A stretch of DNA of 64,000 nucleotides from Algibacter pectinivorans (GTDB lineage: Bacteria > Bacteroidota > Bacteroidia > Flavobacteriales > Flavobacteriaceae), in assembly GCF_900112595.1 (NCBI RefSeq), contig NZ_FOMI01000002.1, positions 450,690 through 514,689 on the forward strand. The letters are read 5' to 3'. The translations under genes were made by a program, and so were the position numbers. This document shows positions 1 to 64,000 of the stretch, piece after piece (position 1 is the stretch's first letter; each line of letters starts with the position of its first letter). The notes beneath the pieces are model-generated. The model was given only the letters and a program-made list of their open reading frames with translations, searched no databases and was not told where the DNA came from.

Positions 1-1
1 A

Positions 2-193
2 GAAGATAAGGGCAATGAAGGAGACAAGGAGAAGGAAGACAATAAAAAGCCACAACAGCAACCAGGACAATTATCGCCTCAGCAAATTAAAAGTTTGTTA
101 GAAGCCATGAATAATCAAGAACAAAAAGTTCAAGAAAAAATGAATGCCGAAAAACAAAAAGGTGTTAAAATTAAAACCGATAAAGATTGGTAA
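2..193 (+). CDS. batC: BatC, C-terminal end (partial)
   Basis: An open frame runs in from the left edge and ends at 193. The 63 visible residues are a Lys/Glu/Gln-rich low-complexity stretch, then a helix containing LSPQQIKSLLEAM and a basic tail ending in KDW. This is the usual end of BatC, the TPR protein of the Bacteroidota Bat (aerotolerance) operon. The assignment rests mainly on position directly before batD and batE, because the TPR domain lies outside the window. BatC is thought to act with BatB and BatE as a periplasmic complex. The upstream part of the operon (batA, batB) should lie just to the left. Confidence 0.75.
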   Translation, partial: EDKGNEGDKEKEDNKKPQQQPGQLSPQQIKSLLEAMNNQEQKVQEKMNAEKQKGVKIKTDKDW

Positions 194-308
194 GTTTGAG
201 CTATAAGTTTCGTGCAAGATTTTAAAAACCTTGTAGGGATTAAAAAGAATAAATAAAAATCATTTTGTCGTGCAAAAGGCATAGCCTAAGCATCTCAATT
301 TAATACAA

Positions 309-2081
309 ATGAAAATTATAAAACATTTATACATATTACTCATATTGGTTTCAACTTTGGCATCGGCACAAGTAAAGTTTGATGCAAAGCCTAGTAAAAC
401 CAAATTAGGGATTAACGAGCGCCTGCGTATTGATTTTGAAATGAATCAAGATGGCGATAACTTTAATCCGCCAGATTTTAATGGATTTACCGTTGTAGGT
501 GGCCCAAACCAATCGGTAAGTAATTCGTGGATTAATGGTAAACGCTCCTTTAAAAAAACATACTCTTATTTTTTAGCACCTAAAAAGCGCGGACGTTTTA
601 CAATTTCTCAAGCTACTATAACTATTGATGGTGAAACCTTTAAAACAACACCTTTAAAAATAGAGGTTACAGCTGCAGTAGATATTCCTAAGGATCCTAA
701 CGATCCTAATTATTTAGCGTCAGAAAACATACATTTAGTTGCCGAAATATCTAAAACAAACCCATACCTTAACGAGGCTATTACAGTTGTGTATAAGCTT
801 TATGTGTCGCCTAAAATAGCGGTAGATAATTGGAATGAAATCGATTCGCCTAGGTATAACGATTTTTGGAGCCAAAATATAAATACGCAAGGTCAAAAAG
901 TACAAAACGGAACCTACAAGGGTGAAGATTATCGTTATTTGGTGTTAAGAAAAACGGTTTTATATCCTCAAAAAACAGGCAAGTTAAATTTAGAGCCTTT
1001 AACCTTAGATCTGTCTATGCGTGTGCCGTCTAACAGACGCGATATTTTTGGTAGTTTTTTAATGACGCGTGTTAACCGAACCGTATCTGCAGGTAACCAA
1101 ACCATAAATGTAAAAGCCTTACCTCAAGAAGGTAAACCAGCAGATTTTACAGGTGCTGTTGGCGATTTTAAACTTAATGTATCTTCTTCTAAAACAGAAT
1201 TAGATGCCACAGAGTCCTTATTGTTAAACGTAAAAGTATCTGGAAACGGGAATTTAAAGCTATTTAAACTTCCTAAAATATCGTTACCAAGCTCGTTAGA
1301 AGTTTACGAGCCAGAGCATAAAGAGGATGTTACTACTAACTTATCTGGTATGCAAGGTAGTATTTTAGATAGTTATACGGTAGTGCCTCAGTTTAAAGGT
1401 AAATACCCAATACCGAGTATTTCATTTTCGTATTTCGACTTAAAATCTAAAAGCTACAAAAGGCTCACATCCAACGAAATTGTTATTAATGTGCTAAACG
1501 GTCCGTCAAACAACGCAATAGCATCTAATGCTAATCAGGCGGCCAATAGTAATAAGCAGGCTGTAGTTTTAAATAACGATCAGTTTGCATTTATAAAAAC
1601 AAAAACTAACTTTTCGGCAGTACAGCCAGAATACTTTTTTAAGTCTAGCACGTTTTGGGGCTTACTGCTTTTACCATTTTTAGCAATTCCTTTGGCTATT
1701 TTTATTCGTAAAAAGAAGGCAACACGAGATGCCGATGTATCTGGTAATAAAATTAGAAAAGCCAATAAGCTTGCACGTAAATATTTAAGCAATGCCAAAA
1801 AGGCTTTAGGTAAAAAAGAGGCCTTTTATATCGCTCTAGAGAAAGCGTTACATAATTATTTAAAGGCGAAGTTACAAATTGAAACTAACGAGCTTAGTAA
1901 GGATAAAATTAAGAGTTTATTAGCCGAAAAAGGCGTAGAAAGAAGCGTTATTAAAGATTTTGAAGGAATTTTAGAAAGTTGTGAGTTAGCGCGATATACG
2001 CCAATAGATATTGTGACTATGCAAGAGGATTACGATAAGGCAGCAAAAACTATTTCATTAATCGATAAACAAGCACGTTAA
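309..2081 (+). CDS. batD: BatD, aerotolerance/oxygen tolerance membrane protein
   Basis: This 590-residue protein matches BatD in size and layout. It has a Sec signal peptide (about 1-20, ending ASAQ), a long beta-rich periplasmic region, one transmembrane helix near residues 445-465 followed by RKKK, and a basic cytoplasmic helical tail of about 120 residues. BatD belongs to the Bat operon linked to aerotolerance and envelope stress in Bacteroidota and spirochaetes, and its biochemical role is unsettled. It follows batC after a 115-bp gap with no obvious terminator. Its stop is one base from the batE start, so the two are co-translated or tightly coupled. Confidence 0.93.
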   Translation: MKIIKHLYILLILVSTLASAQVKFDAKPSKTKLGINERLRIDFEMNQDGDNFNPPDFNGFTVVGGPNQSVSNSWINGKRSFKKTYSYFLAPKKRGRFTISQATITIDGETFKTTPLKIEVTAAVDIPKDPNDPNYLASENIHLVAEISKTNPYLNEAITVVYKLYVSPKIAVDNWNEIDSPRYNDFWSQNINTQGQKVQNGTYKGEDYRYLVLRKTVLYPQKTGKLNLEPLTLDLSMRVPSNRRDIFGSFLMTRVNRTVSAGNQTINVKALPQEGKPADFTGAVGDFKLNVSSSKTELDATESLLLNVKVSGNGNLKLFKLPKISLPSSLEVYEPEHKEDVTTNLSGMQGSILDSYTVVPQFKGKYPIPSISFSYFDLKSKSYKRLTSNEIVINVLNGPSNNAIASNANQAANSNKQAVVLNNDQFAFIKTKTNFSAVQPEYFFKSSTFWGLLLLPFLAIPLAIFIRKKKATRDADVSGNKIRKANKLARKYLSNAKKALGKKEAFYIALEKALHNYLKAKLQIETNELSKDKIKSLLAEKGVERSVIKDFEGILESCELARYTPIDIVTMQEDYDKAAKTISLIDKQAR

Positions 2082-2082
2082 T

Positions 2083-2841
2083 ATGAAAAAGATTTTATAC
2101 ATACTATCGTTTTTGGTGAGTTTTTGGGTTTTTGCACAAAACCAAACGCTATTTGAAAAGGCAAATAATTTGTACAACCAAGGGAAATACGCCGAAGCTA
2201 TAGATAACTATAGTTTGATTTTAGAAAGCAAAAAGCATTCGGCAGAGTTGTACTTTAATTTAGCAAATGCCCATTATAAACTCAATAATATTGCGCCAAG
2301 TATTTTTTATTACGAAAAAGCATTACAATTGAAACCTAATGACGCAGAGATAAAAAACAATATAGCTTTTGCTCGAAATATGACTATCGATGCCATTGAT
2401 GTGGTTCCAGATGCAGGGTTTTCCAAACTATTAAATAGTACAACCAAAAAACTGTCTTTTGATGGGTGGGCAAAGGCGTCAGTAGTTTTAGTATTTTGTT
2501 TTGTAGTACTGTTTTTAGTGTATTATTTTGCATATTCAACGCTAAATAAACGCTTATCATTTATTGGCAGTATTGCAGCTTTACTATTTGTGTTTATAAC
2601 ATTGGCTTTTGCTTTTCATAGATTTAATTTAGATAATAAAGATAATCCGGCTATTATTTTTGCTCAGGAAACTAAAGTAAAAAACGATCCAAATGCACGA
2701 GGTGAAGAAGCTTTTAGACTGCATGAAGGAACTAAAGTTCAGGTTGTTGAAACTTATAATGGTTGGAATAAAATTGAACTTTCTGATGGTAAAACAGGCT
2801 GGGTAAAAGCCGAAGATTTAAAGCTAATAAGGATGTTGTAG
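2083..2841 (+). CDS. batE: BatE, TPR and SH3 domain protein
   Basis: The protein has 252 residues: a signal peptide ending VFAQ, two or three TPR units (about 20-90, with FEKANNLYNQGKYAEAIDNY and FNLANAHYKLNN), two transmembrane helices (about 131-150 and 161-182) and a C-terminal bacterial SH3 domain (about 205-250, NGWNKIELSDGKTGWV). This TPR-TM-TM-SH3 order is standard for BatE. The start lies 1 bp after the batD stop. BatE is the last gene of the Bat operon here. The next gene begins 67 bp downstream and is unrelated. Confidence 0.93.
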   Translation: MKKILYILSFLVSFWVFAQNQTLFEKANNLYNQGKYAEAIDNYSLILESKKHSAELYFNLANAHYKLNNIAPSIFYYEKALQLKPNDAEIKNNIAFARNMTIDAIDVVPDAGFSKLLNSTTKKLSFDGWAKASVVLVFCFVVLFLVYYFAYSTLNKRLSFIGSIAALLFVFITLAFAFHRFNLDNKDNPAIIFAQETKVKNDPNARGEEAFRLHEGTKVQVVETYNGWNKIELSDGKTGWVKAEDLKLIRML

Positions 2842-2908
2842 ATTTGTTTTAATTAAAATTTAACTATACTAATGGGTTTATGTGTTATCTTTACTCTTTA
2901 TTTTTTTG

Positions 2909-3205
2909 ATGAAAAAACAAATTACAGCAATATTCTTTTTAGTTTTATTTATGGGTCTCATGTCAGCCCCATCTGTTATTGCTGTGTTAGATGATTCTGT
3001 TGATACATCTATTTTTTATTCTATAGCTGAAGAAGAAGAAAGTGGCAAAACCAAAAACATGCTGTCTCCCTTTTCTTTAGAAAATCATGATTTTTTAGAT
3101 GGTTTCGATTATACAGATCTTCAAAAATTCGGTTATTATTTTAAAAATTACCCGAAACCACATCTTAATTTAATCTCACCACCACCCGACTTTATCATTA
3201 TATAA
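2909..3205 (+). CDS. small secreted protein, unknown function
   Basis: I do not recognise a domain. From the ATG at 2909 it gives 98 residues: a clear signal peptide (MKKQITAIFFLVLFMGLMSAPSV region), an acidic linker (AEEEESGKT) and a C-terminal part ending in SPPPDFIII. A GTG at 2882 would add nine hydrophobic residues, but the ATG followed by KK is a much better signal-peptide start. Short secreted proteins ending in a proline-rich SPPP motif occur beside transporters in Flavobacteriaceae, from my recollection. It precedes a SulP gene by 88 bp, so a partner or accessory role is possible but unproven. Confidence 0.7.
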   Translation: MKKQITAIFFLVLFMGLMSAPSVIAVLDDSVDTSIFYSIAEEEESGKTKNMLSPFSLENHDFLDGFDYTDLQKFGYYFKNYPKPHLNLISPPPDFIII

Positions 3206-3293
3206 TTCCGGTTTTTAGCCTGTATTTATAGGCTTTATAATTAAGTTTAATCGCTTTTGGTTTAAAATATAACCAGAAGGAAAATTATTTTAT

Positions 3294-4886
3294 ATGTTTA
3301 AAAATATTAAAAATGACTTACCAGCAAGTATAGTTGTGTTTTTTGTCGCTTTACCTTTATGTTTAGGTATTGCATTAGCTAGTGGAGCACCTTTATTTTC
3401 CGGTGTTATTGCTGGAATTATTGGTGGTATAGTTGTAGGAGCATTAAGTGGCTCTAAAATTGGAGTTAGTGGTCCTGCGGCAGGTTTAGCAGCTATTGTA
3501 TTAACTGCAATTGGAAACTTAGGTGGTTACGAAAACTTTTTAGTTGCTGTAGTGTTAGCGGGTATTATTCAAATTATTTTTGGAGTTTTAAAAGCCGGGG
3601 TTATCGGTTATTATTTCCCGTCTTCTGTTATAAAAGGTATGTTAACTGGTATAGGTATTATTATTATCTTAAAACAAATTCCTCACTTTTTTGGCTATGA
3701 TGCCGAAGCAGAAGGTGCCGATAGTTTTGTTGAAAGTTCTGGAGAAAATACCTTTTCAGCTTTAGCTAACATATCAGACCATATTATTTTAGGATCTTTA
3801 ATTATTGGAGTTGTGGCTCTAGCCATTATTTTATTTTGGGATAAAGTACTTTCTAAAAAAGCTAAAATATTTCAAATTATTCAAGGGCCAATTGTAGCCG
3901 TAGTATTGGGTATAATTTTTTATGCAGCTACTCAGGATAGTGGTAGCTTATCAATAGCTTCTTCTCACCTCGTTAGTGTGCCAATTCCAGACGATGTTTC
4001 ATCTTTTATAGGCCAGTTTAGTTTTCCTAATTTTGGAGCCATTACAAATCCAGATATATGGATTGTAGCCTTTACAATGGCATTAGTAGCCAGTTTAGAA
4101 ACACTTTTATGTGTCGAAGCAACAGATAAATTAGATCCGCATAAAAACGTAACACCAACCAACAGAGAGTTATTAGCTCAAGGTACAGGAAACATTGTTT
4201 CAGGTTTAATTGGTGGTCTTCCAATTACGCAAGTAATTGTTAGGAGTTCTGCAAATATTCAATCTGGAGGGGTTTCAAAAATGTCTGCCATTCTTCATGG
4301 TTTTTTCCTTTTAATTTCGGTTGTAGTTATTCCTAAACTTTTAAACATGATTCCGTTATCGGTACTTGCAGCTATATTATTAGTTGTAGGTTACAAGTTG
4401 GCTAAACCTAGTTTATTCAAAAAAATGTTCGACTTAGGTTGGAAACAATTTGTGCCTTTCGTGGTAACGGTTTTAGGTATTGTTTTTATCGATTTACTTT
4501 GGGGTATTGGTTTAGGTCTTGCGGTTGGTATTGTTGTAATTCTTTTAAAGAGTTACCAAAACTCTCACTTCTTACATATCGAAGACAAAAGCAACGGTAA
4601 ACACAGAATTAAAATGACTTTAGCCGAAGAGGTTACCTTTTTTAATAAAGGTGCTATCCTTAAAGAATTGGATAGTTTACCTAAAGATACCATGTTAGAG
4701 TTAGACTTAATTAATACGAGGTTTTTGGATAATGATATTATCGAAATCTTAGAAGATTTTCTTTTAAAAGCTGAAGAAAGAAATATAGATATTAAATTAG
4801 TTTCTAAACGTGGTATTGTTCAAAACCCTGAAAGTTTTATAGAGTTTTTTAATGAAAGACCAAAATCGAGTTTAAGTTTAAGTTAA
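3294..4886 (+). CDS. SulP family anion permease with STAS domain (candidate bicarbonate transporter)
   Basis: This 530-residue integral membrane protein has the SulP signature near the N-terminus (DLPASIVVFFVALPLCLGIA), multiple hydrophobic helices to about residue 420 and a short C-terminal STAS-like domain (about 445-520). SulP proteins carry sulfate, bicarbonate or other anions, and BicA of cyanobacteria is a Na+-dependent bicarbonate carrier. Substrate cannot be read from sequence. The following genes encode a Usp-like protein and a beta-carbonic anhydrase with gaps of 5 and 31 bp, which favours inorganic carbon over sulfate. It is probably the first gene of the four-gene operon 3294-7052. 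Confidence 0.93.
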   Translation: MFKNIKNDLPASIVVFFVALPLCLGIALASGAPLFSGVIAGIIGGIVVGALSGSKIGVSGPAAGLAAIVLTAIGNLGGYENFLVAVVLAGIIQIIFGVLKAGVIGYYFPSSVIKGMLTGIGIIIILKQIPHFFGYDAEAEGADSFVESSGENTFSALANISDHIILGSLIIGVVALAIILFWDKVLSKKAKIFQIIQGPIVAVVLGIIFYAATQDSGSLSIASSHLVSVPIPDDVSSFIGQFSFPNFGAITNPDIWIVAFTMALVASLETLLCVEATDKLDPHKNVTPTNRELLAQGTGNIVSGLIGGLPITQVIVRSSANIQSGGVSKMSAILHGFFLLISVVVIPKLLNMIPLSVLAAILLVVGYKLAKPSLFKKMFDLGWKQFVPFVVTVLGIVFIDLLWGIGLGLAVGIVVILLKSYQNSHFLHIEDKSNGKHRIKMTLAEEVTFFNKGAILKELDSLPKDTMLELDLINTRFLDNDIIEILEDFLLKAEERNIDIKLVSKRGIVQNPESFIEFFNERPKSSLSLS

Positions 4887-4891
4887 TAGAT

Positions 4892-5701
4892 ATGAAAGCA
4901 AGTAAATATAAAATATTGGTTCTTTCAGATTTAAAAAAGCACACTGCTAGTACCATAAAAAGTGCTGTAGGTTTAGCAAAAATGGTAGATGCAGAAATTG
5001 ATGTGTTTCATGTTAAGAAACCAACTGATGTTGTTGCTAGCGATAGTCAATTGTCTGCCATCAGAACAATAAATCAAGCATTAAACCAATCGAAAAATAA
5101 AATTGAAAAGCTCATTAATCCGTTTATAGAGGATTATAACGTAAATATTACTTTTAATTATGGTATAGGTAATATTAAATCGGAAATTGAAACTTATATT
5201 GAAAACACTAAGCCCGATTGCATTGTATTGGGTAAGCGTAACACTAAAATTATAAATTTAACTGGCGATCATTTAACAGATTTTATTTTAAAATCCTATA
5301 GCGGCCCGGTGTTAATAGTATCCAAACAAAATGGAATAACACCAGAAACCGATTTACATCTTGGTTTGCTTAATGGGCAATCGCAAGTTTTTAATCAAGA
5401 TTTTAATAGTAGCTTGTTTCAAAACACAAGTGCTCCCTTAAAGTCCTTTAATATTGTTAATAGCAAAAGTACGACTAGTACATTAGGTAATACGCTTAAT
5501 GAAAACACTGTCGATTTTGTTTTTGAAAAAAACGATAACACGATTAAAAAAATAGATCAGTATTTAGAGCAAAATAAGGTTAACTTGTTATTGATTAATC
5601 GTCCGGATAATAAAGGAACAAAAATCAATAATAACTCCGAAATTAAACAAATAATTAATAATGTAAACGTGTCGTTGTTTATAACTAGTAATACACCATA
5701 A
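4892..5701 (+). CDS. universal stress protein (UspA) family protein
   Basis: The 269-residue cytoplasmic protein begins with a typical Usp strand-helix unit (KILVLSDLKKHTASTIKSAVGLA) and has a recognisable ATP-site-like end of the first domain (DCIVLGKRNT, then GPVLIVSK). The second half (about 150-269) looks like a degenerate second Usp domain without an obvious nucleotide motif. Tandem Usp proteins are about this long. It lies 5 bp after the SulP gene and 31 bp before the carbonic anhydrase gene, so it may regulate the transporter. That role is inferred from context only. Confidence 0.85.
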   Translation: MKASKYKILVLSDLKKHTASTIKSAVGLAKMVDAEIDVFHVKKPTDVVASDSQLSAIRTINQALNQSKNKIEKLINPFIEDYNVNITFNYGIGNIKSEIETYIENTKPDCIVLGKRNTKIINLTGDHLTDFILKSYSGPVLIVSKQNGITPETDLHLGLLNGQSQVFNQDFNSSLFQNTSAPLKSFNIVNSKSTTSTLGNTLNENTVDFVFEKNDNTIKKIDQYLEQNKVNLLLINRPDNKGTKINNNSEIKQIINNVNVSLFITSNTP

Positions 5702-5732
5702 CAAGCCGTTTAGATTAAATAAAAAATATATT

Positions 5733-6359
5733 ATGAAAGCACATACAAAAGAAACGCAGTCTACAATGACGCCAGCAAAAGCTATTCAATTCTTAAAAGA
5801 AGGGAACCAAAGATTTCAAAGTAACTTAAAAGCAAACAGAAACCTTTTAGAGCAAGTTAACGATACTAGCGAAGGGCAATTCCCTTTTGCAACTATTTTA
5901 AGTTGTATTGATTCTAGAGTTTCTGCCGAATTAGTATTCGATCAAGGTTTAGGCGATATATTTAGCGTTCGTATTGCAGGAAACTTTGTAAACGAAGATA
6001 TTTTAGGAAGCATGGAATTTGCATGTAAATTAGCAGGAACAAAAGTAATTGTAGTTTTAGGTCATACTAGTTGTGGTGCGGTAAAAGGTGCTTGCGACGA
6101 TGCTAAACTAGGAAATTTAACAGCTATGTTAAGCAAAATTAAACCTGCAGTTTCGGCTGTTGCAGAACCTGCCGATACGAGTTTAAGAAACTCTAAAAAT
6201 TTAGATTTTGTAGATAACGTTTCTAAAAAGAATGTAGAGTTAACCATTGATAGAATACATGCCGAAAGCCCAGTGTTATCTGAAATGGAAAAAAACGGAG
6301 AGATAAAAATTGTTGGTGCTATGTACGATATTAATACAGGAGCAGTAAGTTTTTATTAA
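5733..6359 (+). CDS. beta-class carbonic anhydrase
   Basis: The protein of 208 residues interconverts CO2 and bicarbonate. All expected zinc and active-site residues are visible: C58, D60 and R62 in the CIDSR motif, and H111 and C114 in HTSC. The helical N-terminal arm (PAKAIQFLKEGNQRF) is also typical. There is no signal peptide, so it is cytoplasmic. It is co-oriented and closely spaced with the SulP and Usp genes upstream and a DUF2490 gene 9 bp downstream. In this setting it most likely equilibrates imported bicarbonate with CO2 for carboxylases. Similar SulP/carbonic anhydrase clusters are known from marine flavobacteria. Confidence 0.95.
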   Translation: MKAHTKETQSTMTPAKAIQFLKEGNQRFQSNLKANRNLLEQVNDTSEGQFPFATILSCIDSRVSAELVFDQGLGDIFSVRIAGNFVNEDILGSMEFACKLAGTKVIVVLGHTSCGAVKGACDDAKLGNLTAMLSKIKPAVSAVAEPADTSLRNSKNLDFVDNVSKKNVELTIDRIHAESPVLSEMEKNGEIKIVGAMYDINTGAVSFY

Positions 6360-6368
6360 AACTCTTTT

Positions 6369-7052
6369 ATGATAATAAAAAGTATTAAAAAGAATATAGC
6401 TTTGGTAGTATTAACAGTCATGTTTGTACTACCAAATTTTGTTATTGCTCAAGATAGCGATTTTGGAAATTGGCTTATTTATATTGGTAATAAAAAGCTC
6501 GATTCTAAATGGAACATTCATAACGAGGTACAATACCGAAATTATAATGCTGTTGGCGATTTAGAGCAATTGCTTTTGCGTACAGGATTAGGCTATACTT
6601 TTAACGAAGGTAAAAATAATTTTTTATTGGGTTATGGGTATATACTATCAGAAAACTATATTAATAATACCGATGAAAAAATCTCTGTAAATGAGCATCG
6701 AATTTTTCAGCAATTTACATCCAAACAAAGTGTAGGACGGGTAAAATTAAATCATCGCTACCGTTTCGAGCAGCGTTTTGTTGAAGCCGACTTTAAAATG
6801 AGGTTCAGGTATTTTTTAGGGTTAAGCATTCCGTTAACCATTCAGGAAGAAAACCTTACTAAATTATATTTTTCGGCTTATAACGAGATATTTTTAAATA
6901 CAAAATCGTCCGTTTTCGATAGGAACAGGGTTTATGGAGGCCTTGGCTACCATCTCAATAAAAATATACGAATCGAGGCTGGTTATATGAACCAGTTCTT
7001 TGAAACTTCGGGTAGGGATCAATTTAATATTATAACCTTTGTCAATTTTTAA
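6369..7052 (+). CDS. DUF2490 family outer-membrane beta-barrel protein
   Basis: This 227-residue protein has a signal peptide ending VIAQ (about 1-27) and then alternating amphipathic strands with many aromatic residues, for example DSKWNIHNEVQYRNYN and LNHRYRFEQRF. It ends in a phenylalanine after a hydrophobic strand (FNIITFVNF), as outer-membrane barrels do. The pattern fits DUF2490. It begins 9 bp after the carbonic anhydrase stop and is followed by a strong terminator at 7071-7101, so it closes the operon. A porin-like route for anions across the outer membrane is an attractive inference but is not shown by the sequence. Confidence 0.85.
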   Translation: MIIKSIKKNIALVVLTVMFVLPNFVIAQDSDFGNWLIYIGNKKLDSKWNIHNEVQYRNYNAVGDLEQLLLRTGLGYTFNEGKNNFLLGYGYILSENYINNTDEKISVNEHRIFQQFTSKQSVGRVKLNHRYRFEQRFVEADFKMRFRYFLGLSIPLTIQEENLTKLYFSAYNEIFLNTKSSVFDRNRVYGGLGYHLNKNIRIEAGYMNQFFETSGRDQFNIITFVNF

Positions 7053-7070
7053 AAGGATAATTTTAAAAAA

Positions 7071-7101
7071 AATCAATACTTTAAGTATTGATTTTTTTTT
7101 T
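7071..7101 (+). terminator. intrinsic terminator after the SulP-Usp-CA-DUF2490 operon
   Basis: A perfect 10-bp stem (AATCAATACT paired with AGTATTGATT, 3-nt loop) is followed by a run of at least eight T. It lies 18 bp after the DUF2490 stop and separates this operon from the second SulP gene. Confidence 0.9.
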
Positions 7102-7145
7102 GAATAAAGAAGAGTTAACTTAGTTACTAAAACAATAAACTAAAC

Positions 7146-9008
7146 ATGAAAAATATATTTTCAAACATTAAAGGGGATGCCTTTGGCGGAATTACCGCAG
7201 GTATTGTTGCATTACCTTTAGCACTAGCTTTTGGAGTTTCTTCAGGTTTAGGTCCTACGGCAGGACTATACGGAGCCATTTTTATAAGTTTCTTTGCTGC
7301 ACTTTTTGGTGGCACTAGTACTCAAATTTCTGGGCCTACTGCACCAATGACAGCAGTTAGTATGGTAGTTATTGCAGGTATTATAGCCTCTAACGATGGC
7401 GATGTAAACAAAGCACTGCCCGTTATATTAACCGTATTTTTAATTGCCGGCTTAATGCAAATTGGTTTAGGGGTTTTAGGTTTAGGAAAATACATTAGGT
7501 ACATTCCGTATCCAGTAGTTTCCGGGTTTATGACCGCTATTGGCGTAATTATCCTATTAACTCAAATTTTGCCTTCGTTGGGGTATTACCCAAAAGAAGA
7601 TATGGAATTTGTTAATACCTTTAAGGCGCAAGCCCAAGAGGTTATTTTAGAAAATATTTTAAAAGAAGAAGCTGGCGAAGGTGTTTTAGTTCTTGAAAAC
7701 TTTAAAGAAACTATTAATCGTGCCGACCAAATTTCGCAAGCCGATATTTTAAAGGAGTCTCAAACCTTAGCAGCAAAAGAAGCTTCGGGAGCATTAGGTG
7801 CGGTAAAATCAATTCCTAAAGCGCTTCAAAATATTAATTGGCTAGAGTTAATTTTAGCCTTAGGAACCATATTTATTATTTATGGTTTTAAGCGCATTAC
7901 CAAAGCGGTACCAAGTACTTTGGTGGCTTTAATTGTTATGTCTGGTATTGCCGTTGGTTTTGGTTTAAACTACAGACCCATCGAAGAAATCCCTAGCGGT
8001 TTGCCTCTTCCTAATTTAGAGATTTTTACAAATTTTAATTTGGCAAGTGTTAGTCCGTACATATTTACAGCCTTAACCTTAGCGCTTTTAGGTGCTATCG
8101 ATTCGTTACTAACAAGTGTAGTTGCCGATAATATGACTAAAACCAAACACAAACCAAATAAAGAATTGGTGGGGCAAGGTATTGGTAACACCATTGCAGC
8201 GGTGTTTGGCGGTCTTCCAGGAGCAGGAGCAACTATTAGAACTGTTGTTAACATTACTTCGGGCGGAAAAACAAAGCTTTCAGGAATGATAGCCGGTATC
8301 ATGTTATTAATAATCCTTTTAGGGCTAGGGCCAATAGCCTCCCAAATTCCAGCAGCGGTATTGGCAGGTATATTAATTACTGTAGGTATTGGCGTAATGG
8401 ATTATAAAGGCTTAAAAGCTATTCCTGCTTTACCTAAAGATATTAAAATTGGGCCACTAAAAATGAGCTCAGAGGTATTAATAATGCTTGTAGTTTTATT
8501 CCTGTCTACATTCTGGAATTTAGTTTATGCAGTAGGAATAGGTTTAGTTATAGCGTCTTTAATGTTCATGAAAAAAATTGGAGATTTAACCGCAGAACGA
8601 TCAGATGTTAAAGCCCTTAAAGAAGAAGCTTGGGATGATGAAATAGGATTTCCAGAAAATTTAAAAGAAGAAGTTTTTGTAAAACACTTAAAAGGCCCAT
8701 TATTTTTTGGTTCAACAAGCGATTTTCAAGTATTAACCCAACAAATACCTAATACGGCAAAAACCGTTGTTTTAAGGCTAGGTCGTATGCAATACATGGA
8801 TCAATCCGGACTATACGCTATGGAAGATATGCTCCAAGAGTTAAATAAAAATAAAGTACAAGTCTTATTTGTTGGTTTATTAGACCAACCAAAGTATATG
8901 ATGGAGCGTATTGATATTATCCCAGATATGGTACCAAAAGAGCATATCTTCAGTAATTTTAAAAAATGTATGACATGGATTAAGGAAAACGTTAAAGACG
9001 AGGTTTAA
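7146..9008 (+). CDS. SulP family anion permease with C-terminal STAS domain
   Basis: This 620-residue SulP protein has the family signature (FGGITAGIVALPLALAFGVSSG), about 11-12 hydrophobic helices and a full C-terminal STAS domain (about 505-605). The STAS domain includes YMDQSGLYAME around residue 553, the conserved region used for regulatory contacts or phosphorylation. An insert of about 70 hydrophilic residues (about 155-225) between membrane helices makes it longer than the first SulP protein. It is separated from the carbonic anhydrase operon by a terminator and so is probably transcribed independently. Substrate is unknown: bicarbonate or sulfate are both possible. Confidence 0.93.
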   Translation: MKNIFSNIKGDAFGGITAGIVALPLALAFGVSSGLGPTAGLYGAIFISFFAALFGGTSTQISGPTAPMTAVSMVVIAGIIASNDGDVNKALPVILTVFLIAGLMQIGLGVLGLGKYIRYIPYPVVSGFMTAIGVIILLTQILPSLGYYPKEDMEFVNTFKAQAQEVILENILKEEAGEGVLVLENFKETINRADQISQADILKESQTLAAKEASGALGAVKSIPKALQNINWLELILALGTIFIIYGFKRITKAVPSTLVALIVMSGIAVGFGLNYRPIEEIPSGLPLPNLEIFTNFNLASVSPYIFTALTLALLGAIDSLLTSVVADNMTKTKHKPNKELVGQGIGNTIAAVFGGLPGAGATIRTVVNITSGGKTKLSGMIAGIMLLIILLGLGPIASQIPAAVLAGILITVGIGVMDYKGLKAIPALPKDIKIGPLKMSSEVLIMLVVLFLSTFWNLVYAVGIGLVIASLMFMKKIGDLTAERSDVKALKEEAWDDEIGFPENLKEEVFVKHLKGPLFFGSTSDFQVLTQQIPNTAKTVVLRLGRMQYMDQSGLYAMEDMLQELNKNKVQVLFVGLLDQPKYMMERIDIIPDMVPKEHIFSNFKKCMTWIKENVKDEV

Positions 9009-9071
9009 ATGTACTAAAATCAATTTAAAAAAGGATTTGTAACCTCTAAAATACAAAAACATAAGTATAGT

Positions 9072-9105
9072 AAAAAAAAGCCGCTTTTAAAAGCGGCTTT
9101 TTTTT
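9072..9105. terminator. bidirectional terminator between SulP and cvpA
   Basis: A perfect inverted repeat (A-run, GCCGCTTTT, AAAAGCGGC, T-run) serves both strands. It follows the second SulP gene on the plus strand and overlaps the stop codon of cvpA on the minus strand. Confidence 0.92.
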
Positions 9106-9628
9106 ATGCCTCTTGTTCTAAAGTGTCGTTTTCCTCTTGGTCGTCTTCCGGGGTTAAAATATTCGGAAAAATCATAGGTACTAAACTTTTTACCGGCTTG
9201 TAAAGTATTGTGCTATCAATGTTTTCTTCATCCACAAACGTTATGGTACTATTCATTTTGTCAAAAACATTCAAAATAACACTTAAAATTAAAGCTATTT
9301 TTAAGGCTCCAAAAATACCGCCAGCCAATTTATTTATTATGCCTAATGCGGCAAAATCGGCTAGTTTAGTAAGTGCTTTTCCTGCTAGCCCAATGGCCAA
9401 AACGATAACTATAAACGTTATGGCAAAGGCAACAATATTAATGGTTTTTTCTTCCCAAGCAGTTTTAGTTTGCAAAAACTCGGCAGCAAAGTTGCTAAAA
9501 TGTATAGCGCCATAAACACCGGCAACTAAAGCAATTAAAGAGGCCACTTCAACAAAAAGGCCTTTCATAAAACCACGAACAAGACCAAATAAAATTAATG
9601 CACCTAAAACAATATCAATAACACCCAT
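9104..9628 (-). CDS. CvpA family membrane protein
   Basis: The 174-residue protein has four predicted membrane helices and the typical CvpA opening (GVIDIVLGALILFGLVRGFMKGLFVEVASL). A central glycine-rich segment (GIINKLAGGIFGALKIALILS) and an acidic cytoplasmic tail follow. CvpA was first described through colicin V production in E. coli and is linked to envelope homeostasis. Its exact role is unclear. It is a single gene on the minus strand, convergent with the SulP gene and divergent from the gene at 9802. A -7 box lies upstream at 9647-9654. Confidence 0.88.
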   Translation of the reverse strand: MGVIDIVLGALILFGLVRGFMKGLFVEVASLIALVAGVYGAIHFSNFAAEFLQTKTAWEEKTINIVAFAITFIVIVLAIGLAGKALTKLADFAALGIINKLAGGIFGALKIALILSVILNVFDKMNSTITFVDEENIDSTILYKPVKSLVPMIFPNILTPEDDQEENDTLEQEA

Positions 9629-9646
9629 ATTTAAAGTAATTTAAAA

Positions 9647-9654
9647 CAAATATA
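9647..9654 (-). promoter_or_regulatory. -7 box of the cvpA promoter
   Basis: On the minus strand the sequence reads TATATTTG, an exact match to the Bacteroidota TAnnTTTG consensus, about 19 bp before the cvpA start. No convincing -33 TTTG was found. Confidence 0.45.
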
Positions 9655-9679
9655 AAATAATACTAACACTTAGGTTTAC

Positions 9680-9687
9680 TAACTTTG
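9680..9687 (+). promoter_or_regulatory. -7 box upstream of the 9802 gene
   Basis: TAACTTTG matches TAnnTTTG and is followed by G/C-containing DNA. It would give a leader of about 110 nt before the start at 9802. No clear -33 box is present, so confidence is low. Confidence 0.35.
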
Positions 9688-9801
9688 CAGCTTTAAAATT
9701 AGTTAAGCTAATATTTTCTGGCATGTATGGCTAAGCAAAGAATTTTTAGGGCAACTAATCCCAAGTAATATCGGGAACTCATCTTAATTATAAAAAGTTT
9801 A

Positions 9802-10158
9802 ATGGCTAGAGACGAACAATTAAAAGAACGCTGGGAAATGGTAGTACAAAAACTATCCAATCAATTTGCCGATGGCGACACGCTAGATCTAGATGCTATA
9901 ATTTATTTAATAGGTGTGCAAGAACTAGGGCAATTAGATAGGGAGTTTAAAAAAGACCAAAAACTAGACCTCATGCATATTGCTATTTGCAAGTTGTTGG
10001 TGCCTTACGGCTATTACGAGCTCGATTTTGTCGATAACGACGGTTGGCCACATTATAAAGCGCTCGCAGAATTGCCAAATTTAAAAGCCGGCGAGCAAAG
10101 CATTTTAATGAAAGAGGCCATTGTAAACTACTTTATAGAAACAGAATATATCCATTAA
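9802..10158 (+). CDS. conserved small cytoplasmic protein, unknown function
   Basis: The protein has 118 residues and no signal peptide or membrane helix. It is rich in charged residues and has recognisable features (LDAIIYLIGVQELG, LLVPYGYYELDF, DNDGWPHY), but I cannot assign a named domain. It ends in an HxY-like helix (YFIETEYIH). Proteins of this size and pattern are common and conserved in Flavobacteriaceae, which supports a real gene. It is followed by a dispersed repeat element at 10212-10288 and then pheS. No function is proposed. Confidence 0.8.
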   Translation: MARDEQLKERWEMVVQKLSNQFADGDTLDLDAIIYLIGVQELGQLDREFKKDQKLDLMHIAICKLLVPYGYYELDFVDNDGWPHYKALAELPNLKAGEQSILMKEAIVNYFIETEYIH

Positions 10159-10211
10159 AATGCCCATCACTTCAAGTGTCCCGAATTTATTTCTGGATGT
10201 ATCAAGAAGTT

Positions 10212-10288
10212 GGGCGTTACCACAAGGGTCGGGCTTTCACTACTCGCTCTCTACGAGGAGCTCAAACAAACCGTTCAATCCCTAACGC
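10212..10288 (+). repeat. dispersed intergenic element, copy A (77 bp)
   Basis: The element begins GGGCGTTACC, contains GGGTCGGGCTTTC and ends TCCCTAACGC. Its ends form an inverted repeat (GCGTTA at 10214-10219 with TAACGC at 10283-10288). The same landmarks occur at 21071-21163 (reverse), 46468-46580 and 61087-61223. It fills most of the gap between the 9802 gene and pheS. See findings. Confidence 0.8.
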
Positions 10289-10306
10289 AATTCACGTAAA
10301 AAATAG

Positions 10307-10314
10307 TAAATTTG
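10307..10314 (+). promoter_or_regulatory. -7 box of the pheS promoter
   Basis: TAAATTTG matches the TAnnTTTG consensus, 20 bp before the pheS ATG, giving a short leader. It begins 18 bp after the dispersed element copy A, so the -33 region falls at the element edge. Confidence 0.45.
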
Positions 10315-10334
10315 CCATCATTTTGTAAAAGGTC

Positions 10335-11354
10335 ATGATAGATAAGATAAAAGAACTCATAGCAGAAGCCGAAGCTTTTAAAGCCCAATCTAAAGAGGAA
10401 GTAGAAGCATTTCGTATTAAATATTTAGGTAAAAAAGGATTATTAAACGACTTTTTTGCAGAGTTTAAAAATGTAGCAAACGATCAAAAAAAAGAATTTG
10501 GTCAAACCATAAACAAGCTTAAAAGCACTGCCGAGGCTAAGGTTAATGCCCTTAAAGAAGAGCTGGAAAGTAAAGAAGAAGTAAAAGGCGTTTATGGGGA
10601 TTTATCGCGCCCAGGCGAGCCTATTCAAATAGGCGCAAGACACCCTATTTCTGTTGTAAAAAATCAAATAATAGATATTTTTTCGCGCATTGGTTTTAAT
10701 GTAAGCGAAGGTCCAGAAATAGAAGATGATTGGCATAACTTTACGGCACTAAACTTGCCAGAATACCATCCAGCACGCGATATGCAGGATACGTTTTTTA
10801 TTCAAACCAATCCAGATATCTTATTACGTACACACACCAGTTCGGTACAAGTACGTTATATGGAAAATAATCAACCGCCTATTCGTACAATATCTCCAGG
10901 TAGAGTATACAGAAACGAGGCCATATCAGCACGTTCACATTGTTTTTTCCACCAATTAGAAGGGTTGTATATAGATAAAGATGTAAGTTTTGCCGATTTA
11001 AAACAAACCTTACAACACTTTACAACCGAGCTTTTTGGAAAAGCTAAAATTCGTTTACGTCCGTCTTACTTTCCATTTACCGAGCCAAGTGCAGAAGTAG
11101 ATGTGTATTGGGGACTAGAAACAGAAACCGATTATAAAATTACTAAAGGTACAGGCTGGTTAGAAATTGGAGGCTGTGGCATGGTAGATCCTAACGTGTT
11201 AAAAAACTGTGGTATAGACCCAGAGGAATATTCTGGTTTTGCCTTTGGTGTTGGTATAGATCGTATAGCCATGTTACTACATCAAATTAGTGATATCCGT
11301 TTATTAAGCGAGAACGATGTGCGGTTCTTAGAGCAATTTAAAAGCGCACTTTAA
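10335..11354 (+). CDS. pheS: phenylalanine-tRNA ligase alpha subunit
   Basis: The 339-residue catalytic subunit of the (alpha-beta)2 PheRS activates phenylalanine and charges tRNA-Phe. An N-terminal coiled coil (about 1-80) is followed by the class II core. Class II motifs are visible, for example the motif 2 region SPGRVYRNEAISARSH and the motif 3 region GFAFGVGIDRIAMLLH. Length matches the bacterial family. The pheT gene is not adjacent, as is common in this group. A terminator follows at 11376. Confidence 0.97.
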   Translation: MIDKIKELIAEAEAFKAQSKEEVEAFRIKYLGKKGLLNDFFAEFKNVANDQKKEFGQTINKLKSTAEAKVNALKEELESKEEVKGVYGDLSRPGEPIQIGARHPISVVKNQIIDIFSRIGFNVSEGPEIEDDWHNFTALNLPEYHPARDMQDTFFIQTNPDILLRTHTSSVQVRYMENNQPPIRTISPGRVYRNEAISARSHCFFHQLEGLYIDKDVSFADLKQTLQHFTTELFGKAKIRLRPSYFPFTEPSAEVDVYWGLETETDYKITKGTGWLEIGGCGMVDPNVLKNCGIDPEEYSGFAFGVGIDRIAMLLHQISDIRLLSENDVRFLEQFKSAL

Positions 11355-11375
11355 ATTTTTATAGAAATATACTTT

Positions 11376-11408
11376 AAAGTCAACTGTACATAACGGTTGG
11401 CTTTTTTT
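11376..11408 (+). terminator. intrinsic terminator after pheS
   Basis: AAAGTCAAC pairs with GTTGGCTTT (nine pairs with one G-T), with an 11-nt loop and a T-run of seven. It lies 21 bp after the pheS stop. Confidence 0.8.
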
Positions 11409-11559
11409 GTTCATTAATGTTTTTAAATAACCTGCAACACACGTTTTTTTTAAAGAAACTTCAATGTTAAAGATTCTTTAAAGTGCACTAAGAGTTCTTT
11501 AAATATATGGCTTAAGCTTATATTTGAAGTTAACCTCAATTAGAATAAAAAGTATTAAA

Positions 11560-12867
11560 ATGATTAGAAGAGTCTTCTTAACACCATTCCAGAAATTTGT
11601 AAAAATAGAAAGTTTTAGTGGTATTTTATTAATGTTTGCTACAGTGCTAGCCTTGGTTTGGGCTAACTCTCCTTATGGAGATGTTTATAGAGCGCTTTGG
11701 CAATATGATTTAGGGGTAGTAACAGAAACTTTTGAGTTTAAGAAACCCTTAATTTTGTGGGTTAACGATGGGTTAATGGCTATATTTTTTCTTCTTATTG
11801 GGTTAGAGATAAAACGAGAGTTATTAATAGGTGAGCTTAATACACCAAAAAAAATAGCATTTCCCTTAGTTGGCGCCTTAGGTGGTATGTTGGTACCCGT
11901 AATTTTCTTTTTACTTATAAATCAAAATCCAGAAACCGCAAAAGGTTGGGGTATACCCATGGCAACAGATATTGCATTTTCTTTAGCTATTTTAAACGCC
12001 CTGGGTAGTAGAGTGCCTTTAAGCCTTAAAATATTTTTAACCGCATTTGCTATTGTAGATGATATAGGCGCTGTTTTGGTAATCGCTATTTTTTATAGCG
12101 GTAATATTAATATAACGTTGCTATTATTGGCGCTTTTTATGCTTGCTATTTTATACGTCCTATCTTATAAAGGAATTTATTCTAAGTTTATAATGTTTAT
12201 TTTTGGAGTTGTAATTTGGTTTTTATTCTTAAAGTCGGGTATTCATCCAACTATTGCTGGTATTTTATTGGCATTTTCTGTTCCTATTAGACAAAAAATA
12301 GATACCTCTAAATTTTTAGTAGAATTAGAGAACGTATATAGTAATATTAAAAATGCTAGTATACTTAAAAAGCCTATTCTTTCGCATGAGCAAATACAAC
12401 ATATAGATAATTTAAACGATTGGTCAGCTAAGTTCCAATCGCCTTTACAACATTTAGAGCATAGTTTACATGGTTGGGTGGCATATTTTGTTATACCTAT
12501 TTTTGCTCTTGCAAATGCAGGCGTGCTAATTTCCGGTTCCGGAAACTTAGATACTGCTTTAGTTATTAATATTGTTATATGTTTAGTTTTAGGAAAAGGT
12601 ATAGGTATTACATCAATAGTATTACTAGTTCAAAAATTAAAATGGATAGAAGTACCAAGCGATATAAGTATTAAACAAATTATTGGAGTTTCTTTTTTAG
12701 CAGGTATTGGCTTTACTATGGCTATATTTATAGGTAGTTTGGCCTTTTCTACTACCCCAGAATTTATAGATTCTGCTAAAATAGGTATTCTAATAGGTTC
12801 GTTTATATCGGCAATAATTGGATATGTTATACTTCGTATGGGGGCCCAGACAAACGCGGTTACATAG
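11560..12867 (+). CDS. nhaA: Na+/H+ antiporter NhaA
   Basis: From the ATG at 11560 the protein has 435 residues, versus 388 in E. coli. The pore signature is intact: TAFAIVDDIGAVLVIA carries the paired aspartates (near residues 165-166) that bind Na+ and protons. MATDIAFSLAILNALG and GIHPTIAGILLAFS are also typical NhaA segments. A TTG-initiated extension to 11524 is possible, but the ATG followed by IRRVFL is the better start. NhaA exports Na+ in exchange for protons at alkaline pH. In a marine organism it would support Na+-coupled transport. It appears to be monocistronic, with terminators on both sides. Confidence 0.96.
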   Translation: MIRRVFLTPFQKFVKIESFSGILLMFATVLALVWANSPYGDVYRALWQYDLGVVTETFEFKKPLILWVNDGLMAIFFLLIGLEIKRELLIGELNTPKKIAFPLVGALGGMLVPVIFFLLINQNPETAKGWGIPMATDIAFSLAILNALGSRVPLSLKIFLTAFAIVDDIGAVLVIAIFYSGNINITLLLLALFMLAILYVLSYKGIYSKFIMFIFGVVIWFLFLKSGIHPTIAGILLAFSVPIRQKIDTSKFLVELENVYSNIKNASILKKPILSHEQIQHIDNLNDWSAKFQSPLQHLEHSLHGWVAYFVIPIFALANAGVLISGSGNLDTALVINIVICLVLGKGIGITSIVLLVQKLKWIEVPSDISIKQIIGVSFLAGIGFTMAIFIGSLAFSTTPEFIDSAKIGILIGSFISAIIGYVILRMGAQTNAVT

Positions 12868-12886
12868 TTTATTTCTTTATCGACTT

Positions 12887-12910
12887 AAAAAAAGCCTAAG
12901 AGCTTTTTTT
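12887..12910 (+). terminator. intrinsic terminator after nhaA
   Basis: AAAAAAAGC pairs with GCTTTTTTT over a 6-nt loop, 20 bp after the nhaA stop. It insulates nhaA from the regulator/efflux genes. Confidence 0.75.
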
Positions 12911-12936
12911 ATTTAACAACAATTTAACTTCGTTTA

Positions 12937-12954
12937 GTTCGGTTTGTTCCGAAC
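12937..12954. promoter_or_regulatory. operator-like inverted repeat before the efflux regulator
   Basis: A perfect 6-bp inverted repeat with a 6-bp spacer (GTTCGG TTTGTT CCGAAC) lies immediately upstream of a -7 box at 12961. A dimeric winged-helix protein bound here would cover the -33 region. The obvious candidate is the regulator encoded at 13028, acting on itself and the efflux genes. Confidence 0.6.
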
Positions 12955-12960
12955 CTGTTA

Positions 12961-12968
12961 TATGTTTG
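12961..12968 (+). promoter_or_regulatory. -7 box for the regulator/RND efflux operon
   Basis: TATGTTTG matches TAnnTTTG and sits 6 bp after the inverted repeat at 12937-12954. The leader to the ATG at 13028 would be about 55 nt. Confidence 0.5.
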
Positions 12969-13027
12969 CAGAGAATTTTACCGTCCATGAACAATATATT
13001 CAATACAACGGTATTAAAATAGTAAAC

Positions 13028-13531
13028 ATGAAAAAAGATAGCTGCCAAAAAAAAATGAGTCTTGTTGAAAAACTAGGCGTTCATTTAGAAGCAAGAGAAA
13101 AATTGGCGCCAGTAGCTGCACGTATTTTATCATATATAATTCTTACGGGAAAAAGAGGTGCCACTTTTGAAGATATGGTAAGTGTGCTTTGTGCCAGTAA
13201 AAGTACCATTTCTACACACTTAAACCATTTACAAGATTTAAATAAAATTGAATATTTCACAAAAACTGGCGATCGTAAAAAGTATTTCATCATCGATAAA
13301 AACACCATTATTCAGCATGTGGATAGGATGATAAGTCATTGGGATGAAGAGCGCGCTATTCATTTAGAAATTAAGGCATATAAAGAAACCCAAAACGAAC
13401 TAAAAATTGAAAATAACGACGAGAAGTTCGATTTAAGTTTTCATAACGATTATGTAAAGTTTGTAGACGAAGCAACAGCATCAGTTAAAGAATTAAGAGA
13501 AAAATTAATAAGCAACAAGTTCCATATTTAA
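13028..13531 (+). CDS. GbsR/MarR-like winged-helix transcriptional regulator
   Basis: Starting at the ATG at 13028 the product has 167 residues. It has a winged helix-turn-helix (about residues 25-90, with SVLCASKSTISTHLNHLQ as the recognition-helix region and a wing at TKTGDRKKYF) and a C-terminal helical dimerisation region. This is the layout of GbsR-type MarR regulators. An upstream in-frame extension to 12944 would run through the promoter and operator, so I reject it. It lies 12 bp before the RND adaptor gene, and similar regulators often head flavobacterial efflux operons. It probably represses the operon, with an unknown ligand. Confidence 0.85.
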   Translation: MKKDSCQKKMSLVEKLGVHLEAREKLAPVAARILSYIILTGKRGATFEDMVSVLCASKSTISTHLNHLQDLNKIEYFTKTGDRKKYFIIDKNTIIQHVDRMISHWDEERAIHLEIKAYKETQNELKIENNDEKFDLSFHNDYVKFVDEATASVKELREKLISNKFHI

Positions 13532-13543
13532 AGTTTTACCAAA

Positions 13544-14674
13544 ATGAAAAATAACAAACTATATACCGCACTAGTACTAAGTCTATTCTTAGTTATTGTA
13601 AGTTGTGGCAATTCAGACCAAAACCAAGCGGCAGCGGCACCACCGCCTGCACCTTTTCCTGTGTCGCAATTAGAAACTAAAACCGTAACAGGTTATCAAG
13701 ATTATCCAGCAACCATAGAAGGGATTGTAAACAGTGATGTAAGAGCAAAAACATCTGGTTATATCGAGAAAGTATTTGTAGACGAAGGACAAAAAGTACG
13801 TAAAGGGCAAGCTTTATTTAAGCTAGAAACACAGTCTTTAAGTCAAGATGCAGGAGCAGCCAAAGCGCGTGTTAATGTGGCACAAGTTGAGGTAGATAAG
13901 TTAATTCCTTTAGTAGAAAAAAATATAATTAGTCCAGTACAATTAGAAACTGCCAAAGCTAATTTAGCACAAGCCAAAGCAAATTATAGTAGTGTTACTG
14001 CTAATATTGGTTATGCCACTATTAAAAGTCCAATTGATGGTTATGTTGGTGCTATAAATTTTAGAGAAGGGGCGTTAATTAGTCCTAACGACGCCACGCC
14101 ATTAACTACGGTAAGCGAAATAGACCAAGTATATGCCTTTTTTAGTTTTAACGAAGCACAATATATCGACCATTTACAACGCTCTGAAGGTCAAAATAAA
14201 GCAGAACGTATTAAAAATTCGCCAGACTTAAGTTTAGTTCTTGCAAATGGAAAAATGTATTCTGAAAAAGGACGCATTCAAACTAGTACAGGTCAAATAA
14301 ATCAAAGTACAGGAACCATTCAAATTAGAGCCGCTTTTAATAACCCTAACGAAATTTTAACCAATGGAAACAGCGGTAAAATTAGAATTCCTACCGAGTA
14401 TAAAGATGCTGTAGTAGTACCACAGTCTGCAACCTTCGAGCAACAAGGAAATATTATGATTTATAAGTTAGTTGCAGACAATAAAGTAGCCACATCTATC
14501 TTAAAAGTAAAAGGAACCGTAGATAACTTATATGTTGTAGAATCTGGGGTAAAGGCTAACGATAAAATTGTAGTTTCAGGAGTAGGTAAACTAAGAAATG
14601 GCATGGTAATCTCACCGCAAAACACCTCTTTTGAAGATGCTATTAAACCCGTTGCAACTTTATTTAGAAATTAA
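13544..14674 (+). CDS. RND efflux periplasmic adaptor (membrane fusion protein), lipoprotein
   Basis: The product has 376 residues. A lipoprotein signal has its lipobox cysteine at residue 21 (VIVSC). An Ala/Pro linker, a split biotinyl-lipoyl domain (VRAKTSGYIEKVFVDEGQKV and ATIKSPIDGYVG) around a helical hairpin, and beta-barrel and membrane-proximal domains follow. This is the HlyD/AcrA order. It bridges the inner-membrane pump (next gene, 23 bp downstream) and the outer-membrane factor. Adaptor, pump and outer-membrane genes are consecutive, so the tripartite system is complete. Confidence 0.96.
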   Translation: MKNNKLYTALVLSLFLVIVSCGNSDQNQAAAAPPPAPFPVSQLETKTVTGYQDYPATIEGIVNSDVRAKTSGYIEKVFVDEGQKVRKGQALFKLETQSLSQDAGAAKARVNVAQVEVDKLIPLVEKNIISPVQLETAKANLAQAKANYSSVTANIGYATIKSPIDGYVGAINFREGALISPNDATPLTTVSEIDQVYAFFSFNEAQYIDHLQRSEGQNKAERIKNSPDLSLVLANGKMYSEKGRIQTSTGQINQSTGTIQIRAAFNNPNEILTNGNSGKIRIPTEYKDAVVVPQSATFEQQGNIMIYKLVADNKVATSILKVKGTVDNLYVVESGVKANDKIVVSGVGKLRNGMVISPQNTSFEDAIKPVATLFRN

Positions 14675-14697
14675 ATAACCACCAAACATAATTTATC

Positions 14698-17600
14698 ATG
14701 TTAAAAACATTTATTGAAAGACCAGTGCTTTCAACAGTAATCTCTATTATCATAGTTATGCTAGGTGTTATTAGTATAACTAGCTTACCAATAGAAGAAT
14801 ATCCAGATATTGCGCCGCCTACCATTAAGGTTACTGCAAATTATACAGGAGCCAATGCCGAAACCGTTTTAGAGAGTGTAATTATACCTATCGAAGAACA
14901 AATTAATGGTGTAGAAGGTATGACATACATAACTTCTACCGCGTCAAACACGGGTACAGCAGAAATTACAGTGTACTTCGATCAAGAAATTGATGCAGAT
15001 ATAGCAGCTGTAAACGTGCAAAATCGTGTGTCTAGAGCAACACCTTTATTACCACAAGAGGTAATACAAACAGGTATAACTACACAAAAGCAAGAAACGA
15101 GTGCACTGATGTTTATTTCTATGTATTCTGAAAGCGAAAATTACGACGCCACATTTATTCAGAATTACTTAAAAATTAACGTTATTCCAGCTATGCAACG
15201 TATTAGTGGTGTTGGTGATGTTAGTGTATTCTCCCAACAAGATTATGCCATGCGTATTTGGTTAAACCCAGAAAAATTAGCATCTTATAATTTAATTCCT
15301 TCAGATATTTCGGCAGTTTTAGCAGAACAAAATTTAGAAGCTGCTGCGGGATCTTTAGGTCAGAATAACGGTGAATCTTTTTCGTATACTTTAACCTATA
15401 GCGGTCGTTTTAAAGATGAAGCACAATACAGCGATATTGTTATTAAAGCTTTAGGAAACGGAGAGTTTTTGCGTTTAAAAGATGTCGCAACTATCGAGTT
15501 AGATGCACAATCTTATGCGTCTAACGCCATGAGTAAAGGGCATCCGGCAGTATTTATGGGGATCTTTCAAACCAAAGGTTCTAATGCACAAGAGATTATT
15601 GAAAACATAAAAGTAACTCTAGAGCAAATAAAAGCAGATCTTCCCGAAGGATTAGATGTATTTGTACCTTACGATACGAGTTTGTTCTTAAACGCATCTA
15701 TCGAAAAAGTAATTAGCACTTTATTAGAGGCCTTTTTATTAGTATTCCTAGTGGTGTTTATCTTTTTACAAGATTTCCGTTCTACCTTAATTCCAGCAAT
15801 TGCAGTGCCTGTTTCTATTATTGGTACGTTCTTTTTCTTGAATATTTTTGGGTATTCTATAAACCTATTAACCCTATTTGCGTTAGTGCTCGCCATTGGT
15901 ATTGTGGTAGATGATGCCATTGTAGTTGTAGAGGCGGTACATGCCAAACTAGATGAAGGCGAAAGAGACCCTAAAAAAGCCACACTTACAGCCATGAACG
16001 AGATTTCTGGTGCAATTATTTCTATTACTTTAGTAATGGCAGCGGTATTTATTCCGGTAACTTTTGTAACGGGTCCAACAGGAGTATTTTATGAGCAGTT
16101 TGGTGTAACGTTAATTATTGCCATTTTAATTTCGGCAGTAAACGCATTAACTTTGAGTCCCGCATTATGTGCTTTATTATTAAAAGGGCATAAGGATGAT
16201 GAAGAGTTAAAAGGAAAAAGTCCGCTAAAACGTTTTTACACATTATTTAATCGTGGATTTAACGCTACGGTTGATAGATATGGTAAATCGCTTCAGTTTT
16301 TATACAGAAGAAAATTTGTTTCTGTTTTATTATTAATCATTGCTGTTGTAGGTATATATTGGGCTGCAACAACAACACCAACAGGGTTTGTACCTAATGA
16401 GGATAGAGGCATTATTTTCGCTAATATCGAATTACCTCCAGGAGCTTCATTAGATAGAACAGATGCAGTAGCAAGACAACTTTATGCTAAAGCCGAAGGC
16501 ATAGAGGGTATTTCGGCAGTAAACTTTATTAAAGGTAGAAGTTTAATTAGTGGAGCTGGTAGTAACTTTGGTTTTGGTATTATTAAATTAGAAGATTGGT
16601 CAGACCGTACAAGTCCTGCACTTTCAGCACAGGCCATTACCGGAAAATTATTTGGTATAGGAGCTACCATTCCAGAGGCTAATATTATTTTCTTTTCGCC
16701 ACCTAGTATTCGTGGTTTTGGTAACTCGTCTGGTTTCGAAATTAACTTATTGGACAAGTTTGGAGGCGAGTTTACAGATTTAGATCAAGCAAACAAAGAT
16801 TTTTCAATGGCCTTAATGAGTCACCCAGAAATTAAGTATGCAACATCTTCATTTAATACGAGCTATCCGCAATACGAGATGGAAGTAAATGTGCCTTTAG
16901 CAAAAGAAAAAGGAGTGTCGGTTACTAGTATTTTCTCTACGTTGCAAGGCTATATAGGTGGAATTTATGCGTCCGATTTCTCTAGATTTGGAAAACAGTT
17001 TAGAGTATATATACAAGCCTTACCAGAAGATAGAGCAGACGAAAATGCTTTAAATAGTATGTATGTTCGAACAGATTCTGGCGAAATGACACCAATTACG
17101 CAGTTTGTAACCTTAAAGCGTGTGTATGGACCACAATCGGTAACGCGTTTTAACTTATTTAATTCAACTACAATTACAGGGGCCACAAACGAAGGGTTTA
17201 GTACCGGTGATGCTATTAAAGTAATTGAAGAAGAGGTTGCAAAATTACCAAGTAATTATACTGTTGCCTATTCTGGTTTAACACGTGAGGAGGTAAATGC
17301 AGGAAACCAAACAACGTTCATTTTTATATTAAGTATCCTATTTGTGTATTTCTTATTAAGTGCGCAATACGAAAGTTATTTATTGCCATTTGCAGTAGTA
17401 TTTTCATTACCATTTGGTGTATTTGGAGCCTATATAAGTACTAAGTTTTTAGGCTTAGAAAACAATATTTATTTCCAAATAGCCTTAATTATGCTTATTG
17501 GGTTATTGGCTAAAAACGCCATACTTATTGTGGAGTTTGCTTTAGCCAGACGAAAGAACGGCGAGAGTATTGTAGATGCCGCAATTCACGGAGCAAAATC

Positions 17601-17835
17601 GCGTTTACGTCCTATTTTAATGACCTCATTCGCTTTTATTTTAGGGTTAATGCCATTAGCGTTAGCAAAAGGTGTTGGGTCCGAAGGGAATAACTCTATT
17701 GGTTCTGGTGCTGCTGGTGGCATGCTTATAGGTACGCTTTTAGGAGTTTTTGTAATTCCTATCTTATTTATACTATTCCAGTGGTTACAAGAAAAAATTT
17801 CAGGGAAACCAGTAATACAAACTATTGAAGAATAA
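14698..17835 (+). CDS. RND efflux pump, AcrB/HAE1 family inner-membrane transporter
   Basis: The protein of 1045 residues has the normal length and 12-helix, two-large-loop pattern of HAE1 pumps. Key segments are the N-terminal FIERPVLSTVISII, the TM4 proton-relay segment GIVVDDAIVVVEAVHA with paired aspartates, and the TM10 segment LLAKNAILIVEFALARRK with the relay lysine. HAE1 pumps export hydrophobic and amphiphilic compounds with proton antiport, and specificity cannot be told. It lies between the adaptor gene and the outer-membrane gene, which starts 4 bp after this stop. Confidence 0.97.
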   Translation: MLKTFIERPVLSTVISIIIVMLGVISITSLPIEEYPDIAPPTIKVTANYTGANAETVLESVIIPIEEQINGVEGMTYITSTASNTGTAEITVYFDQEIDADIAAVNVQNRVSRATPLLPQEVIQTGITTQKQETSALMFISMYSESENYDATFIQNYLKINVIPAMQRISGVGDVSVFSQQDYAMRIWLNPEKLASYNLIPSDISAVLAEQNLEAAAGSLGQNNGESFSYTLTYSGRFKDEAQYSDIVIKALGNGEFLRLKDVATIELDAQSYASNAMSKGHPAVFMGIFQTKGSNAQEIIENIKVTLEQIKADLPEGLDVFVPYDTSLFLNASIEKVISTLLEAFLLVFLVVFIFLQDFRSTLIPAIAVPVSIIGTFFFLNIFGYSINLLTLFALVLAIGIVVDDAIVVVEAVHAKLDEGERDPKKATLTAMNEISGAIISITLVMAAVFIPVTFVTGPTGVFYEQFGVTLIIAILISAVNALTLSPALCALLLKGHKDDEELKGKSPLKRFYTLFNRGFNATVDRYGKSLQFLYRRKFVSVLLLIIAVVGIYWAATTTPTGFVPNEDRGIIFANIELPPGASLDRTDAVARQLYAKAEGIEGISAVNFIKGRSLISGAGSNFGFGIIKLEDWSDRTSPALSAQAITGKLFGIGATIPEANIIFFSPPSIRGFGNSSGFEINLLDKFGGEFTDLDQANKDFSMALMSHPEIKYATSSFNTSYPQYEMEVNVPLAKEKGVSVTSIFSTLQGYIGGIYASDFSRFGKQFRVYIQALPEDRADENALNSMYVRTDSGEMTPITQFVTLKRVYGPQSVTRFNLFNSTTITGATNEGFSTGDAIKVIEEEVAKLPSNYTVAYSGLTREEVNAGNQTTFIFILSILFVYFLLSAQYESYLLPFAVVFSLPFGVFGAYISTKFLGLENNIYFQIALIMLIGLLAKNAILIVEFALARRKNGESIVDAAIHGAKSRLRPILMTSFAFILGLMPLALAKGVGSEGNNSIGSGAAGGMLIGTLLGVFVIPILFILFQWLQEKISGKPVIQTIEE

Positions 17836-17839
17836 CACG

Positions 17840-19258
17840 ATGAAATCAAACATAAAACATAGAAATTTTAGTAAAGGTGCTTTAGTATTGGTAGTTGCAT
17901 TAACGTTACAAAGTTGTTTTGTGGCTAAAGATTATGAACGACCAAATTTAGAAACTGAAACAGAAGCACTTTACCGCACAGATAATTTGCCAACAGATAG
18001 TTTATCTATTGCAAATGTATCATGGAAAACGTTGTTTACAGACCAATATCTTCAAGATTATATAGAAGAAGGTTTGCAAAATAATATGGATGTTCGTAGC
18101 GCTTTACAGCAAATTATTTCGGCCGAAGCTTATGCTAAACAAGGTAAAGCAGGGTACTTTCCAACCTTAAGTGTTGGGCCTAACTATACGCATCAAGAAT
18201 ACTCAGCTAATAGCCAATTTGGGTCTATATTTAGCGGTGGTTTAGATACTTACGATGTAACCGCCAATTTATCTTGGGAAGCCGATATTTGGGGTAAAAT
18301 AAGAAGTAATAAACGTGCAACGCAAGCGGCTTATTTACAAAGCGTAGCAGGACATCAAGCTGTAAAAACACAGTTGGTTTCTAGCATTGCAAACACGTAT
18401 TATAATTTGTTAGCCTTGGATGCGCAGTTAGAAATAACAAAGCAAACTATTGAAACTAGAGAAATTGGGGTTGAAACCATTAAAGCCTTAAAAGATGCTG
18501 GCCAAGTAACACAAGTGGCTGTAGATCAAAATATAGCGCAGTATAATAGCGCTAGAGCATTACAGGTAGATTTAGAGGTTGCCATTTTTAAAACTGAAAA
18601 TACTTTAAGTATTTTATTGGGTAAAGCACCTCAAAATTTTGAAAGAAGCAGCTTAAATATTCAAAAAATAAATGAGGAAATTACCGTTGGTGTACCTTCT
18701 ACTCTATTAAGTAATAGACCAGATGTTATGGCTGCAGAGTTTGCATTAATTCAGAATTTTGAGTTAACCAATGTTGCTAATAGCAGTTTTTATCCGAGTT
18801 TAACTTTAACAGCGTCTGGAGGTTTACAAAGTTTAGAGTTGGATAATTTATTTAATACCAATTCACTTTTTGCTACAGTTGTTGGTGGGTTAACGCAACC
18901 GCTTTTTAATCAGCGTAAGCTTAAAACTCAAAAAGAAGTGGCTTTAGCAAACCAGGAAAGTGCACTTTTAAACTTTAAGAAAACATTATTGGTTGCAGGT
19001 AGCGAAGTATCTAATGCTTTATATAGCTATAACGCCGAAACTAAAAAATTTGAATTTAGAAAAAATGAAGTTGAAGCTTTACGTAAAGCCGAAGCAAACT
19101 CCGAAGAATTGCTTAAAAACGGTTATGCCAATTACTTAGATTTATTAACGGCAAGACAAAGTGCTTTAAGTGCAGAGCTTAATGTTATAGATAGTAAATT
19201 ACAACAATTAGTATCTATTGTAGATTTATATGAAGCACTTGGTGGCGGATGGAGATAA
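17840..19258 (+). CDS. TolC-like outer-membrane efflux lipoprotein (NodT family)
   Basis: The product has 472 residues from the ATG at 17840 and carries a lipobox with cysteine near residue 26 (TLQSC). Two OEP repeat domains contain the characteristic helices (LEEGLQNNMDVRSALQQI, TANLSWEADIWGKIR, LSNRPDVMAAEFALIQ). It forms the outer-membrane channel for the RND system. A TTG at 17825 would overlap the pump gene, and the ATG 4 bp after the pump stop is preferred. Confidence 0.95.
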   Translation: MKSNIKHRNFSKGALVLVVALTLQSCFVAKDYERPNLETETEALYRTDNLPTDSLSIANVSWKTLFTDQYLQDYIEEGLQNNMDVRSALQQIISAEAYAKQGKAGYFPTLSVGPNYTHQEYSANSQFGSIFSGGLDTYDVTANLSWEADIWGKIRSNKRATQAAYLQSVAGHQAVKTQLVSSIANTYYNLLALDAQLEITKQTIETREIGVETIKALKDAGQVTQVAVDQNIAQYNSARALQVDLEVAIFKTENTLSILLGKAPQNFERSSLNIQKINEEITVGVPSTLLSNRPDVMAAEFALIQNFELTNVANSSFYPSLTLTASGGLQSLELDNLFNTNSLFATVVGGLTQPLFNQRKLKTQKEVALANQESALLNFKKTLLVAGSEVSNALYSYNAETKKFEFRKNEVEALRKAEANSEELLKNGYANYLDLLTARQSALSAELNVIDSKLQQLVSIVDLYEALGGGWR

Positions 19259-19269
19259 AATAAATAACT

Positions 19270-19860
19270 ATGATTACTAAGGCAACTTTGTTAAAATGTT
19301 CTATTAAAAAGTTTACGCAATGCGGAAGCAAGCATGTAACTTTAGACGACATAGCAAATACACTTGGTATATCAAAAAAAACAATTTATGCTTTTTATAA
19401 AAACAAAGAAGCGCTGGTTTCGGCTAGTATTGAAAGTTTATTAAACGAGTATAAAGACGATATAAATGGGATTGTTAATAGCAATGGTAAAGATCCTGTT
19501 TTGTGTGTTATAATAATTTACCAGAGAGGGTTTGAGTATTTAAAATACTTTAAGCCCTCTTTTCTTTTTGGTCTAGAAAAGTACTACCCTAAAGCAAATG
19601 CCATATTTGAAAGTTTTATTGAAGCGTTGTCTAACACCACAGTGTATAAATTACTTATACAAGCTCAAGAATCTGGACATATTAAAGCGGAAGTTAACTT
19701 AAAACTGATAGTTAGTGTTTACTTTTTACGCATAGATAAGCTCATTTTTAAAAAGAATAACTTATTCGAGTTGTACCCAAAAGAAGAACTTTTTAACCAT
19801 TTAGTAGTTTATAATTTAAAAGGAATAATTACACCTAATTATTCTAATTCTTATTTTTGA
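19270..19860 (+). CDS. TetR/AcrR family transcriptional regulator
   Basis: The product has 196 residues and an N-terminal TetR helix-turn-helix (about 18-50: HVTLDDIANTLGISKKTIYAFYKNKEAL). A divergent ligand-binding helical domain follows. It starts 11 bp after the outer-membrane factor gene, in the same direction, and so is probably co-transcribed with the efflux genes. The system therefore has a GbsR-like gene at the front and a TetR gene at the back. Either may control it, and the ligand is unknown. Confidence 0.9.
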   Translation: MITKATLLKCSIKKFTQCGSKHVTLDDIANTLGISKKTIYAFYKNKEALVSASIESLLNEYKDDINGIVNSNGKDPVLCVIIIYQRGFEYLKYFKPSFLFGLEKYYPKANAIFESFIEALSNTTVYKLLIQAQESGHIKAEVNLKLIVSVYFLRIDKLIFKKNNLFELYPKEELFNHLVVYNLKGIITPNYSNSYF

Positions 19861-19881
19861 ATAGTTTACTATTTTTGCAGC

Positions 19882-20277
19882 ATGAAAAGAGATATTGAAA
19901 TTCCTGTTGTAAAAGATGTGTACGTTGCTGTGGTAAACGAGTATAACGATATTTATAAAACGCAAGACTGGAACGCGTATATTATTAACAATAAAGATGT
20001 TGATTTAGAAATGGTTATTATTGTTACCGATGGCTATTCTGAAACTAAAACAACATCGAAGTTTAGAAAAAAAATTGATGTGCTTCCTAAAAAGAGTTAT
20101 GCTAAAATAGAGCTTATACAAGAGGAGTTGTTTGCTTTAAATAACCAGTTTAAAGTGTCTTTTTTCGAGGGTAACCAAATGTTTGATAAAACCTATTTGT
20201 TTAGAAAAAACACTATTAACCTTAAGGCTTTGCAGCCTGTACCCTTAATGGATGTTAAAGGTGTTTTGGTAAAATAG
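19882..20277 (+). CDS. conserved hypothetical protein
   Basis: This 131-residue soluble protein has no signal peptide or known motif. It is beta-rich (DWNAYIINNKDVDLEMVIIVTDG, KFKVSFFEG-like strands) and ends in an unstructured VPLMDVKGVLVK. Intact small proteins of this type are found across Flavobacteriaceae, which together with normal codon use supports a real gene. It lies 21 bp after the TetR gene. The next 200 bp hold repeats rather than genes. No function is proposed. Confidence 0.75.
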   Translation: MKRDIEIPVVKDVYVAVVNEYNDIYKTQDWNAYIINNKDVDLEMVIIVTDGYSETKTTSKFRKKIDVLPKKSYAKIELIQEELFALNNQFKVSFFEGNQMFDKTYLFRKNTINLKALQPVPLMDVKGVLVK

Positions 20278-20311
20278 CATAGTCCTGCTGAGGTAGGAAT
20301 TTCATAATAAG

Positions 20312-20380
20312 AACCCTTCCGTCTTTAATTCCTTTTACTGGAATTAAAGCCACCTTCCCTTAAAAAAAAGGGAAGGAATT
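20312..20380 (+). repeat. palindromic repeat, outer copy (69 bp)
   Basis: This 69-bp sequence is identical to 20861-20929. It contains two hairpins: CTTTAATTCC pairs with GGAATTAAAG over 7 nt, and CCTTCCCTT pairs with AAGGGAAGG over six A. It lies outside the mirror-symmetric unit around the DUF559 gene and is oriented like the right-hand copy. Confidence 0.9.
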
Positions 20381-20411
20381 AATTGTTTATAGTTTTAGTG
20401 CTAATATACTT

Positions 20412-20483
20412 GAAGGAACTCTCCTCATTTTAAAGGAGGAGTGGATTTAATTTCGATACCTCGAAAATTAAAGACGAGGTGGT
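20412..20483 (-). repeat. palindromic repeat, diverged inverted copy 3' of the DUF559 gene
   Basis: Read on the minus strand it has the same plan as the 69-bp repeat: AACCACCTCGTCTTTAAT start, a first hairpin around CTTTAAT and ATTAAA (imperfect), the word CCAC, then a hairpin of GAGGAG/CTCCTC type and an AGTTCC end. It is diverged in sequence. It starts 3 bp past the DUF559 stop, so the gene sits between this copy and the one at 20861 in mirror orientation. Confidence 0.75.
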
Positions 20484-20486
20484 TGC

Positions 20487-20849
20487 TTATAAATTTTTGA
20501 AATGAGAACATATTTCTTTTAATACAAATTCAAGATTTTCGAAAACTAATTTGTTTTCAAATCTTATAAGTTTGAAACCTAGGCGCTCTAATCTATTTGT
20601 TCGTTCTAAATCATAGTTTTGTTGAGCAAAATCGAAATGGTATGCTCCATCTAGTTCAATAATAAGTTTTTCTTTAGGGCAGTAGAAGTCTACTATAAAG
20701 TTTTCGATACTATGTTGTCGCCTAAATTTGCGGCCTCCTAATTGCTTTTTTTGAAGGTGTTTCCATAATGTAGCTTCGGCGGAAGTTAAACTTTTTCGAA
20801 GTTCTTTTCTGCGTTGTTCTAAATATTTATAATTATGGATATTTTTCAT
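20487..20849 (-). CDS. DUF559 family protein (Vsr/PD-(D/E)XK-like endonuclease fold)
   Basis: The 120-residue protein is a full-length DUF559. It has an N-terminal helix with LRKSLTSAEATLWKHLQ, then RRQHSIENFIVDFYCP and the acidic core IIELDGAYH. The C-terminal part contains GFKLIRFEN. The D/E residues of the VDFYC and IELDG segments are those expected of a PD-(D/E)XK-like nuclease site. DUF559 proteins resemble the very-short-patch-repair endonuclease, but their targets are not established. The gene is flanked within 3 bp (3' side) and 11 bp (5' side) by palindromic repeats in mirror orientation. This suggests a mobile or repeat-associated gene rather than a housekeeping one. Confidence 0.9.
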   Translation of the reverse strand: MKNIHNYKYLEQRRKELRKSLTSAEATLWKHLQKKQLGGRKFRRQHSIENFIVDFYCPKEKLIIELDGAYHFDFAQQNYDLERTNRLERLGFKLIRFENKLVFENLEFVLKEICSHFKNL

Positions 20850-20860
20850 TTTGTGTTTAA

Positions 20861-20929
20861 AACCCTTCCGTCTTTAATTCCTTTTACTGGAATTAAAGCC
20901 ACCTTCCCTTAAAAAAAAGGGAAGGAATT
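20861..20929 (+). repeat. palindromic repeat, copy 5' of the DUF559 gene (69 bp)
   Basis: This copy is identical over 69 bp to 20312-20380, 549 bp away. Two perfect hairpins (10-bp and 9-bp stems) make it highly structured. It lies 11 bp before the DUF559 start codon (minus strand), where the gene's own promoter would be expected. Confidence 0.9.
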
Positions 20930-21070
20930 GAGTTTACGTTTTAACTTAAGATTTTTGTTAAAATACAATATAATTAACGGTTTTAATAAACGGAAAAGTA
21001 ATGCTGCGCCTTTTGTAGGCTAGATTGGATTCTATTTTAATGTTGTATAATAAAAGACACGGTGGTTTTT

Positions 21071-21163
21071 GCGTTAGGGATTGTAGCGGCATCCTTTTTT
21101 TTGCTGCCATAAATGGCAAAAAAAAGATATAGCGTAAAGCCCGACCCTTTTCGGGTAACGCCC
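21071..21163 (-). repeat. dispersed intergenic element, copy B (93 bp)
   Basis: This is a reverse-oriented copy of the element at 10212. On the minus strand it reads GGGCGTTACC, GGGTCGGGCTTT and CCCTAACGC, with GCGTTA/TAACGC termini. Its centre differs: TGCCAT and ATGGCA with flanking T- and A-runs form an extra hairpin. It lies between the DUF559 repeat unit and gpsA, on the 3' side of gpsA. Confidence 0.75.
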
Positions 21164-21215
21164 ACATTATTGCTATAAATTAATGGTATTAGATTCTTGC
21201 TTTTGCAGGTATTAC

Positions 21216-22217
21216 TTAATCCAATTTATCGGTAAGTTTTTTAAATACTTTTTTAGGGTTTTTATTGTCGTACAAAATCTCGTAAACCGCGTTTATAATA
21301 GGAGTTTGAGTTTTTTTAACGTTTTTGTCGTTTAGTGTATGGGCGCTTTTTGTTGCGTAATACCCTTCGGCAACCATGCTCATTTCCATTTGTGCAGATT
21401 TTACGGTGTAGCCTTTACCAATCATATTTCCAAACATACGGTTTCGCGAAAACACCGAGTAACCGGTTACTAGTAAATCGCCTAAATACGCCGAATTATT
21501 AATGTTACGTTTCATTTTATGGCGCTTTTTAATAAAACGTTTCATTTCGCGTATGGCATTACTCATTAATACACTCTGGAAGTTATCGCCATAGCCCAAG
21601 CCATGCGCTATTCCGGCTGCAATGGCGTAAATGTTTTTAAGCATAACGGCGTATTCAATGCCTATAACATCGTCGCTAGTTTTTGTTTTTATATAATCGC
21701 TAGATAAAGTGTTGGCAATGGCCTCTGCTTTGGCTGTATTAGAGCATGAAATGGTTAAGTAGGATAAACGCTCTAGAGCTACTTCTTCGGCATGACAAGG
21801 TCCTGCAATTACCGCAATATTATCGTAAGGTATTTTATAGGTTTTATGAAAATGCTCGCCTACCAACAGTCCTGTTTCGGGCATTATGCCTTTTACTGCA
21901 GATACTATGGTTTTGTTAGAAATATCGACAGTTAGTTTTTCTAATTCGCTATGGATAAAGGCCGATGGGATTACAAAAATTAAAACATCGGCATATTGGG
22001 CAATTTCATTAATATCGTTGCTAAGTTTTAATTGCTCTAAATGAAACTCTACCGAACTTAAGTAATTAGGATTGTGTTGCTCTCTTAATAAATGCTCTTT
22101 AGTGTATACACTGCGCATATACCAACCAATTTCATTTAAGTTTTCGCTAAGCATTTTTACAATAGCTGTAGCCCAACTTCCTGCTCCAAAAACCGCATAT
22201 TTTAAAGGTTTATCCAT
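21216..22217 (-). CDS. gpsA: glycerol-3-phosphate dehydrogenase [NAD(P)+]
   Basis: The 333-residue cytoplasmic enzyme reduces dihydroxyacetone phosphate to sn-glycerol 3-phosphate for phospholipid synthesis. The Rossmann motif lies at the N-terminus (AVFGAGSWATAIVKML), followed by FVIPSAFIHSEL, the SAVKGIMPETG segment, IAGPCHAEEV and the catalytic-domain segment EYAVMLKNIYAIAAGIAHGLGYGDN. Length is normal. It appears to be a single gene, with a -7 box upstream at 22241-22248. Confidence 0.95.
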   Translation of the reverse strand: MDKPLKYAVFGAGSWATAIVKMLSENLNEIGWYMRSVYTKEHLLREQHNPNYLSSVEFHLEQLKLSNDINEIAQYADVLIFVIPSAFIHSELEKLTVDISNKTIVSAVKGIMPETGLLVGEHFHKTYKIPYDNIAVIAGPCHAEEVALERLSYLTISCSNTAKAEAIANTLSSDYIKTKTSDDVIGIEYAVMLKNIYAIAAGIAHGLGYGDNFQSVLMSNAIREMKRFIKKRHKMKRNINNSAYLGDLLVTGYSVFSRNRMFGNMIGKGYTVKSAQMEMSMVAEGYYATKSAHTLNDKNVKKTQTPIINAVYEILYDNKNPKKVFKKLTDKLD

Positions 22218-22240
22218 AGGTTTAATATCGTTTTCTAGTT

Positions 22241-22248
22241 CAAAAATA
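22241..22248 (-). promoter_or_regulatory. -7 box of the gpsA promoter
   Basis: The minus strand reads TATTTTTG, matching TAnnTTTG, about 24 bp before the gpsA start codon. No clear -33 box is visible. Confidence 0.4.
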
Positions 22249-22429
22249 CATAAATATTTTTCATTTTAAAGAGCTGTTGTAAAAGAATCTGGAAATGAGG
22301 GTAAAGCGCCGTAATTAAAGCGTTTTTATAATGGTTTAAGGTTTTTTACAGGGCCTAAAAAAGAGCGGTTTAAAATGTTTGGCACGCGTTTTGAAACTAC
22401 ACTAAACAGAAACCCTAAAATGTTAGATT

Positions 22430-23368
22430 ATGAAGACGATAAAATTACTTTCAAGTTTTGCCTTAATAGCAACTCTTTTTACATCTTGTTATACAGAGGT
22501 TATAGTTGATGATTTTAATGAGGCACCTCCACTTACAGTAAACCAATTATTAAACTCTTACGAGCTGTGGTATGTAGATATTAATAGCACTGTTGGTTAT
22601 GGCGAAACTCCTTTTTTACAAAAAGCGTTTACAGTATCGTTTATTAATGGTGTGTTATACGCTAATAATAATATTGCTGGTTTAGGTAGTAATGGTAATG
22701 GATATGGAATTGATGTTGCTAATTACGATGCTTATAATATGATTTTAGATGTGCAACATGATATTGATGGTTTTTCGACTTTTGATGTTTACGAAGTAGA
22801 TTATAATACTATTGAGTTATATAATCCAAACAACGATACCTCGTATTTTTTAGATGGTTACCAACGTAATAATTTTGATTATGATTTTGTGTTTTATGAT
22901 AACATCCATTACTTTTTACAAGAATACGATGCTTGGGAAAAAACATATACTAGTGATTACGGCGCTATAAATGAGTTTGATAACGAAAATTATTTACAGT
23001 TTTTAGCTGGAGGGAATGATTCTGAATTTAGAAGTTCGCAAGACACTAATATTAATAACGCTAATAACTTATATTGGGACTACACAGGTGTTTACGGTGT
23101 AGGAGATGTAAGTGGTAATGAAACTTTAAAAATTTTAACATTAGATTATGATTACTTAGGCAATGAATATTTTGAGTTGAGCGTTATTAATGATAGTAAG
23201 ATAGAGTTGTTTCACGCTGCCTCTGAAACGGTATATGAATTTGAAGGACGCGGATATATACAGTATTTAAAATCTGATAGTAAGAAACAAAACGAAGTTA
23301 AAGAAGATAAAATGCGCAAGCATAGAAAAGATAAAGTAGCAAACCCGAGAGAAAATACAAGGGTTTAA
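22430..23368 (+). CDS. uncharacterised lipoprotein with repeated Asn/Asp/Tyr-rich domain
   Basis: The product has 312 residues and a lipoprotein signal (LFTSC, cysteine about residue 20). Two related stretches follow, LLNSYELWYVDINSTVG ... QKAFTVSFINGVLYANNNI and NNLYWDYTGVYGVGD ... LKILTLDYDYLGNEYFELS. They suggest an internal duplication of a beta-rich module. The C-terminus is strongly basic (KHRKDKVANPRENTR). I know of no assigned function. Database entries for such proteins are sometimes misnamed after the neighbouring nadD. It is followed by a strong terminator. Confidence 0.85.
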   Translation: MKTIKLLSSFALIATLFTSCYTEVIVDDFNEAPPLTVNQLLNSYELWYVDINSTVGYGETPFLQKAFTVSFINGVLYANNNIAGLGSNGNGYGIDVANYDAYNMILDVQHDIDGFSTFDVYEVDYNTIELYNPNNDTSYFLDGYQRNNFDYDFVFYDNIHYFLQEYDAWEKTYTSDYGAINEFDNENYLQFLAGGNDSEFRSSQDTNINNANNLYWDYTGVYGVGDVSGNETLKILTLDYDYLGNEYFELSVINDSKIELFHAASETVYEFEGRGYIQYLKSDSKKQNEVKEDKMRKHRKDKVANPRENTRV

Positions 23369-23434
23369 GAAAAGATAGAATTAGCATTCTTACAGGATGC
23401 CTTAATTAAGAATTTTGGTTGGTTATTTAGTTTA

Positions 23435-23477
23435 GAAACCGCTTAAAGCACTCAGCTTTAAGCGGTTTCTTTTTTTT
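23435..23477 (+). terminator. strong intrinsic terminator after the 22430 lipoprotein gene
   Basis: A perfect 15-bp stem (GAAACCGCTTAAAGC with its complement), 5-nt loop and eight T follow. It is one of the most stable terminators in the window. Confidence 0.95.
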
Positions 23478-23617
23478 ATTGGTTTGTAATGTGACTTTTT
23501 AGTTTTTAAGGTGTCCTAATTAGGAATTGTTTTAGTTATTGAAAATACAAGGAATTACAATTTTTAGCAATAGTAAAAAAGAAGAAAAAACACATTCGTG
23601 TAAAATTTATTTAGAAA

Positions 23618-23697
23618 AGAACATGAGCACTTAATTAATAGCTAATTACATTATTATGTTCTAAGGCCAACTTGCAAAAGTTGGTCTTTATTGTTTT
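23618..23697 (+). ncRNA. candidate small RNA 3' end: two-hairpin structure with terminator
   Basis: The gap 23478-23707 has no gene on the plus strand but ends with two consecutive structures. First, AGAACAT (23618-23624) pairs with ATGTTCT (23656-23662), with an inner TAATTA/TAATTA stem and symmetric 7-nt internal loops. Second comes an 11-bp hairpin with a GCAA loop (23663-23688) and a U-rich tail. A plus-strand transcript ending here would have no coding gene. It could also be the 3' UTR structure of the minus-strand kinase gene, but the T-tract favours the plus strand. The 5' end is not determined. Confidence 0.35.
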
Positions 23698-23707
23698 TAT
23701 AAGCCAT

Positions 23708-26700
23708 TTATTTTGAAATCCATTTATTTAAAACTTTAAATAATTCGTCTTTAATAACGGGTTTAGACAGAAAATCGACACAGCCTTTATTAAAGCATTT
23801 TTCTTTTTCTTCTGGCATGGTATAAGCAGTTTGCATAATTACCTTAGCCTTTGGGTTTATTTCTAGAATGGCGCTTAAAGCATCTATACCATTCATTTCT
23901 GGCATTCTAATATCCAGTAAAACAACATCAATCTCTGGAGTAGTTTGGTAGGTGTTTACGGCTTGGGTACCTGTTTTTGCAAATAGTAAATAGGCACCTG
24001 TGTTTTTTAAGACTACTTTAAAAAGCAATTGGATTAAGGCGTCGTCTTCCGCGATTAAAATAGTTTTGTCTTTTAAAAACCTTGTACATTTTATTGGCAG
24101 TTTCGGTTTTTTTGCGTTTTTAAATTGAGTTAGTTTTAAAGGTATACTAAAACTAAATGTAGTGCCCAAATTCAAATTAGAACTAACGTTAATATTACCT
24201 CCCATTAGAGTTATGATACCTTTGCAAATGGCAAGACCTAAGCCCGTGCCTCCATATTTTGCATTGTTTTGGTAATTAATTTGTTTAAAGCGTTCAAATA
24301 TTTCAATCTGTTTTTCTTTTTTAATTCCTATACCTTGGTCTTTAACAAAGAATTTTATGTTATCCTCCTCCACTTCAAAACCAAAAGATATTTCGCCCTT
24401 ATCAGAAAACTTTAAGGCATTATTTAATAAATTTAGAAGCACTTGTTGCAACCTATGACTATCTGTAATAATTACTAAATCTTTATAGGTATCTGGAATA
24501 ACCGTTTTAAAAGTAATATCTTTTTTATATTCGTTGGTGTTTAGTTGATTATAGGTGATTTCTAAATTATCGATAAGATTTGGTACGTGGCACTCTTTAT
24601 ACACCAACTTAATCTCATTGGATTCCATTTTAGCAACATCAATTATATCATCAATTAGATTTAAAAGTTGTTTGGAATTTCCATCTATAATCTCAAGATA
24701 TTTAAGGCGTTCTTTTTTTGTTAAACTATCGTTTTTAAGTAATTCCGAGAAACCTAAAACACTATTCATTGGCGTTCTAATTTCATGACTCATATTGGCC
24801 AAAAAGTAGTTTTTATGCAGGTTTGCTATTTCGGCTTCTTTTTTAGCTTTTATAAGTTCTTCTTCGTATAGTTTTTGCTGAGTAATATCTTGTACAGCTC
24901 CTTTTAATGCTATAATGGTATTATTTTCGTCCTTTACAGCTTCGCCCATAATACAAAGCCAACCGGGTGTTCCGCCCTGTCTTATAATTTCTAATTCGAG
25001 ATTATATGGTATACCTTGGTTTTGGCAGTCGTTTATAGCTTTGGATATTGTTTTCCAGCTAGATTTTGTAAAAAGTTTACTACTCGATTTTAAATTTGGA
25101 GGCGGTAAATTAGGATCGAACCCATAAATTTTATAAAGCTCTCTTGTCCAGCGTACACTGCCGGTTTCTAAATCTAAATACCAACTGCCTACGTGTGTGA
25201 TTTCTTGAGCGCGATATAGCTCTTCTTGACTTTTAGCAAGTTCTTCTTTTTTATTTTTAAGTTCGGTAATGTTGGCAAAGGTTGCAGCAAACTCTCCTTT
25301 AACGGGGCAAAATAAATGTACTTGGTAATGCTTGCCATCTTTGGTAGAGTATTCTTTTATATAGTGTTCTTTATTAGATAAGGCTGTTTCTCCAAAGGTT
25401 TTTATCCAAGTGGTTGGGTCGTCTTGTATGTAAGGCGCTATTTTTTTTAGTCTTTTTCCTAAAAATTCATGTCGTTCTAAACCTATTATCTTTTCAAAGG
25501 TAGGATTGGCATCTAAATATATCCAATCTATAGGTTGGCCCTCGTTATTGGTTATTATTTCGCCGTGTAAAAAGCCTTCGTTTAAATTTTGAAAGAGGTT
25601 TTTATACCTTAGTTCGACTATTTTTAGGTCTTTTTCGGTTTCTTTAAGTTTATTAATATTATTTAATGTAATTACAATGCCATTTATTTTTTTTGCAGAT
25701 GTAATAAAAGGACTCGCTCTAAATAAATAGTAGTTATTATTTTTATCGCTTAATTGTTTTTCGATAGTTATAAGTTTCTCTAATACTAAACTCGAGTCTT
25801 TAATAATTCCTGCCCTGGTATCTTCTAAAAAATTGGATGTAAAGCTTGAAAGTGGTCTGCCATAATCAGACTCGTGTAAATTAAAAATTTCCTTAAGTGC
25901 CGGTGTAAATTTTCTAATGCGTAACTCGGTATCTAGAAACAGGGTGGCAATTTCGGTGTTATCTAATAGGTTTGTTACATCGTTACTTAAGTTTGTAAGC
26001 TCCTTGTTCTTTTCCTGCATTTCAGAATTTACAGTATACAATTCTTCGTTTACAGATTGTAATTCCTCGTTAGTGCTTTGAAGTTCTTCGTTGGATGCCA
26101 TGAGTTCTTCGTTAGACGATTGTAGCTCCTCATTGCTAGTTTCTAGTTCTTCAATAGCATTTTGTAATTCTGTTTTTACAGCTTTTAGTTCGTTTTCTAA
26201 ATCCTCCAAACGTTGGTTAGATACCTCTTCTACATCTATATTTTTAAGTACTACAGGTGCTTCCTTATCTAAAACTTTATCATTTGTAAATTCTATTAAA
26301 TAACAACCATTAAGCGCATCATCTATATCTGGTTTATGGAATTTTAAATCAAAAGAAAAATTTTGGGTTTTGGTTTTATTTATAACGCCTTTTATAATAA
26401 TATCTTGGTTTTCACTTTCTAGTCTGCGAATACCACTTCTTATAAGTCCTGCAATGTCGGTATTTACTATTTTTAATAAATTATTTTGAAAAAGACCTTC
26501 GTTATGGGATAAACGTTTTCCGGCATCGCCTTTAATAAAAAGGATATTAAAACTTTTATCTATAAAAATGGATGCAGGACTAAACTTTTTACTTAAATAC
26601 TTATGGAATACTAGTTCTGGGTTTTCTTTAACTCTAAAATTAGGTGATTGAATGTTAGTTGTAGGTGTTTTATATGAAATGGTTGAAACCCGCTCTAAAC

Positions 26701-28144
26701 TGTTGCTCTGCGAAGGATATTGTTTTGTGCTCGAAATATTTTGAAATATTTTCCACTTTACATCGATAGTTTTAAAATGCTTTGATACCGTTCCTAACGA
26801 CTCGCTATTACCCAAAAATAAGTAAGCATATTGATTTAAGGCAAACTGAAAATTATGCATCACTTTCTTTTGAATTTTAGTGTCAAAATAAATGAGTAAA
26901 TTTCGGCAGGAAATTAAATCCATTCTTATAAATGGTGGGTCTTTTATTAAGTTATGATTAGAGAAAACTATTTTCTCTCTAAGGGTTTTAATAATTTGTA
27001 TTTTATCGCCAATTTTTATAAAATAACGATCTAAGAATTTTTTATCAATTTCATTAGAAATATTAATATTGTACATACCAAGCCCCGCAAATGTTAAAGC
27101 TCTTGGATCTATATCTGTGCCAAATATTTTAAAATTGATATTAAGATTGTTACTTTTAATATAATCGTCCAATAAAATGGCTATCGAGTAAACTTCTTCA
27201 CCGGTAGAGCAGCCGGCAATCCAGATACGAACCGTTTCATCTACTTGTTTGGATTCGCATAATTTTGGAATAACCTTGGTTTTTAAACTACTAAAGGCTT
27301 CGGTGTCTCTAAAAAAGCGGGTAACCCCTATTAGAAAATCTTCTTTAAGCGCTTGTTTTTCTTCTACGTTGCTAGATAAAAAGGTAACATAATCGAATAG
27401 ATGATCAATGTTATTAATGCTCATTCGTTTTTCTAACCTGCGGATAAGCGTGTTTTTTTTATACTCTCTAAAATCGATTCCAGAAAATTTAAAAACGATA
27501 GTTAATATATTATTTATTAAGTTATCGCTAGATGTTGGCGTGTTTAAGTTTTTTATTAATAAGGAATTATTTATAGGTGTTCTGTGTATTAATTCGGCAA
27601 TTTTTTCGGGTGGCGCGATAAAATCTGCTAAATTAGTTGCTATCGCAGAGTTTGGCATACCATCAAATTGCGCAGAGATGGGGTCCTGAACGATTATTGT
27701 ACCTCCTTGTTCCTTAATAGTATGTATGCCTCGTGAGCCATCTGAACCGGTACCAGATAATATAACACCCATTGATTTGGTGTTATATTCCTCACCTAAA
27801 GTATGAAAGAAGATATCTATTGGTAAGTTTAAATTGTTTTTTGGCCCTTTGTCCAGCAAATATAATTGGTTACCCTTAATATGAAGGTTTTTGTTTCTTT
27901 GATTTAAATAAATACAATTTGGCTTTATAACTTGCTTATCTTCTGCCGTGTAAATTGGCATAGACGTGTGCTTGCTAAGTAACTCTGGCATTAAACTTTT
28001 AAAATCTGGTGAAAGATGTTGTACAATTATAAACGCCATACCTGTATTGCTAGGTACGTGGTCAAAGAGTGTTTGTATAGCATCTAAACCTCCGGCTGAA
28101 GCGCCAATGCCAACAACGTAAAAATTTGATTTACTAATATGCAT
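23708..28144 (-). CDS. CheB-CheR-PAS hybrid histidine kinase with receiver domain
   Basis: Starting at the ATG at 28144 the product has 1478 residues. In order there is a CheB methylesterase domain (S16 in GASAGG, H43 in QHLSPD, an Asp in the SGTGSDGSRG segment), a CheR methyltransferase (about 210-480, SAM site AGCSTGEE) and a long coiled coil of repeated NEEL units (about 660-740). Several PAS domains follow, then HisKA with H-box ANMSHEIRTPMNSVLG (near 1118), HATPase (GTGLGLAICKGI) and a C-terminal receiver (phosphorylated Asp in VVLLDIRMPEM, near 1410). CheB and CheR normally modify chemoreceptors, which are absent here, so their targets are unknown. No membrane helix is present. A start at 28183 is less likely. 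Confidence 0.93.
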   Translation of the reverse strand: MHISKSNFYVVGIGASAGGLDAIQTLFDHVPSNTGMAFIIVQHLSPDFKSLMPELLSKHTSMPIYTAEDKQVIKPNCIYLNQRNKNLHIKGNQLYLLDKGPKNNLNLPIDIFFHTLGEEYNTKSMGVILSGTGSDGSRGIHTIKEQGGTIIVQDPISAQFDGMPNSAIATNLADFIAPPEKIAELIHRTPINNSLLIKNLNTPTSSDNLINNILTIVFKFSGIDFREYKKNTLIRRLEKRMSINNIDHLFDYVTFLSSNVEEKQALKEDFLIGVTRFFRDTEAFSSLKTKVIPKLCESKQVDETVRIWIAGCSTGEEVYSIAILLDDYIKSNNLNINFKIFGTDIDPRALTFAGLGMYNINISNEIDKKFLDRYFIKIGDKIQIIKTLREKIVFSNHNLIKDPPFIRMDLISCRNLLIYFDTKIQKKVMHNFQFALNQYAYLFLGNSESLGTVSKHFKTIDVKWKIFQNISSTKQYPSQSNSLERVSTISYKTPTTNIQSPNFRVKENPELVFHKYLSKKFSPASIFIDKSFNILFIKGDAGKRLSHNEGLFQNNLLKIVNTDIAGLIRSGIRRLESENQDIIIKGVINKTKTQNFSFDLKFHKPDIDDALNGCYLIEFTNDKVLDKEAPVVLKNIDVEEVSNQRLEDLENELKAVKTELQNAIEELETSNEELQSSNEELMASNEELQSTNEELQSVNEELYTVNSEMQEKNKELTNLSNDVTNLLDNTEIATLFLDTELRIRKFTPALKEIFNLHESDYGRPLSSFTSNFLEDTRAGIIKDSSLVLEKLITIEKQLSDKNNNYYLFRASPFITSAKKINGIVITLNNINKLKETEKDLKIVELRYKNLFQNLNEGFLHGEIITNNEGQPIDWIYLDANPTFEKIIGLERHEFLGKRLKKIAPYIQDDPTTWIKTFGETALSNKEHYIKEYSTKDGKHYQVHLFCPVKGEFAATFANITELKNKKEELAKSQEELYRAQEITHVGSWYLDLETGSVRWTRELYKIYGFDPNLPPPNLKSSSKLFTKSSWKTISKAINDCQNQGIPYNLELEIIRQGGTPGWLCIMGEAVKDENNTIIALKGAVQDITQQKLYEEELIKAKKEAEIANLHKNYFLANMSHEIRTPMNSVLGFSELLKNDSLTKKERLKYLEIIDGNSKQLLNLIDDIIDVAKMESNEIKLVYKECHVPNLIDNLEITYNQLNTNEYKKDITFKTVIPDTYKDLVIITDSHRLQQVLLNLLNNALKFSDKGEISFGFEVEEDNIKFFVKDQGIGIKKEKQIEIFERFKQINYQNNAKYGGTGLGLAICKGIITLMGGNINVSSNLNLGTTFSFSIPLKLTQFKNAKKPKLPIKCTRFLKDKTILIAEDDALIQLLFKVVLKNTGAYLLFAKTGTQAVNTYQTTPEIDVVLLDIRMPEMNGIDALSAILEINPKAKVIMQTAYTMPEEKEKCFNKGCVDFLSKPVIKDELFKVLNKWISK

Positions 28145-28222
28145 TAGAAAGTTTATAAATGCTAAAGTAAAAAACAACCTCAATAAAACCTACTTTTTTT
28201 GTAGAAATTTCTTTCGAAAATA

Positions 28223-28801
28223 TTACCTGTAAAAATTCATCTCGTCCAAATACTCCCAAACATTTTTCGGTAACATAGGTTTGATGTTTTTACCGTCTTT
28301 TATAGCTTTACGAATAAATGTTGAAGAGAGCTGCATAATAGGGGCATCGATAGGATGTATTTTTTTATGCCCATTAAACTGGTTGTTTACCGTAGTGTTT
28401 GATATTCGAGGGTAAACATAAATGTGATGATTTTCTAGAATAACTTCATAGTTTTTCCACTTATGAAAACTATTTAGGTTGTCTTCGCCCATAATTAAAG
28501 AAAAATTGTGATCTGGATATTTTTCTTGTAAATGAGCAAGCGTGTTTACGGTGTAGTTTGGTTGCGGTAAGTTAAACTCAATATCACTGGCTTTTAACTT
28601 ATCGTAATCCTTAGTAGCTTCATAAACCATTTCTAAACGCTGGTAATTATCAAGTAAACTACTTTTCTTTTTAAACGGATTATGTGGAGTAATTACAAAC
28701 CAAACCTGGTCTAAATCGCTATATTCTGCCATGTGGTTTGCAATAACCAAATGCCCTATATGAATAGGGTTAAAAGAGCCAAAATATAAACCAATTTTCA
28801 T
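28223..28801 (-). CDS. nadD: nicotinate-nucleotide adenylyltransferase
   Basis: The product has 192 residues and makes deamido-NAD from nicotinate mononucleotide and ATP. The nucleotidyltransferase motif GSFNPIHIGHLVIA is at the N-terminus, and SSTFIRKAIKDGKN at the C-terminus is the ISSTxxR-type signature. It is 9 bp after gmk on the same strand and third in the yicC-gmk-nadD operon, a conserved order in Bacteroidota. Confidence 0.96.
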   Translation of the reverse strand: MKIGLYFGSFNPIHIGHLVIANHMAEYSDLDQVWFVITPHNPFKKKSSLLDNYQRLEMVYEATKDYDKLKASDIEFNLPQPNYTVNTLAHLQEKYPDHNFSLIMGEDNLNSFHKWKNYEVILENHHIYVYPRISNTTVNNQFNGHKKIHPIDAPIMQLSSTFIRKAIKDGKNIKPMLPKNVWEYLDEMNFYR

Positions 28802-28810
28802 TTTATTGTA

Positions 28811-29401
28811 CTAGGAGTTTAAGAAGTCTGCTACTTGTTTTTCAGCTTCAAGTAGTGCTTTTTCTAGATCGTCATTAATAATTATAGTATCAAATAACGG
28901 AGCGGTGGCTAATTCGGCCGATGCTTTTGCAACACGCATATTTATTTTATCGGCACTTTCGGTTTTACGCTTTTTTAAACGTATTTTCAGTTCGTCTATG
29001 CTTGGTGGCTTAACAAAAATAGCAAGCGTTTGTTCTGGAAATTTTCTTTTAATTCGTAATCCTCCAGAAACATCAATATCAAAAATAACATTTTTACCAA
29101 GTGCCCAAATACGTTCAACTTCGGTTTTTAAAGTGCCATAAAAGTTATCGCGATACACTTCTTCCCATTCTAAAAAGTTATCCTCTTTAATATTGTTTTT
29201 AAATTCTTTGGCCGATAGAAAATAATAATCTTTACCATGCTCTTCCGTACCTCTTTTTTCTCTTGAGGTTGCCGATATTGAAAACTCTAAATTTAAATTT
29301 TCTTTGCCTAATAAATGCCTAACAATGGTAGTTTTACCAGAGCCTGAAGGCGCCGAAAACACGATGAGTTTGCCTTGTTTTTTTGTTTCTTTTTCTGCCA
29401 C
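28811..29401 (-). CDS. gmk: guanylate kinase
   Basis: The product has 196 residues and phosphorylates GMP to GDP. The P-loop (FSAPSGSGKTTIVRHLL) is at residues about 15-30. The GMP-binding segment (SATSREKRGTEEHGKDYYF) and the DIDVSGGLRIKRKFP segment are also present. Length is normal. It lies between yicC (58 bp upstream) and nadD. Confidence 0.97.
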   Translation of the reverse strand: MAEKETKKQGKLIVFSAPSGSGKTTIVRHLLGKENLNLEFSISATSREKRGTEEHGKDYYFLSAKEFKNNIKEDNFLEWEEVYRDNFYGTLKTEVERIWALGKNVIFDIDVSGGLRIKRKFPEQTLAIFVKPPSIDELKIRLKKRKTESADKINMRVAKASAELATAPLFDTIIINDDLEKALLEAEKQVADFLNS

Positions 29402-29459
29402 TTGTACGCTAATATTTTACAAATTACTGCCGACTAAAGACTGACTGCTGCCAGCTTTT

Positions 29460-30317
29460 TTAAAGTACGTTCAATAACTGTTCCTTAATTTTTTCTAATT
29501 CGTCTTTCATTTGCACCACCAGTTGTTGCATTGGTGCATAGTTACTTTTAGAGCCAATAGTGTTTATTTCTCTACCCATTTCTTGGCTTATAAAACCTAG
29601 TTTTTTTCCGTTAGAATCTTTAGTATTAATAGACTCCGTAAAGTAATTTAAGTGGTTTTTTAAGCGTACTTTTTCTTCTGTAATATCAAATTTTTCAATG
29701 TAATATACCAGTTCTTGCTCAAACCTGTTTTCGTCGTATTTTTCTTTTAATTCTTGAACACCTTTAAGTAAACGCTCACGAACACCTTCAACACGCTCGG
29801 GGTCCATAGTTATTATTTGCTCAAGTATATTTCCTATTGAAACCACACGATTGTTAAAGTCTTGCTCTAATACTTTGCCCTCATTTAATCTGTGTTGGTT
29901 TAAGGCGTCTATAGCTTTATGAATTTCAACTTCAATACTTTTCCACTCATTTTCATCTATTTCTTCACGTACAGTATTTAAAGCATCAGGAAAACGAACA
30001 GCCATTTTAAGTAATTCCAAGTCGTTTCCATCAACAACTTGTTTTAGTTGCTTCATATATTGTTTAACAACAGGCGTGTTTATTTGGGTCGATGTGTCTT
30101 CGGCAGTAGCTTCAACATAAATAGAGAAATCAACCTTTCCGCGTTCTAGTTTATCGGCAAGAATTTTTCTAATAGATAATTCTTTTTCTCTATATATAGA
30201 GGGCATTCTAGCATTTAAATCTAAATTTTTACTATTTAATGATTTAAGCTCTATAGTTATCTTTTTTGTTGGCAATTGCAAAACAGATTTACCATAACCT
30301 GTCATTGAATATATCAT
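29460..30317 (-). CDS. YicC/YloC family endoribonuclease
   Basis: The product has 285 residues and shows the YicC N-terminus (MIYSMTGYGKS), the ELKSLNSKNLDLNARMP segment and the C-terminal DUF1732 region with KKLGFISQEMGREINTIGSK. YicC of E. coli is reported to be an endoribonuclease. It begins the yicC-gmk-nadD operon. A -7 box stands at 30340-30347. Confidence 0.95.
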   Translation of the reverse strand: MIYSMTGYGKSVLQLPTKKITIELKSLNSKNLDLNARMPSIYREKELSIRKILADKLERGKVDFSIYVEATAEDTSTQINTPVVKQYMKQLKQVVDGNDLELLKMAVRFPDALNTVREEIDENEWKSIEVEIHKAIDALNQHRLNEGKVLEQDFNNRVVSIGNILEQIITMDPERVEGVRERLLKGVQELKEKYDENRFEQELVYYIEKFDITEEKVRLKNHLNYFTESINTKDSNGKKLGFISQEMGREINTIGSKSNYAPMQQLVVQMKDELEKIKEQLLNVL

Positions 30318-30339
30318 AAATGCTCGTATTTAAGTTGTG

Positions 30340-30347
30340 CAAAGGTA
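30340..30347 (-). promoter_or_regulatory. -7 box of the yicC-gmk-nadD operon
   Basis: The minus strand reads TACCTTTG, a TAnnTTTG match 23 bp before the yicC start. A weak TTTT-rich -33 region lies about 20 bp further upstream. Confidence 0.5.
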
Positions 30348-30469
30348 ATTAAAACTAAAAGACTGAAAAGGTAATTACTTAATGTTAAAAAAAATAGTTT
30401 AAATGTATTATTTTGGGTTATAAGCCATTAAATAAATACATTTACCAATATAAATTGACAATTATAATA

Positions 30470-31591
30470 ATGAGTAAAAATTCTGGTTTAGCTGTATTTG
30501 TGGTTTGCTTACTAGTTTTGTTTTCGTGCAAAAACAAGCAAACTGAAAGGGAAATTGATGTTGTTGAGTCAACCAAAGATGTTAACAACCAAATACCTAA
30601 CGAGGTAAAAGAAAAGTTAATGTCTAATCCGCCAAATGGTATGGTTTGGATTCCTGGAGGTTCCTTTTTACAGGGCGCTGTAGATCAAGATGAAATGGCT
30701 ATGAGTCATGAAAAACCGCAACACGCCGTATCGGTAGATGGGTTTTTTATGGATATTACAGAAGTTACCAATGCCGAATTTACCAAATTTGTTAACGAAA
30801 CCAATTATATAACAGTAGCTGAACGTGAGATTGATTGGGAAGAGATGAAAAAACAACTACCGGAGGGCACACCAAAACCACATGATAGTATTTTACAACC
30901 TGGCTCGTTAATGTTTAAAAAAACAAAAACATCGGTTCCTAATTTGTATGATTTCTCACAATGGTGGCGCTGGGTAATTGGTGTAAATTGGAAACACCCT
31001 AGTGGTCCAGAAAGCTCTATTGAAGGTAAAGAAAACCACCCAGTAGTTCATATTAGTTTTGAAGATGCGCAAGCGTATTGCAAATGGGCAGGCAGACGCT
31101 TACCTACCGAGGCCGAATGGGAATACGCTGCAAGAGGCAAAAAAACAAGTGCTATTTATTTTTGGGGCGATGATAGGTCTGCGCTTTCAAAAATGGTAAA
31201 TAGTTGGGAAGGCGAGTTTCCAGTAAATAACACCTTGCAAGATGGTTTTGAAAGAACGGCACCAGTAAAAAGTTATCCCCCAAACGATTTTGGATTATAC
31301 GATATGGCAGGAAATGTTTGGGAGTTTACTACCGATTGGTATAACATTAATTACTACCAAGAGCTAAAATCTAGCAATAAAGATATTTTTAATCCGCAAG
31401 GCGCCGATAAGGCATATAACCCAAATATGCCGTACACACCAGAGAAAGTAATAAAAGGCGGTTCGTTTTTATGTAGCGATTCCTATTGTGCAAGTTACCG
31501 TGTATCTGCTAGAATGGGCACGAGTTTAGACTCGTCTGCAGAACACGTAGGGTTTAGAACGGTTGCAACTCCAGAGATGTTGGTTAAATAA
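30470..31591 (+). CDS. formylglycine-generating enzyme (sulfatase-modifying factor), lipoprotein
   Basis: From the ATG at 30470 the product has 373 residues with lipobox cysteine near 20 (VLFSC). The FGE-sulfatase domain covers about 44-368, starting GMVWIPGGSFLQG and including AGRRLPTEAEWEYAARG and DMAGNVWEFTTDW. The two catalytic cysteines are conserved (C335 and C340 in FLCSDSYC), which separates true FGEs from the many look-alikes. FGE converts a sulfatase cysteine to formylglycine. No sulfatase is in this window. It is convergent with the GH3 gene and 152 bp from the divergent yicC gene. Confidence 0.93.
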   Translation: MSKNSGLAVFVVCLLVLFSCKNKQTEREIDVVESTKDVNNQIPNEVKEKLMSNPPNGMVWIPGGSFLQGAVDQDEMAMSHEKPQHAVSVDGFFMDITEVTNAEFTKFVNETNYITVAEREIDWEEMKKQLPEGTPKPHDSILQPGSLMFKKTKTSVPNLYDFSQWWRWVIGVNWKHPSGPESSIEGKENHPVVHISFEDAQAYCKWAGRRLPTEAEWEYAARGKKTSAIYFWGDDRSALSKMVNSWEGEFPVNNTLQDGFERTAPVKSYPPNDFGLYDMAGNVWEFTTDWYNINYYQELKSSNKDIFNPQGADKAYNPNMPYTPEKVIKGGSFLCSDSYCASYRVSARMGTSLDSSAEHVGFRTVATPEMLVK

Positions 31592-31626
31592 AATTTAGTT
31601 ATCCCTTTTTGTGAATACATATCGAA

Positions 31627-33942
31627 TTAATCTACGACTGTAAATGATGCTTTTAAGTTAGTTGTGGAGTCTCCACCTACCCATACATTAAAATCGCCAG
31701 GTTCTACCTCCCACATTTTATTTATGGTGTAAAACTGTAATGTTTCTGCGTTTATGGTAAAATGGATGGTTTTGGTCTCGCCAGATTTAATCATTGTTTT
31801 TTTAAAACCTTTTAGTTCTTTAATAGGGCGAGTTATACTTCCAATTAAGTCTTTAATGTAAAGCTGAATGACCTCTTCGCCATCGCTATGTCCTGTATTG
31901 GTTACATCTACCGATACTTTTATTTCGCCATTAGTTGGCATTTCGGTTTTATCAAGCATAAGGTTTTTATACTCGAAAGTTGTATAACTTAAACCATAGC
32001 CAAAAGGGTACAAAGCTGTTTTAGGAGCATCTTGATAGCCGGAATATGTAACATGTTTTGGGCTTGACGGTCTTCCCGTCATTTTTTGGCTGTAGTATAA
32101 GGGTTCTTGACCAACATTATGCGGAAAGGAAACCGGTAATTTTCCGGAAGGATTGTAATCTCCAAATATTACATCGGCAATGGCATTTCCAGATTCGGAG
32201 CCTAAAAACCAGCATTCTAAAATGGAAGGTATGTGGTTTGCTGCCCAAGAAATATCCATTGGTCTTCCATTCATTAAAACAATAACCACGTTTTTATTCA
32301 CTTGGTAAACCGCTTTTAATAACTCATTTTGAAGTCCTAAAAAACCAATATTAGACTGACTTCTACCTTCACCCGTTTGATAGGCATTTTCACCAATAGC
32401 TAATAATACAACGTCTGCTTTTTTTGCAGCTTTAACCGCAGCAGCAATTCCAGATTGGTCTGTATTGTTAAATTCTAGTGGATGTAAAAATTGGTTACTG
32501 CCTGGTTTAATGTTGGGTACAGTTAAATTAATACCTTTTTCGTAATGTATTGTAGTATTTTGTCCTACTGCGTTTTTAATGCCTTCCAGTAGAGAAACTG
32601 CAGAGTTTTGTTCTCCTTTTCCTCTCCAATTTCCTAATGGCGTATCTTTATCGTTGGCTAATGGACCAATAACGGCAATACTTTTAATGTTTTTTGATAA
32701 GGGCAATATATTAGTTTCATTTTTTAATAATACTATCGACTTTTTTGCGACATCGCGAGCAATTGCTAAATGGGCTTTTGTAAATACATTATTTTTTTCG
32801 CGCTCTTCATTACAGTATTTATATGGGTCTTCAAATAAGCCTAATTTGAATTTTACTCGTAATACTCTTTTAACGGCCTCATCTAACTGCGCTAAAGTTA
32901 TTTTCTTTTCTTCTAGTAAGCTTTCTAGATGGGCTTCATAGGCATACGATTCCATATCCATATCGCTACCAGCATTCATTGCAATTTCAGAGGCATGTTT
33001 TTTGTCTTTAGCATAGCCATGATTTCTCATTTCTCCAATAGAACCCCAATCGGAAACTATAAAGCCGTCCCAATTCCAGTCTCTTTTTAAAATATCGCGT
33101 TGTAGCACTTTGTGTCCGGTTGCAGGAATACCATCAATCTCGTTAAATGAGTTCATAAAAGTTGCAACACCAGCTTTAGCAGCTGCTTTAAATGGCGGTA
33201 AAATGGTATTGTGCAACTCAAATTCGCCTACGTTAACGGTGTTATAATCTCGTCCAGCTTCGGCAAAACCGTAGCCTGCAAAATGTTTAGCACAGGCTGC
33301 TATGGTATTTGTGTTGGATAAATTATTTCCTTGAAATCCATTTATGCGTGCTACTCCAACCACTTTGTTTAAGTAAACATCTTCTCCTGCACCTTCCATA
33401 ATTCTTCCCCAACGGGCATCTCTAGAAACATCAATCATTGGTGCAAAAGTCCAATGTATACCCGATGCGGCTGTTTCTTTAGCTGCAATTTCTGCCGTTT
33501 TTTTAATACTATTTAAATCCCAACTAGCAGTTTCTCCTAAAGGAATAGGGAAAATGGTTTTATAACCATGGATAACATCATACCCAAAAATTAAAGGAAT
33601 TTTGAGTCGCGAATGATCCATAACAATTTTTTGAGTTTCGCGCGTAGTAGCTGCAGAAACAATATTTAACATAGAACCAACTTCACCTTTTTTTAGTTTT
33701 TCGAGTTTAAATTGGTCGTTATTTGAAGATGATGGTCCGGTAGCATCCCATTTACCGCTGTACTGCACTAATTGACCAATTTTTTCGTTTAAATGCATTA
33801 AGGCTAAAACCGAATCTACTTTTTGTTCTATAATCTTATCGCTGTTTGGAGTTGTTAAAGTATCGTTTATGCTAGATTTTGTAAGACTAGTTAGAAATAT
33901 AACGAGTAAGACTATGGGAAAATAGGATAAGATTTTTTTCAT
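31627..33942 (-). CDS. glycoside hydrolase family 3 beta-glucosidase
   Basis: The product has 771 residues and a signal peptide (about 1-25). Its domains are the GH3 N-terminal (beta/alpha)8 domain with AACAKHFAGYGFAEAG and GFIVSDWGSIGEMRNHG (nucleophile about D298), the GH3 C-terminal domain (IVLLKNETNILPL), and a fibronectin type III-like domain (SVDVTNTGHSDGEEVIQLY) at the end. This is the BglX layout. It removes terminal glucose from beta-gluco-oligosaccharides, probably in the periplasm. It is the last gene of the minus-strand PUL. Confidence 0.96.
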   Translation of the reverse strand: MKKILSYFPIVLLVIFLTSLTKSSINDTLTTPNSDKIIEQKVDSVLALMHLNEKIGQLVQYSGKWDATGPSSSNNDQFKLEKLKKGEVGSMLNIVSAATTRETQKIVMDHSRLKIPLIFGYDVIHGYKTIFPIPLGETASWDLNSIKKTAEIAAKETAASGIHWTFAPMIDVSRDARWGRIMEGAGEDVYLNKVVGVARINGFQGNNLSNTNTIAACAKHFAGYGFAEAGRDYNTVNVGEFELHNTILPPFKAAAKAGVATFMNSFNEIDGIPATGHKVLQRDILKRDWNWDGFIVSDWGSIGEMRNHGYAKDKKHASEIAMNAGSDMDMESYAYEAHLESLLEEKKITLAQLDEAVKRVLRVKFKLGLFEDPYKYCNEEREKNNVFTKAHLAIARDVAKKSIVLLKNETNILPLSKNIKSIAVIGPLANDKDTPLGNWRGKGEQNSAVSLLEGIKNAVGQNTTIHYEKGINLTVPNIKPGSNQFLHPLEFNNTDQSGIAAAVKAAKKADVVLLAIGENAYQTGEGRSQSNIGFLGLQNELLKAVYQVNKNVVIVLMNGRPMDISWAANHIPSILECWFLGSESGNAIADVIFGDYNPSGKLPVSFPHNVGQEPLYYSQKMTGRPSSPKHVTYSGYQDAPKTALYPFGYGLSYTTFEYKNLMLDKTEMPTNGEIKVSVDVTNTGHSDGEEVIQLYIKDLIGSITRPIKELKGFKKTMIKSGETKTIHFTINAETLQFYTINKMWEVEPGDFNVWVGGDSTTNLKASFTVVD

Positions 33943-33998
33943 TTGAAATGTGTTAAATAGGTCTTTTAAAGCGAGTTTTAATGGTTGTTTAACAGTAT

Positions 33999-34847
33999 TT
34001 ATTCTAAGTTTAGCTGAACATATACCGGGAAATGATCTGAAGGGTATTTTAAATTAACGTTGCTTGATAAAACGCCATACTTTTCAACCCGAATTCCAGA
34101 ATTTTTAGAAAGCATTATATAATCAATTCTTCGTGTTACAGGGTCTGCAAATTTAAACCCATTAAAAGTTCCGTTAGGGCCAAAAGTTACTTTGGCTATC
34201 TCCTTAGAGTCTTGCATAGAATGCTTTAAATTGTTAATTAAATCGCTATTTGGTTCCACATTAAAATCTCCCATAATTATAACAGGATAATTTTGAGTAT
34301 TAAGTTCTTCTATTTTATTAAGAATTAATTGCATACCCTGTTTTTGAGCTTCTTCTCCTTTATGATCTAAATGTGTATTAAATACCCATATTTTTTGGTT
34401 GTTACTGAGTGTGGTAAACAGGCCGTAAGTGCAAATTCTAGGGTAGGCGGCATCCCAACCTTTAGACACTTTATTTGGTGTATTAGACAACCAAAACGTG
34501 TTTTGGTACTCAACTTTAACTTTTTTAGAGTTGTAAAAAACAGATGAAAACTCTCCTTTTTCTCCACCATCGCGACCAATTCCGAAGGCTTTATAATCTA
34601 AAAGCGCCGATTTTAAATCTGCCATTTGGTTAGGTCTCGCTTCCTGTACACCTAAAATATCTGGGCTGTAGAATAATATTTGCGAACTTAAAAACTGGCT
34701 TCTGTTGTTCCATGCATTTTCACCATCGGTGGCGACATCTAGCCGTATGTTATAGGTCATTACACTAAGGTTTTGACTTTTTATTGCTGTTTTGCAGCTA
34801 GAAAAAGCTAAAACAGACACCCATAATACTTTTAAATAATGTTTCAT
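33999..34847 (-). CDS. endonuclease/exonuclease/phosphatase (EEP) family lipoprotein
   Basis: The product has 282 residues with a lipobox (cysteine about 18, AFSSC). EEP motifs are in order: MTYNIRLD, GVQEARPNQ, WVFNTHLDHKG, IMGDFNVEPNS, DYIM and SDHFPVY (catalytic His). EEP enzymes are metal-dependent phosphodiesterases or phosphatases. Substrates range from nucleic acids to sugar phosphates and lipids, so the substrate is open. It is 6 bp after the GDPD-GH16 gene and 56 bp before the GH3 gene, inside the PUL. A role on a phosphorylated glycan is inferred. Confidence 0.92.
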   Translation of the reverse strand: MKHYLKVLWVSVLAFSSCKTAIKSQNLSVMTYNIRLDVATDGENAWNNRSQFLSSQILFYSPDILGVQEARPNQMADLKSALLDYKAFGIGRDGGEKGEFSSVFYNSKKVKVEYQNTFWLSNTPNKVSKGWDAAYPRICTYGLFTTLSNNQKIWVFNTHLDHKGEEAQKQGMQLILNKIEELNTQNYPVIIMGDFNVEPNSDLINNLKHSMQDSKEIAKVTFGPNGTFNGFKFADPVTRRIDYIMLSKNSGIRVEKYGVLSSNVNLKYPSDHFPVYVQLNLE

Positions 34848-34853
34848 TTTACT

Positions 34854-36443
34854 TTATTTTTTTTGGAAAACCCTAACGTAATCTATTAGCATTTGCTGCG
34901 GGAAAACGCTATCGTCAATACCTTTTCTTCCGCCTAACATACCGCCTACTGAAACATTTAGAATTAAATAAAATTCTTGATCAAAAGGCCACTCTGCAGT
35001 TGTTTTATGTTCGTTTTCAATATGATTATACACAACACCATCCAAGATGAAATCTATTTTCTCGGGGGTCCATTCTATTGCAAATACATGGAATGTGTCG
35101 TAAGGTTTATCAATAAAAATCTTTTTACCGCGCTGGGTGCCTTTTAAATGATTAAAGGCTTTGGTGTGTATAGTTCCAAATATAGAATCTGGATTAAAAC
35201 CTACATGTTCCATAATGTCTATTTCTCCGCATTCTGGCCAACCCACTTCTTTTCTGTTGTTACCTAACATCCATATAGCGGGCCATAAGCCAACGCCTTT
35301 TGGTAGCTTAGCTTTAACTTCTATTCTGCCATATTTCCATGAGGCTAATCCTTTGGTGTTTAATCGTGCCGAGGTGTATTGGGCAGTATCAATTTCTGTT
35401 ATATATTTTATCCAGCTTTTCTTTTTAATTTCGGGGTTGTTAAAATCTTTATTTGCTATTTTTTCTTTGTGCGCTTCAATAATTAAATGCCCTTTATCAA
35501 CTCTAACATTTTTTAAGCTGTCTGTGTAGTATTGTTTTTCTCTATTGCTTAAAAAACCATCATTATATGCCCATTTGGTGCTGTCTGGTTTGCCTTTATA
35601 ATTAAACTCGTCGCTCCAAACTAATTGGTACCCTTTGCTTGTTGGACTTTGCTTTATTTTTTTAAAAGTAAGTTCTGGTTCGTCTGTAGTGATATAATCA
35701 AAATTATTAGCTAAAAGCCAATTGATGTCGTCATTGTTATTGGCTACCCACGCATTTAATTTTAAGTTGTTTTCTTTAGCACTAGATATCCATTCTGGAT
35801 GTATTTTGTATTTGTAAACTAAGTAGTCTAACCCTGAAATTCCATCGTCTTTTAATTGATTAGGGGATTTTGAGCCATCTAAATACTGGGTTTTAGCATT
35901 AGGGTCTAATTCCTTTATTTTTTTTAATATAGTATAACTAAAACTTATGTAGGATAAAATGTGGTTTTCGACCTTAAGTTCTTTTACTAATTTTATAGTT
36001 TTTTCTGCTATAAGTAGATTTTTTTCTTTGGTTTTTGCTGGTTTTAATTCGCAGACTAAGCCGGTAGAATCGTTGTTTTTAATGCCAGCAGAAATGTATT
36101 TTTTTAATGTTGGTAAGGTTTCGCCGTTTGAAAGTTTAAATTTTGAAAGTTCGGCATAGGTAGATTCTTCAATAATTAAAGAATTATAATCTTTATCGTG
36201 AGTTACAACAAGCACACTATCTTTAGTTATCCGAACATCAAATTCTGATCCTGTACAACCTAACTGAATGGCTTTTTTTAGTGCTGCAATGGAGTTTTGT
36301 GGTAATTGATTAGTTTTCCATGCACCTCGGTGTGCAATTACAACATTATTGGCAAACGCTATATTTTTTTTTGAGCTCGACTTACAAGCCATAAGACTTA
36401 TAAAAATTAATGTTGAAATACATATGTTTTTGCAAATGCTCAT
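34854..36443 (-). CDS. GDPD-GH16 fusion lipoprotein
   Basis: This 529-residue lipoprotein (cysteine about 20, SLMAC) joins two enzymes. Residues about 34-260 are a glycerophosphodiester phosphodiesterase: AHRGAW with H38, the E/D pair in GSEFDVRITKD, and VVTHDKD. Residues about 270-529 are GH16 with catalytic motif EIDIME (E407, D409, E412), as in laminarinases and other beta-glucanases. The GH16 part is full-length, and the junction is a short linker. GDPD hydrolyses glycerophosphodiesters; GH16 cleaves beta-1,3/1,4-glucans. The fusion in a PUL suggests a glucan carrying glycerol phosphate, but this is inference. Confidence 0.93.
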   Translation of the reverse strand: MSICKNICISTLIFISLMACKSSSKKNIAFANNVVIAHRGAWKTNQLPQNSIAALKKAIQLGCTGSEFDVRITKDSVLVVTHDKDYNSLIIEESTYAELSKFKLSNGETLPTLKKYISAGIKNNDSTGLVCELKPAKTKEKNLLIAEKTIKLVKELKVENHILSYISFSYTILKKIKELDPNAKTQYLDGSKSPNQLKDDGISGLDYLVYKYKIHPEWISSAKENNLKLNAWVANNNDDINWLLANNFDYITTDEPELTFKKIKQSPTSKGYQLVWSDEFNYKGKPDSTKWAYNDGFLSNREKQYYTDSLKNVRVDKGHLIIEAHKEKIANKDFNNPEIKKKSWIKYITEIDTAQYTSARLNTKGLASWKYGRIEVKAKLPKGVGLWPAIWMLGNNRKEVGWPECGEIDIMEHVGFNPDSIFGTIHTKAFNHLKGTQRGKKIFIDKPYDTFHVFAIEWTPEKIDFILDGVVYNHIENEHKTTAEWPFDQEFYLILNVSVGGMLGGRKGIDDSVFPQQMLIDYVRVFQKK

Positions 36444-36486
36444 AAAGAAATACAGAATTATAAGTTTAAAAAATATAAATAATTAT

Positions 36487-36522
36487 AACACCTAAGGACA
36501 CTTGTAGTTGCCCTTAGGTGTT
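36487..36522 (-). terminator. hairpin between susD and the GDPD-GH16 gene (attenuator-like)
   Basis: A perfect 11-bp inverted repeat (AACACCTAAGG with CCTTAGGTGTT, 14-nt loop) is followed on the minus strand by an A/T-rich stretch and a run of six T some 15 nt later. It lies 24 bp after the susD stop and 43 bp before the next start. It may reduce read-through from the highly expressed susCD to the enzyme genes or protect the 3' end. Confidence 0.6.
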
Positions 36523-36545
36523 TTTAAATAAGGTGTTATTAAGGT

Positions 36546-38156
36546 TTAATAGCCATCATTTTGAGGGTAATTAGGACCTAATAAATCTAAATCTATTTGA
36601 GCAATTGGCCAATTAATATAGTGTGGTTGCCAATTTGTTCTTGGATCTTTAGAGCCTAAATTAGCAGGAAAGTATTCTCCATCGCCTGCATAATTTGTTA
36701 TTTGAAAGTCTATAACCTCTTGCCCCATACGTTTTAAGGTAAACCAACGCTGCCCTTCAAAGGCTAATTCTCTAGCGCGTTCATCTAAAATAGTTTGTTG
36801 GTTTACAGATGTTACTGGTTGCGCACCAGCTCGCGTTCTTACTGCGTTAATGTAAGGTAAAGGATCTCCTGTAGATCTCATAATAGCTTCGGCTGCAATT
36901 AAGTAGGTTTCTGCTAACCTATAAACTGTAATATTACTTCTGTTTAGGTAAGAGTCTGGATTATCGTCTTCTTGGGCAAATTTTATGCATGATGGATGCA
37001 TTCTTTGGTAATACCTTGCGTAATCAGTGCTAGGGTTATCTAGATCTGTTATAGGCGCATAGTCATCTAGTTCTTCGCCAATTCTGTCTCCAGAAGTATA
37101 ATAATATTTAAGTCTGAAGTAAGTATCATCATCTCTAGTGTCATTAGGGTCTTCGGCTAAAAGATTTAATAAATATAGATTAGGTAAAATACGAGAGAAC
37201 CCTCTTCCGCCTTGTTCTATATTTGCTTCAATACCCGAAATTTGAAAATATTGAGTTACATAATTAGCATTCATCATTGTAGTATTGCCACCGCCTAACA
37301 AATCGTCTTCAGCTTGAATTACGAATAAAGACTCCGAGTTGTTTCTGTTGCCAGCAAAAACCCCCGCTGTGCTAGATACTAAGCTGTGTGGTGAGTCTGG
37401 ACCTTCAATAACATCTAAAGCTTGATTTTTAGCTTCTACCCAATCGCCTTGCCACATGGCAACCTTGGCTTTTACATGTTTAGCGGTTCCTTTAGTAACA
37501 CGTCCAAAGGTATCTGTCCACTCTAAATGTTCTACTGCAAAATCTAAGTCGCTATTAATAAGGGCAAATATGTTTTCTTCAGAAGATTTGTCGTTTACAA
37601 CATTAAATGCATTTTCCACAGTAACTGTTTCTGTGTTAACATAAATGTTGTTAAACATTCTATATAAATAAAAATAAGAGTGCGCTCTAAAAAATTTAGC
37701 TTCGGCAAGTACTTGGTTTTTTACATCTTCATCAATTCCATTAGCAACTTCGGCTGCATTAATAATGGCTGTAGCTTTATTAGTCATGTTATAAAAGTGT
37801 TTCCAAAATAGTGAAGAAACAAAATTGGCGCCTTGATCTACTGGCGAAACACCTCTTTCGTATCTGCCCATTAATCCGGTATACCCCGTTCTGCTAAACG
37901 CCAAGTCGCTTCTAGACGACATAAGTACAGCGCCCATAAAATCTTCTGTGCTTCTTTGGTAACGGTCTCTTTCAAATTTATATAAACTTACAACGCCAGA
38001 TTTTAAACCTTCTTCTGTAGTATAAATATAGTCTGCATCAATGGATGTGCTTGGGTTTTCCTCTAAGAAATCTTCGCAGGAAACTGCAAAAATTAATAGT
38101 ATAAGTAGCAAACCTGATCCTTTTAATTTTTTATAAAAATTTTCTGTATTCATCAT
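36546..38156 (-). CDS. SusD/RagB family nutrient-binding outer-membrane lipoprotein
   Basis: The product has 536 residues with lipobox cysteine at about 27 (FAVSC). The SusD helical TPR-like scaffold is visible, including LAEAKFFRAHSYFYLYRMF and RLAETYLIAAEAIMRS. The terminal RERAFEG-type segment is also present (DERARELAFEGQRWFTLKR). It binds the glycan at the cell surface above its SusC partner, encoded 8 bp upstream. Confidence 0.95.
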   Translation of the reverse strand: MMNTENFYKKLKGSGLLLILLIFAVSCEDFLEENPSTSIDADYIYTTEEGLKSGVVSLYKFERDRYQRSTEDFMGAVLMSSRSDLAFSRTGYTGLMGRYERGVSPVDQGANFVSSLFWKHFYNMTNKATAIINAAEVANGIDEDVKNQVLAEAKFFRAHSYFYLYRMFNNIYVNTETVTVENAFNVVNDKSSEENIFALINSDLDFAVEHLEWTDTFGRVTKGTAKHVKAKVAMWQGDWVEAKNQALDVIEGPDSPHSLVSSTAGVFAGNRNNSESLFVIQAEDDLLGGGNTTMMNANYVTQYFQISGIEANIEQGGRGFSRILPNLYLLNLLAEDPNDTRDDDTYFRLKYYYTSGDRIGEELDDYAPITDLDNPSTDYARYYQRMHPSCIKFAQEDDNPDSYLNRSNITVYRLAETYLIAAEAIMRSTGDPLPYINAVRTRAGAQPVTSVNQQTILDERARELAFEGQRWFTLKRMGQEVIDFQITNYAGDGEYFPANLGSKDPRTNWQPHYINWPIAQIDLDLLGPNYPQNDGY

Positions 38157-38164
38157 TTCTTTTT

Positions 38165-41100
38165 TTAAAATTTAACTCTTACACCAAAGGTGAAACTTGT
38201 GGCATCTGGATACCCAGTATCTGCACTAGAAAATGTTGGTCTTATGTTTACTTCTGGGCTGTAGCCTATGTAATCTGTATTTGTAAATAAGTTAGTTCCT
38301 GTTACATAAAACCTTATCATGTCTAAATCTAACTTACTTGATGCTTTTTCTGGTAAGGTATACCCTAAACTTAAGGTTCTTAATCTTACGTAAGATGCAT
38401 CTTTAATCGCTAAAGAGTTTAAGTATAATGGTGTAGAATCGAAATTTGCTCTTGGGTATGAATTAGAGGGATTCTCTGGTGTGTAATAATCTACTTTAAC
38501 ACCATTTAGTTTACCAGATATTGTTCCTCCGTTATTAAAATCGGATAAAAATGGGTTTACTTTTGTGGCACCTTCTACAACATAGAAATCGACTAATAAA
38601 TCGAAACCTTTATATTCGAACGTTGTTGAGAATGAGCCAAACCAATCTGGGTTTTGGTCTATAAAAACTCTGTCTTCTGGAGTTATTTTGCCGTCGGGAC
38701 CAGAGGTTATATTACCTTCTTCATCTACACCGTTAACATCTTTAATTTTAATATCTCCAGGGCTTAAATTATCTTGAGTTAGAGAAGACTCTGGGTTGGC
38801 TTGAGCGGCGTTTTCAAAATCGTCGCCTTCTTGCCAAATACCATCAAATGCGTATTGGTAAATAACACCTACAGGTTGTCCAACATAATAATTGTATGTG
38901 TCGTCTCGGGTTATGTTATCGCCATTACCATCGGTGTAAAGTTCAATAAGTTTATTTTTATTGTTAGACCAGTTTGTAGAAACCGACCATTTAAACTTAT
39001 CGTTATTAATAATATTTGCAGTTAAACCTAGCTCGATACCTGTGTTTTGTAATTCGCCTGCATTAAAGTATGTAAAGGTGTATCCTGTTGTAGAAGGTAC
39101 GGCCCTTCTTAATAAAAGGTTTTTTGTTCTGGCATCGTACCAGTTAATATTACCAGTTAAACCTCTTTTAAAGAGAGAGAAATCTAAACCAATATTTGCT
39201 GTTGTAATTCTTTCGAACTTTAAATCTGGATTTGGTAAAATTGTTGAAGGTGAAAAACCGGATGCCGATTCGCTATCAAAAATATAAGGTTCTGGATCGG
39301 CAGTAAAAAGTGATGTATAAGGAATTCCTAAATCGTTTACTAAAGAACCGTAACTTAATCTTAGTTTTAATTCTTGAATAGCATCTACATTTTCTAAAAA
39401 GCTTTCATTATGCATTTTCCATGCAAAAGAACCTGCAGGGTTATAGCTCCATTCTTTACCTACCCCGTTTAACGATGTGCCATCTGCTCTTATGGTACCC
39501 GTAAATAAATATTTATCCATTAAGGTATAACGTGCTCTGACCATATAGGATAGATAGTTAATTTTATCGGAATCGCGTTCTACACTAAGGTTGCCAATGG
39601 CACTTGCAATACCATTATACCCGTTGTCTTCGTTTGTAAATCCTTGACCTTCGGTAAAAGTTCTTCTTACATCATCTTCTTGTGCAGATTGAACGAGTGT
39701 AACATTAAGCTTATTATTTTCATTTATTTCTTTATCATAGGTTAAAATGTTTTCTACTAAGAATGATTCTCTTAACCTGCTATCTATTCGTGCAATGCCA
39801 CCTACATCGTCTCCGGCAGAACTTAAAGACGACTGGTACTGTCCTCTCTCAGAAGTACGTCTAGTCATGTTTGCTTTTAATTGGTAGGTTAAGTTGTTTG
39901 TAATTTTCCAGATTGGAGTAATGTTTATTACAAAGTCGTTCCCTGTTTCTTCGTTGTTTTGCTCACGTAAGTTCCATAATGGGTTTACTGCCGATAATTC
40001 TTCGCCACTTGGAAAACGTGCTATACTACCATCGGGGTTATAGGCGCTACCTAAAGGAGAGGTTGTAATAACGTTTACGTTTGCAGCTCTGTCTGTATTA
40101 TCGTTTAAAAGGTTTAAATCGAAATTAACAGAAAATTTGTCGTTTATTTTCTGATCTACATTTAAGCGTAACGTTTTTCGTGTATAACTAGAAGTAGGTA
40201 TTAAACCATCTTCTTTAAAGTAGTTAATACTACCAAAAACCTTTGTTAATTCTGTACCGCCACTAACACTTATGGCTTGACTATTAACCAAACCGTTACG
40301 CATTAATTCATCTTCCCAATCAACAAAATTGCCATTGGCTATGTTTTCTAATTCTATTTCAGAAAAAATATCTTCATCATTAGGGTAAGTATCATCGTCT
40401 CTGTTAGTTCTTACAGCTTCTCGTCTTAATTGTGTAAACTCTTCTCCGCTGTAAACATCAAAATTACGTTCTATAGTTTTTGTAGTAACAAAACCATGGT
40501 AACTTACACTTACTTTGCCTGCTTTACCACGTTTAGTAGTTATTAATACCACACCGTTAGCACCTCTAGACCCGTAAATAGCTTGTGCCGATGCGTCTTT
40601 AAGGAATTCTATAGATTCAATATCGTCTGGATCTATATCCTCTATACCATCGTCTCTTATTATACCATCAACCACATAAATAGCACTTAAATTACCTTCA
40701 ATAGAACCTTGTCCTCTAAAAATAATGTCTGATGTTCCACCTGGTCTTAATGTACCACCTCCAACATTTACTTGAAGACCGGCAATTCTACCCCTCAACA
40801 TTTCATTAACATCGGATGTTGGTGATAGTGTTGCTTTTGATAAATCGGTTATAGCAACCGCATTTACAATATCGCTTTTCTTTTGAGTACCGTAACCTAC
40901 CACTACAACTTCGTCTAGGATGTTTTCATCTTGTTCTAACAGAATAGTTATTTGATTGGAGGTTATTGGAGTTTCCTTTGTTTTATAACCCACATAAGAA
41001 ACAACCAATAGAGTTGCGTTATTGTTTAAGCTTAATGAAAAGTTTCCATCAAAATCTGTGGATAAGCCATTACTAGTTCCTTTAATAAGTACAGTTGCTC

Positions 41101-41242
41101 CTGGTAAAGGCATGTTATCTGCTGCCGATAGCACAGTACCTGTTATTGTTTGTTCTGTTTGTGCAATGATTCCTGTAGAAACAGAAAAACATAATATACA
41201 GAACAGTACTTTAATTTTTTGATAACAAATTTTAAATTTCAT
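38165..41242 (-). CDS. SusC/RagA family TonB-linked outer-membrane transporter
   Basis: The product has 1025 residues: a signal peptide ending IIAQ, a carboxypeptidase-regulatory-like domain (about 33-110, TGTVLSAADNMPLPGATV), the SusC signature VVVGYGTQKKSD with the plug domain, and a 22-strand beta-barrel ending in phenylalanine (FTFGVRVKF). It imports oligosaccharides across the outer membrane, powered by TonB. SusC and SusD are adjacent as usual. A -7 box lies at 41267-41274. The PUL regulator gene is immediately upstream. Confidence 0.97.
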   Translation of the reverse strand: MKFKICYQKIKVLFCILCFSVSTGIIAQTEQTITGTVLSAADNMPLPGATVLIKGTSNGLSTDFDGNFSLSLNNNATLLVVSYVGYKTKETPITSNQITILLEQDENILDEVVVVGYGTQKKSDIVNAVAITDLSKATLSPTSDVNEMLRGRIAGLQVNVGGGTLRPGGTSDIIFRGQGSIEGNLSAIYVVDGIIRDDGIEDIDPDDIESIEFLKDASAQAIYGSRGANGVVLITTKRGKAGKVSVSYHGFVTTKTIERNFDVYSGEEFTQLRREAVRTNRDDDTYPNDEDIFSEIELENIANGNFVDWEDELMRNGLVNSQAISVSGGTELTKVFGSINYFKEDGLIPTSSYTRKTLRLNVDQKINDKFSVNFDLNLLNDNTDRAANVNVITTSPLGSAYNPDGSIARFPSGEELSAVNPLWNLREQNNEETGNDFVINITPIWKITNNLTYQLKANMTRRTSERGQYQSSLSSAGDDVGGIARIDSRLRESFLVENILTYDKEINENNKLNVTLVQSAQEDDVRRTFTEGQGFTNEDNGYNGIASAIGNLSVERDSDKINYLSYMVRARYTLMDKYLFTGTIRADGTSLNGVGKEWSYNPAGSFAWKMHNESFLENVDAIQELKLRLSYGSLVNDLGIPYTSLFTADPEPYIFDSESASGFSPSTILPNPDLKFERITTANIGLDFSLFKRGLTGNINWYDARTKNLLLRRAVPSTTGYTFTYFNAGELQNTGIELGLTANIINNDKFKWSVSTNWSNNKNKLIELYTDGNGDNITRDDTYNYYVGQPVGVIYQYAFDGIWQEGDDFENAAQANPESSLTQDNLSPGDIKIKDVNGVDEEGNITSGPDGKITPEDRVFIDQNPDWFGSFSTTFEYKGFDLLVDFYVVEGATKVNPFLSDFNNGGTISGKLNGVKVDYYTPENPSNSYPRANFDSTPLYLNSLAIKDASYVRLRTLSLGYTLPEKASSKLDLDMIRFYVTGTNLFTNTDYIGYSPEVNIRPTFSSADTGYPDATSFTFGVRVKF

Positions 41243-41538
41243 ACAATGGTTGTTTTAGTTTAGTGTCAAAATTATAGTTTGATAGAATTTTAAGAAGATA
41301 TTCAAAATTAACTGTTTGTTAAAGTTATCTGTAGAGGCCAATAATTCAATAATTTTTAAGCCGATAAAAAACGAACATTGTAATTATAAAGTGTATTAAT
41401 TGTAAAATAATGAGCCAAAAAGCCTGTAAATACTATAATGGTAAAAAAACCATAAAATTTGGTTTAAACCCTTTAAAACAAAGGGTTTTGTGTGCTTGTA
41501 GTGGTAATGTCGTGGTAAAAAGAGTTTTTGTAGTGTTA
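41243..41538. other. regulator-susC intergenic region
   Basis: The 296 bp between the regulator stop (41539) and the susC start hold no gene. They hold the susC -7 box and a 9-bp perfect hairpin (AAACCCTTT with AAAGGGTTT, 41466-41488) that could end the regulator transcript, although its T-tract is weak. So the regulator and susCD are probably separate transcripts. Confidence 0.6.
41267..41274 (-). promoter_or_regulatory. -7 box of the susC promoter
   Basis: The minus strand reads TAATTTTG, a TAnnTTTG match 24 bp before the susC ATG. The nearest upstream TTTG is 28 bp away, too far for a good -33 box. This suggests dependence on an activator or alternative sigma factor. Confidence 0.5.
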
Positions 41539-44325
41539 CTAGAACTTTAAGATATAGTTAACAAGGCCATTGTCGTGCTCTAAACCCAGTTTTTTTCTTA
41601 ATCGGTAACGTTTAGTCTCAACACTTTTTACAGAGATATTTAATAAAGGAGCCATTTCTTTTGAAGATAAATTAAGACGTAAGTAGGCACAAAAACGTAA
41701 ATCGTTTGGTGTTAAATCTGGGTGTACTTGTTTAATTTTTTCTAAAAAGTCTTTATCTGCATTGTTAAATGCCTGCTCAAAAAAGGACCAATCTTTGGAG
41801 TCGTTTAAATTGCTTTCTACCAGTTTTATGGCTTCGGCATTATTAGCGTCTTTACTTTTCTTTAATTCTTTTTTTATTTTGTTTAATACCCTATTCTTTT
41901 TAATAATACTCATGGTAGATATTGCAAGCTCTCTGTTTTTATTCTCAATATCTTGATTTAATTTTTCATTTTTCATTTGCATAATAATTTGCTTGTTTTT
42001 TAACTCTTTGTTTTTAAGCATTTTATTATAATAGTTTTTGTAAATACTATGTGTTAAAATAGCAATGGTTATAAGTAATAAAAGGTATATGCACCAAGCT
42101 AAATTAGATATGTACCAGGGTTTGTTAATAGTAAATTTATAAGAGGCAATATTACTAGACAGTTTGTTGCCCACTTTTGCTCTTACTTGAAAATGGTAAT
42201 CGCCATGCGAGAGGTTTTCGAAACTTATTTCTGCTTTATTGGACCATTCGCTCCATTTATTAATATTTCCATTTAATTTAAATTGGTACTCCACATCTAC
42301 ATACTTTTCATATTCTGGAACCGAATAATTGAATGTTAATATGCCGTATTTATAATTAAAATCTCCTGAATCTTGAAGCGATATTTTTGTTGTTAAATCT
42401 TGGTTTATATCGGTGTTTAAAACAGAGTTTAAATGAACAGCATAGTGGTCGCTATATGTTACGTTATCGAGGTTAAGTTTTAAATAACCATTGGCGGTTC
42501 CTAAAATATAAGTGTTATGTGTAATGTTTTCAATATTTTCAAATCCTAGAGCGCCTCTTCTAAATTTAGAAGGTAAAGGTAAATTTGTTATTGTAATGTT
42601 ATTAGTAAGGTTATCATTGTTTATAAAGCTTAAGTTTTCCTTTGAAAATAACCATAGCCTTTTGTTTAAATCAACTACCATTTTGCCAGAAATGTAATGG
42701 TTTGATAAGGCTAATTTACTTAATGTAGAGTCTTTTTTAAATGTTTGCAAGCTATCATTAAGTTTAAAAACACCACTATTGGACATGTATAGCATTTGAT
42801 CTCTGTATGTTATTAAACTAGAGTTTTTGCCTTTGGGTAAACCTTGTTCTTTAGTAACTTTTATAACTTGGGTTAAGCTGTTGTTTAATGTAAGTTTATA
42901 GACACCTTTGTATTCATGATTTACCCATATTTGATTAGAGTTGGTAAATTCAAAATATCTAGAAGAATTATTAAAGCCCTTTATTTTATTTCTTAGTGTC
43001 CAATTGTTGTTGGTCTTTTCTAAGACATAAATACCATCATAATTACCTTGTAGTAGTAAGTTATCTTGGTTAGGCACGTTTTTAAAATTCCAGACTCCTA
43101 AATAATCGCTTATTTTTTCAACCTTGTCTTTATTTACTAAAAATCCACCCAGATGGTGCCCACAAAGTAAATGGTCGTCATTGTAATTATATAAACTCCA
43201 AACCTGACCAGCAGTACCTTTTATAAATTTAAAACCATCATTTACAGCGCCTAATTTTCTATAAAACAATCCCTGGTTTGTTCCTAAATACAAATAGTCT
43301 TTAAATACTTTGGAGGCATAAACGGTTCCTAAAACACCATCATAATCAATAAACGTTTTAATTGGCGAGGTTACATTTATGCAATCTAAACCATTGTCTA
43401 AGCCAGCCCAAACATTATGGTTACTATCTTCAAATAAAGATAATACCGTATTGTTACTAAGCCCTTTTTTTTGATTTATTATATAATCTATTTGGCCATC
43501 TTTGGTTATGTGTAAAATGCCTTTAGATATAGTCCCAAGCATATAACTCTTATCACTTAATTGTATAGCGCTAAACACACTTAAATTTTTTAGAGTATTT
43601 AAGGACGGAATGCGCCATGAAATTAATGTATGACCTTCAATTTTATAAAAACCAGATTTTCTGGTTAAAAGAAATAGGTTTTTATTGTTTTCAAAAACAT
43701 TAATAACTCTATCGTTTAACGTAATAGCATCATTAACTAATAGTTTTGGTTTGCCGTCTTCAATGGTATATAGGCCTTCGTTATCTACGTGATAATAGAT
43801 GCGGTTATCAACTTTAAATATTTTATAAATTAAATTTTTCGAGGTTATTATTTTAAATTCTTCTGTAGTCGTGTTATAAAAATAGATGTGTTTTCTCCCT
43901 TGAAAAGTTACCCATTCCTTGTATTCAATAATATCCCAAATTTGCTCATCAATCAATACATTACTATCCAGTTTTGATACTAATGATGTGTATTCTAAAA
44001 CGCCAAAGTTATTTTTTTGCCAAAACCCAAAGTCTGAATAGCAACCCGTATAAACCCTTTCCTTAATAGCGTTTACCGATCTAACTATGGTATTGTTAGG
44101 CGATGGGTATACCGTCCAATTGTTTCCGTTGTACTCAAGTAGTCCTTTATTATTTGCGGCATATATAAAATTGTTGGCGCCTTGAGAAACCATCCAGTTT
44201 TGGCTATCGGCACTGTAATCTACAGGTGAAAATTTTTGAATGGGTGGTAATTCTTGTCCAATTAACTTAGCGTTCACTAGTAAAACAATGAAAAAAGTAA
44301 AAGCTATTTTTAAAATAATTTTCAT
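41539..44325 (-). CDS. PUL regulator: propeller and triple-tyrosine sensor with LuxR-type HTH
   Basis: The product has 928 residues and a signal peptide. A two-bladed periplasmic propeller built of Reg_prop repeats covers about 30-600. A Y_Y_Y domain follows at about 640-725 (VPEYEKYVDVEYQFKLNG, FQVRAKVG). There is one membrane helix near 735-755, a coiled coil, and a C-terminal LuxR-type helix-turn-helix (about 865-928: SSKEMAPLLNISVKSVETKR). There is no kinase domain, so signal goes directly to the DNA-binding part across the membrane. Such proteins head flavobacterial PULs. It precedes susC and probably senses a glycan fragment. Confidence 0.9.
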   Translation of the reverse strand: MKIILKIAFTFFIVLLVNAKLIGQELPPIQKFSPVDYSADSQNWMVSQGANNFIYAANNKGLLEYNGNNWTVYPSPNNTIVRSVNAIKERVYTGCYSDFGFWQKNNFGVLEYTSLVSKLDSNVLIDEQIWDIIEYKEWVTFQGRKHIYFYNTTTEEFKIITSKNLIYKIFKVDNRIYYHVDNEGLYTIEDGKPKLLVNDAITLNDRVINVFENNKNLFLLTRKSGFYKIEGHTLISWRIPSLNTLKNLSVFSAIQLSDKSYMLGTISKGILHITKDGQIDYIINQKKGLSNNTVLSLFEDSNHNVWAGLDNGLDCINVTSPIKTFIDYDGVLGTVYASKVFKDYLYLGTNQGLFYRKLGAVNDGFKFIKGTAGQVWSLYNYNDDHLLCGHHLGGFLVNKDKVEKISDYLGVWNFKNVPNQDNLLLQGNYDGIYVLEKTNNNWTLRNKIKGFNNSSRYFEFTNSNQIWVNHEYKGVYKLTLNNSLTQVIKVTKEQGLPKGKNSSLITYRDQMLYMSNSGVFKLNDSLQTFKKDSTLSKLALSNHYISGKMVVDLNKRLWLFSKENLSFINNDNLTNNITITNLPLPSKFRRGALGFENIENITHNTYILGTANGYLKLNLDNVTYSDHYAVHLNSVLNTDINQDLTTKISLQDSGDFNYKYGILTFNYSVPEYEKYVDVEYQFKLNGNINKWSEWSNKAEISFENLSHGDYHFQVRAKVGNKLSSNIASYKFTINKPWYISNLAWCIYLLLLITIAILTHSIYKNYYNKMLKNKELKNKQIIMQMKNEKLNQDIENKNRELAISTMSIIKKNRVLNKIKKELKKSKDANNAEAIKLVESNLNDSKDWSFFEQAFNNADKDFLEKIKQVHPDLTPNDLRFCAYLRLNLSSKEMAPLLNISVKSVETKRYRLRKKLGLEHDNGLVNYILKF

Positions 44326-44487
44326 AAAAATTGGTGCTCAAAAACCGAAGTTATATTTTATTGCATGAATACAATTTAAGAAGTTTTAAATGTAATCTTA
44401 GGCAAACCTTATAATTTTCGAGTATTAATCCTGTTTTTTAGTTGTTATTTTTTTGTAACATTAGTTTAGTAGCTAATAAATTACTAG

Positions 44488-44522
44488 AAAAAAAGGCTAC
44501 AACAGTAATGTCATAGCCTTTT
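44488..44522 (-). terminator. terminator of the tRNA-Leu gene
   Basis: On the minus strand a 9-bp stem (AAAAGGCTA with TAGCCTTTT, 14-nt loop) ends in a run of T. It begins at the 3' end of the tRNA. Confidence 0.8.
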
Positions 44523-44523
44523 G

Positions 44524-44603
44524 TACTCAAGGCGGGAATCGAACCCGCACTCCGAAGAATCGGATTTTGAATCCGACGTGTCTACCAATTCCACCACTTG
44601 AGC
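44524..44603 (-). tRNA. tRNA-Leu (anticodon CAA)
   Basis: The cloverleaf is complete on the minus strand. The acceptor stem is GCTCAAG with CTTGAGT, the first pair being a G-U. The D arm reads TGGTAGAC. The anticodon stem is TCGGA/TCCGA with loop TTCAAAA, giving anticodon CAA. A short class II variable arm and T-arm GCGGGTTCGAATCCCGC follow. CCA is not encoded after the discriminator A. Length is 80 nt. It reads UUG codons. Confidence 0.93.
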
Positions 44604-44616
44604 AGTAATAGGATCG

Positions 44617-44650
44617 CAAAAATATAGTTTTTTTCGATATTATGCGCAAA
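44617..44650 (-). promoter_or_regulatory. promoter of tRNA-Leu
   Basis: On the minus strand TATTTTTG (44624-44617) is a TAnnTTTG -7 box, with a TTTG (44650-44647) 22 bp upstream as -33 box. Spacing is at the long end of the normal range. The start point would lie a few bases before the tRNA 5' end. Confidence 0.5.
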
Positions 44651-44689
44651 AATACTACGCATTATACATTTTAGATAAAAATAAATGCA

Positions 44690-44697
44690 TAAATTTG
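44690..44697 (+). promoter_or_regulatory. -7 box of the prs promoter
   Basis: TAAATTTG matches TAnnTTTG, with a TTTTAG element about 17 bp upstream. The leader to the prs ATG at 44751 would be about 45 nt. Confidence 0.5.
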
Positions 44698-44750
44698 CAC
44701 CTCGTTAAAAAATAGCTAGTGTTTGCGCACTAAATAACAACACGTTAACT

Positions 44751-45692
44751 ATGCCAATTGTAATTACAGAAGCCAAAATTTTTGCATGTACACAAAGTAA
44801 AGTTTTAGGCGAAAAAATAGCCAAAGCATTTGGTGCAGAACTGGGTAAGGTTATTACATCTACCTATAGCGATGGCGAGTTTCAACCTTCTTACGAAGAA
44901 TCTATTAGAGGAACTCGTATTTTCATTATAGGATCTACCAATCCAGGACCAGAAAACTTAATGGAAATGTTGTTAATGATAGATGCAGCAAAACGAGCAT
45001 CGGCAAGACACATAACAGCGGTATTACCGTATTTTGGTTGGGCAAGACAAGACAGAAAAGATAAACCTCGTGTGCCAATTGCAGCAAAATTAGTGGCAAA
45101 AATGCTAGAAGCCGCAGGAGCAACACGTATTATTACTATGGATTTACATGCAGATCAAATCCAAGGGTTTTTCGAAAAACCAGTAGATCATTTATTTGCA
45201 TCAACCATCTTTTTACCATATTTAAAAAGCCTAAACCTAGATAATTTAACTATTGCATCACCAGATATGGGAGGTTCAAAAAGAGCCTATGCCTATTCTA
45301 AAGCCTTAAAAAGCGATGTTGTAATATGTTATAAACAACGAGCAAAAGCCAATATCATTTCGCATATGGAGCTTATTGGTAATGTAGAAGGTAAAAATGT
45401 AGTGTTAGTAGACGATATGGTTGATACAGCCGGAACACTAACAAAAGCAGCCGATTTAATGATGGAGCGTGGTGCACTTAGCGTAAGAGCCATTTGTACA
45501 CACCCTATTTTATCTGGTAAAGCTTACGATAATATAAACAACTCAAAATTAGAAGAACTTATAGTAACAGACTCTATTCCTGTAAAGCCTTTAAGCGATA
45601 AAGTAAAGGTATTAAGCTGTGCAGATTTATTTGCGCAGGTTATGGATAAAGTACATAACAACCAATCTATAAGTTCAAAATTTGTAATGTAA
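44751..45692 (+). CDS. prs: ribose-phosphate pyrophosphokinase (PRPP synthetase)
   Basis: The product has 313 residues and makes PRPP from ribose 5-phosphate and ATP for nucleotide, His, Trp and NAD synthesis. Visible motifs are the ATP loop FGWARQDRKDKPR, the metal/ribose segment TMDLHADQIQGFF and the PRPP-binding loop VLVDDMVDTAGTLTKA. Length is normal. It is followed by rplY after 68 bp, in the same direction, a common pairing. Confidence 0.97.
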   Translation: MPIVITEAKIFACTQSKVLGEKIAKAFGAELGKVITSTYSDGEFQPSYEESIRGTRIFIIGSTNPGPENLMEMLLMIDAAKRASARHITAVLPYFGWARQDRKDKPRVPIAAKLVAKMLEAAGATRIITMDLHADQIQGFFEKPVDHLFASTIFLPYLKSLNLDNLTIASPDMGGSKRAYAYSKALKSDVVICYKQRAKANIISHMELIGNVEGKNVVLVDDMVDTAGTLTKAADLMMERGALSVRAICTHPILSGKAYDNINNSKLEELIVTDSIPVKPLSDKVKVLSCADLFAQVMDKVHNNQSISSKFVM

Positions 45693-45760
45693 AAAGACGC
45701 TAAGTAAAAAGCTTAAGCGCATCAAAAAAGAGTATTAATTAATAATTATAAATAAATAAA

Positions 45761-46393
45761 ATGAAATCAATTACAATCAACGGATCTCAAAGAGAAAGCG
45801 TGGGCAAAAAAGCAACAAAAGCCTTACGTAATGCTGGTCAGGTTCCTTGCGTATTATACGGAGGAGACAAGCCAGTGCATTTTTCTGCACCAGAACTAGC
45901 TTTCTCTAAACTTGTATACACGCCAAATGCGCATACAGTTGTGATTAATTTAGAAGGTGGCGAGGTATTAAATGCAGTACTTCAAGACATTCAATTTCAT
46001 CCATTAACAGACAGAATCTTACACATAGATTTCTATCAGTTGTTTGATGATAAAGAAATAGCTTTAGATATACCAGTACAACTTGTAGGTAACTCTAGAG
46101 GTGTTAAAAACGGTGGTGTATTAAGAAAAAACAACCGTAAATTACGTATTAAAGCTTTACCAGCAAACTTACCAGATTTTATAGAGATCGACATTACGCC
46201 TCTTAAAATTGGAGATAAAGTTGCAGTAGGCGATTTACCAAGTGGAGATTACACATTCCTGCACTCAGACAATACAGTAGTATGTCAAGTAAGAACATCT
46301 AGAACAGCAGTAGCAGACGATGATGAAGAAGAAGTAGAAGCAGGAGATGTACCAGCTACAGAAACTGATGATACAGCTGCAGTACAAGAATAA
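45761..46393 (+). CDS. rplY: 50S ribosomal protein L25/general stress protein Ctc
   Basis: The product has 210 residues in the long CTC form: an N-terminal L25 domain that binds 5S rRNA (about 1-95, with [10 protein letters not shown]) and a C-terminal TL5-type beta domain (about 100-185). An acidic Asp/Glu-rich tail is typical in Bacteroidota. It follows prs and ends in a terminator at 46415. Confidence 0.95.
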
Positions 46394-46414
46394 ACAAGTA
46401 TAGCACATTAATAT

Positions 46415-46446
46415 AAAAGCATTCCAATATTTTGGGATGCTTTTTT
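46415..46446 (+). terminator. intrinsic terminator after rplY
   Basis: AAAAGCATTCC pairs with GGGATGCTTTT (one G-U) and is followed by T-rich DNA. It lies 22 bp after the rplY stop. Confidence 0.85.
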
Positions 46447-46467
46447 GTTTTTACAACATTTTAATTA

Positions 46468-46580
46468 GGGCGCTACCGTACCCTTCGTTTATGCTCAGGG
46501 TAAGCGGTCGGGCTATCCAATACAAGTCCTCGCACCTCCTGCGTCGGGCTGTGGGCTTTCCATTACTATCCCTAGCGCGG
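46468..46580 (+). repeat. dispersed intergenic element, copy C (113 bp)
   Basis: It begins GGGCGCTACC, contains GGTCGGGCT twice-related blocks and GTGGGCTTTCCA, and ends CCCTAGCGCGGG. The termini GCGCTA (46470-46475) and TAGCGC (46573-46578) pair. Relative to copies A and B (GCGTTA/TAACGC) one base pair has changed on both sides, a compensatory change. A 13-bp word GTTTATGCTCAGG occurs within it (46487) and just beyond it (46594). Confidence 0.8.
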
Positions 46581-46702
46581 GTATACCTGCTGTGTTTATG
46601 CTCAGGAAGCACTTAATACTTATCTCTAAAATTTTTAACTTTAATAGTTTGGCTAAGTGTTTAATACGTTTATTTGTTTTATAGGTGTGTTAAAACGTTT
46701 TT
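46581..46702. other. gap after element copy C, no gene seen
   Basis: This A/T-rich stretch runs to the 3' end of the minus-strand gene at 46703. It holds the second GTTTATGCTCAGG word (46594-46606) and an imperfect inverted repeat based on CACTTA and TAAGTG. No ORF or promoter is convincing. Confidence 0.5.
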
Positions 46703-47098
46703 TTAATTCCATTCTACGTTCAGTTTTTCCAATTTCGTATTCAATTCAGTGAGTGATTTCGGGTCAATTATTTGTGTATTGATGGTTAATTCTTTTTCGT
46801 CAGTTTTTAAGATGTAATCTCCCGCAAACTTTTTAATCCGTTTTATTTCAGTTAAATTTAGTTTTTTTCCGAACGGACTATTCACTTTAATAATTCCGTT
46901 TTCAATAGTCAAGTATTTATTTTGTTTCTGATAAAAATAGATTGAAAGATACGCTAGTGAAATCACAAGCCAACCATAATCAGTCCAATTCATTTTTTCT
47001 TTCGTAAAATCAGAAATAAAGAACCAAGCTAACCATATAATTCCTACAATTAAATTAATATTCAGATGTCTTTTTTTATATCGTATTCTCATTTTCAA
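46703..47098 (-). CDS. membrane protein with PH-like domain, unknown function
   Basis: The product has 131 residues with two membrane helices (about 14-31 and 42-57) and then a soluble beta-rich domain (about 60-131, KYLTIENGIIKVNSPFG, LNLTEIKRIKKFAGDYIL). The pattern resembles bacterial membrane-anchored PH-like proteins, but I cannot name a family with certainty. A second ATG two codons on is also possible. It is an isolated gene between two gene-poor gaps of about 300 bp, so it could be a recent arrival. Confidence 0.7.
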   Translation of the reverse strand: MKMRIRYKKRHLNINLIVGIIWLAWFFISDFTKEKMNWTDYGWLVISLAYLSIYFYQKQNKYLTIENGIIKVNSPFGKKLNLTEIKRIKKFAGDYILKTDEKELTINTQIIDPKSLTELNTKLEKLNVEWN

Positions 47099-47416
47099 AT
47101 GTGTTACAACTAGTAATATACGCTCTTATATCACTCATATCCCGTAAATAAATTTGATATAGCAATTTTTGTATTAGCGTTATCTTGTAAAGATAATTTT
47201 TTTTTGGAAGAAAAGGAGTGTTAAAACCCCTTCCTTATAATCGTCGCGTGTAGGTTATCAAAATTATACCAACAAATATTTAGTTTGCTTTTACCTGTAA
47301 GGTTTTCGAATTAAAAGAGGTTTCTAAAAAACATTAAAGCACACTAATTACATAGCACTCAATTTTAAAAAAACCCTTATTTTTGGCATGTTTAATGTAT
47401 TTTAGCTTTTAAAAAT
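47099..47416. other. intergenic region before pth, no gene seen
   Basis: No credible ORF or RNA was found in the 318 bp. It is A/T-rich and contains only the -7 box at 47378. A weak imperfect hairpin (AAGGAGTG with CCCCTT) lies near 47214. Confidence 0.5.
47378..47385 (+). promoter_or_regulatory. -7 box of the pth promoter
   Basis: TATTTTTG matches TAnnTTTG, 32 bp before the ATG at 47417. No good -33 box is present. Confidence 0.45.
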
Positions 47417-48043
47417 ATGTGGCAATCTTTCTTAAATATATTTAAAAAGATAAATTATATAGAAGAACAAAATCCTATGAAAAAATTTTTAATCGTTGGT
47501 TTAGGCAACATTGGCGAGAAGTACGAAAACACACGGCACAATATCGGGTTTAAAGTGCTCGATCATTTTGCAAATCAAGAAAACCTAAGCTTCGAAACCC
47601 AAAAATTAGGCGATGTTACCACGTATAAATTAAAAGGTAGAACCTTTTTGCTTTTAAAACCAAGTACTTACATGAATTTAAGCGGAAAGGCCATCCAGTA
47701 TTGGTTAACAAAAGAAAAAATACCTTTAGAAAACCTACTTGTAATAACAGACGATTTAAACCTGCCCTTTGGAAGCATACGTGTAAAAACTAAAGGTAGC
47801 GATGGCGGTCATAATGGTTTAAAGGATACACAAAACACCTTAAACACTAATAAGTATAACCGTTTTAGGTTTGGTATAAGCGACGCCTTTAGTAAAGGCA
47901 GGCAAGTAGATTATGTGTTAGGAGAATGGACACCCGAAGAAACAGCAAAACTTAAAGAGCGCCTAGATAAAGCATCAGAAATAATAAAATCGTTTGGTTT
48001 AGCGGGCATAAATAATACCATGAATACGTTTAATGGTAAATAA
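47417..48043 (+). CDS. pth: peptidyl-tRNA hydrolase
   Basis: The product has 208 residues and recycles peptidyl-tRNA. The core starts FLIVGLGNIGEKYENTRHNIGF (catalytic His in NTRHNIG) and includes LLLKPSTYMNLSG and the DDLNLPFGSIRVK/GSDGGHNGLK motifs. The N-terminal 20 residues ahead of an internal Met (47477) form a basic extension seen in many flavobacterial homologues, so the 47417 ATG is kept. Its upstream -7 box supports this start. A terminator follows directly. Confidence 0.95.
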   Translation: MWQSFLNIFKKINYIEEQNPMKKFLIVGLGNIGEKYENTRHNIGFKVLDHFANQENLSFETQKLGDVTTYKLKGRTFLLLKPSTYMNLSGKAIQYWLTKEKIPLENLLVITDDLNLPFGSIRVKTKGSDGGHNGLKDTQNTLNTNKYNRFRFGISDAFSKGRQVDYVLGEWTPEETAKLKERLDKASEIIKSFGLAGINNTMNTFNGK

Positions 48044-48074
48044 AAAAGGAAGGTTTTTTAAATCTTCCTTTTTT
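48042..48074. terminator. bidirectional terminator between pth and the protease gene
   Basis: AAAAAAGGAAG pairs with CTTCCTTTTTT over an 11-nt A/T loop. The structure overlaps the pth stop codon and lies 40 bp from the convergent protease gene end. Confidence 0.85.
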
Positions 48075-48113
48075 ATTTAATAACACCTTTTAGGTTGGCC
48101 TAAAGCGCCTGTA

Positions 48114-50843
48114 TTACTCAATAATTATTTTTTTGGTTGCTTGTTTAATACCATCGGTAATATTTAAAATATACATACCGGCTTGTACGTTGTTTAATTT
48201 TAAAGTTTCTTCAAAGTTGCTGCCACTTGCGTATGTGTTGTTATAAATAACGCGTCCTCTTAAATCTACAAGATTTACTTTAATACTATTGGATTCGGCA
48301 CTATTTAGCTTAATGGTAAACTCACCTTTGTTTGGATTTGGGTAAACCATTAAGTCGTTAAACGTAAAGCTTTTGGTATGCAGCGGCATTAATTCTAAGG
48401 TGCAAACTTCAATAGACCAACTGTTTAATATTCCTACGTCCGCAGCTCCGGAATCGCCAACTGCTAACAACCAATTTCCATTAGCTAACTCACCATTCCA
48501 TGAGCTGAGCGAAACCGATGGGGATTTCATAGTTAAGCCATCACCTGTAGAGTTACAATCAAATTCAGATCCGTTATCGGCAAATGTAACAACTAGGTTA
48601 GTGTCTTCATCTTGGCAAGGAGTATAAGATTCTAAAACGGTTATTAAGTTCAATTCCGGGCTTTGCAAACCTAATAAAATATCACCAGGCCAGTTATGCG
48701 ATATGTTTACGCTAAGTTTAATTTGCGATACAGTTCCCGTGGCGGGCACATTTACAAATGATACTTCGGTAAAGTCACTTCCATTATCTGTTATAGTTAG
48801 TGGTAAATTAGGATCTGTAGAGTTGTATGTTGTACATGTTTCTACAATGCTATAACCAATAGCAAAATCTTCGGTGTTTATAGCGAAAAATATATTGCCC
48901 TCAGCCTCAACCATTACTCTACAAAAAGCCGACAATTCATTAGGAACAGTAATATCATAAGATCCATTGTTAGGAACGTTATTGGCTAAAACCGTATCAT
49001 AATTTAAGCCACCATCGGTAGATAGTAGTATGTTTACATTAGCTGTATTAACACCATTTCCTGTGGTTCCGGCTACATCCCACGTTATCGTTTCGGTTGT
49101 GCCTGGAGACCAACTAATACCAGTTGTGTTTTGCGAGGTCACTAAAAAAGGTCCAGCGTTTGAGGTGGTGGTAACGGTCATGCCATCGGTTGCCGTTTGT
49201 CCGCCATCTTCAATATTATCTCTTACGGTTAACTGAAAGTTTATAGCTCTATCAACAGCGGCTAATTTCTCCCAGGTTGTAGATCCGGCACTAGTTTTTA
49301 AATCCTGTAAATTAGGTATGTATCGCGTTGTATTAGTTGTTCCTTCAAAAGAGCGTACTAAAGGACCGGTAGTATTAGTTTCTTGAGGCAAACCTGCAGC
49401 TCCTAAATCGTATTGTTCCCAGGTGTAGGTATGCGATGCTATACCATCGGCATCTGTTGAGGATCCTATTAATTTATAAGGTGTAGAAATAGGAATGGTA
49501 TAATTTGCCCCGGCATTTGCCGTCGGTGCGCTGTTTGTTAGTGTGGTTTCAGTACCACAAGTACTAACACCAGTGGTTATATTATCCCAAATCATTTGGA
49601 TGCTTTTTTGATGAAAATAAACATCGCTCTGCGATTGTATATTTTGCGGCGAACATAAGCCCGCATAAGCCATTATTGTGCTACCGCTTCCAGGTTCGTA
49701 GGCATTACTAGCTTCTCGGTTACCAGCACAATTGCTAGTACTACCATTAAATGTGTGTGGTGCTCCAAATTGATGTCCCATTTCATGCGCTACAAAATCT
49801 ATATCGTAGGCATCGCCAACTGGTAGCGCCGATCCTGTAATACCCATTGCTTTGCTAGCGGTAACACATGGTGAATTTAAAGAGGCTAAACCACCACCGC
49901 CAGTGCTAAATGTATGGCCTATATCGTAATTAGCAGTTAGAATAGCATTATCTATTTCAACCTGACTTTCATCTATTAAAAGGTCGGCATCGTCATTAGT
50001 AAAGTTATCCGAGTCAATAAAAATAAGATCTGTATTATCTACCATAACCATTTTTAAGGCTAAATCCTTTTGAAAAAGTCCGTTAACACGAGTCATAGTG
50101 GTAACCATAGCTTGTAAAACAGCATTTTTTTTATCCGCTTCAGAATCGGCAGCATTTAATCCTGCGGCTGTCCAATGGTATTCAGAGTACTCTACAGTAC
50201 AAGCTAGGGCTAACCTAAAAGTTCTTAATTTACTATCGTTAGCATTAAGTAATTTTGCACTATGGTTCGTGTCCTTTGCTAGCGTAAAATCATCTGGAAC
50301 ATAACACTCAAAACCTTGTTTTAAAGCTGGTAAATCACCTTTGCTATAAGCTATATAGGTGTTGTTTTTAGTGTATGGGTCTAGAAATTGAGTGCCTTTA
50401 CCTGTAGATAGTGCCATGGCATGCAAACCTTGTGGTGTAACACTAAAGTTTATTGTAGATGCTGGGTTTTTAATATTTTTACCCACATAAGTTCTAATTT
50501 CTGGATGTTTTTCTTGAAACGCTGGTTCTAAAATAGAAGACTCCTTAATGCTGTATTTATCAAATCCACCTTCACTATTTGGAAATTCAATTATTTGATT
50601 TTCAGTAATTTTACCCGAGTTTTTTTTTGAAACCAGACTTAACTTAGTTTTAAGTTGGTTTATATCTAATGTATAAATAACCGATTTTCTAGGTTCGGTT
50701 TTTCTGTTTATTTTTTTTCCTGCTAAAGCTTCTTTAGCCGAAACCTGAGACCAAATAGTACTTGTGTTTTGTGCAAAAACAGAAGTCGTTAAAAAGATGA
50801 AAAGTAGTAGGTAAAAACAATTTTTAAGGTAAAAATGTTTCAT
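48114..50843 (-). CDS. secreted reprolysin-like (M12B) metalloprotease with P-domain and T9SS sorting domain
   Basis: The product has 909 residues: a signal peptide ending VFAQ, a propeptide, and a metalloprotease domain with the zinc motif HEMGHQFGAPH (about 352-362). The Ig/Fn3-like region follows, then a proprotein convertase P domain (about 665-810) and a C-terminal T9SS type A sorting domain (about 835-909, VYPNPNKGEFTIKL and LNVQAGMYILNI-type end). Length and layout fit flavobacterial extracellular M12B proteases. It is secreted across the outer membrane by the type IX system. It is a single gene, convergent with pth. Confidence 0.95.
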   Translation of the reverse strand: MKHFYLKNCFYLLLFIFLTTSVFAQNTSTIWSQVSAKEALAGKKINRKTEPRKSVIYTLDINQLKTKLSLVSKKNSGKITENQIIEFPNSEGGFDKYSIKESSILEPAFQEKHPEIRTYVGKNIKNPASTINFSVTPQGLHAMALSTGKGTQFLDPYTKNNTYIAYSKGDLPALKQGFECYVPDDFTLAKDTNHSAKLLNANDSKLRTFRLALACTVEYSEYHWTAAGLNAADSEADKKNAVLQAMVTTMTRVNGLFQKDLALKMVMVDNTDLIFIDSDNFTNDDADLLIDESQVEIDNAILTANYDIGHTFSTGGGGLASLNSPCVTASKAMGITGSALPVGDAYDIDFVAHEMGHQFGAPHTFNGSTSNCAGNREASNAYEPGSGSTIMAYAGLCSPQNIQSQSDVYFHQKSIQMIWDNITTGVSTCGTETTLTNSAPTANAGANYTIPISTPYKLIGSSTDADGIASHTYTWEQYDLGAAGLPQETNTTGPLVRSFEGTTNTTRYIPNLQDLKTSAGSTTWEKLAAVDRAINFQLTVRDNIEDGGQTATDGMTVTTTSNAGPFLVTSQNTTGISWSPGTTETITWDVAGTTGNGVNTANVNILLSTDGGLNYDTVLANNVPNNGSYDITVPNELSAFCRVMVEAEGNIFFAINTEDFAIGYSIVETCTTYNSTDPNLPLTITDNGSDFTEVSFVNVPATGTVSQIKLSVNISHNWPGDILLGLQSPELNLITVLESYTPCQDEDTNLVVTFADNGSEFDCNSTGDGLTMKSPSVSLSSWNGELANGNWLLAVGDSGAADVGILNSWSIEVCTLELMPLHTKSFTFNDLMVYPNPNKGEFTIKLNSAESNSIKVNLVDLRGRVIYNNTYASGSNFEETLKLNNVQAGMYILNITDGIKQATKKIIIE

Positions 50844-50943
50844 AATAGTTTAAATTAGATTTTTTACGGGATGCTAAAAATAGGCTGTAAAAGTATCATT
50901 TGCAAAAATTTAACTCTCATTTTAAAATAACATATATTTGTTT

Positions 50944-51462
50944 ATGAATTATTTATATGTGTTTTGTGTATTATTTAGCTTGGTATCGTGTAAAGCTAAA
51001 AGTAGTCTTAATTCAGCTGTAGTAAGCCATTTAGAGCAAACTGTATGTCCTGAAAACGGTGTTTGTGCTTATCAAATTATTGAAAATAAAGCACTTAATG
51101 TTAAAACGGATAATCTGGGTAGTGTGTATCTGGAAATGACAGACAGTGATAATTTTGTAGTAAAATTCGAATACAAAAAAAATAGTAGTGGCAAACATCA
51201 AGACAGTGAATACCGCGAAGAAGTGTTTATAGAACTCAATAAAAATAAGCTTGATTTTGAAACCACAAATTTAAAATTTAAAAAGCTTTTTTTTGCCCGT
51301 TGGTGTTATTGCAAAGGACAAACCGGATATTATAAAATTAACGAAGGGAAGTTAAGCGTAACTACAATTGATAAAAACAGTTATAAGCTTCATTTCGAAT
51401 TTACTATCCCAGAAGTTCCTCAAATTATAAATGAAATAAATTACACCTTTAGTTTACAATAG
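50944..51462 (+). CDS. small lipoprotein, unknown function
   Basis: From the ATG at 50944 the product has 172 residues with a short lipoprotein signal (FSLVSC, cysteine about 17). The mature part is beta-rich, with a cluster of aromatic and charged residues (FFARWCYCKGQTGYYKI) containing two cysteines. A TTG at 50938 is only two codons upstream and is not preferred. I do not recognise a domain. It is divergent from the protease gene and precedes ribF by 57 bp, but ribF has its own promoter. Confidence 0.75.
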   Translation: MNYLYVFCVLFSLVSCKAKSSLNSAVVSHLEQTVCPENGVCAYQIIENKALNVKTDNLGSVYLEMTDSDNFVVKFEYKKNSSGKHQDSEYREEVFIELNKNKLDFETTNLKFKKLFFARWCYCKGQTGYYKINEGKLSVTTIDKNSYKLHFEFTIPEVPQIINEINYTFSLQ

Positions 51463-51473
51463 CTGTTTATAAA

Positions 51474-51504
51474 TTTGATTTGAATGCCATTATAACTAGT
51501 TTTG
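51474..51504 (+). promoter_or_regulatory. canonical Bacteroidota promoter of ribF
   Basis: TTTG (51474-51477), a 19-bp spacer and TAGTTTTG (51497-51504) match the -33/-7 consensus exactly. The predicted start point is about 51510, 10 nt before the TTG start codon. This is the best promoter match in the window. Confidence 0.75.
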
Positions 51505-51519
51505 TAGAAAAGAAAAAGC

Positions 51520-52455
51520 TTGAAAACAAGGCGTAATTTAAATTCCTTACCAGATAAATCAACGGTTGTTACTATTGGTACCTTTGATGGTGTGCATATT
51601 GGCCATCAAAAAATAATAAAACGTTTAATAAAAACTGGAGAGGCAGAAGGCTTACAATCTGTAATACTCACCTTTTTTCCGCATCCGCGCATGGTTTTGC
51701 AAAAAGACTCCTATATTAAATTGATTAATACCATTGACGAACGCCACGATATTTTAGAAGATTCGGGTCTAGATTTTTTAGTTATTAAAACCTTTACCCA
51801 CGAGTTTTCAAGACTCTCTGCCGAAGATTTTGTAAAACAAATTTTAGTAGAAAAATTAAATGCCAAAAAAGTTATAATTGGTTACGATCATAGATTTGGT
51901 AGAAACAGAAATGCCGATATTAATAATTTAAGAGCCTTTGGTGAAAGTTATGGTTTTGCCGTCGAAGAAATTTCGGCACAAGATATCGACGATGTAGCTG
52001 TGAGTTCTACCAAAATACGAACCGCACTGATGGATGGCGATGTAGAACGTGCCAATAGCTATTTAGGTTATCCGTTTATGCTTACCGGAACTGTAATAAA
52101 AGGGAAAGGATTGGGTAAACAATTAGGATTCCCAACGGCTAACATTCATATTGAAGAAGATTATAAACTTATACCTAAACAAGGGTCTTATATTGTGAGC
52201 TCTACTATTAATGATATTGAGGTTTATGGTATGATGAATATTGGCATGAACCCAACTGTAAGCGGTGTTACACAAACTATTGAAGTCCACTTTTTTGATT
52301 TTGAAGCCGATATTTACAACCAAACTATCAAAATAAATTTGCTGCAAAGAATTCGTGATGAACAAAAATTCGACTCGGTTGAAGCCCTAAAACACCAATT
52401 AGCAAACGATAAAATTACCGCGCAAGCATACTTTACAAATAATAATGCTGAATAA
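51520..52455 (+). CDS. ribF: bifunctional riboflavin kinase/FAD synthetase
   Basis: The product has 311 residues. The N-terminal FAD synthetase domain has TIGTFDGVHIGHQKIIK (nucleotidyltransferase motif), VIIGYDHRFGRNRNAD and SSTKIRTALMDGDVE. The C-terminal riboflavin kinase domain starts about 185 with GTVIKGKGLGKQLGFPTANI. It makes FMN and FAD. The only start that gives a full-length protein is a TTG at 51520. No in-frame ATG occurs before the first motif, and the promoter lies just upstream. It overlaps the next gene by 11 bp. Confidence 0.95.
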   Translation: MKTRRNLNSLPDKSTVVTIGTFDGVHIGHQKIIKRLIKTGEAEGLQSVILTFFPHPRMVLQKDSYIKLINTIDERHDILEDSGLDFLVIKTFTHEFSRLSAEDFVKQILVEKLNAKKVIIGYDHRFGRNRNADINNLRAFGESYGFAVEEISAQDIDDVAVSSTKIRTALMDGDVERANSYLGYPFMLTGTVIKGKGLGKQLGFPTANIHIEEDYKLIPKQGSYIVSSTINDIEVYGMMNIGMNPTVSGVTQTIEVHFFDFEADIYNQTIKINLLQRIRDEQKFDSVEALKHQLANDKITAQAYFTNNNAE

Positions 52456-53755
52456 TTGGCTATTTAAACATATAGATAATTCTGCTTTAATAGTATTCAG
52501 GATTATTTTTGGCCTGCTTTGTTTTTTAGAATCTGTGGGTGCCATCTTTACAGGATGGATAAAACGCACTTTAGTAGACCCTAGTTTTACATTCAACTTT
52601 ATAGGTTTCGAGTTTTTACAACCATTACCTGGTAATGGCATGTATTATTACTATGCCGTTATGGGAATGTTTGGCTTGCTTGTTATGGTTGGTTATAAAT
52701 ACCGGTTTAGTATACTCGCTTTTACCTTAATGTGGTCGGCAACGTATTTAATGCAAAAATCGTCCTATAACAATCATTATTATTTATTAATGTTATTAAG
52801 CAGTATCATGGTGTTTTTACCAGCTAATACATATGCTTCGGTAGATGCTAAATTAAACCCTAAAATAAAGCGTTTTTCCATGCCACAATGGTGCCGTTGG
52901 GTAATAATACTGCAGCTTTTTATTGTGTATAGCTATGCATCAATAGCAAAATTTTACCCAGATTGGTTAGATACTACATTTATTGAGGTATTAATGAAAG
53001 GTAAAAAAAACTATTGGCTAGTAGGCGAGTTTCTTCAGCAAAAATGGTTACACTATATTTTGGCTTACGGCGGTATTTTGTTCGATGGGTTAATTATTCC
53101 ATTATTATTATTTAAACCAACACGAAAATATGCTTTTGTAATTTCTATTTTCTTTCATCTGTTTAATTCCATAATTTTTCAAATAGGTATTTTTCCATAT
53201 TTATCACTTTCATTTTCATTATTCTTTTTTTCATCTAGAAAAATTCAAAAACTATTTCTTAAAAACAAACCTTTTTATAATGCCGAAGCTGTAATAATGC
53301 CGAAGTTAAAAACACCTGTTTTAATAGCGTTTATAGTCTATTTTATTATTCAAATTGGGTTGCCGTTAAGACATCATTTTATAGAGGACAATGTACTCTG
53401 GACAGAAGAAGGCCACCGATTATCATGGCGTATGATGTTGAGGTCTAAAAGCGGAATTACAAAATATTGGATTGAAAATAAGGAAACAGGGCAACGACAC
53501 GTGGTAAATTTAAGTAGTTGTTTATCTAAAAAACAAATAAGAACGGCAAGCACAAAACCAGATGTTATGTGGCAGTTTGCTAAACACTTAAAGCAAAAAT
53601 TTAAGGCCGATGGTGTAGATGTAGCGGTGTATATAGATAGTAAAGTAAGCATTAACGGAAAACCCTATAAAACCTTTATAAATCCGGCTATTGATATTGC
53701 AAATGTAGAGTGGGATGTTTTTAAACATAGCGATTGGATTTTACCATTAAAGTAG
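52445..53755 (+). CDS. HTTM domain protein (vitamin K-dependent gamma-carboxylase-like)
   Basis: The product has 436 residues. The N-terminal 280 residues hold about eight membrane helices with HTTM features (IDNSALIVFRIIFGLLCFLES, YVYSYASIAKFYPDWL-like segment). A soluble C-terminal domain follows (about 300-436). HTTM is the membrane domain shared with vitamin K-dependent gamma-glutamyl carboxylase. The bacterial role is unknown and need not be carboxylation. The start overlaps ribF by 11 bp, so translation is coupled. It is followed by serS. Ubiquitous linkage with ribF would make a flavin or quinone link worth considering. Confidence 0.85.
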   Translation: MLNNWLFKHIDNSALIVFRIIFGLLCFLESVGAIFTGWIKRTLVDPSFTFNFIGFEFLQPLPGNGMYYYYAVMGMFGLLVMVGYKYRFSILAFTLMWSATYLMQKSSYNNHYYLLMLLSSIMVFLPANTYASVDAKLNPKIKRFSMPQWCRWVIILQLFIVYSYASIAKFYPDWLDTTFIEVLMKGKKNYWLVGEFLQQKWLHYILAYGGILFDGLIIPLLLFKPTRKYAFVISIFFHLFNSIIFQIGIFPYLSLSFSLFFFSSRKIQKLFLKNKPFYNAEAVIMPKLKTPVLIAFIVYFIIQIGLPLRHHFIEDNVLWTEEGHRLSWRMMLRSKSGITKYWIENKETGQRHVVNLSSCLSKKQIRTASTKPDVMWQFAKHLKQKFKADGVDVAVYIDSKVSINGKPYKTFINPAIDIANVEWDVFKHSDWILPLK

Positions 53756-53777
53756 AGTGATTATATATTCATTTTAT

Positions 53778-53785
53778 TAAATTTG
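53778..53785 (+). promoter_or_regulatory. -7 box of the serS promoter
   Basis: TAAATTTG matches TAnnTTTG, 19 bp before the serS ATG. No -33 TTTG was found at normal spacing. Confidence 0.4.
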
Positions 53786-53804
53786 TCGCTTAAATTTTCA
53801 TGTC

Positions 53805-55076
53805 ATGTTACAAGTTGCTTTTATTAGAGAAAATAAAGAATTAGTTGTTGAAGCCTTAGCAAAACGAAATATTAATGCGGTTGAAATGATTAATGATGTT
53901 CTTACTTTTGATGAAGACAGAAAACGTCTTCAAACAGAATTAGACAATACTTTAGCCGAATCTAATAGCCTATCCAAAGAAATAGGGAACTTGTACAAAT
54001 CTGGAGATGCGCAAAAGGCTAATGCTTTAAAAGAAAAAACAAGCATTTTAAAGGAGACTTCAAAAGATCTTTCAGACCTGCTTAATACTAAGGTAGAAGC
54101 TTTAAACCAATTGCTATATAAAATACCTAACGTACCGCATAGTTCTGTTCCAAAAGGAAACTCAGAAGAGGATAACGAAGAAATTTATAAGGAAGGCGAT
54201 ATACCAACATTACATGATGGAGCACTACCACATTGGGAATTAGCTAAAAAATATGATATTATAGATTTCGAGCTTGGTAATAAAATTACCGGTGCAGGAT
54301 TTCCAGTTTATAAAGGTAAAGGCGCAAGATTACAACGTGCATTAATTGCTTATTTTTTAGATAAAAATACTGCGGCAGGATATACCGAATATCAATTACC
54401 ACTTATGGTTAACGAAGCCTCTGGTTTTGGTACTGGGCAATTGCCCGATAAAGAAGGTCAAATGTATCATGTTACAGAAGATAACTTATATTTAATACCA
54501 ACAGCCGAGGTACCAGGAACTAACATTTTTAGAGATGTGGTTTTAAGCGAAAGCGAACTTCCGGTTGGTGTTACTGGGTATACACCATGTTTCCGTCGCG
54601 AAGCGGGAAGCTACGGTGCTCATGTAAGAGGTTTAAATAGATTGCATCAATTTGATAAAGTTGAAATTATACGCGTAGAGCACCCAAGTAATTCTTATAA
54701 AGCTTTCGATGGTATGATAGACCATGTAAAAGATATTTTAAAAGAATTAAAATTACCATACAGAATTTTACGTTTATGTGGTGGCGACACCTCTTTTGCC
54801 GCAGCCTTAACTTTCGATTTCGAGGTGTTTTCTACTGCGCAAGATAGGTGGTTAGAGATTTCTTCTGTTTCAAATTTCGAAACGTTTCAGGCCAATCGTT
54901 TAAAACTACGATTTAAAAATAGCGAAGGTAAAAACGAATTGGCACATACTTTAAATGGAAGCTCTTTAGCATTGCCTAGAGTGTTGGCCGGAATTCTTGA
55001 AAATTATCAAACCGAAGACGGTATTGTAATACCAGAAGTACTTCAGCCTTATACAGGATTTAAAATCATAAACTAA
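53805..55076 (+). CDS. serS: serine-tRNA ligase
   Basis: The product has 423 residues: an N-terminal coiled-coil arm (about 30-110) and a class II catalytic domain. Visible are the TAEVPGTNIFRD segment, motif 2 PCFRREAGSYGAH and motif 3 SSLALPRVLAGILENYQ. It charges tRNA-Ser (and tRNA-Sec in other organisms). Length is normal. The gene has its own -7 box and ends before a gene-poor stretch. Confidence 0.97.
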   Translation: MLQVAFIRENKELVVEALAKRNINAVEMINDVLTFDEDRKRLQTELDNTLAESNSLSKEIGNLYKSGDAQKANALKEKTSILKETSKDLSDLLNTKVEALNQLLYKIPNVPHSSVPKGNSEEDNEEIYKEGDIPTLHDGALPHWELAKKYDIIDFELGNKITGAGFPVYKGKGARLQRALIAYFLDKNTAAGYTEYQLPLMVNEASGFGTGQLPDKEGQMYHVTEDNLYLIPTAEVPGTNIFRDVVLSESELPVGVTGYTPCFRREAGSYGAHVRGLNRLHQFDKVEIIRVEHPSNSYKAFDGMIDHVKDILKELKLPYRILRLCGGDTSFAAALTFDFEVFSTAQDRWLEISSVSNFETFQANRLKLRFKNSEGKNELAHTLNGSSLALPRVLAGILENYQTEDGIVIPEVLQPYTGFKIIN

Positions 55077-55227
55077 AGTAAAATACTACAAATTTTAGTG
55101 TTTTATGTTTATTTTATCGATGAAATGCGTATTATTTATGTTGTTTAACGATTTTAGCATGCTTTATTTTATTTTTTAAGGAATATTTTGCAAGTTCGCT
55201 TAACCTAATCTTATTAACCTACTGATT

Positions 55228-55350
55228 ATGAAGAATTTTAAGCGTATTATCCTATTAATTACTTTAATATTTGTGGCATCTCAGGTGTTGTCTTCAGATT
55301 TCGAATTGTTTGAATCAGAAAGTACTTCAACTGTAATTGCTAGTAAATAG
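55228..55350 (+). CDS. small secreted peptide of 40 residues
   Basis: This ORF was too short for routine gene calling. It reads MKNFKRIILLITLIFVASQV as a clean basic-hydrophobic signal, then a polar, acidic, serine-rich end (SDFELFESESTSTVIASK). Coding-like features are a short A/T-rich leader, a bona fide signal peptide and a strong terminator at 55514 that would otherwise have no upstream gene. I do not recognise it. It could be a secreted peptide or a membrane micropeptide. The transcript would carry a 160-nt 3' UTR. Confidence 0.6.
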   Translation: MKNFKRIILLITLIFVASQVLSSDFELFESESTSTVIASK

Positions 55351-55655
55351 AATTTTATTTTAAAGTAATAATTTAAAAAAACAGGCGTTCTAAGTAAATC
55401 CAATAGCTAGCCGTTAAGCTGGTTTTGTTTGGTGTGTTATTAAGAATTTAATACTGTCCCCAATCCAAGTATTTAGTTAACTAGTAGTTAATAAAAAATT
55501 ATTTTTGATTGGTAAGTGCTCGATTTATCGAGCACTTTTTTGTTTAGGTAATACTGTTAGGTGTTGGTTGAGTTAATTAGGATATTTATTAGCACTGCCA
55601 TGAATTACTTTGTGTTAGTACAATTTCAAAACATTACTTTTATTATATTTACCGT
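55351..55655. other. gap between the small peptide and the TPR gene
   Basis: About 305 bp without a gene. It holds the terminator at 55514 and otherwise A/T-rich DNA. No repeat element or convincing promoter was seen, apart from a near-match TATATTTA about 20 bp before the TPR gene. Confidence 0.5.
55514..55541 (+). terminator. intrinsic terminator after the small peptide gene
   Basis: A perfect 10-bp stem (AAGTGCTCGA with TCGAGCACTT) with a TTTA loop and a T-run. It supports a short transcript starting near 55200. Confidence 0.9.
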
Positions 55656-57425
55656 ATGCGATATATTCTCATTTTTTGCTTCTTAATTTCGGGTGTTTTG
55701 TGCGCACAAAATGCAACGATAGCTAAAAATTATTTTGAAAAAGCGGAATACGAAAAAGCTTTAATTGAGTACAAAAAGTTATATGCAAAATCGTCTTCCA
55801 ATATTACTTATATCACTCAAATTATAAGCACGTATCAGCAACTCGAGCAATATGATGAGGCCGAAAAATTTATTCTAGAATTAATGCAGCGTATTCAGTA
55901 TCCTGCTTTTATTGTGGAGTTAGGGTATAATTATCAGTTAAAAAATAACTTAGAAAAAGCTAATGAATACTATAAACTTGCAATTTCAAAAATAGATGAA
56001 AGAGCAACAAATGTTTATGCCGTAGCTAGAGGTTTTCAAAACCATTCGCTTTTAAACGAAGCTGTAATAGCCTACGAAAAAGCAGTTGTTTTAAATCCAG
56101 ATCTTAATTTTAATGTGCAGTTAGCTCAAATTTATGGCGAGCAAGGTAACATTGAAAAAATGTTTAATAGTTACTTAAATTTTGCCGAATCCAACCCGCT
56201 TGTTTTAAGAGATGTTAAACGTGCTATAAACGATTTTATTAGTGAGGATAGTACTAACGAAAACAACGTGTTGTTACGCAAATTGCTACTAAAAAAGATG
56301 CAGCAAGAACCTAACACGCTCTGGAATGAGTTACTAAGTTGGTTATTTATTCAACAAAAAGATTTAAAAAAGGCTTTTGCCCAAGAAAAGGCTATTTATA
56401 AAAGGCAACCAGAAAGTTTAAGTCGTATTGAAGAGTTGGCATTAATTGCTGTAAACGATAATGAAAACGAAGTCGCTCAAGATGTTTTAAACTATATTAT
56501 TGAAACGGCACCAGATGCCCAAACCAAACTTAAAGCGCATCAAAACTTAATACAAATAGATTTAAAATCGGGTGCAAACTATGGGGCTATAAAAAGCAAG
56601 TATCTAGAGTTATTAAGAACCTATGGCGAGCAACCAGAAACACTAGAGCTACAAATTGCTTACGGCCACTTTTTGGCATTCTATTTAAACGAAACTAAAG
56701 CGGCTACTAGCTTTTTGGAATCTACCTTAAAGCAGCCTTTATCAACCCTAGAAAAAGCACAAGTAAAGTTAGAATTAGGTGATATTTTAATTCTTCAAGA
56801 AAAATTTAATAAGGCCTTAATTTATTATACTCAAATTCAGCGAAACCTTAAAAACAGTACCATTTCGCAACAAGCTCGTTTTAAAGTAGCTAAAGCAAGT
56901 TATTATAAAGGCGATTTTAAATGGGCAGAATCGCAACTTAAAATTTTAAAAGCATCAACATCGCAACTTATAGCAAATGATGCGTTGGACTTAAAACTTT
57001 TAATTACCGATAATAAATACGAAGATTCCCTTCAAACCGCATTAAAGCTTTATGCTAAAGCAGATTTGTTAGCGTTTCAAAATAGAAATGACGAGGCTAT
57101 AACATTGCTAGATAATATTTTAGAAGCACATAAAACCGAACCAATTATCGCTCAAGCCTTATACAAACAAGCACAATTATTCGAATTGAAATTGCAGTAC
57201 GACAAGGCTGCCGTAAATTATCAGGCTATGATAGATAATTATAAAGACGGTATTTTAATGGACGATGCACTTTTTCATTTAGCAGAAATATATCAAAAGC
57301 AATTAAACCTTCCCGAAAAAGCAAAGGGACTCTACGAGCAAATTATTTTTAATCATGCCGATAGTATTTACTTTGTAGATGCGAGAAAACGCTACCGAAC
57401 CTTGCGTGGCGATGCTATAAATTAA
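55656..57425 (+). CDS. secreted tetratricopeptide repeat protein
   Basis: The product has 589 residues with a signal peptide ending VLCAQ (about 1-18). TPR-like units run through the protein, for example AKNYFEKAEYEKALIEYKKLY, ANEYYKLAISKIDER and DKAAVNYQAMIDNYKDG, plus an end rich in Lys/Arg. TPR proteins of this size are common flavobacterial envelope proteins that mediate protein contacts. No catalytic domain is seen. It is 1 bp before a GNAT gene, so the two are probably co-transcribed, though a functional link is unclear. Confidence 0.9.
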   Translation: MRYILIFCFLISGVLCAQNATIAKNYFEKAEYEKALIEYKKLYAKSSSNITYITQIISTYQQLEQYDEAEKFILELMQRIQYPAFIVELGYNYQLKNNLEKANEYYKLAISKIDERATNVYAVARGFQNHSLLNEAVIAYEKAVVLNPDLNFNVQLAQIYGEQGNIEKMFNSYLNFAESNPLVLRDVKRAINDFISEDSTNENNVLLRKLLLKKMQQEPNTLWNELLSWLFIQQKDLKKAFAQEKAIYKRQPESLSRIEELALIAVNDNENEVAQDVLNYIIETAPDAQTKLKAHQNLIQIDLKSGANYGAIKSKYLELLRTYGEQPETLELQIAYGHFLAFYLNETKAATSFLESTLKQPLSTLEKAQVKLELGDILILQEKFNKALIYYTQIQRNLKNSTISQQARFKVAKASYYKGDFKWAESQLKILKASTSQLIANDALDLKLLITDNKYEDSLQTALKLYAKADLLAFQNRNDEAITLLDNILEAHKTEPIIAQALYKQAQLFELKLQYDKAAVNYQAMIDNYKDGILMDDALFHLAEIYQKQLNLPEKAKGLYEQIIFNHADSIYFVDARKRYRTLRGDAIN

Positions 57426-57426
57426 T

Positions 57427-57939
57427 ATGATAGTTGCAGAAACCAACAGGCTTCTTATTTTAAAATTCACATTAAAAGACGCGCCTTTTTTTTTAGAGCT
57501 TGTAAACGCGCCCAATTGGATAAAATATATTGGCGACCGCAATACTAAAACCGTAAAAGCAGCCGAAGAAAGAATACAAGAGGGACATCTTAAAAGCTAT
57601 CAATCCACGGGGTTTGGGTTTTATAAACTACTGCTTAAAACAGAAAATAACAAACCTATTGGCACTTGTGGTTTAATTAAACGAGATACGTTAGATGATG
57701 TTGATATTGGTTTTGCAATGCTACCAGGTTATGAGGGTTTAGGTTTAGCACACGAGGCTTCAAAGGAAGTTATAAAGCTAGCTAAACAACAATTCGAACT
57801 AAAAAGGCTAATAGCTATTATTAATCCAGACAATAAAAAATCTATTAAATTGATTGAAAAATTGGGTTTTACCTTCGAAAAACTCGTAAAACCTTTTGCA
57901 GATGATGAAGAACTCCTGTTATTTGCAAAAACATTATAA
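57427..57939 (+). CDS. GNAT acetyltransferase, RimJ/RimL type
   Basis: The product has 170 residues. It shows the GNAT A motif around DVDIGFAMLPGYEGLGLAHEASKEVI (acetyl-CoA P-loop variant), with the later LKRLIAIINPDNKKSIKLIEKLGF segment typical of RimJ/RimL-like Nalpha- or small-molecule acetyltransferases. The substrate is unknown. It starts 1 bp after the TPR gene. Confidence 0.92.
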   Translation: MIVAETNRLLILKFTLKDAPFFLELVNAPNWIKYIGDRNTKTVKAAEERIQEGHLKSYQSTGFGFYKLLLKTENNKPIGTCGLIKRDTLDDVDIGFAMLPGYEGLGLAHEASKEVIKLAKQQFELKRLIAIINPDNKKSIKLIEKLGFTFEKLVKPFADDEELLLFAKTL

Positions 57940-58032
57940 ACGAAATCGAATATCAATTACCAAACAATCAAATTTAAATTCCAGAAGGTAATAGCTGTTT
58001 GTGATTAGTTGAAATTTGAAATTTTTTAAGCT

Positions 58033-58356
58033 ATGATTATATATAACGAAACATTAAATATCGACGAATCTATTCACAGCGAATGGCTTATTTGGATAAA
58101 AGAACACATTCCAAAAGTTTTAGGAACTGGAAAATTTGAAAAAGCGACCTTAACTCAAGTTTTAGTAGAAGAAGATATGGGAGGTGTTACCTATTCGGTA
58201 CAATACCGCTCGTATTCTCGCGAGGCTTTGGATGCTTTTTATAGAGAAGATGCCGATAGATTACAACAAGAAGGATTAAAAAAGTTCGCAGATAAAATGC
58301 TGGCGTTTAGGACCGAACTTGAAATTGTAGACGAGTACACGGTAAACTTTAAATAA
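58033..58356 (+). CDS. DUF4286 family protein
   Basis: The product has 107 residues and no signal peptide. It begins MIIYNETLNIDESIHSEWLIWI and contains HIPKVLGTGKF, features of the DUF4286 family found near rsmA and in other Bacteroidota loci. Function is unknown. It lies 9 bp before a GNAT gene and upstream of rsmA. Confidence 0.85.
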   Translation: MIIYNETLNIDESIHSEWLIWIKEHIPKVLGTGKFEKATLTQVLVEEDMGGVTYSVQYRSYSREALDAFYREDADRLQQEGLKKFADKMLAFRTELEIVDEYTVNFK

Positions 58357-58365
58357 CCTTTAGTA

Positions 58366-58818
58366 ATGATTTATAGAAAAGCGACTCCAGATGATTTACC
58401 AGAAATTGTTGCCATGTATGCCGATGATAAACTTGGTAAAAGCAGAGAAAAGTTTCAAACACCTTTGCCCAAGGAGTATCTAGATGCTTTTAAAAACATT
58501 AGTGAAGATAAAAACCACGAGCTAATAGTTGTTGTTAATGAGGCTAACGATGTTGTTGGCACCTTACAACTTACCTTTTTACAATACTTAAATCGTTTAG
58601 GGAGCTTAAGAGCGCAAATAGAATCGGTTCATATAAAGAAGGAACAGCAAGGAAAAGGTTTAGGTAAAGCTATGTTTACTTGGGCTATAAATAGAGCTAA
58701 AGAAAAAAATGCGGTACTTGTTCAGCTAACTTCCGATAAAAAACGTCCCGAAGCTATTAAGTTTTACGAAAACTTAGGTTTTATAGCCTCTCACGAGGGT
58801 TTTAAATTACAGTTTTAA
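58366..58818 (+). CDS. GNAT family N-acetyltransferase
   Basis: The product has 150 residues. The acetyl-CoA-binding loop is visible as VHIKKEQQGKGLGKAMFTWAI, with the C-terminal FYENLGFIASHEGFKLQF segment. It starts 9 bp after the DUF4286 gene and ends 69 bp before rsmA. Substrate is unknown. Confidence 0.93.
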   Translation: MIYRKATPDDLPEIVAMYADDKLGKSREKFQTPLPKEYLDAFKNISEDKNHELIVVVNEANDVVGTLQLTFLQYLNRLGSLRAQIESVHIKKEQQGKGLGKAMFTWAINRAKEKNAVLVQLTSDKKRPEAIKFYENLGFIASHEGFKLQF

Positions 58819-58858
58819 AACTTTTTGCTAGCTTAAGCTTAGTCGAAAAGGTCTTTTG

Positions 58859-58866
58859 TATCTTTG
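58859..58866 (+). promoter_or_regulatory. -7 box of the rsmA promoter
   Basis: TATCTTTG is an exact TAnnTTTG match, 21 bp before the GTG start at 58888. It supports that non-ATG start. Confidence 0.55.
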
Positions 58867-58887
58867 TAAGCTAAAAGGAAAAATTCT

Positions 58888-59682
58888 GTGTCAAACAAAT
58901 CAAACAATCATCAAGTAAAAGCAAAAAAGCATTTAGGTCAACATTTTTTAAATGATGAGACTGTAGCCGAAAAAATTGCAGACACACTCCTTTTAAAAGA
59001 TTATAAAAATGTTCTGGAAATTGGTCCAGGAATGGGCGTGCTTACCAAGTACTTGCTAAAAAAAGACTGTACGACTTACGTTATTGAAATTGATACCGAA
59101 TCAGTGGAGTATTTGCAAGCCAATTATTTAAACCTGGCACCACGCATTATAGAAAAAGATTTTTTAAAATACGATTTAAACGAGGTTTTCAATCAGGAGC
59201 CATTCGCTATAATTGGTAATTTTCCTTATAATATTTCAACACAAATTGTGTTTAAAACCTTAGAAATGCGCGATCAAATTCCCGAATTTTCAGGCATGTT
59301 TCAAAAGGAAGTTGCACAACGTATTTGCTCAAAAGAAGGCAGTAAAGTTTATGGTATCTTATCGGTATTAGCGCAAGCCTTTTACGATGCCGAATATTTA
59401 TTTACAGTACCGCCAAATGTTTTTAATCCGCCGCCCAAAGTAGATTCTGGCGTTTTAAGACTTACCAGAAAAGCAGATTATAGTTTACCATGCGATGAAA
59501 AATTCTTTTTCAAGGTGGTTAAAGCAGCATTTCAGCAACGTAGAAAAACACTTCGTAACAGTTTAAAAACATTCAATTTATCCGATAATTTAAAAGCAAA
59601 TAGTATATTTGGCAAACGTCCGGAACAATTAAGCGTTCAAGCCTTTATTGAGCTAACGCAATTACTTGAAAACGACGCGTAA
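58888..59682 (+). CDS. rsmA: 16S rRNA dimethyladenosine transferase
   Basis: The product has 264 residues and dimethylates two adjacent adenosines near the 3' end of 16S rRNA. Motifs are [21 protein letters not shown] (SAM motif I), [14 protein letters not shown] (NLPY-type) and [14 protein letters not shown]. The start is GTG, since no ATG is in frame upstream before the -7 box. It overlaps mgtE by 17 bp. Confidence 0.96.
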
Positions 59683-61081
59683 ATTTTTTAAATCCTTCCA
59701 TTTGTCAGAAGAAAACGAAAACATACAATTTCAATTAACTGATGATCTTATTGAGCAAGTTGAGCTTTTTATCGAACAAGAAAACGATAAGGAACTCAAA
59801 AAGTTCTTAGACGAGTTTCATTACGCCGATATTGCCGAAATTCTAGATGAGTTAAATCTAGAACAGGCTATGTATGTTATAAAGCTTCTAGATTCTGAAA
59901 CCACTTCCGATATCTTAATGGAGCTGGATGAGGATAACAGAGAAAAAGTCTTAAAAAATCTTTCAGCAAAAGAAATTGCCGAAGAAGTTGAAGAGCTTGA
60001 TACCGATGATGCTGCCGATATTATTGCAGAGTTATCAGAATCGCGTCAAAAAGATGTAATTGCTCAAATTGAAGATGAGGAACACCGAGCAGAAATTACC
60101 GAGCTTTTAGCTTACGATGAGGATACTGCTGGTGGACTTATGGCAAAAGAGCTTGTAAAAGTTTACGAAACCTGGACTGTTGCAGGCTGTATGCGCAGAA
60201 TTCGTGGGCAAGCCAAAGAGGTAACCCGGGTGCATTCCATTTACGTAGTTAATAAAGAAGAAAAACTTGTTGGCCGCCTATCATTAAAAGATTTAATAGT
60301 AGCCAAAAGCGATCAAAAAATCTCCGAAATAGTAAAAGTAAACGTCGACTATGTAAACGTTAACGAAAACGTTGAGGAAGTGGGCCGAATCATGGCAAAG
60401 TACGATTTAGAAGCCATTCCCGTAATTCAAAGCGACGATAATAAAATCCTGTTAGGCCGTATCACAATCGATGATATTGTTGATGTTTTAAAAGAAGAAG
60501 CCGAAAAAGATTACCAAATGGCAGCGGGTATTACCGGCGATGTCGAGGCCGATGATAGTATTCTCGAACTTACTAGAGCACGCTTACCATGGCTATTTTT
60601 AGGATTATTAGGTGGTATTGGCGCTTTTTTAATCATGGAAGGTTTCGAAGGTCTTTTTACAGGCGAAGCCGTTGTACTATTCTTTTTTACGCCACTTATC
60701 GCGGCCATGGCAGGTAACGTAGGTGTTCAATCAAGCGCCATAATCGTGCAAGGTCTTGCCAACGACGATGTTCGTGGCAGTGTAAACAGCCGTTTAATAA
60801 AAGAAATGCTACTTGCCGCTCTAAATGGTACCATTTTAGCCCTATTTTTATTCCTATTTGTTTGGGCAGTAAAAGGCGAGATGTTAGTCGCTTTCGCTAT
60901 TTCAGTATCACTAGTCGCCGTTATAGTTATTGCAGGCTTAATTGGCACATTTGTACCGTTATTTCTAAATAAACGAGGCATCGATCCAGCCATTGCAACG
61001 GGACCATTTATTACAACAAGCAACGATATTTTGGGTATTTTACTCTATTTCTTAATAGCGAAATCTATTTTAGGTATATAG
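59666..61081 (+). CDS. mgtE: magnesium transporter MgtE
   Basis: The product has 471 residues. The soluble N domain (about 30-130, with [17 protein letters not shown] and [12 protein letters not shown]), a CBS pair (about 140-270) and a five-helix MgtE membrane domain (about 295-471, [29 protein letters not shown]) are in order. The start is uncertain: TTG at 59666 overlapping rsmA, or TTG at 59702. There is no in-frame ATG before the N domain. MgtE is a Mg2+ channel gated by the N-CBS sensor. Confidence 0.93.
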
Positions 61082-61086
61082 TTTTT

Positions 61087-61223
61087 GGGCGCCTGCCTGC
61101 CGGAAGGCAGGTTACCATAAAAGGGTCGGGCTTGGAGCCTGTCTTGAGCGAAGTCGAAAGGTTTCAAGTCCTCGCACTTCCTTCGTCAGGCTGTGGGCTT
61201 TCCACTGCAATCTCTAACTCGGG
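61087..61223 (+). repeat. dispersed intergenic element, copy D (137 bp), with nested palindrome
   Basis: It has the same landmarks as copies A-C: GGGCGCC start, GGTTACC, AAGGGTCGGGCTT, GTGGGCTTTCCACT and TCTCTAACTCGGG. Between GGGCG and GTTACC lies an added palindrome (CCTGCCT GCCGGA AGGCAGG). A word CTTGAGCGAAGTCGAAAGG lies in the middle. Copies C and D share AAGTCCTCGCAC and GTGGGCTTTCCA blocks that copies A and B lack. Confidence 0.75.
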
Positions 61224-61321
61224 TTAATCTGTAAACTAAGGTGTTCAAAAACAAAATTAGTGCTTATTTACAACCATCTTTTCATATTTTTACACAAATT
61301 AAAACGCCGTAATTTTACAAC

Positions 61322-62257
61322 ATGAAAATACTCCACCTCGATAGCAACCACGATTTATTAATCCGTCAATTAAACGACTTAGGATTCACTAATCATGAAG
61401 ATTTTACCTCTTCAAAAGCACTGGTTGAAGCCTCAATACATGAGTATGATGGTATTGTTATAAGAAGCCGTTTCACCATAGATAAGCAATTCTTAGATGC
61501 CGCAAAAAACCTAAAATTTATAGGTCGTGTAGGAGCCGGTCTAGAGAATATAGATTGTGATTACGCCGAACAAAAAGGGGTGTATTTAATTTCTGCTCCC
61601 GAAGGTAATAGGAATGCCGTAGGCGAGCACACTTTAGGTATGTTACTGTCGCTTTTTAATAAATTAAATAAAGCCGATGCCCAGGTTAGATCTGGCAAAT
61701 GGTTGCGCGAAGATAACCGTGGTATCGAACTAGATGGCAGAACCGTAGGGCTTATTGGCTACGGAAACATGGGTAAAGCTTTTGCTAAAAAACTACGCGG
61801 TTTCGATGTTGAGGTGCTTTGCTACGATATAAAAAACAATGTTGGCGATGCCAATGCAAAACAAGTGTCGCTAACCGAGTTTCAAGACAAAGTAGAGGTG
61901 TTAAGTATGCACACGCCGCAAACGCCATTAACCTTAAACATGATTAATGAAACGTTTATAAACCAATTTAAAAAGCCATTTTGGTTTTTAAATACGGCAC
62001 GAGGTAAAAGTGTGGTTACAACCCATTTGGTTTCGGCCATAAAATCTGGTAAAATTTTAGGTGCAGGCTTAGATGTTTTGGAGTACGAAAAAGCATCTTT
62101 CGAAAGTTTGTTTTCATCTCAAATGCCAGAGGCTTTTCAATATTTAATTAATTCAGAAAAGGTGCTGCTAACCCCTCATGTTGCTGGTTGGACTGTTGAA
62201 AGTAAAGAGAAATTAGCACAAACCATTGTAGATAAAATTAAAGCGAAATTTTGTTAA
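61322..62257 (+). CDS. D-2-hydroxyacid dehydrogenase family protein
   Basis: The product has 311 residues with an N-terminal catalytic half and an NAD-binding Rossmann domain (GLIGYGNMGKAFAKKLRGF, near 150). The family residues are present: Arg in LNTARGKSVV, Glu in DVLEYE and the catalytic His in LLTPHVAGWT. The ends resemble SerA-type enzymes, but no ACT domain follows, so it could act on glycerate or other 2-ketoacids. It lies downstream of the element copy D. Confidence 0.92.
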   Translation: MKILHLDSNHDLLIRQLNDLGFTNHEDFTSSKALVEASIHEYDGIVIRSRFTIDKQFLDAAKNLKFIGRVGAGLENIDCDYAEQKGVYLISAPEGNRNAVGEHTLGMLLSLFNKLNKADAQVRSGKWLREDNRGIELDGRTVGLIGYGNMGKAFAKKLRGFDVEVLCYDIKNNVGDANAKQVSLTEFQDKVEVLSMHTPQTPLTLNMINETFINQFKKPFWFLNTARGKSVVTTHLVSAIKSGKILGAGLDVLEYEKASFESLFSSQMPEAFQYLINSEKVLLTPHVAGWTVESKEKLAQTIVDKIKAKFC

Positions 62258-62266
62258 ATTTAATGC

Positions 62267-62677
62267 ATGAAGAAAACCATCTTAGTTTTTTCAGGATTAA
62301 TAATAGCATTGTTACTACTGTTTCAAATAAGTACCTATTCTATTATTTCTGGAAATTTAAAAATGGAATTTGCAATTACCATAATTGCCGTTATATTTTT
62401 AATAGTTGGCATTTATATAAATAAAAAGAGTCTTCAAAAGCCAGCAAACGCTTCACAAGGTATTAATTATCAAAAAATAAAAGATTTAGAAATTACAACG
62501 CGGGAGTACGAGGTGCTTCAGGCTATTTCAGAGGGTTTATCAAATAAAGAAATATCAAATAAATTGTTTCTTTCAGAAAGTACTATAAAAACACACGTCT
62601 CCAATCTTTTAGTAAAACTAAATGCAAAACGCAGAACGCAGGCATTACAAATAGCACAAAAGCTTCAAATTATTTAA
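62267..62677 (+). CDS. membrane-anchored LuxR-type regulator
   Basis: The product has 136 residues: two membrane helices (about 5-23 and 33-52) and a C-terminal LuxR-type helix-turn-helix (about 75-132, TTREYEVLQAISEGLSNKEIS, STIKTHVSNLLVKL). Membrane-anchored HTH proteins of this size often precede a DUF4199 gene, as here. Its target and signal are unknown. Confidence 0.9.
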   Translation: MKKTILVFSGLIIALLLLFQISTYSIISGNLKMEFAITIIAVIFLIVGIYINKKSLQKPANASQGINYQKIKDLEITTREYEVLQAISEGLSNKEISNKLFLSESTIKTHVSNLLVKLNAKRRTQALQIAQKLQII

Positions 62678-62748
62678 AATTTAATACATTTATACAAAAG
62701 TACTAGGCATTTGGTACTTTAGTATGACCTCATTTTCTACCGGTATTC

Positions 62749-62756
62749 TAGCTTTG
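62749..62756 (+). promoter_or_regulatory. -7 box upstream of the DUF4199 gene
   Basis: TAGCTTTG is an exact TAnnTTTG match about 22 bp before the ATG at 62779. So the DUF4199 gene probably has its own promoter in addition to read-through from the LuxR gene. Confidence 0.5.
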
Positions 62757-62778
62757 TAACAAATCTAAAACTATACAG

Positions 62779-63291
62779 ATGAAAAATACAGTTATTAAAT
62801 ACGGCCTTTATGGTTTGTTAACGGGTGTTGTAATTTTTTTAGCATCCATTGTACTTGGTAAAGGTTTAAGTTACTCCACGCAAGAACTTCTGGGTTATGC
62901 TTCCATGATAGCATGCTTGTCCTTTGTGTTTTTCGGGATTAAACATTATCGCGACCATGAAAATAATGGCATCTTGTCATTAAGAAATGCAATAATTATT
63001 GGTGGTTTAATATCGGTTTTAGTTGGTATAGGTGTTGGTATTGCAGATTATATTTATACTACCGTTATAAACCCAGATTTTGCCACAGAGTATTTAGAAA
63101 CCACCTTAAAAACTATGGAAAGCACACTTTCGCCCGAAGCGTATCAAACCCAAAAAGCAGAACTCGTTAAACAAATGGAAGATTATGGAGGCTCTGGTTT
63201 TATGGCGTTGCTAATGTGTTTTACCGTTGTGCTTATTGGATTTGTTATATCTTTAATATCTGGATTAATTCTTCAACGTAAATACATTTAA
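62779..63291 (+). CDS. DUF4199 family membrane protein
   Basis: The product has 170 residues with about four membrane helices, including the N-terminal YGLYGLLTGVVIFLASIVLG and the C-terminal LMCFTVVLIGFVISLISGLI. A soluble loop (about 95-135) lies between. It fits DUF4199. Function is unknown. It follows the LuxR gene and ends 1 bp before a DUF1801 gene. Confidence 0.9.
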   Translation: MKNTVIKYGLYGLLTGVVIFLASIVLGKGLSYSTQELLGYASMIACLSFVFFGIKHYRDHENNGILSLRNAIIIGGLISVLVGIGVGIADYIYTTVINPDFATEYLETTLKTMESTLSPEAYQTQKAELVKQMEDYGGSGFMALLMCFTVVLIGFVISLISGLILQRKYI

Positions 63292-63292
63292 A

Positions 63293-63748
63293 ATGCAATC
63301 GAAAGCCACAACCGTAAAACAATATCTGGATGAATTGCCAGAAGACAGAAAAGAACCTATTACAAAACTAAGACAGCAAATTTTAGATAATCTTCCAAAA
63401 GGTGTAGAAGAGACCATGAGTTACGGTATGTTGGGTTACGTAATTCCGCATTCGGTATATCCAGAAGGTTACCATTGTAACACAAAACTACCATTACCTT
63501 TCATGAATTTGGCTTCTCAAAAAAATTTTATTGCGGTTTACAGTATGGTCATTTATTCTAAACAAGAAGTTATGGATTGGTTTACTGCAGAGTATGTAAA
63601 ACGTTGTAAATATAAATTGGATATGGGTAAAAGTTGTATGCGTTTTAAAAAAATGGACGATATTCCTTTCGATTTAATTGGCGAACTAACAGCAAAAGTA
63701 AGCGCCGAAGAATGGATTAATATTTATGAAACTACAATAAAAAAGTAA
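63293..63748 (+). CDS. DUF1801 family protein
   Basis: The product has 151 residues with the DUF1801 layout: EYLDELPEDRKE-type N-terminus, then ISYGMLGYVIPHS-like and FIAVYSMVIYSKQEVM segments and the conserved CMRFKKMDDIPFDLI motif. It is a small cytoplasmic protein with no known role. It is 1 bp after the DUF4199 gene. Confidence 0.88.
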   Translation: MQSKATTVKQYLDELPEDRKEPITKLRQQILDNLPKGVEETMSYGMLGYVIPHSVYPEGYHCNTKLPLPFMNLASQKNFIAVYSMVIYSKQEVMDWFTAEYVKRCKYKLDMGKSCMRFKKMDDIPFDLIGELTAKVSAEEWINIYETTIKK

Positions 63749-63786
63749 GGCTAATTTCCGCTTTGGCTGGAACAAAAAAATATATT

Positions 63787-64000
63787 ATGAAAAAACGTGT
63801 AACAGGCATTGGTGGTTTATTTTTTAAAACTAAAGATCCTAAGGCAGCAAAAGATTGGTATAAAAAACATTTAGGTTTTAATACCGACGATTATGGATGC
63901 ACGTTTTGGTGGAAAGATGAGAACGGTAAAAAATGCTCAACGCAATGGAGTCCTTTTCCCGAGGATACAACATATTATGAGCCGTCCAAAAAGGACTTTA
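63787..64000 (+). CDS. VOC/glyoxalase family protein (N-terminal part)
   Basis: The frame from the ATG at 63787 is open to the window edge. It starts MKKRVTGIGGLFFKTKDPKA and has the KDWYKKHLGFNTDDYG segment of the VOC (vicinal oxygen chelate) fold, with an aromatic GCTFWWKDENG continuation. Only the first 71 residues are visible. The metal-binding and substrate residues lie beyond the edge, so the reaction cannot be told. Confidence 0.85.
   Translation, partial: MKKRVTGIGGLFFKTKDPKAAKDWYKKHLGFNTDDYGCTFWWKDENGKKCSTQWSPFPEDTTYYEPSKKDF

Follow-up and report, generated by a model that had tools for sequence, protein, structure and literature searches.

Introduction

One of the closest described counterparts of the locus analysed here is the REPtron, in which a RAYT gene (TnpA-REP) is combined with GTAG-tagged REPs (PMC3733652, PMC6006769). 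RAYT, an HUH Y1 transposase (PF01797), has been assigned as the enzyme of these GTAG repeats and is thought to spread them (PMC3733652). CGTC-tagged REPs are reported in the same source without a dedicated transposase, and are described there as having a stem of 8-9 bp, a loop of 4-5, CGTC at the foot of the palindrome and a CCA tail, mostly in head-to-head dimers (Di Nocera et al. 2013, PMC3733652).

Two further groups of enzymes bear on the DUF559 domain. A DUF559-containing gene has already been placed in the EDxHD family (PMC9403480), which includes the homing endonuclease I-Bth0305I. In Caulobacter, cells without the cytosine methyltransferase ScmA depend on VsrA for an SOS response, a requirement that the authors of that work read as mismatch repair (PMC12907096) and that fits DNA cleavage in vivo. 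A literature search, with subscription papers and preprints outside its scope, returned no paper linking DUF559 or Vsr-like nucleases to REP-type palindromes.

The DUF559 Gene Lies Between Two-Hairpin Repeats

The window, the whole stretch of 64,000 nucleotides analysed here, comes from the genome of Algibacter pectinivorans, designated G000; G001, G003 and G004 denote other genomes of the genus, and G022 and G184 genomes of the family. The features of the locus are the following.

20312..20380, plus strand: repeat A, outer left copy, with tag AACCCTTCCGTC (20312-20323), hairpin 1 (20323-20349), CCA (20350-20352) and hairpin 2 (20353-20376)
20412..20484, minus strand: repeat B, inner left copy, with tag AACCACCTCGTC (20484-20473), hairpin 1 (20472-20446) and hairpin 2 (20441-20421)
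20487..20849, minus strand: gene of a putative DUF559 (PF04480) nuclease, 120 aa, from Pfam, profile and modelled fold
20861..20929, plus strand: repeat A, right copy, identical to 20312-20380
20312..20860, no strand: period of 549 bp made up of A, B and the gene, between the identical A copies; the sister genome G001 is without the period and has one diverged A copy there

The original prediction, made from the letters of the window, described a 120-residue DUF559 gene on the minus strand between structured repeats, two of them identical and one diverged and inverted, each with two hairpins. These descriptions proved accurate: the open reading frame at 20487-20849 matches PF04480 (E 3e-35), the A copies agree at 69 of 69 bases and lie 549 bp apart, and folding and comparison support B as a diverged, inverted unit. 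The AACC ends of both inner copies point to the gene, as described. The outer A copy had been called an extra one; its identity stands, but it is not a separate extra, since outer A (20312, plus) and B (20484, minus) form one head-to-head doublet. The same arrangement is found beside related DUF559 genes (loci L014 and L020). To the right of the gene, the A unit alone was recognised. BLAST at E 0.001 found only these two copies of the 69-mer in the window's own genome.

Within A, a pyrimidine tag (AACCCTTC) is followed by CGTC, hairpin 1, CCA and hairpin 2 (stem CCTTCCC / GGGAAGG); within B, the order is AACCACCT, CGTC, hairpin 1, TCCA and a hairpin 2 with CTCCTCC. Hairpin 1 of the window units has a 10-bp stem and a 7-nt loop. 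Folded as single-stranded DNA, A forms two hairpins at -16 kcal/mol (z -4.55; 0 of 200 shuffles equally good), and B (minus strand, 20412-20483), diverged in sequence, takes up the same layout at -10.3 kcal/mol (z -2.98; 2 of 200 shuffles equally good).

Between the DUF559 unit and gpsA, at 21071-21163, stands a long palindromic repeat distinct from A and B, of the form GCGTTAGGG...GGGTAACGCCC; copies related to it were present in 10 of the 10 genus genomes searched.

Compared with a REPtron, the window system likewise combines a single small nuclease gene with tagged palindromes that lie next to it in inverted orientation, and the DUF559 system shares with it an enzyme-matched repeat type, dispersed solo copies and head-to-head doublets (PMC3733652, PMC6006769). 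The enzyme gene is flanked by its own repeat type, and solo copies are dispersed among the 249 genomes described below, the window's own genome having just the two 69-mer copies. The system is nevertheless not a REPtron by membership, since its enzyme belongs to PF04480 and not to PF01797; its tag is a pyrimidine run ending in CGTC at hairpin 1 instead of GTAG, and its units have two hairpins each. CGTC REPs and the window units are alike in the CGTC next to the stem, the CCA tail and the head-to-head arrangement (20312-20484; solo doublet at L226), whereas the window units place CGTC after a pyrimidine tag, have the stem and loop lengths given above and carry a second, pyrimidine/purine hairpin after CCA (PMC3733652). 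DUF559 is a candidate enzyme for two-hairpin CGTC-tagged REPs. Single-hairpin CGTCATTCC types were not beside the gene at the loci examined, and the claim is therefore limited to the two-hairpin kind; the view that all CGTC REPs belong to DUF559 is unsupported. The CGTCATTCC that lies close to the gene at L067 belongs to a two-hairpin unit, as its hairpin 1.

The Window Protein Resembles PD-(D/E)XK Nucleases

Pfam recognised DUF559 alone in the window protein, over residues 10-116 of 120. A structural model built from 36 sequences had a mean pLDDT of 89.9 and a pTM of 0.83. Its best PDB fold match in Foldseek was 3hrl, a DUF559 crystal structure from N. gonorrhoeae entered as a putative endonuclease-like protein (E 3e-8), followed by the catalytic domain of I-Bth0305I (3r3p; E 4.5e-4, TM 0.62/0.74), and profile matches were obtained to the same two entries (2e-34 and 1.7e-5, respectively). 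The fold match to Vsr (1vsr) was weak (E 0.03), and so was the best PADLOC match (1.6e-4). Across 47 DUF559 sequences, from which members with internal stops were left out, E25, W29, F42, Q45, D54, C57, E65, D67, G68, H71 and D80 are invariant. The modelled fold, together with the invariant E, D, E-x-D and H, suggests that Vsr / PD-(D/E)XK features are present. DUF559 is probably a PD-(D/E)XK-type nuclease related to the EDxHD homing endonucleases, and is a putative DNA-cutting enzyme.

With the EDxHD homing endonucleases, to which the window protein is related by both profile and fold, the system has in common a small nuclease gene and sites without the gene; it differs in that the window gene is free-standing between repeats, with no intron seen. 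With Vsr enzymes the link is the DUF559 domain common to Caulobacter VsrA and the window protein (PMC12907096), besides the weak 1vsr match. No DNA methyltransferase was seen by eye among the open reading frames listed between 17000 and 25000, three of which were run against Pfam.

In loci L007 and L008, a DUF559-like domain lies in open frames of about 864 aa, and comparable frames (about 850-1280 aa) occur in many genomes.

Hairpins Flank DUF559 Genes in Many Bacterial Groups

Related loci were collected by a profile scan of genome contigs with a DUF559 protein alignment, from which the best 80 of at least 533 confirmed relatives were taken. The sample was picked on protein similarity alone, blind to repeats, and 75 of the 80 loci had both flanks analysed. 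A hairpin was defined as a stem of at least 8 bp within 200 bp of the gene, all hairpin types being counted alike, and the controls were open reading frames of these loci at a distance of over 1.5 kb.

Among these best 80 of at least 533 relatives, a hairpin lay within 200 bp at 70 of 75 DUF559 loci versus 68 of 387 control frames (Fisher p 1e-37), and hairpins lay on both sides at 43 of 75 versus 7 of 387, an excess of about 30-fold (Fisher p 1e-32); five of the 75 had no hairpin of at least 8 bp within 200 bp. Hairpin density was highest in the 100 bp adjoining the gene on both sides, at 0.6-0.8 per locus, and beyond 1 kb was mostly 0 to 0.04 per 100 bp. The left and right flanks contained a common repeat (score at least 40) in 37 of 74 DUF559 loci versus 12 of 377 controls. 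The DUF559 family usually adjoins or sits between hairpin-forming repeats of its own kind.

The same repeat orientation around DUF559 genes, as envisaged beforehand, did not emerge. Over 109 loci the flanking repeats pointed inward in 27, outward in 13 and in the same direction in 13, with 18 undetermined and 38 having repeats on one side only; the window locus itself was miscalled as "same direction" in this count because the stem of B is below the cut-off. Direct copies of whole doublets stand on both sides of the gene in several loci. At the Deinococcus loci L052 (2900-3400) and L181, the gene lies inside a doublet whose tags face outward, a layout like that of an IS element with long inverted repeats at its ends.

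By their record titles, repeat-bearing loci include Chlorobiota, Patescibacteria, Uhrbacteria, Komeilibacteria, Latescibacterota, Atribacteria, Acaryochloris, Desulfobacterales, Alphaproteobacteria and Anaerolineales. The DUF559-associated repeat system appears in records of about ten phyla, a count in which the phylum of some record names is our assumption. A two-palindrome repeat at the Shinella DUF559 locus is presumably of the RIME kind of rhizobia, for which we know of no assigned enzyme.

A collection of plasmids was also searched, and 17 of its 38 matches were picked, mainly for taxonomic spread and including two from E. coli. Hairpins were found at 13 of these 17 DUF559 loci versus 5 of 31 control frames, and on both sides at 6 of 17 versus 0 of 31. 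By eye, three of the four misses (L049, L050 and L180) have shorter or imperfect palindromes; the fourth, L060, is an E. coli locus. At the other E. coli locus, L059, the counted hairpin is of a different kind, and by eye both E. coli loci have C-rich palindromes on one side; we take ycjD and fabI to be the gene names for this place. The Novosphingobium locus L180 has the same two-hairpin layout as the window, which extends that layout to the Alphaproteobacteria. A gonococcal DUF559 gene, outside these counts, has palindromes on both sides by eye.

A-Type Hairpins Co-occur with DUF559 in Flavobacteriaceae

A pattern for the A-type hairpin 2 gave 69 matches in 19 of 249 Flavobacteriaceae genomes, and the backward control of this pattern gave none in the 249. 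A DUF559 match was present in all 19 A-hairpin genomes versus 74 of the other 230 (Fisher 2e-9), two of the 19 matches being weak: a fragment with a stop in G022, without which Fisher gives 7e-8, and a domain in a 1042-aa frame in G184. Because matches in the other genomes include long-frame fusions as well, this co-occurrence is a test of the domain and not of the stand-alone gene.

With all 40 DUF559 matches of the 19 genomes taken into account, 19 of the 69 A-type copies, spread over 10 genomes, lay within 1 kb of a match, where about 0.1 would be expected. The remaining 50 copies had no match that close, and in 9 of the 19 genomes no copy did. The A-hairpin search yielded 30 loci, of which 29 were readable; by eye, nearly all of these showed the tag, a CGTC-like foot and hairpin 1, in solo copies (for example the L226 doublet) and gene-side copies alike. 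The repeat is accordingly not limited to the window, solo copies exist elsewhere, its occurrence is not independent of DUF559, and the link between repeat and DUF559 put forward in the original prediction held up in the sequence tests.

In G022 (L205 and L222), nine A-type hairpins were seen, three of them at 480-bp spacing, and the sole DUF559 match is the fragment mentioned above.

Repeats Vary with Their Nuclease

Repeat similarity was compared with nuclease similarity over 118 loci, that is, 131 gathered minus 8 without units and 5 near-duplicates; L061 (the same locus as L004) and L007, L008, L024 and L034 (fusions or truncated) had been left out beforehand. The rank correlation was 0.48, and 0.38 given the 4-mer composition of the host, and 0 of 1000 permutations reached the observed correlation. 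In 58% of the 118 loci, the best repeat match was found among the 10% most similar nucleases.

Hairpin 1 was examined in 65 distinct sequences, gathered by tag, CCA and arm with no pairing required. Watson-Crick pairs made up 357 of 381 stem pairs, with 3 G-T and 21 other; chimeras of hairpin-1 halves reached 51% pairing. G-T makes up 3 of the 24 pairs that are not Watson-Crick and is no more frequent than the other mismatches, which argues for selection at the level of DNA and not of RNA. Hairpin 1 is kept by compensatory changes, probably as DNA. At L065 (Gelidibacter gilvus), many differing two-hairpin units stand in one locus, with compensatory changes among them.

The pyrimidine tag resembles the arm of its own hairpin 2, with a mirror similarity of 0.77 versus 0.69 for tags swapped between loci and a direct similarity of 0.74 versus 0.70. 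An earlier test of mirror against direct matches in 272 arms was ambiguous (77:71 upstream, 86:53 downstream), and when the arms were defined more cleanly, 247 units gave 94 mirror matches, 45 direct ones and 108 ties. Since units within one locus are not independent, a mirror rule for the tag is only suggestive; as a suggestion only, a mirror-image pyrimidine tag could in principle sit on the hairpin as a third strand.

Sister Genomes Have Repeat Sites Without the Gene

Beside gpsA, G003 (gpsA 93% identical) has the DUF559 gene with A and partial B units in the same place as the window, and G001 (98%) has one A unit, the DUF559 gene being absent. In the other seven genus genomes no DUF559, A or B was found within the loci compared (in G004 the neighbouring gene differs). 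The A unit of G001 has 5 mismatches and 1 gap over 68 positions, damaging the hairpins and CCA, and its divergence is about that of its surroundings (94% identity); the A copies of G000 are identical. A second G000 locus, L010, has the order doublet-doublet-DUF559-doublet-doublet, and its counterpart in G001 has one doublet between the same flanks, with part of one hairpin deleted. Neither doublet nor gene was found at this site in eight outgroup loci, three of which reach the site partly or not at all, and no tRNA was found beside L010. Across G001 as a whole there was no DUF559 match at E 0.001, and repeats persist there.

At both loci, the gene with its doublet is precisely present or absent, a single repeat unit being the reference. 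Because G003 carries the gene at the window site, G001 probably lost it, and loss by recombination between direct copies is at least as likely for the empty sites as gain by insertion. As possible counterparts of the empty allele of a homing gene there are these two gene-less sites, each with one repeat unit, but loss accounts for them too. Comparison of the locus across relatives had been proposed in search of an empty site and a target duplication; the former was found in G001, retaining one repeat unit, and no target-site duplication was identified, there being no clean pre-insertion site and the outgroup intergenic regions being too diverged. A DUF559 gene without repeats, which would have spoken against the link, was not found at this position in the genus. 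No clean insertion polymorphisms of solo units were found, their sites lying in variable intergenic DNA.

Where G001 has a solo repeat unit (L158, 1500-1545, and L196), G000 has a short open reading frame; its product looks like a four-helix-bundle protein, which we take to be of the 23S rRNA intervening-sequence type.

Discussion

We read the unit as a small selfish or domesticated system in which a PD-(D/E)XK-type nuclease, DUF559, is paired with cognate palindromic repeats that it would cleave and spread, and we give this reading a probability of roughly 0.6. What the sequences show is that repeat and gene are associated, that this holds broadly, that repeat and nuclease co-vary, that compensatory changes maintain hairpin 1, and that the gene with its doublet is precisely present or absent at two loci. 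The best reading is of a REPtron-like system with a homing-endonuclease-like enzyme, unrelated to RAYT, in place of the HUH transposase, whose catalytic steps may run as follows. The nuclease would recognise the tag plus hairpin when it is extruded or single-stranded and would cleave beside it. Repair from another repeat copy could then place the gene in an empty repeat or establish a repeat at a new site; such repair would homogenise, add or lose repeats, sometimes carrying the gene along. Recombination between direct copies would remove the gene and leave a solo repeat, which would then decay. Units between sufB and sufC in Sphingomonas and between paaD and paaZ in Deinococcus suggest that they enter operons. 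The original prediction, likewise of a REPtron-like unit whose nuclease would nick or cut the palindromes and thereby spread them, is partly supported.

If something else spread the repeats and DUF559 genes collected in them as a recombinogenic or safe harbour, the 50 A-type copies away from any DUF559 match and the persistence of repeats in G001 would be accommodated. Such hitch-hiking seems unlikely to us, because the repeat type follows the nuclease sequence beyond host composition, all 19 A-hairpin genomes have a DUF559 match (two weak), and 6 of the 19 are without Y1 transposases, the gene family searched for as an alternative. Those six genomes also lead us to reject RAYT/IS200 transposases as the movers, as they are with GTAG REPs. 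A Y1_Tnp (PF01797) match does occur in 15 of 21 genomes that were searched, including 13 of the 19 with the repeat, but three of the six without it have a repeat within 1 kb of DUF559, and the two Y1 matches of the window's genome are on a different contig and at a distance of about 268 kb; we see hardly any chance for this explanation.

The palindromes might instead be regulatory parts of the gene, acting as terminators, attenuators or operators that restrain a toxic nuclease, as their crowding in the 100 bp to either side of the gene would allow. Against this stand the G-T pairs of hairpin 1, no commoner than other mismatches and in that unlike an RNA element, the units found away from the gene, and the whole doublets present as direct copies on both sides at several loci. 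Plain terminators are rejected, since hairpin 1 covaries without G-T preference and units recur away from the gene, and a regulatory role of any kind looks improbable. Quite improbable, too, is a very-short-patch or mismatch repair enzyme with repeats beside it by accident. The DUF559 domain of VsrA, with its SOS requirement in the absence of ScmA (PMC12907096), and the weak fold match to Vsr are in its favour, whereas the patchy presence of DUF559 (4 of 10 genus genomes and 93 of 249 family genomes), the position of the gene inside operons and the excess of about 30-fold in both-side hairpins are not.

Beyond the paired nuclease and repeats of the preferred reading lies a wider claim, which we find possible but would not bet on: that a superfamily of palindromic repeats extends across bacteria and that DUF559 is the mobilising enzyme it has so far been missing. 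Its members would include the CGTC units with two hairpins from flavobacteria and one sphingomonad, together with the similar repeats that adjoin DUF559 in rhizobia, cyanobacteria, Deinococcus, Neisseria and E. coli. The enzyme's target would be a DNA structure: the pyrimidine tag, in many cases mirroring the pyrimidine arm of the hairpin, could lie on this hairpin as a third strand.

Bacterial genomes widely contain short palindromic repeats. Should DUF559 drive a second class of them, a family of "unknown function" would be the engine of a repeat system, and experiments with a protein of 120 residues and short DNA oligonucleotides could address what mobilises such repeats.
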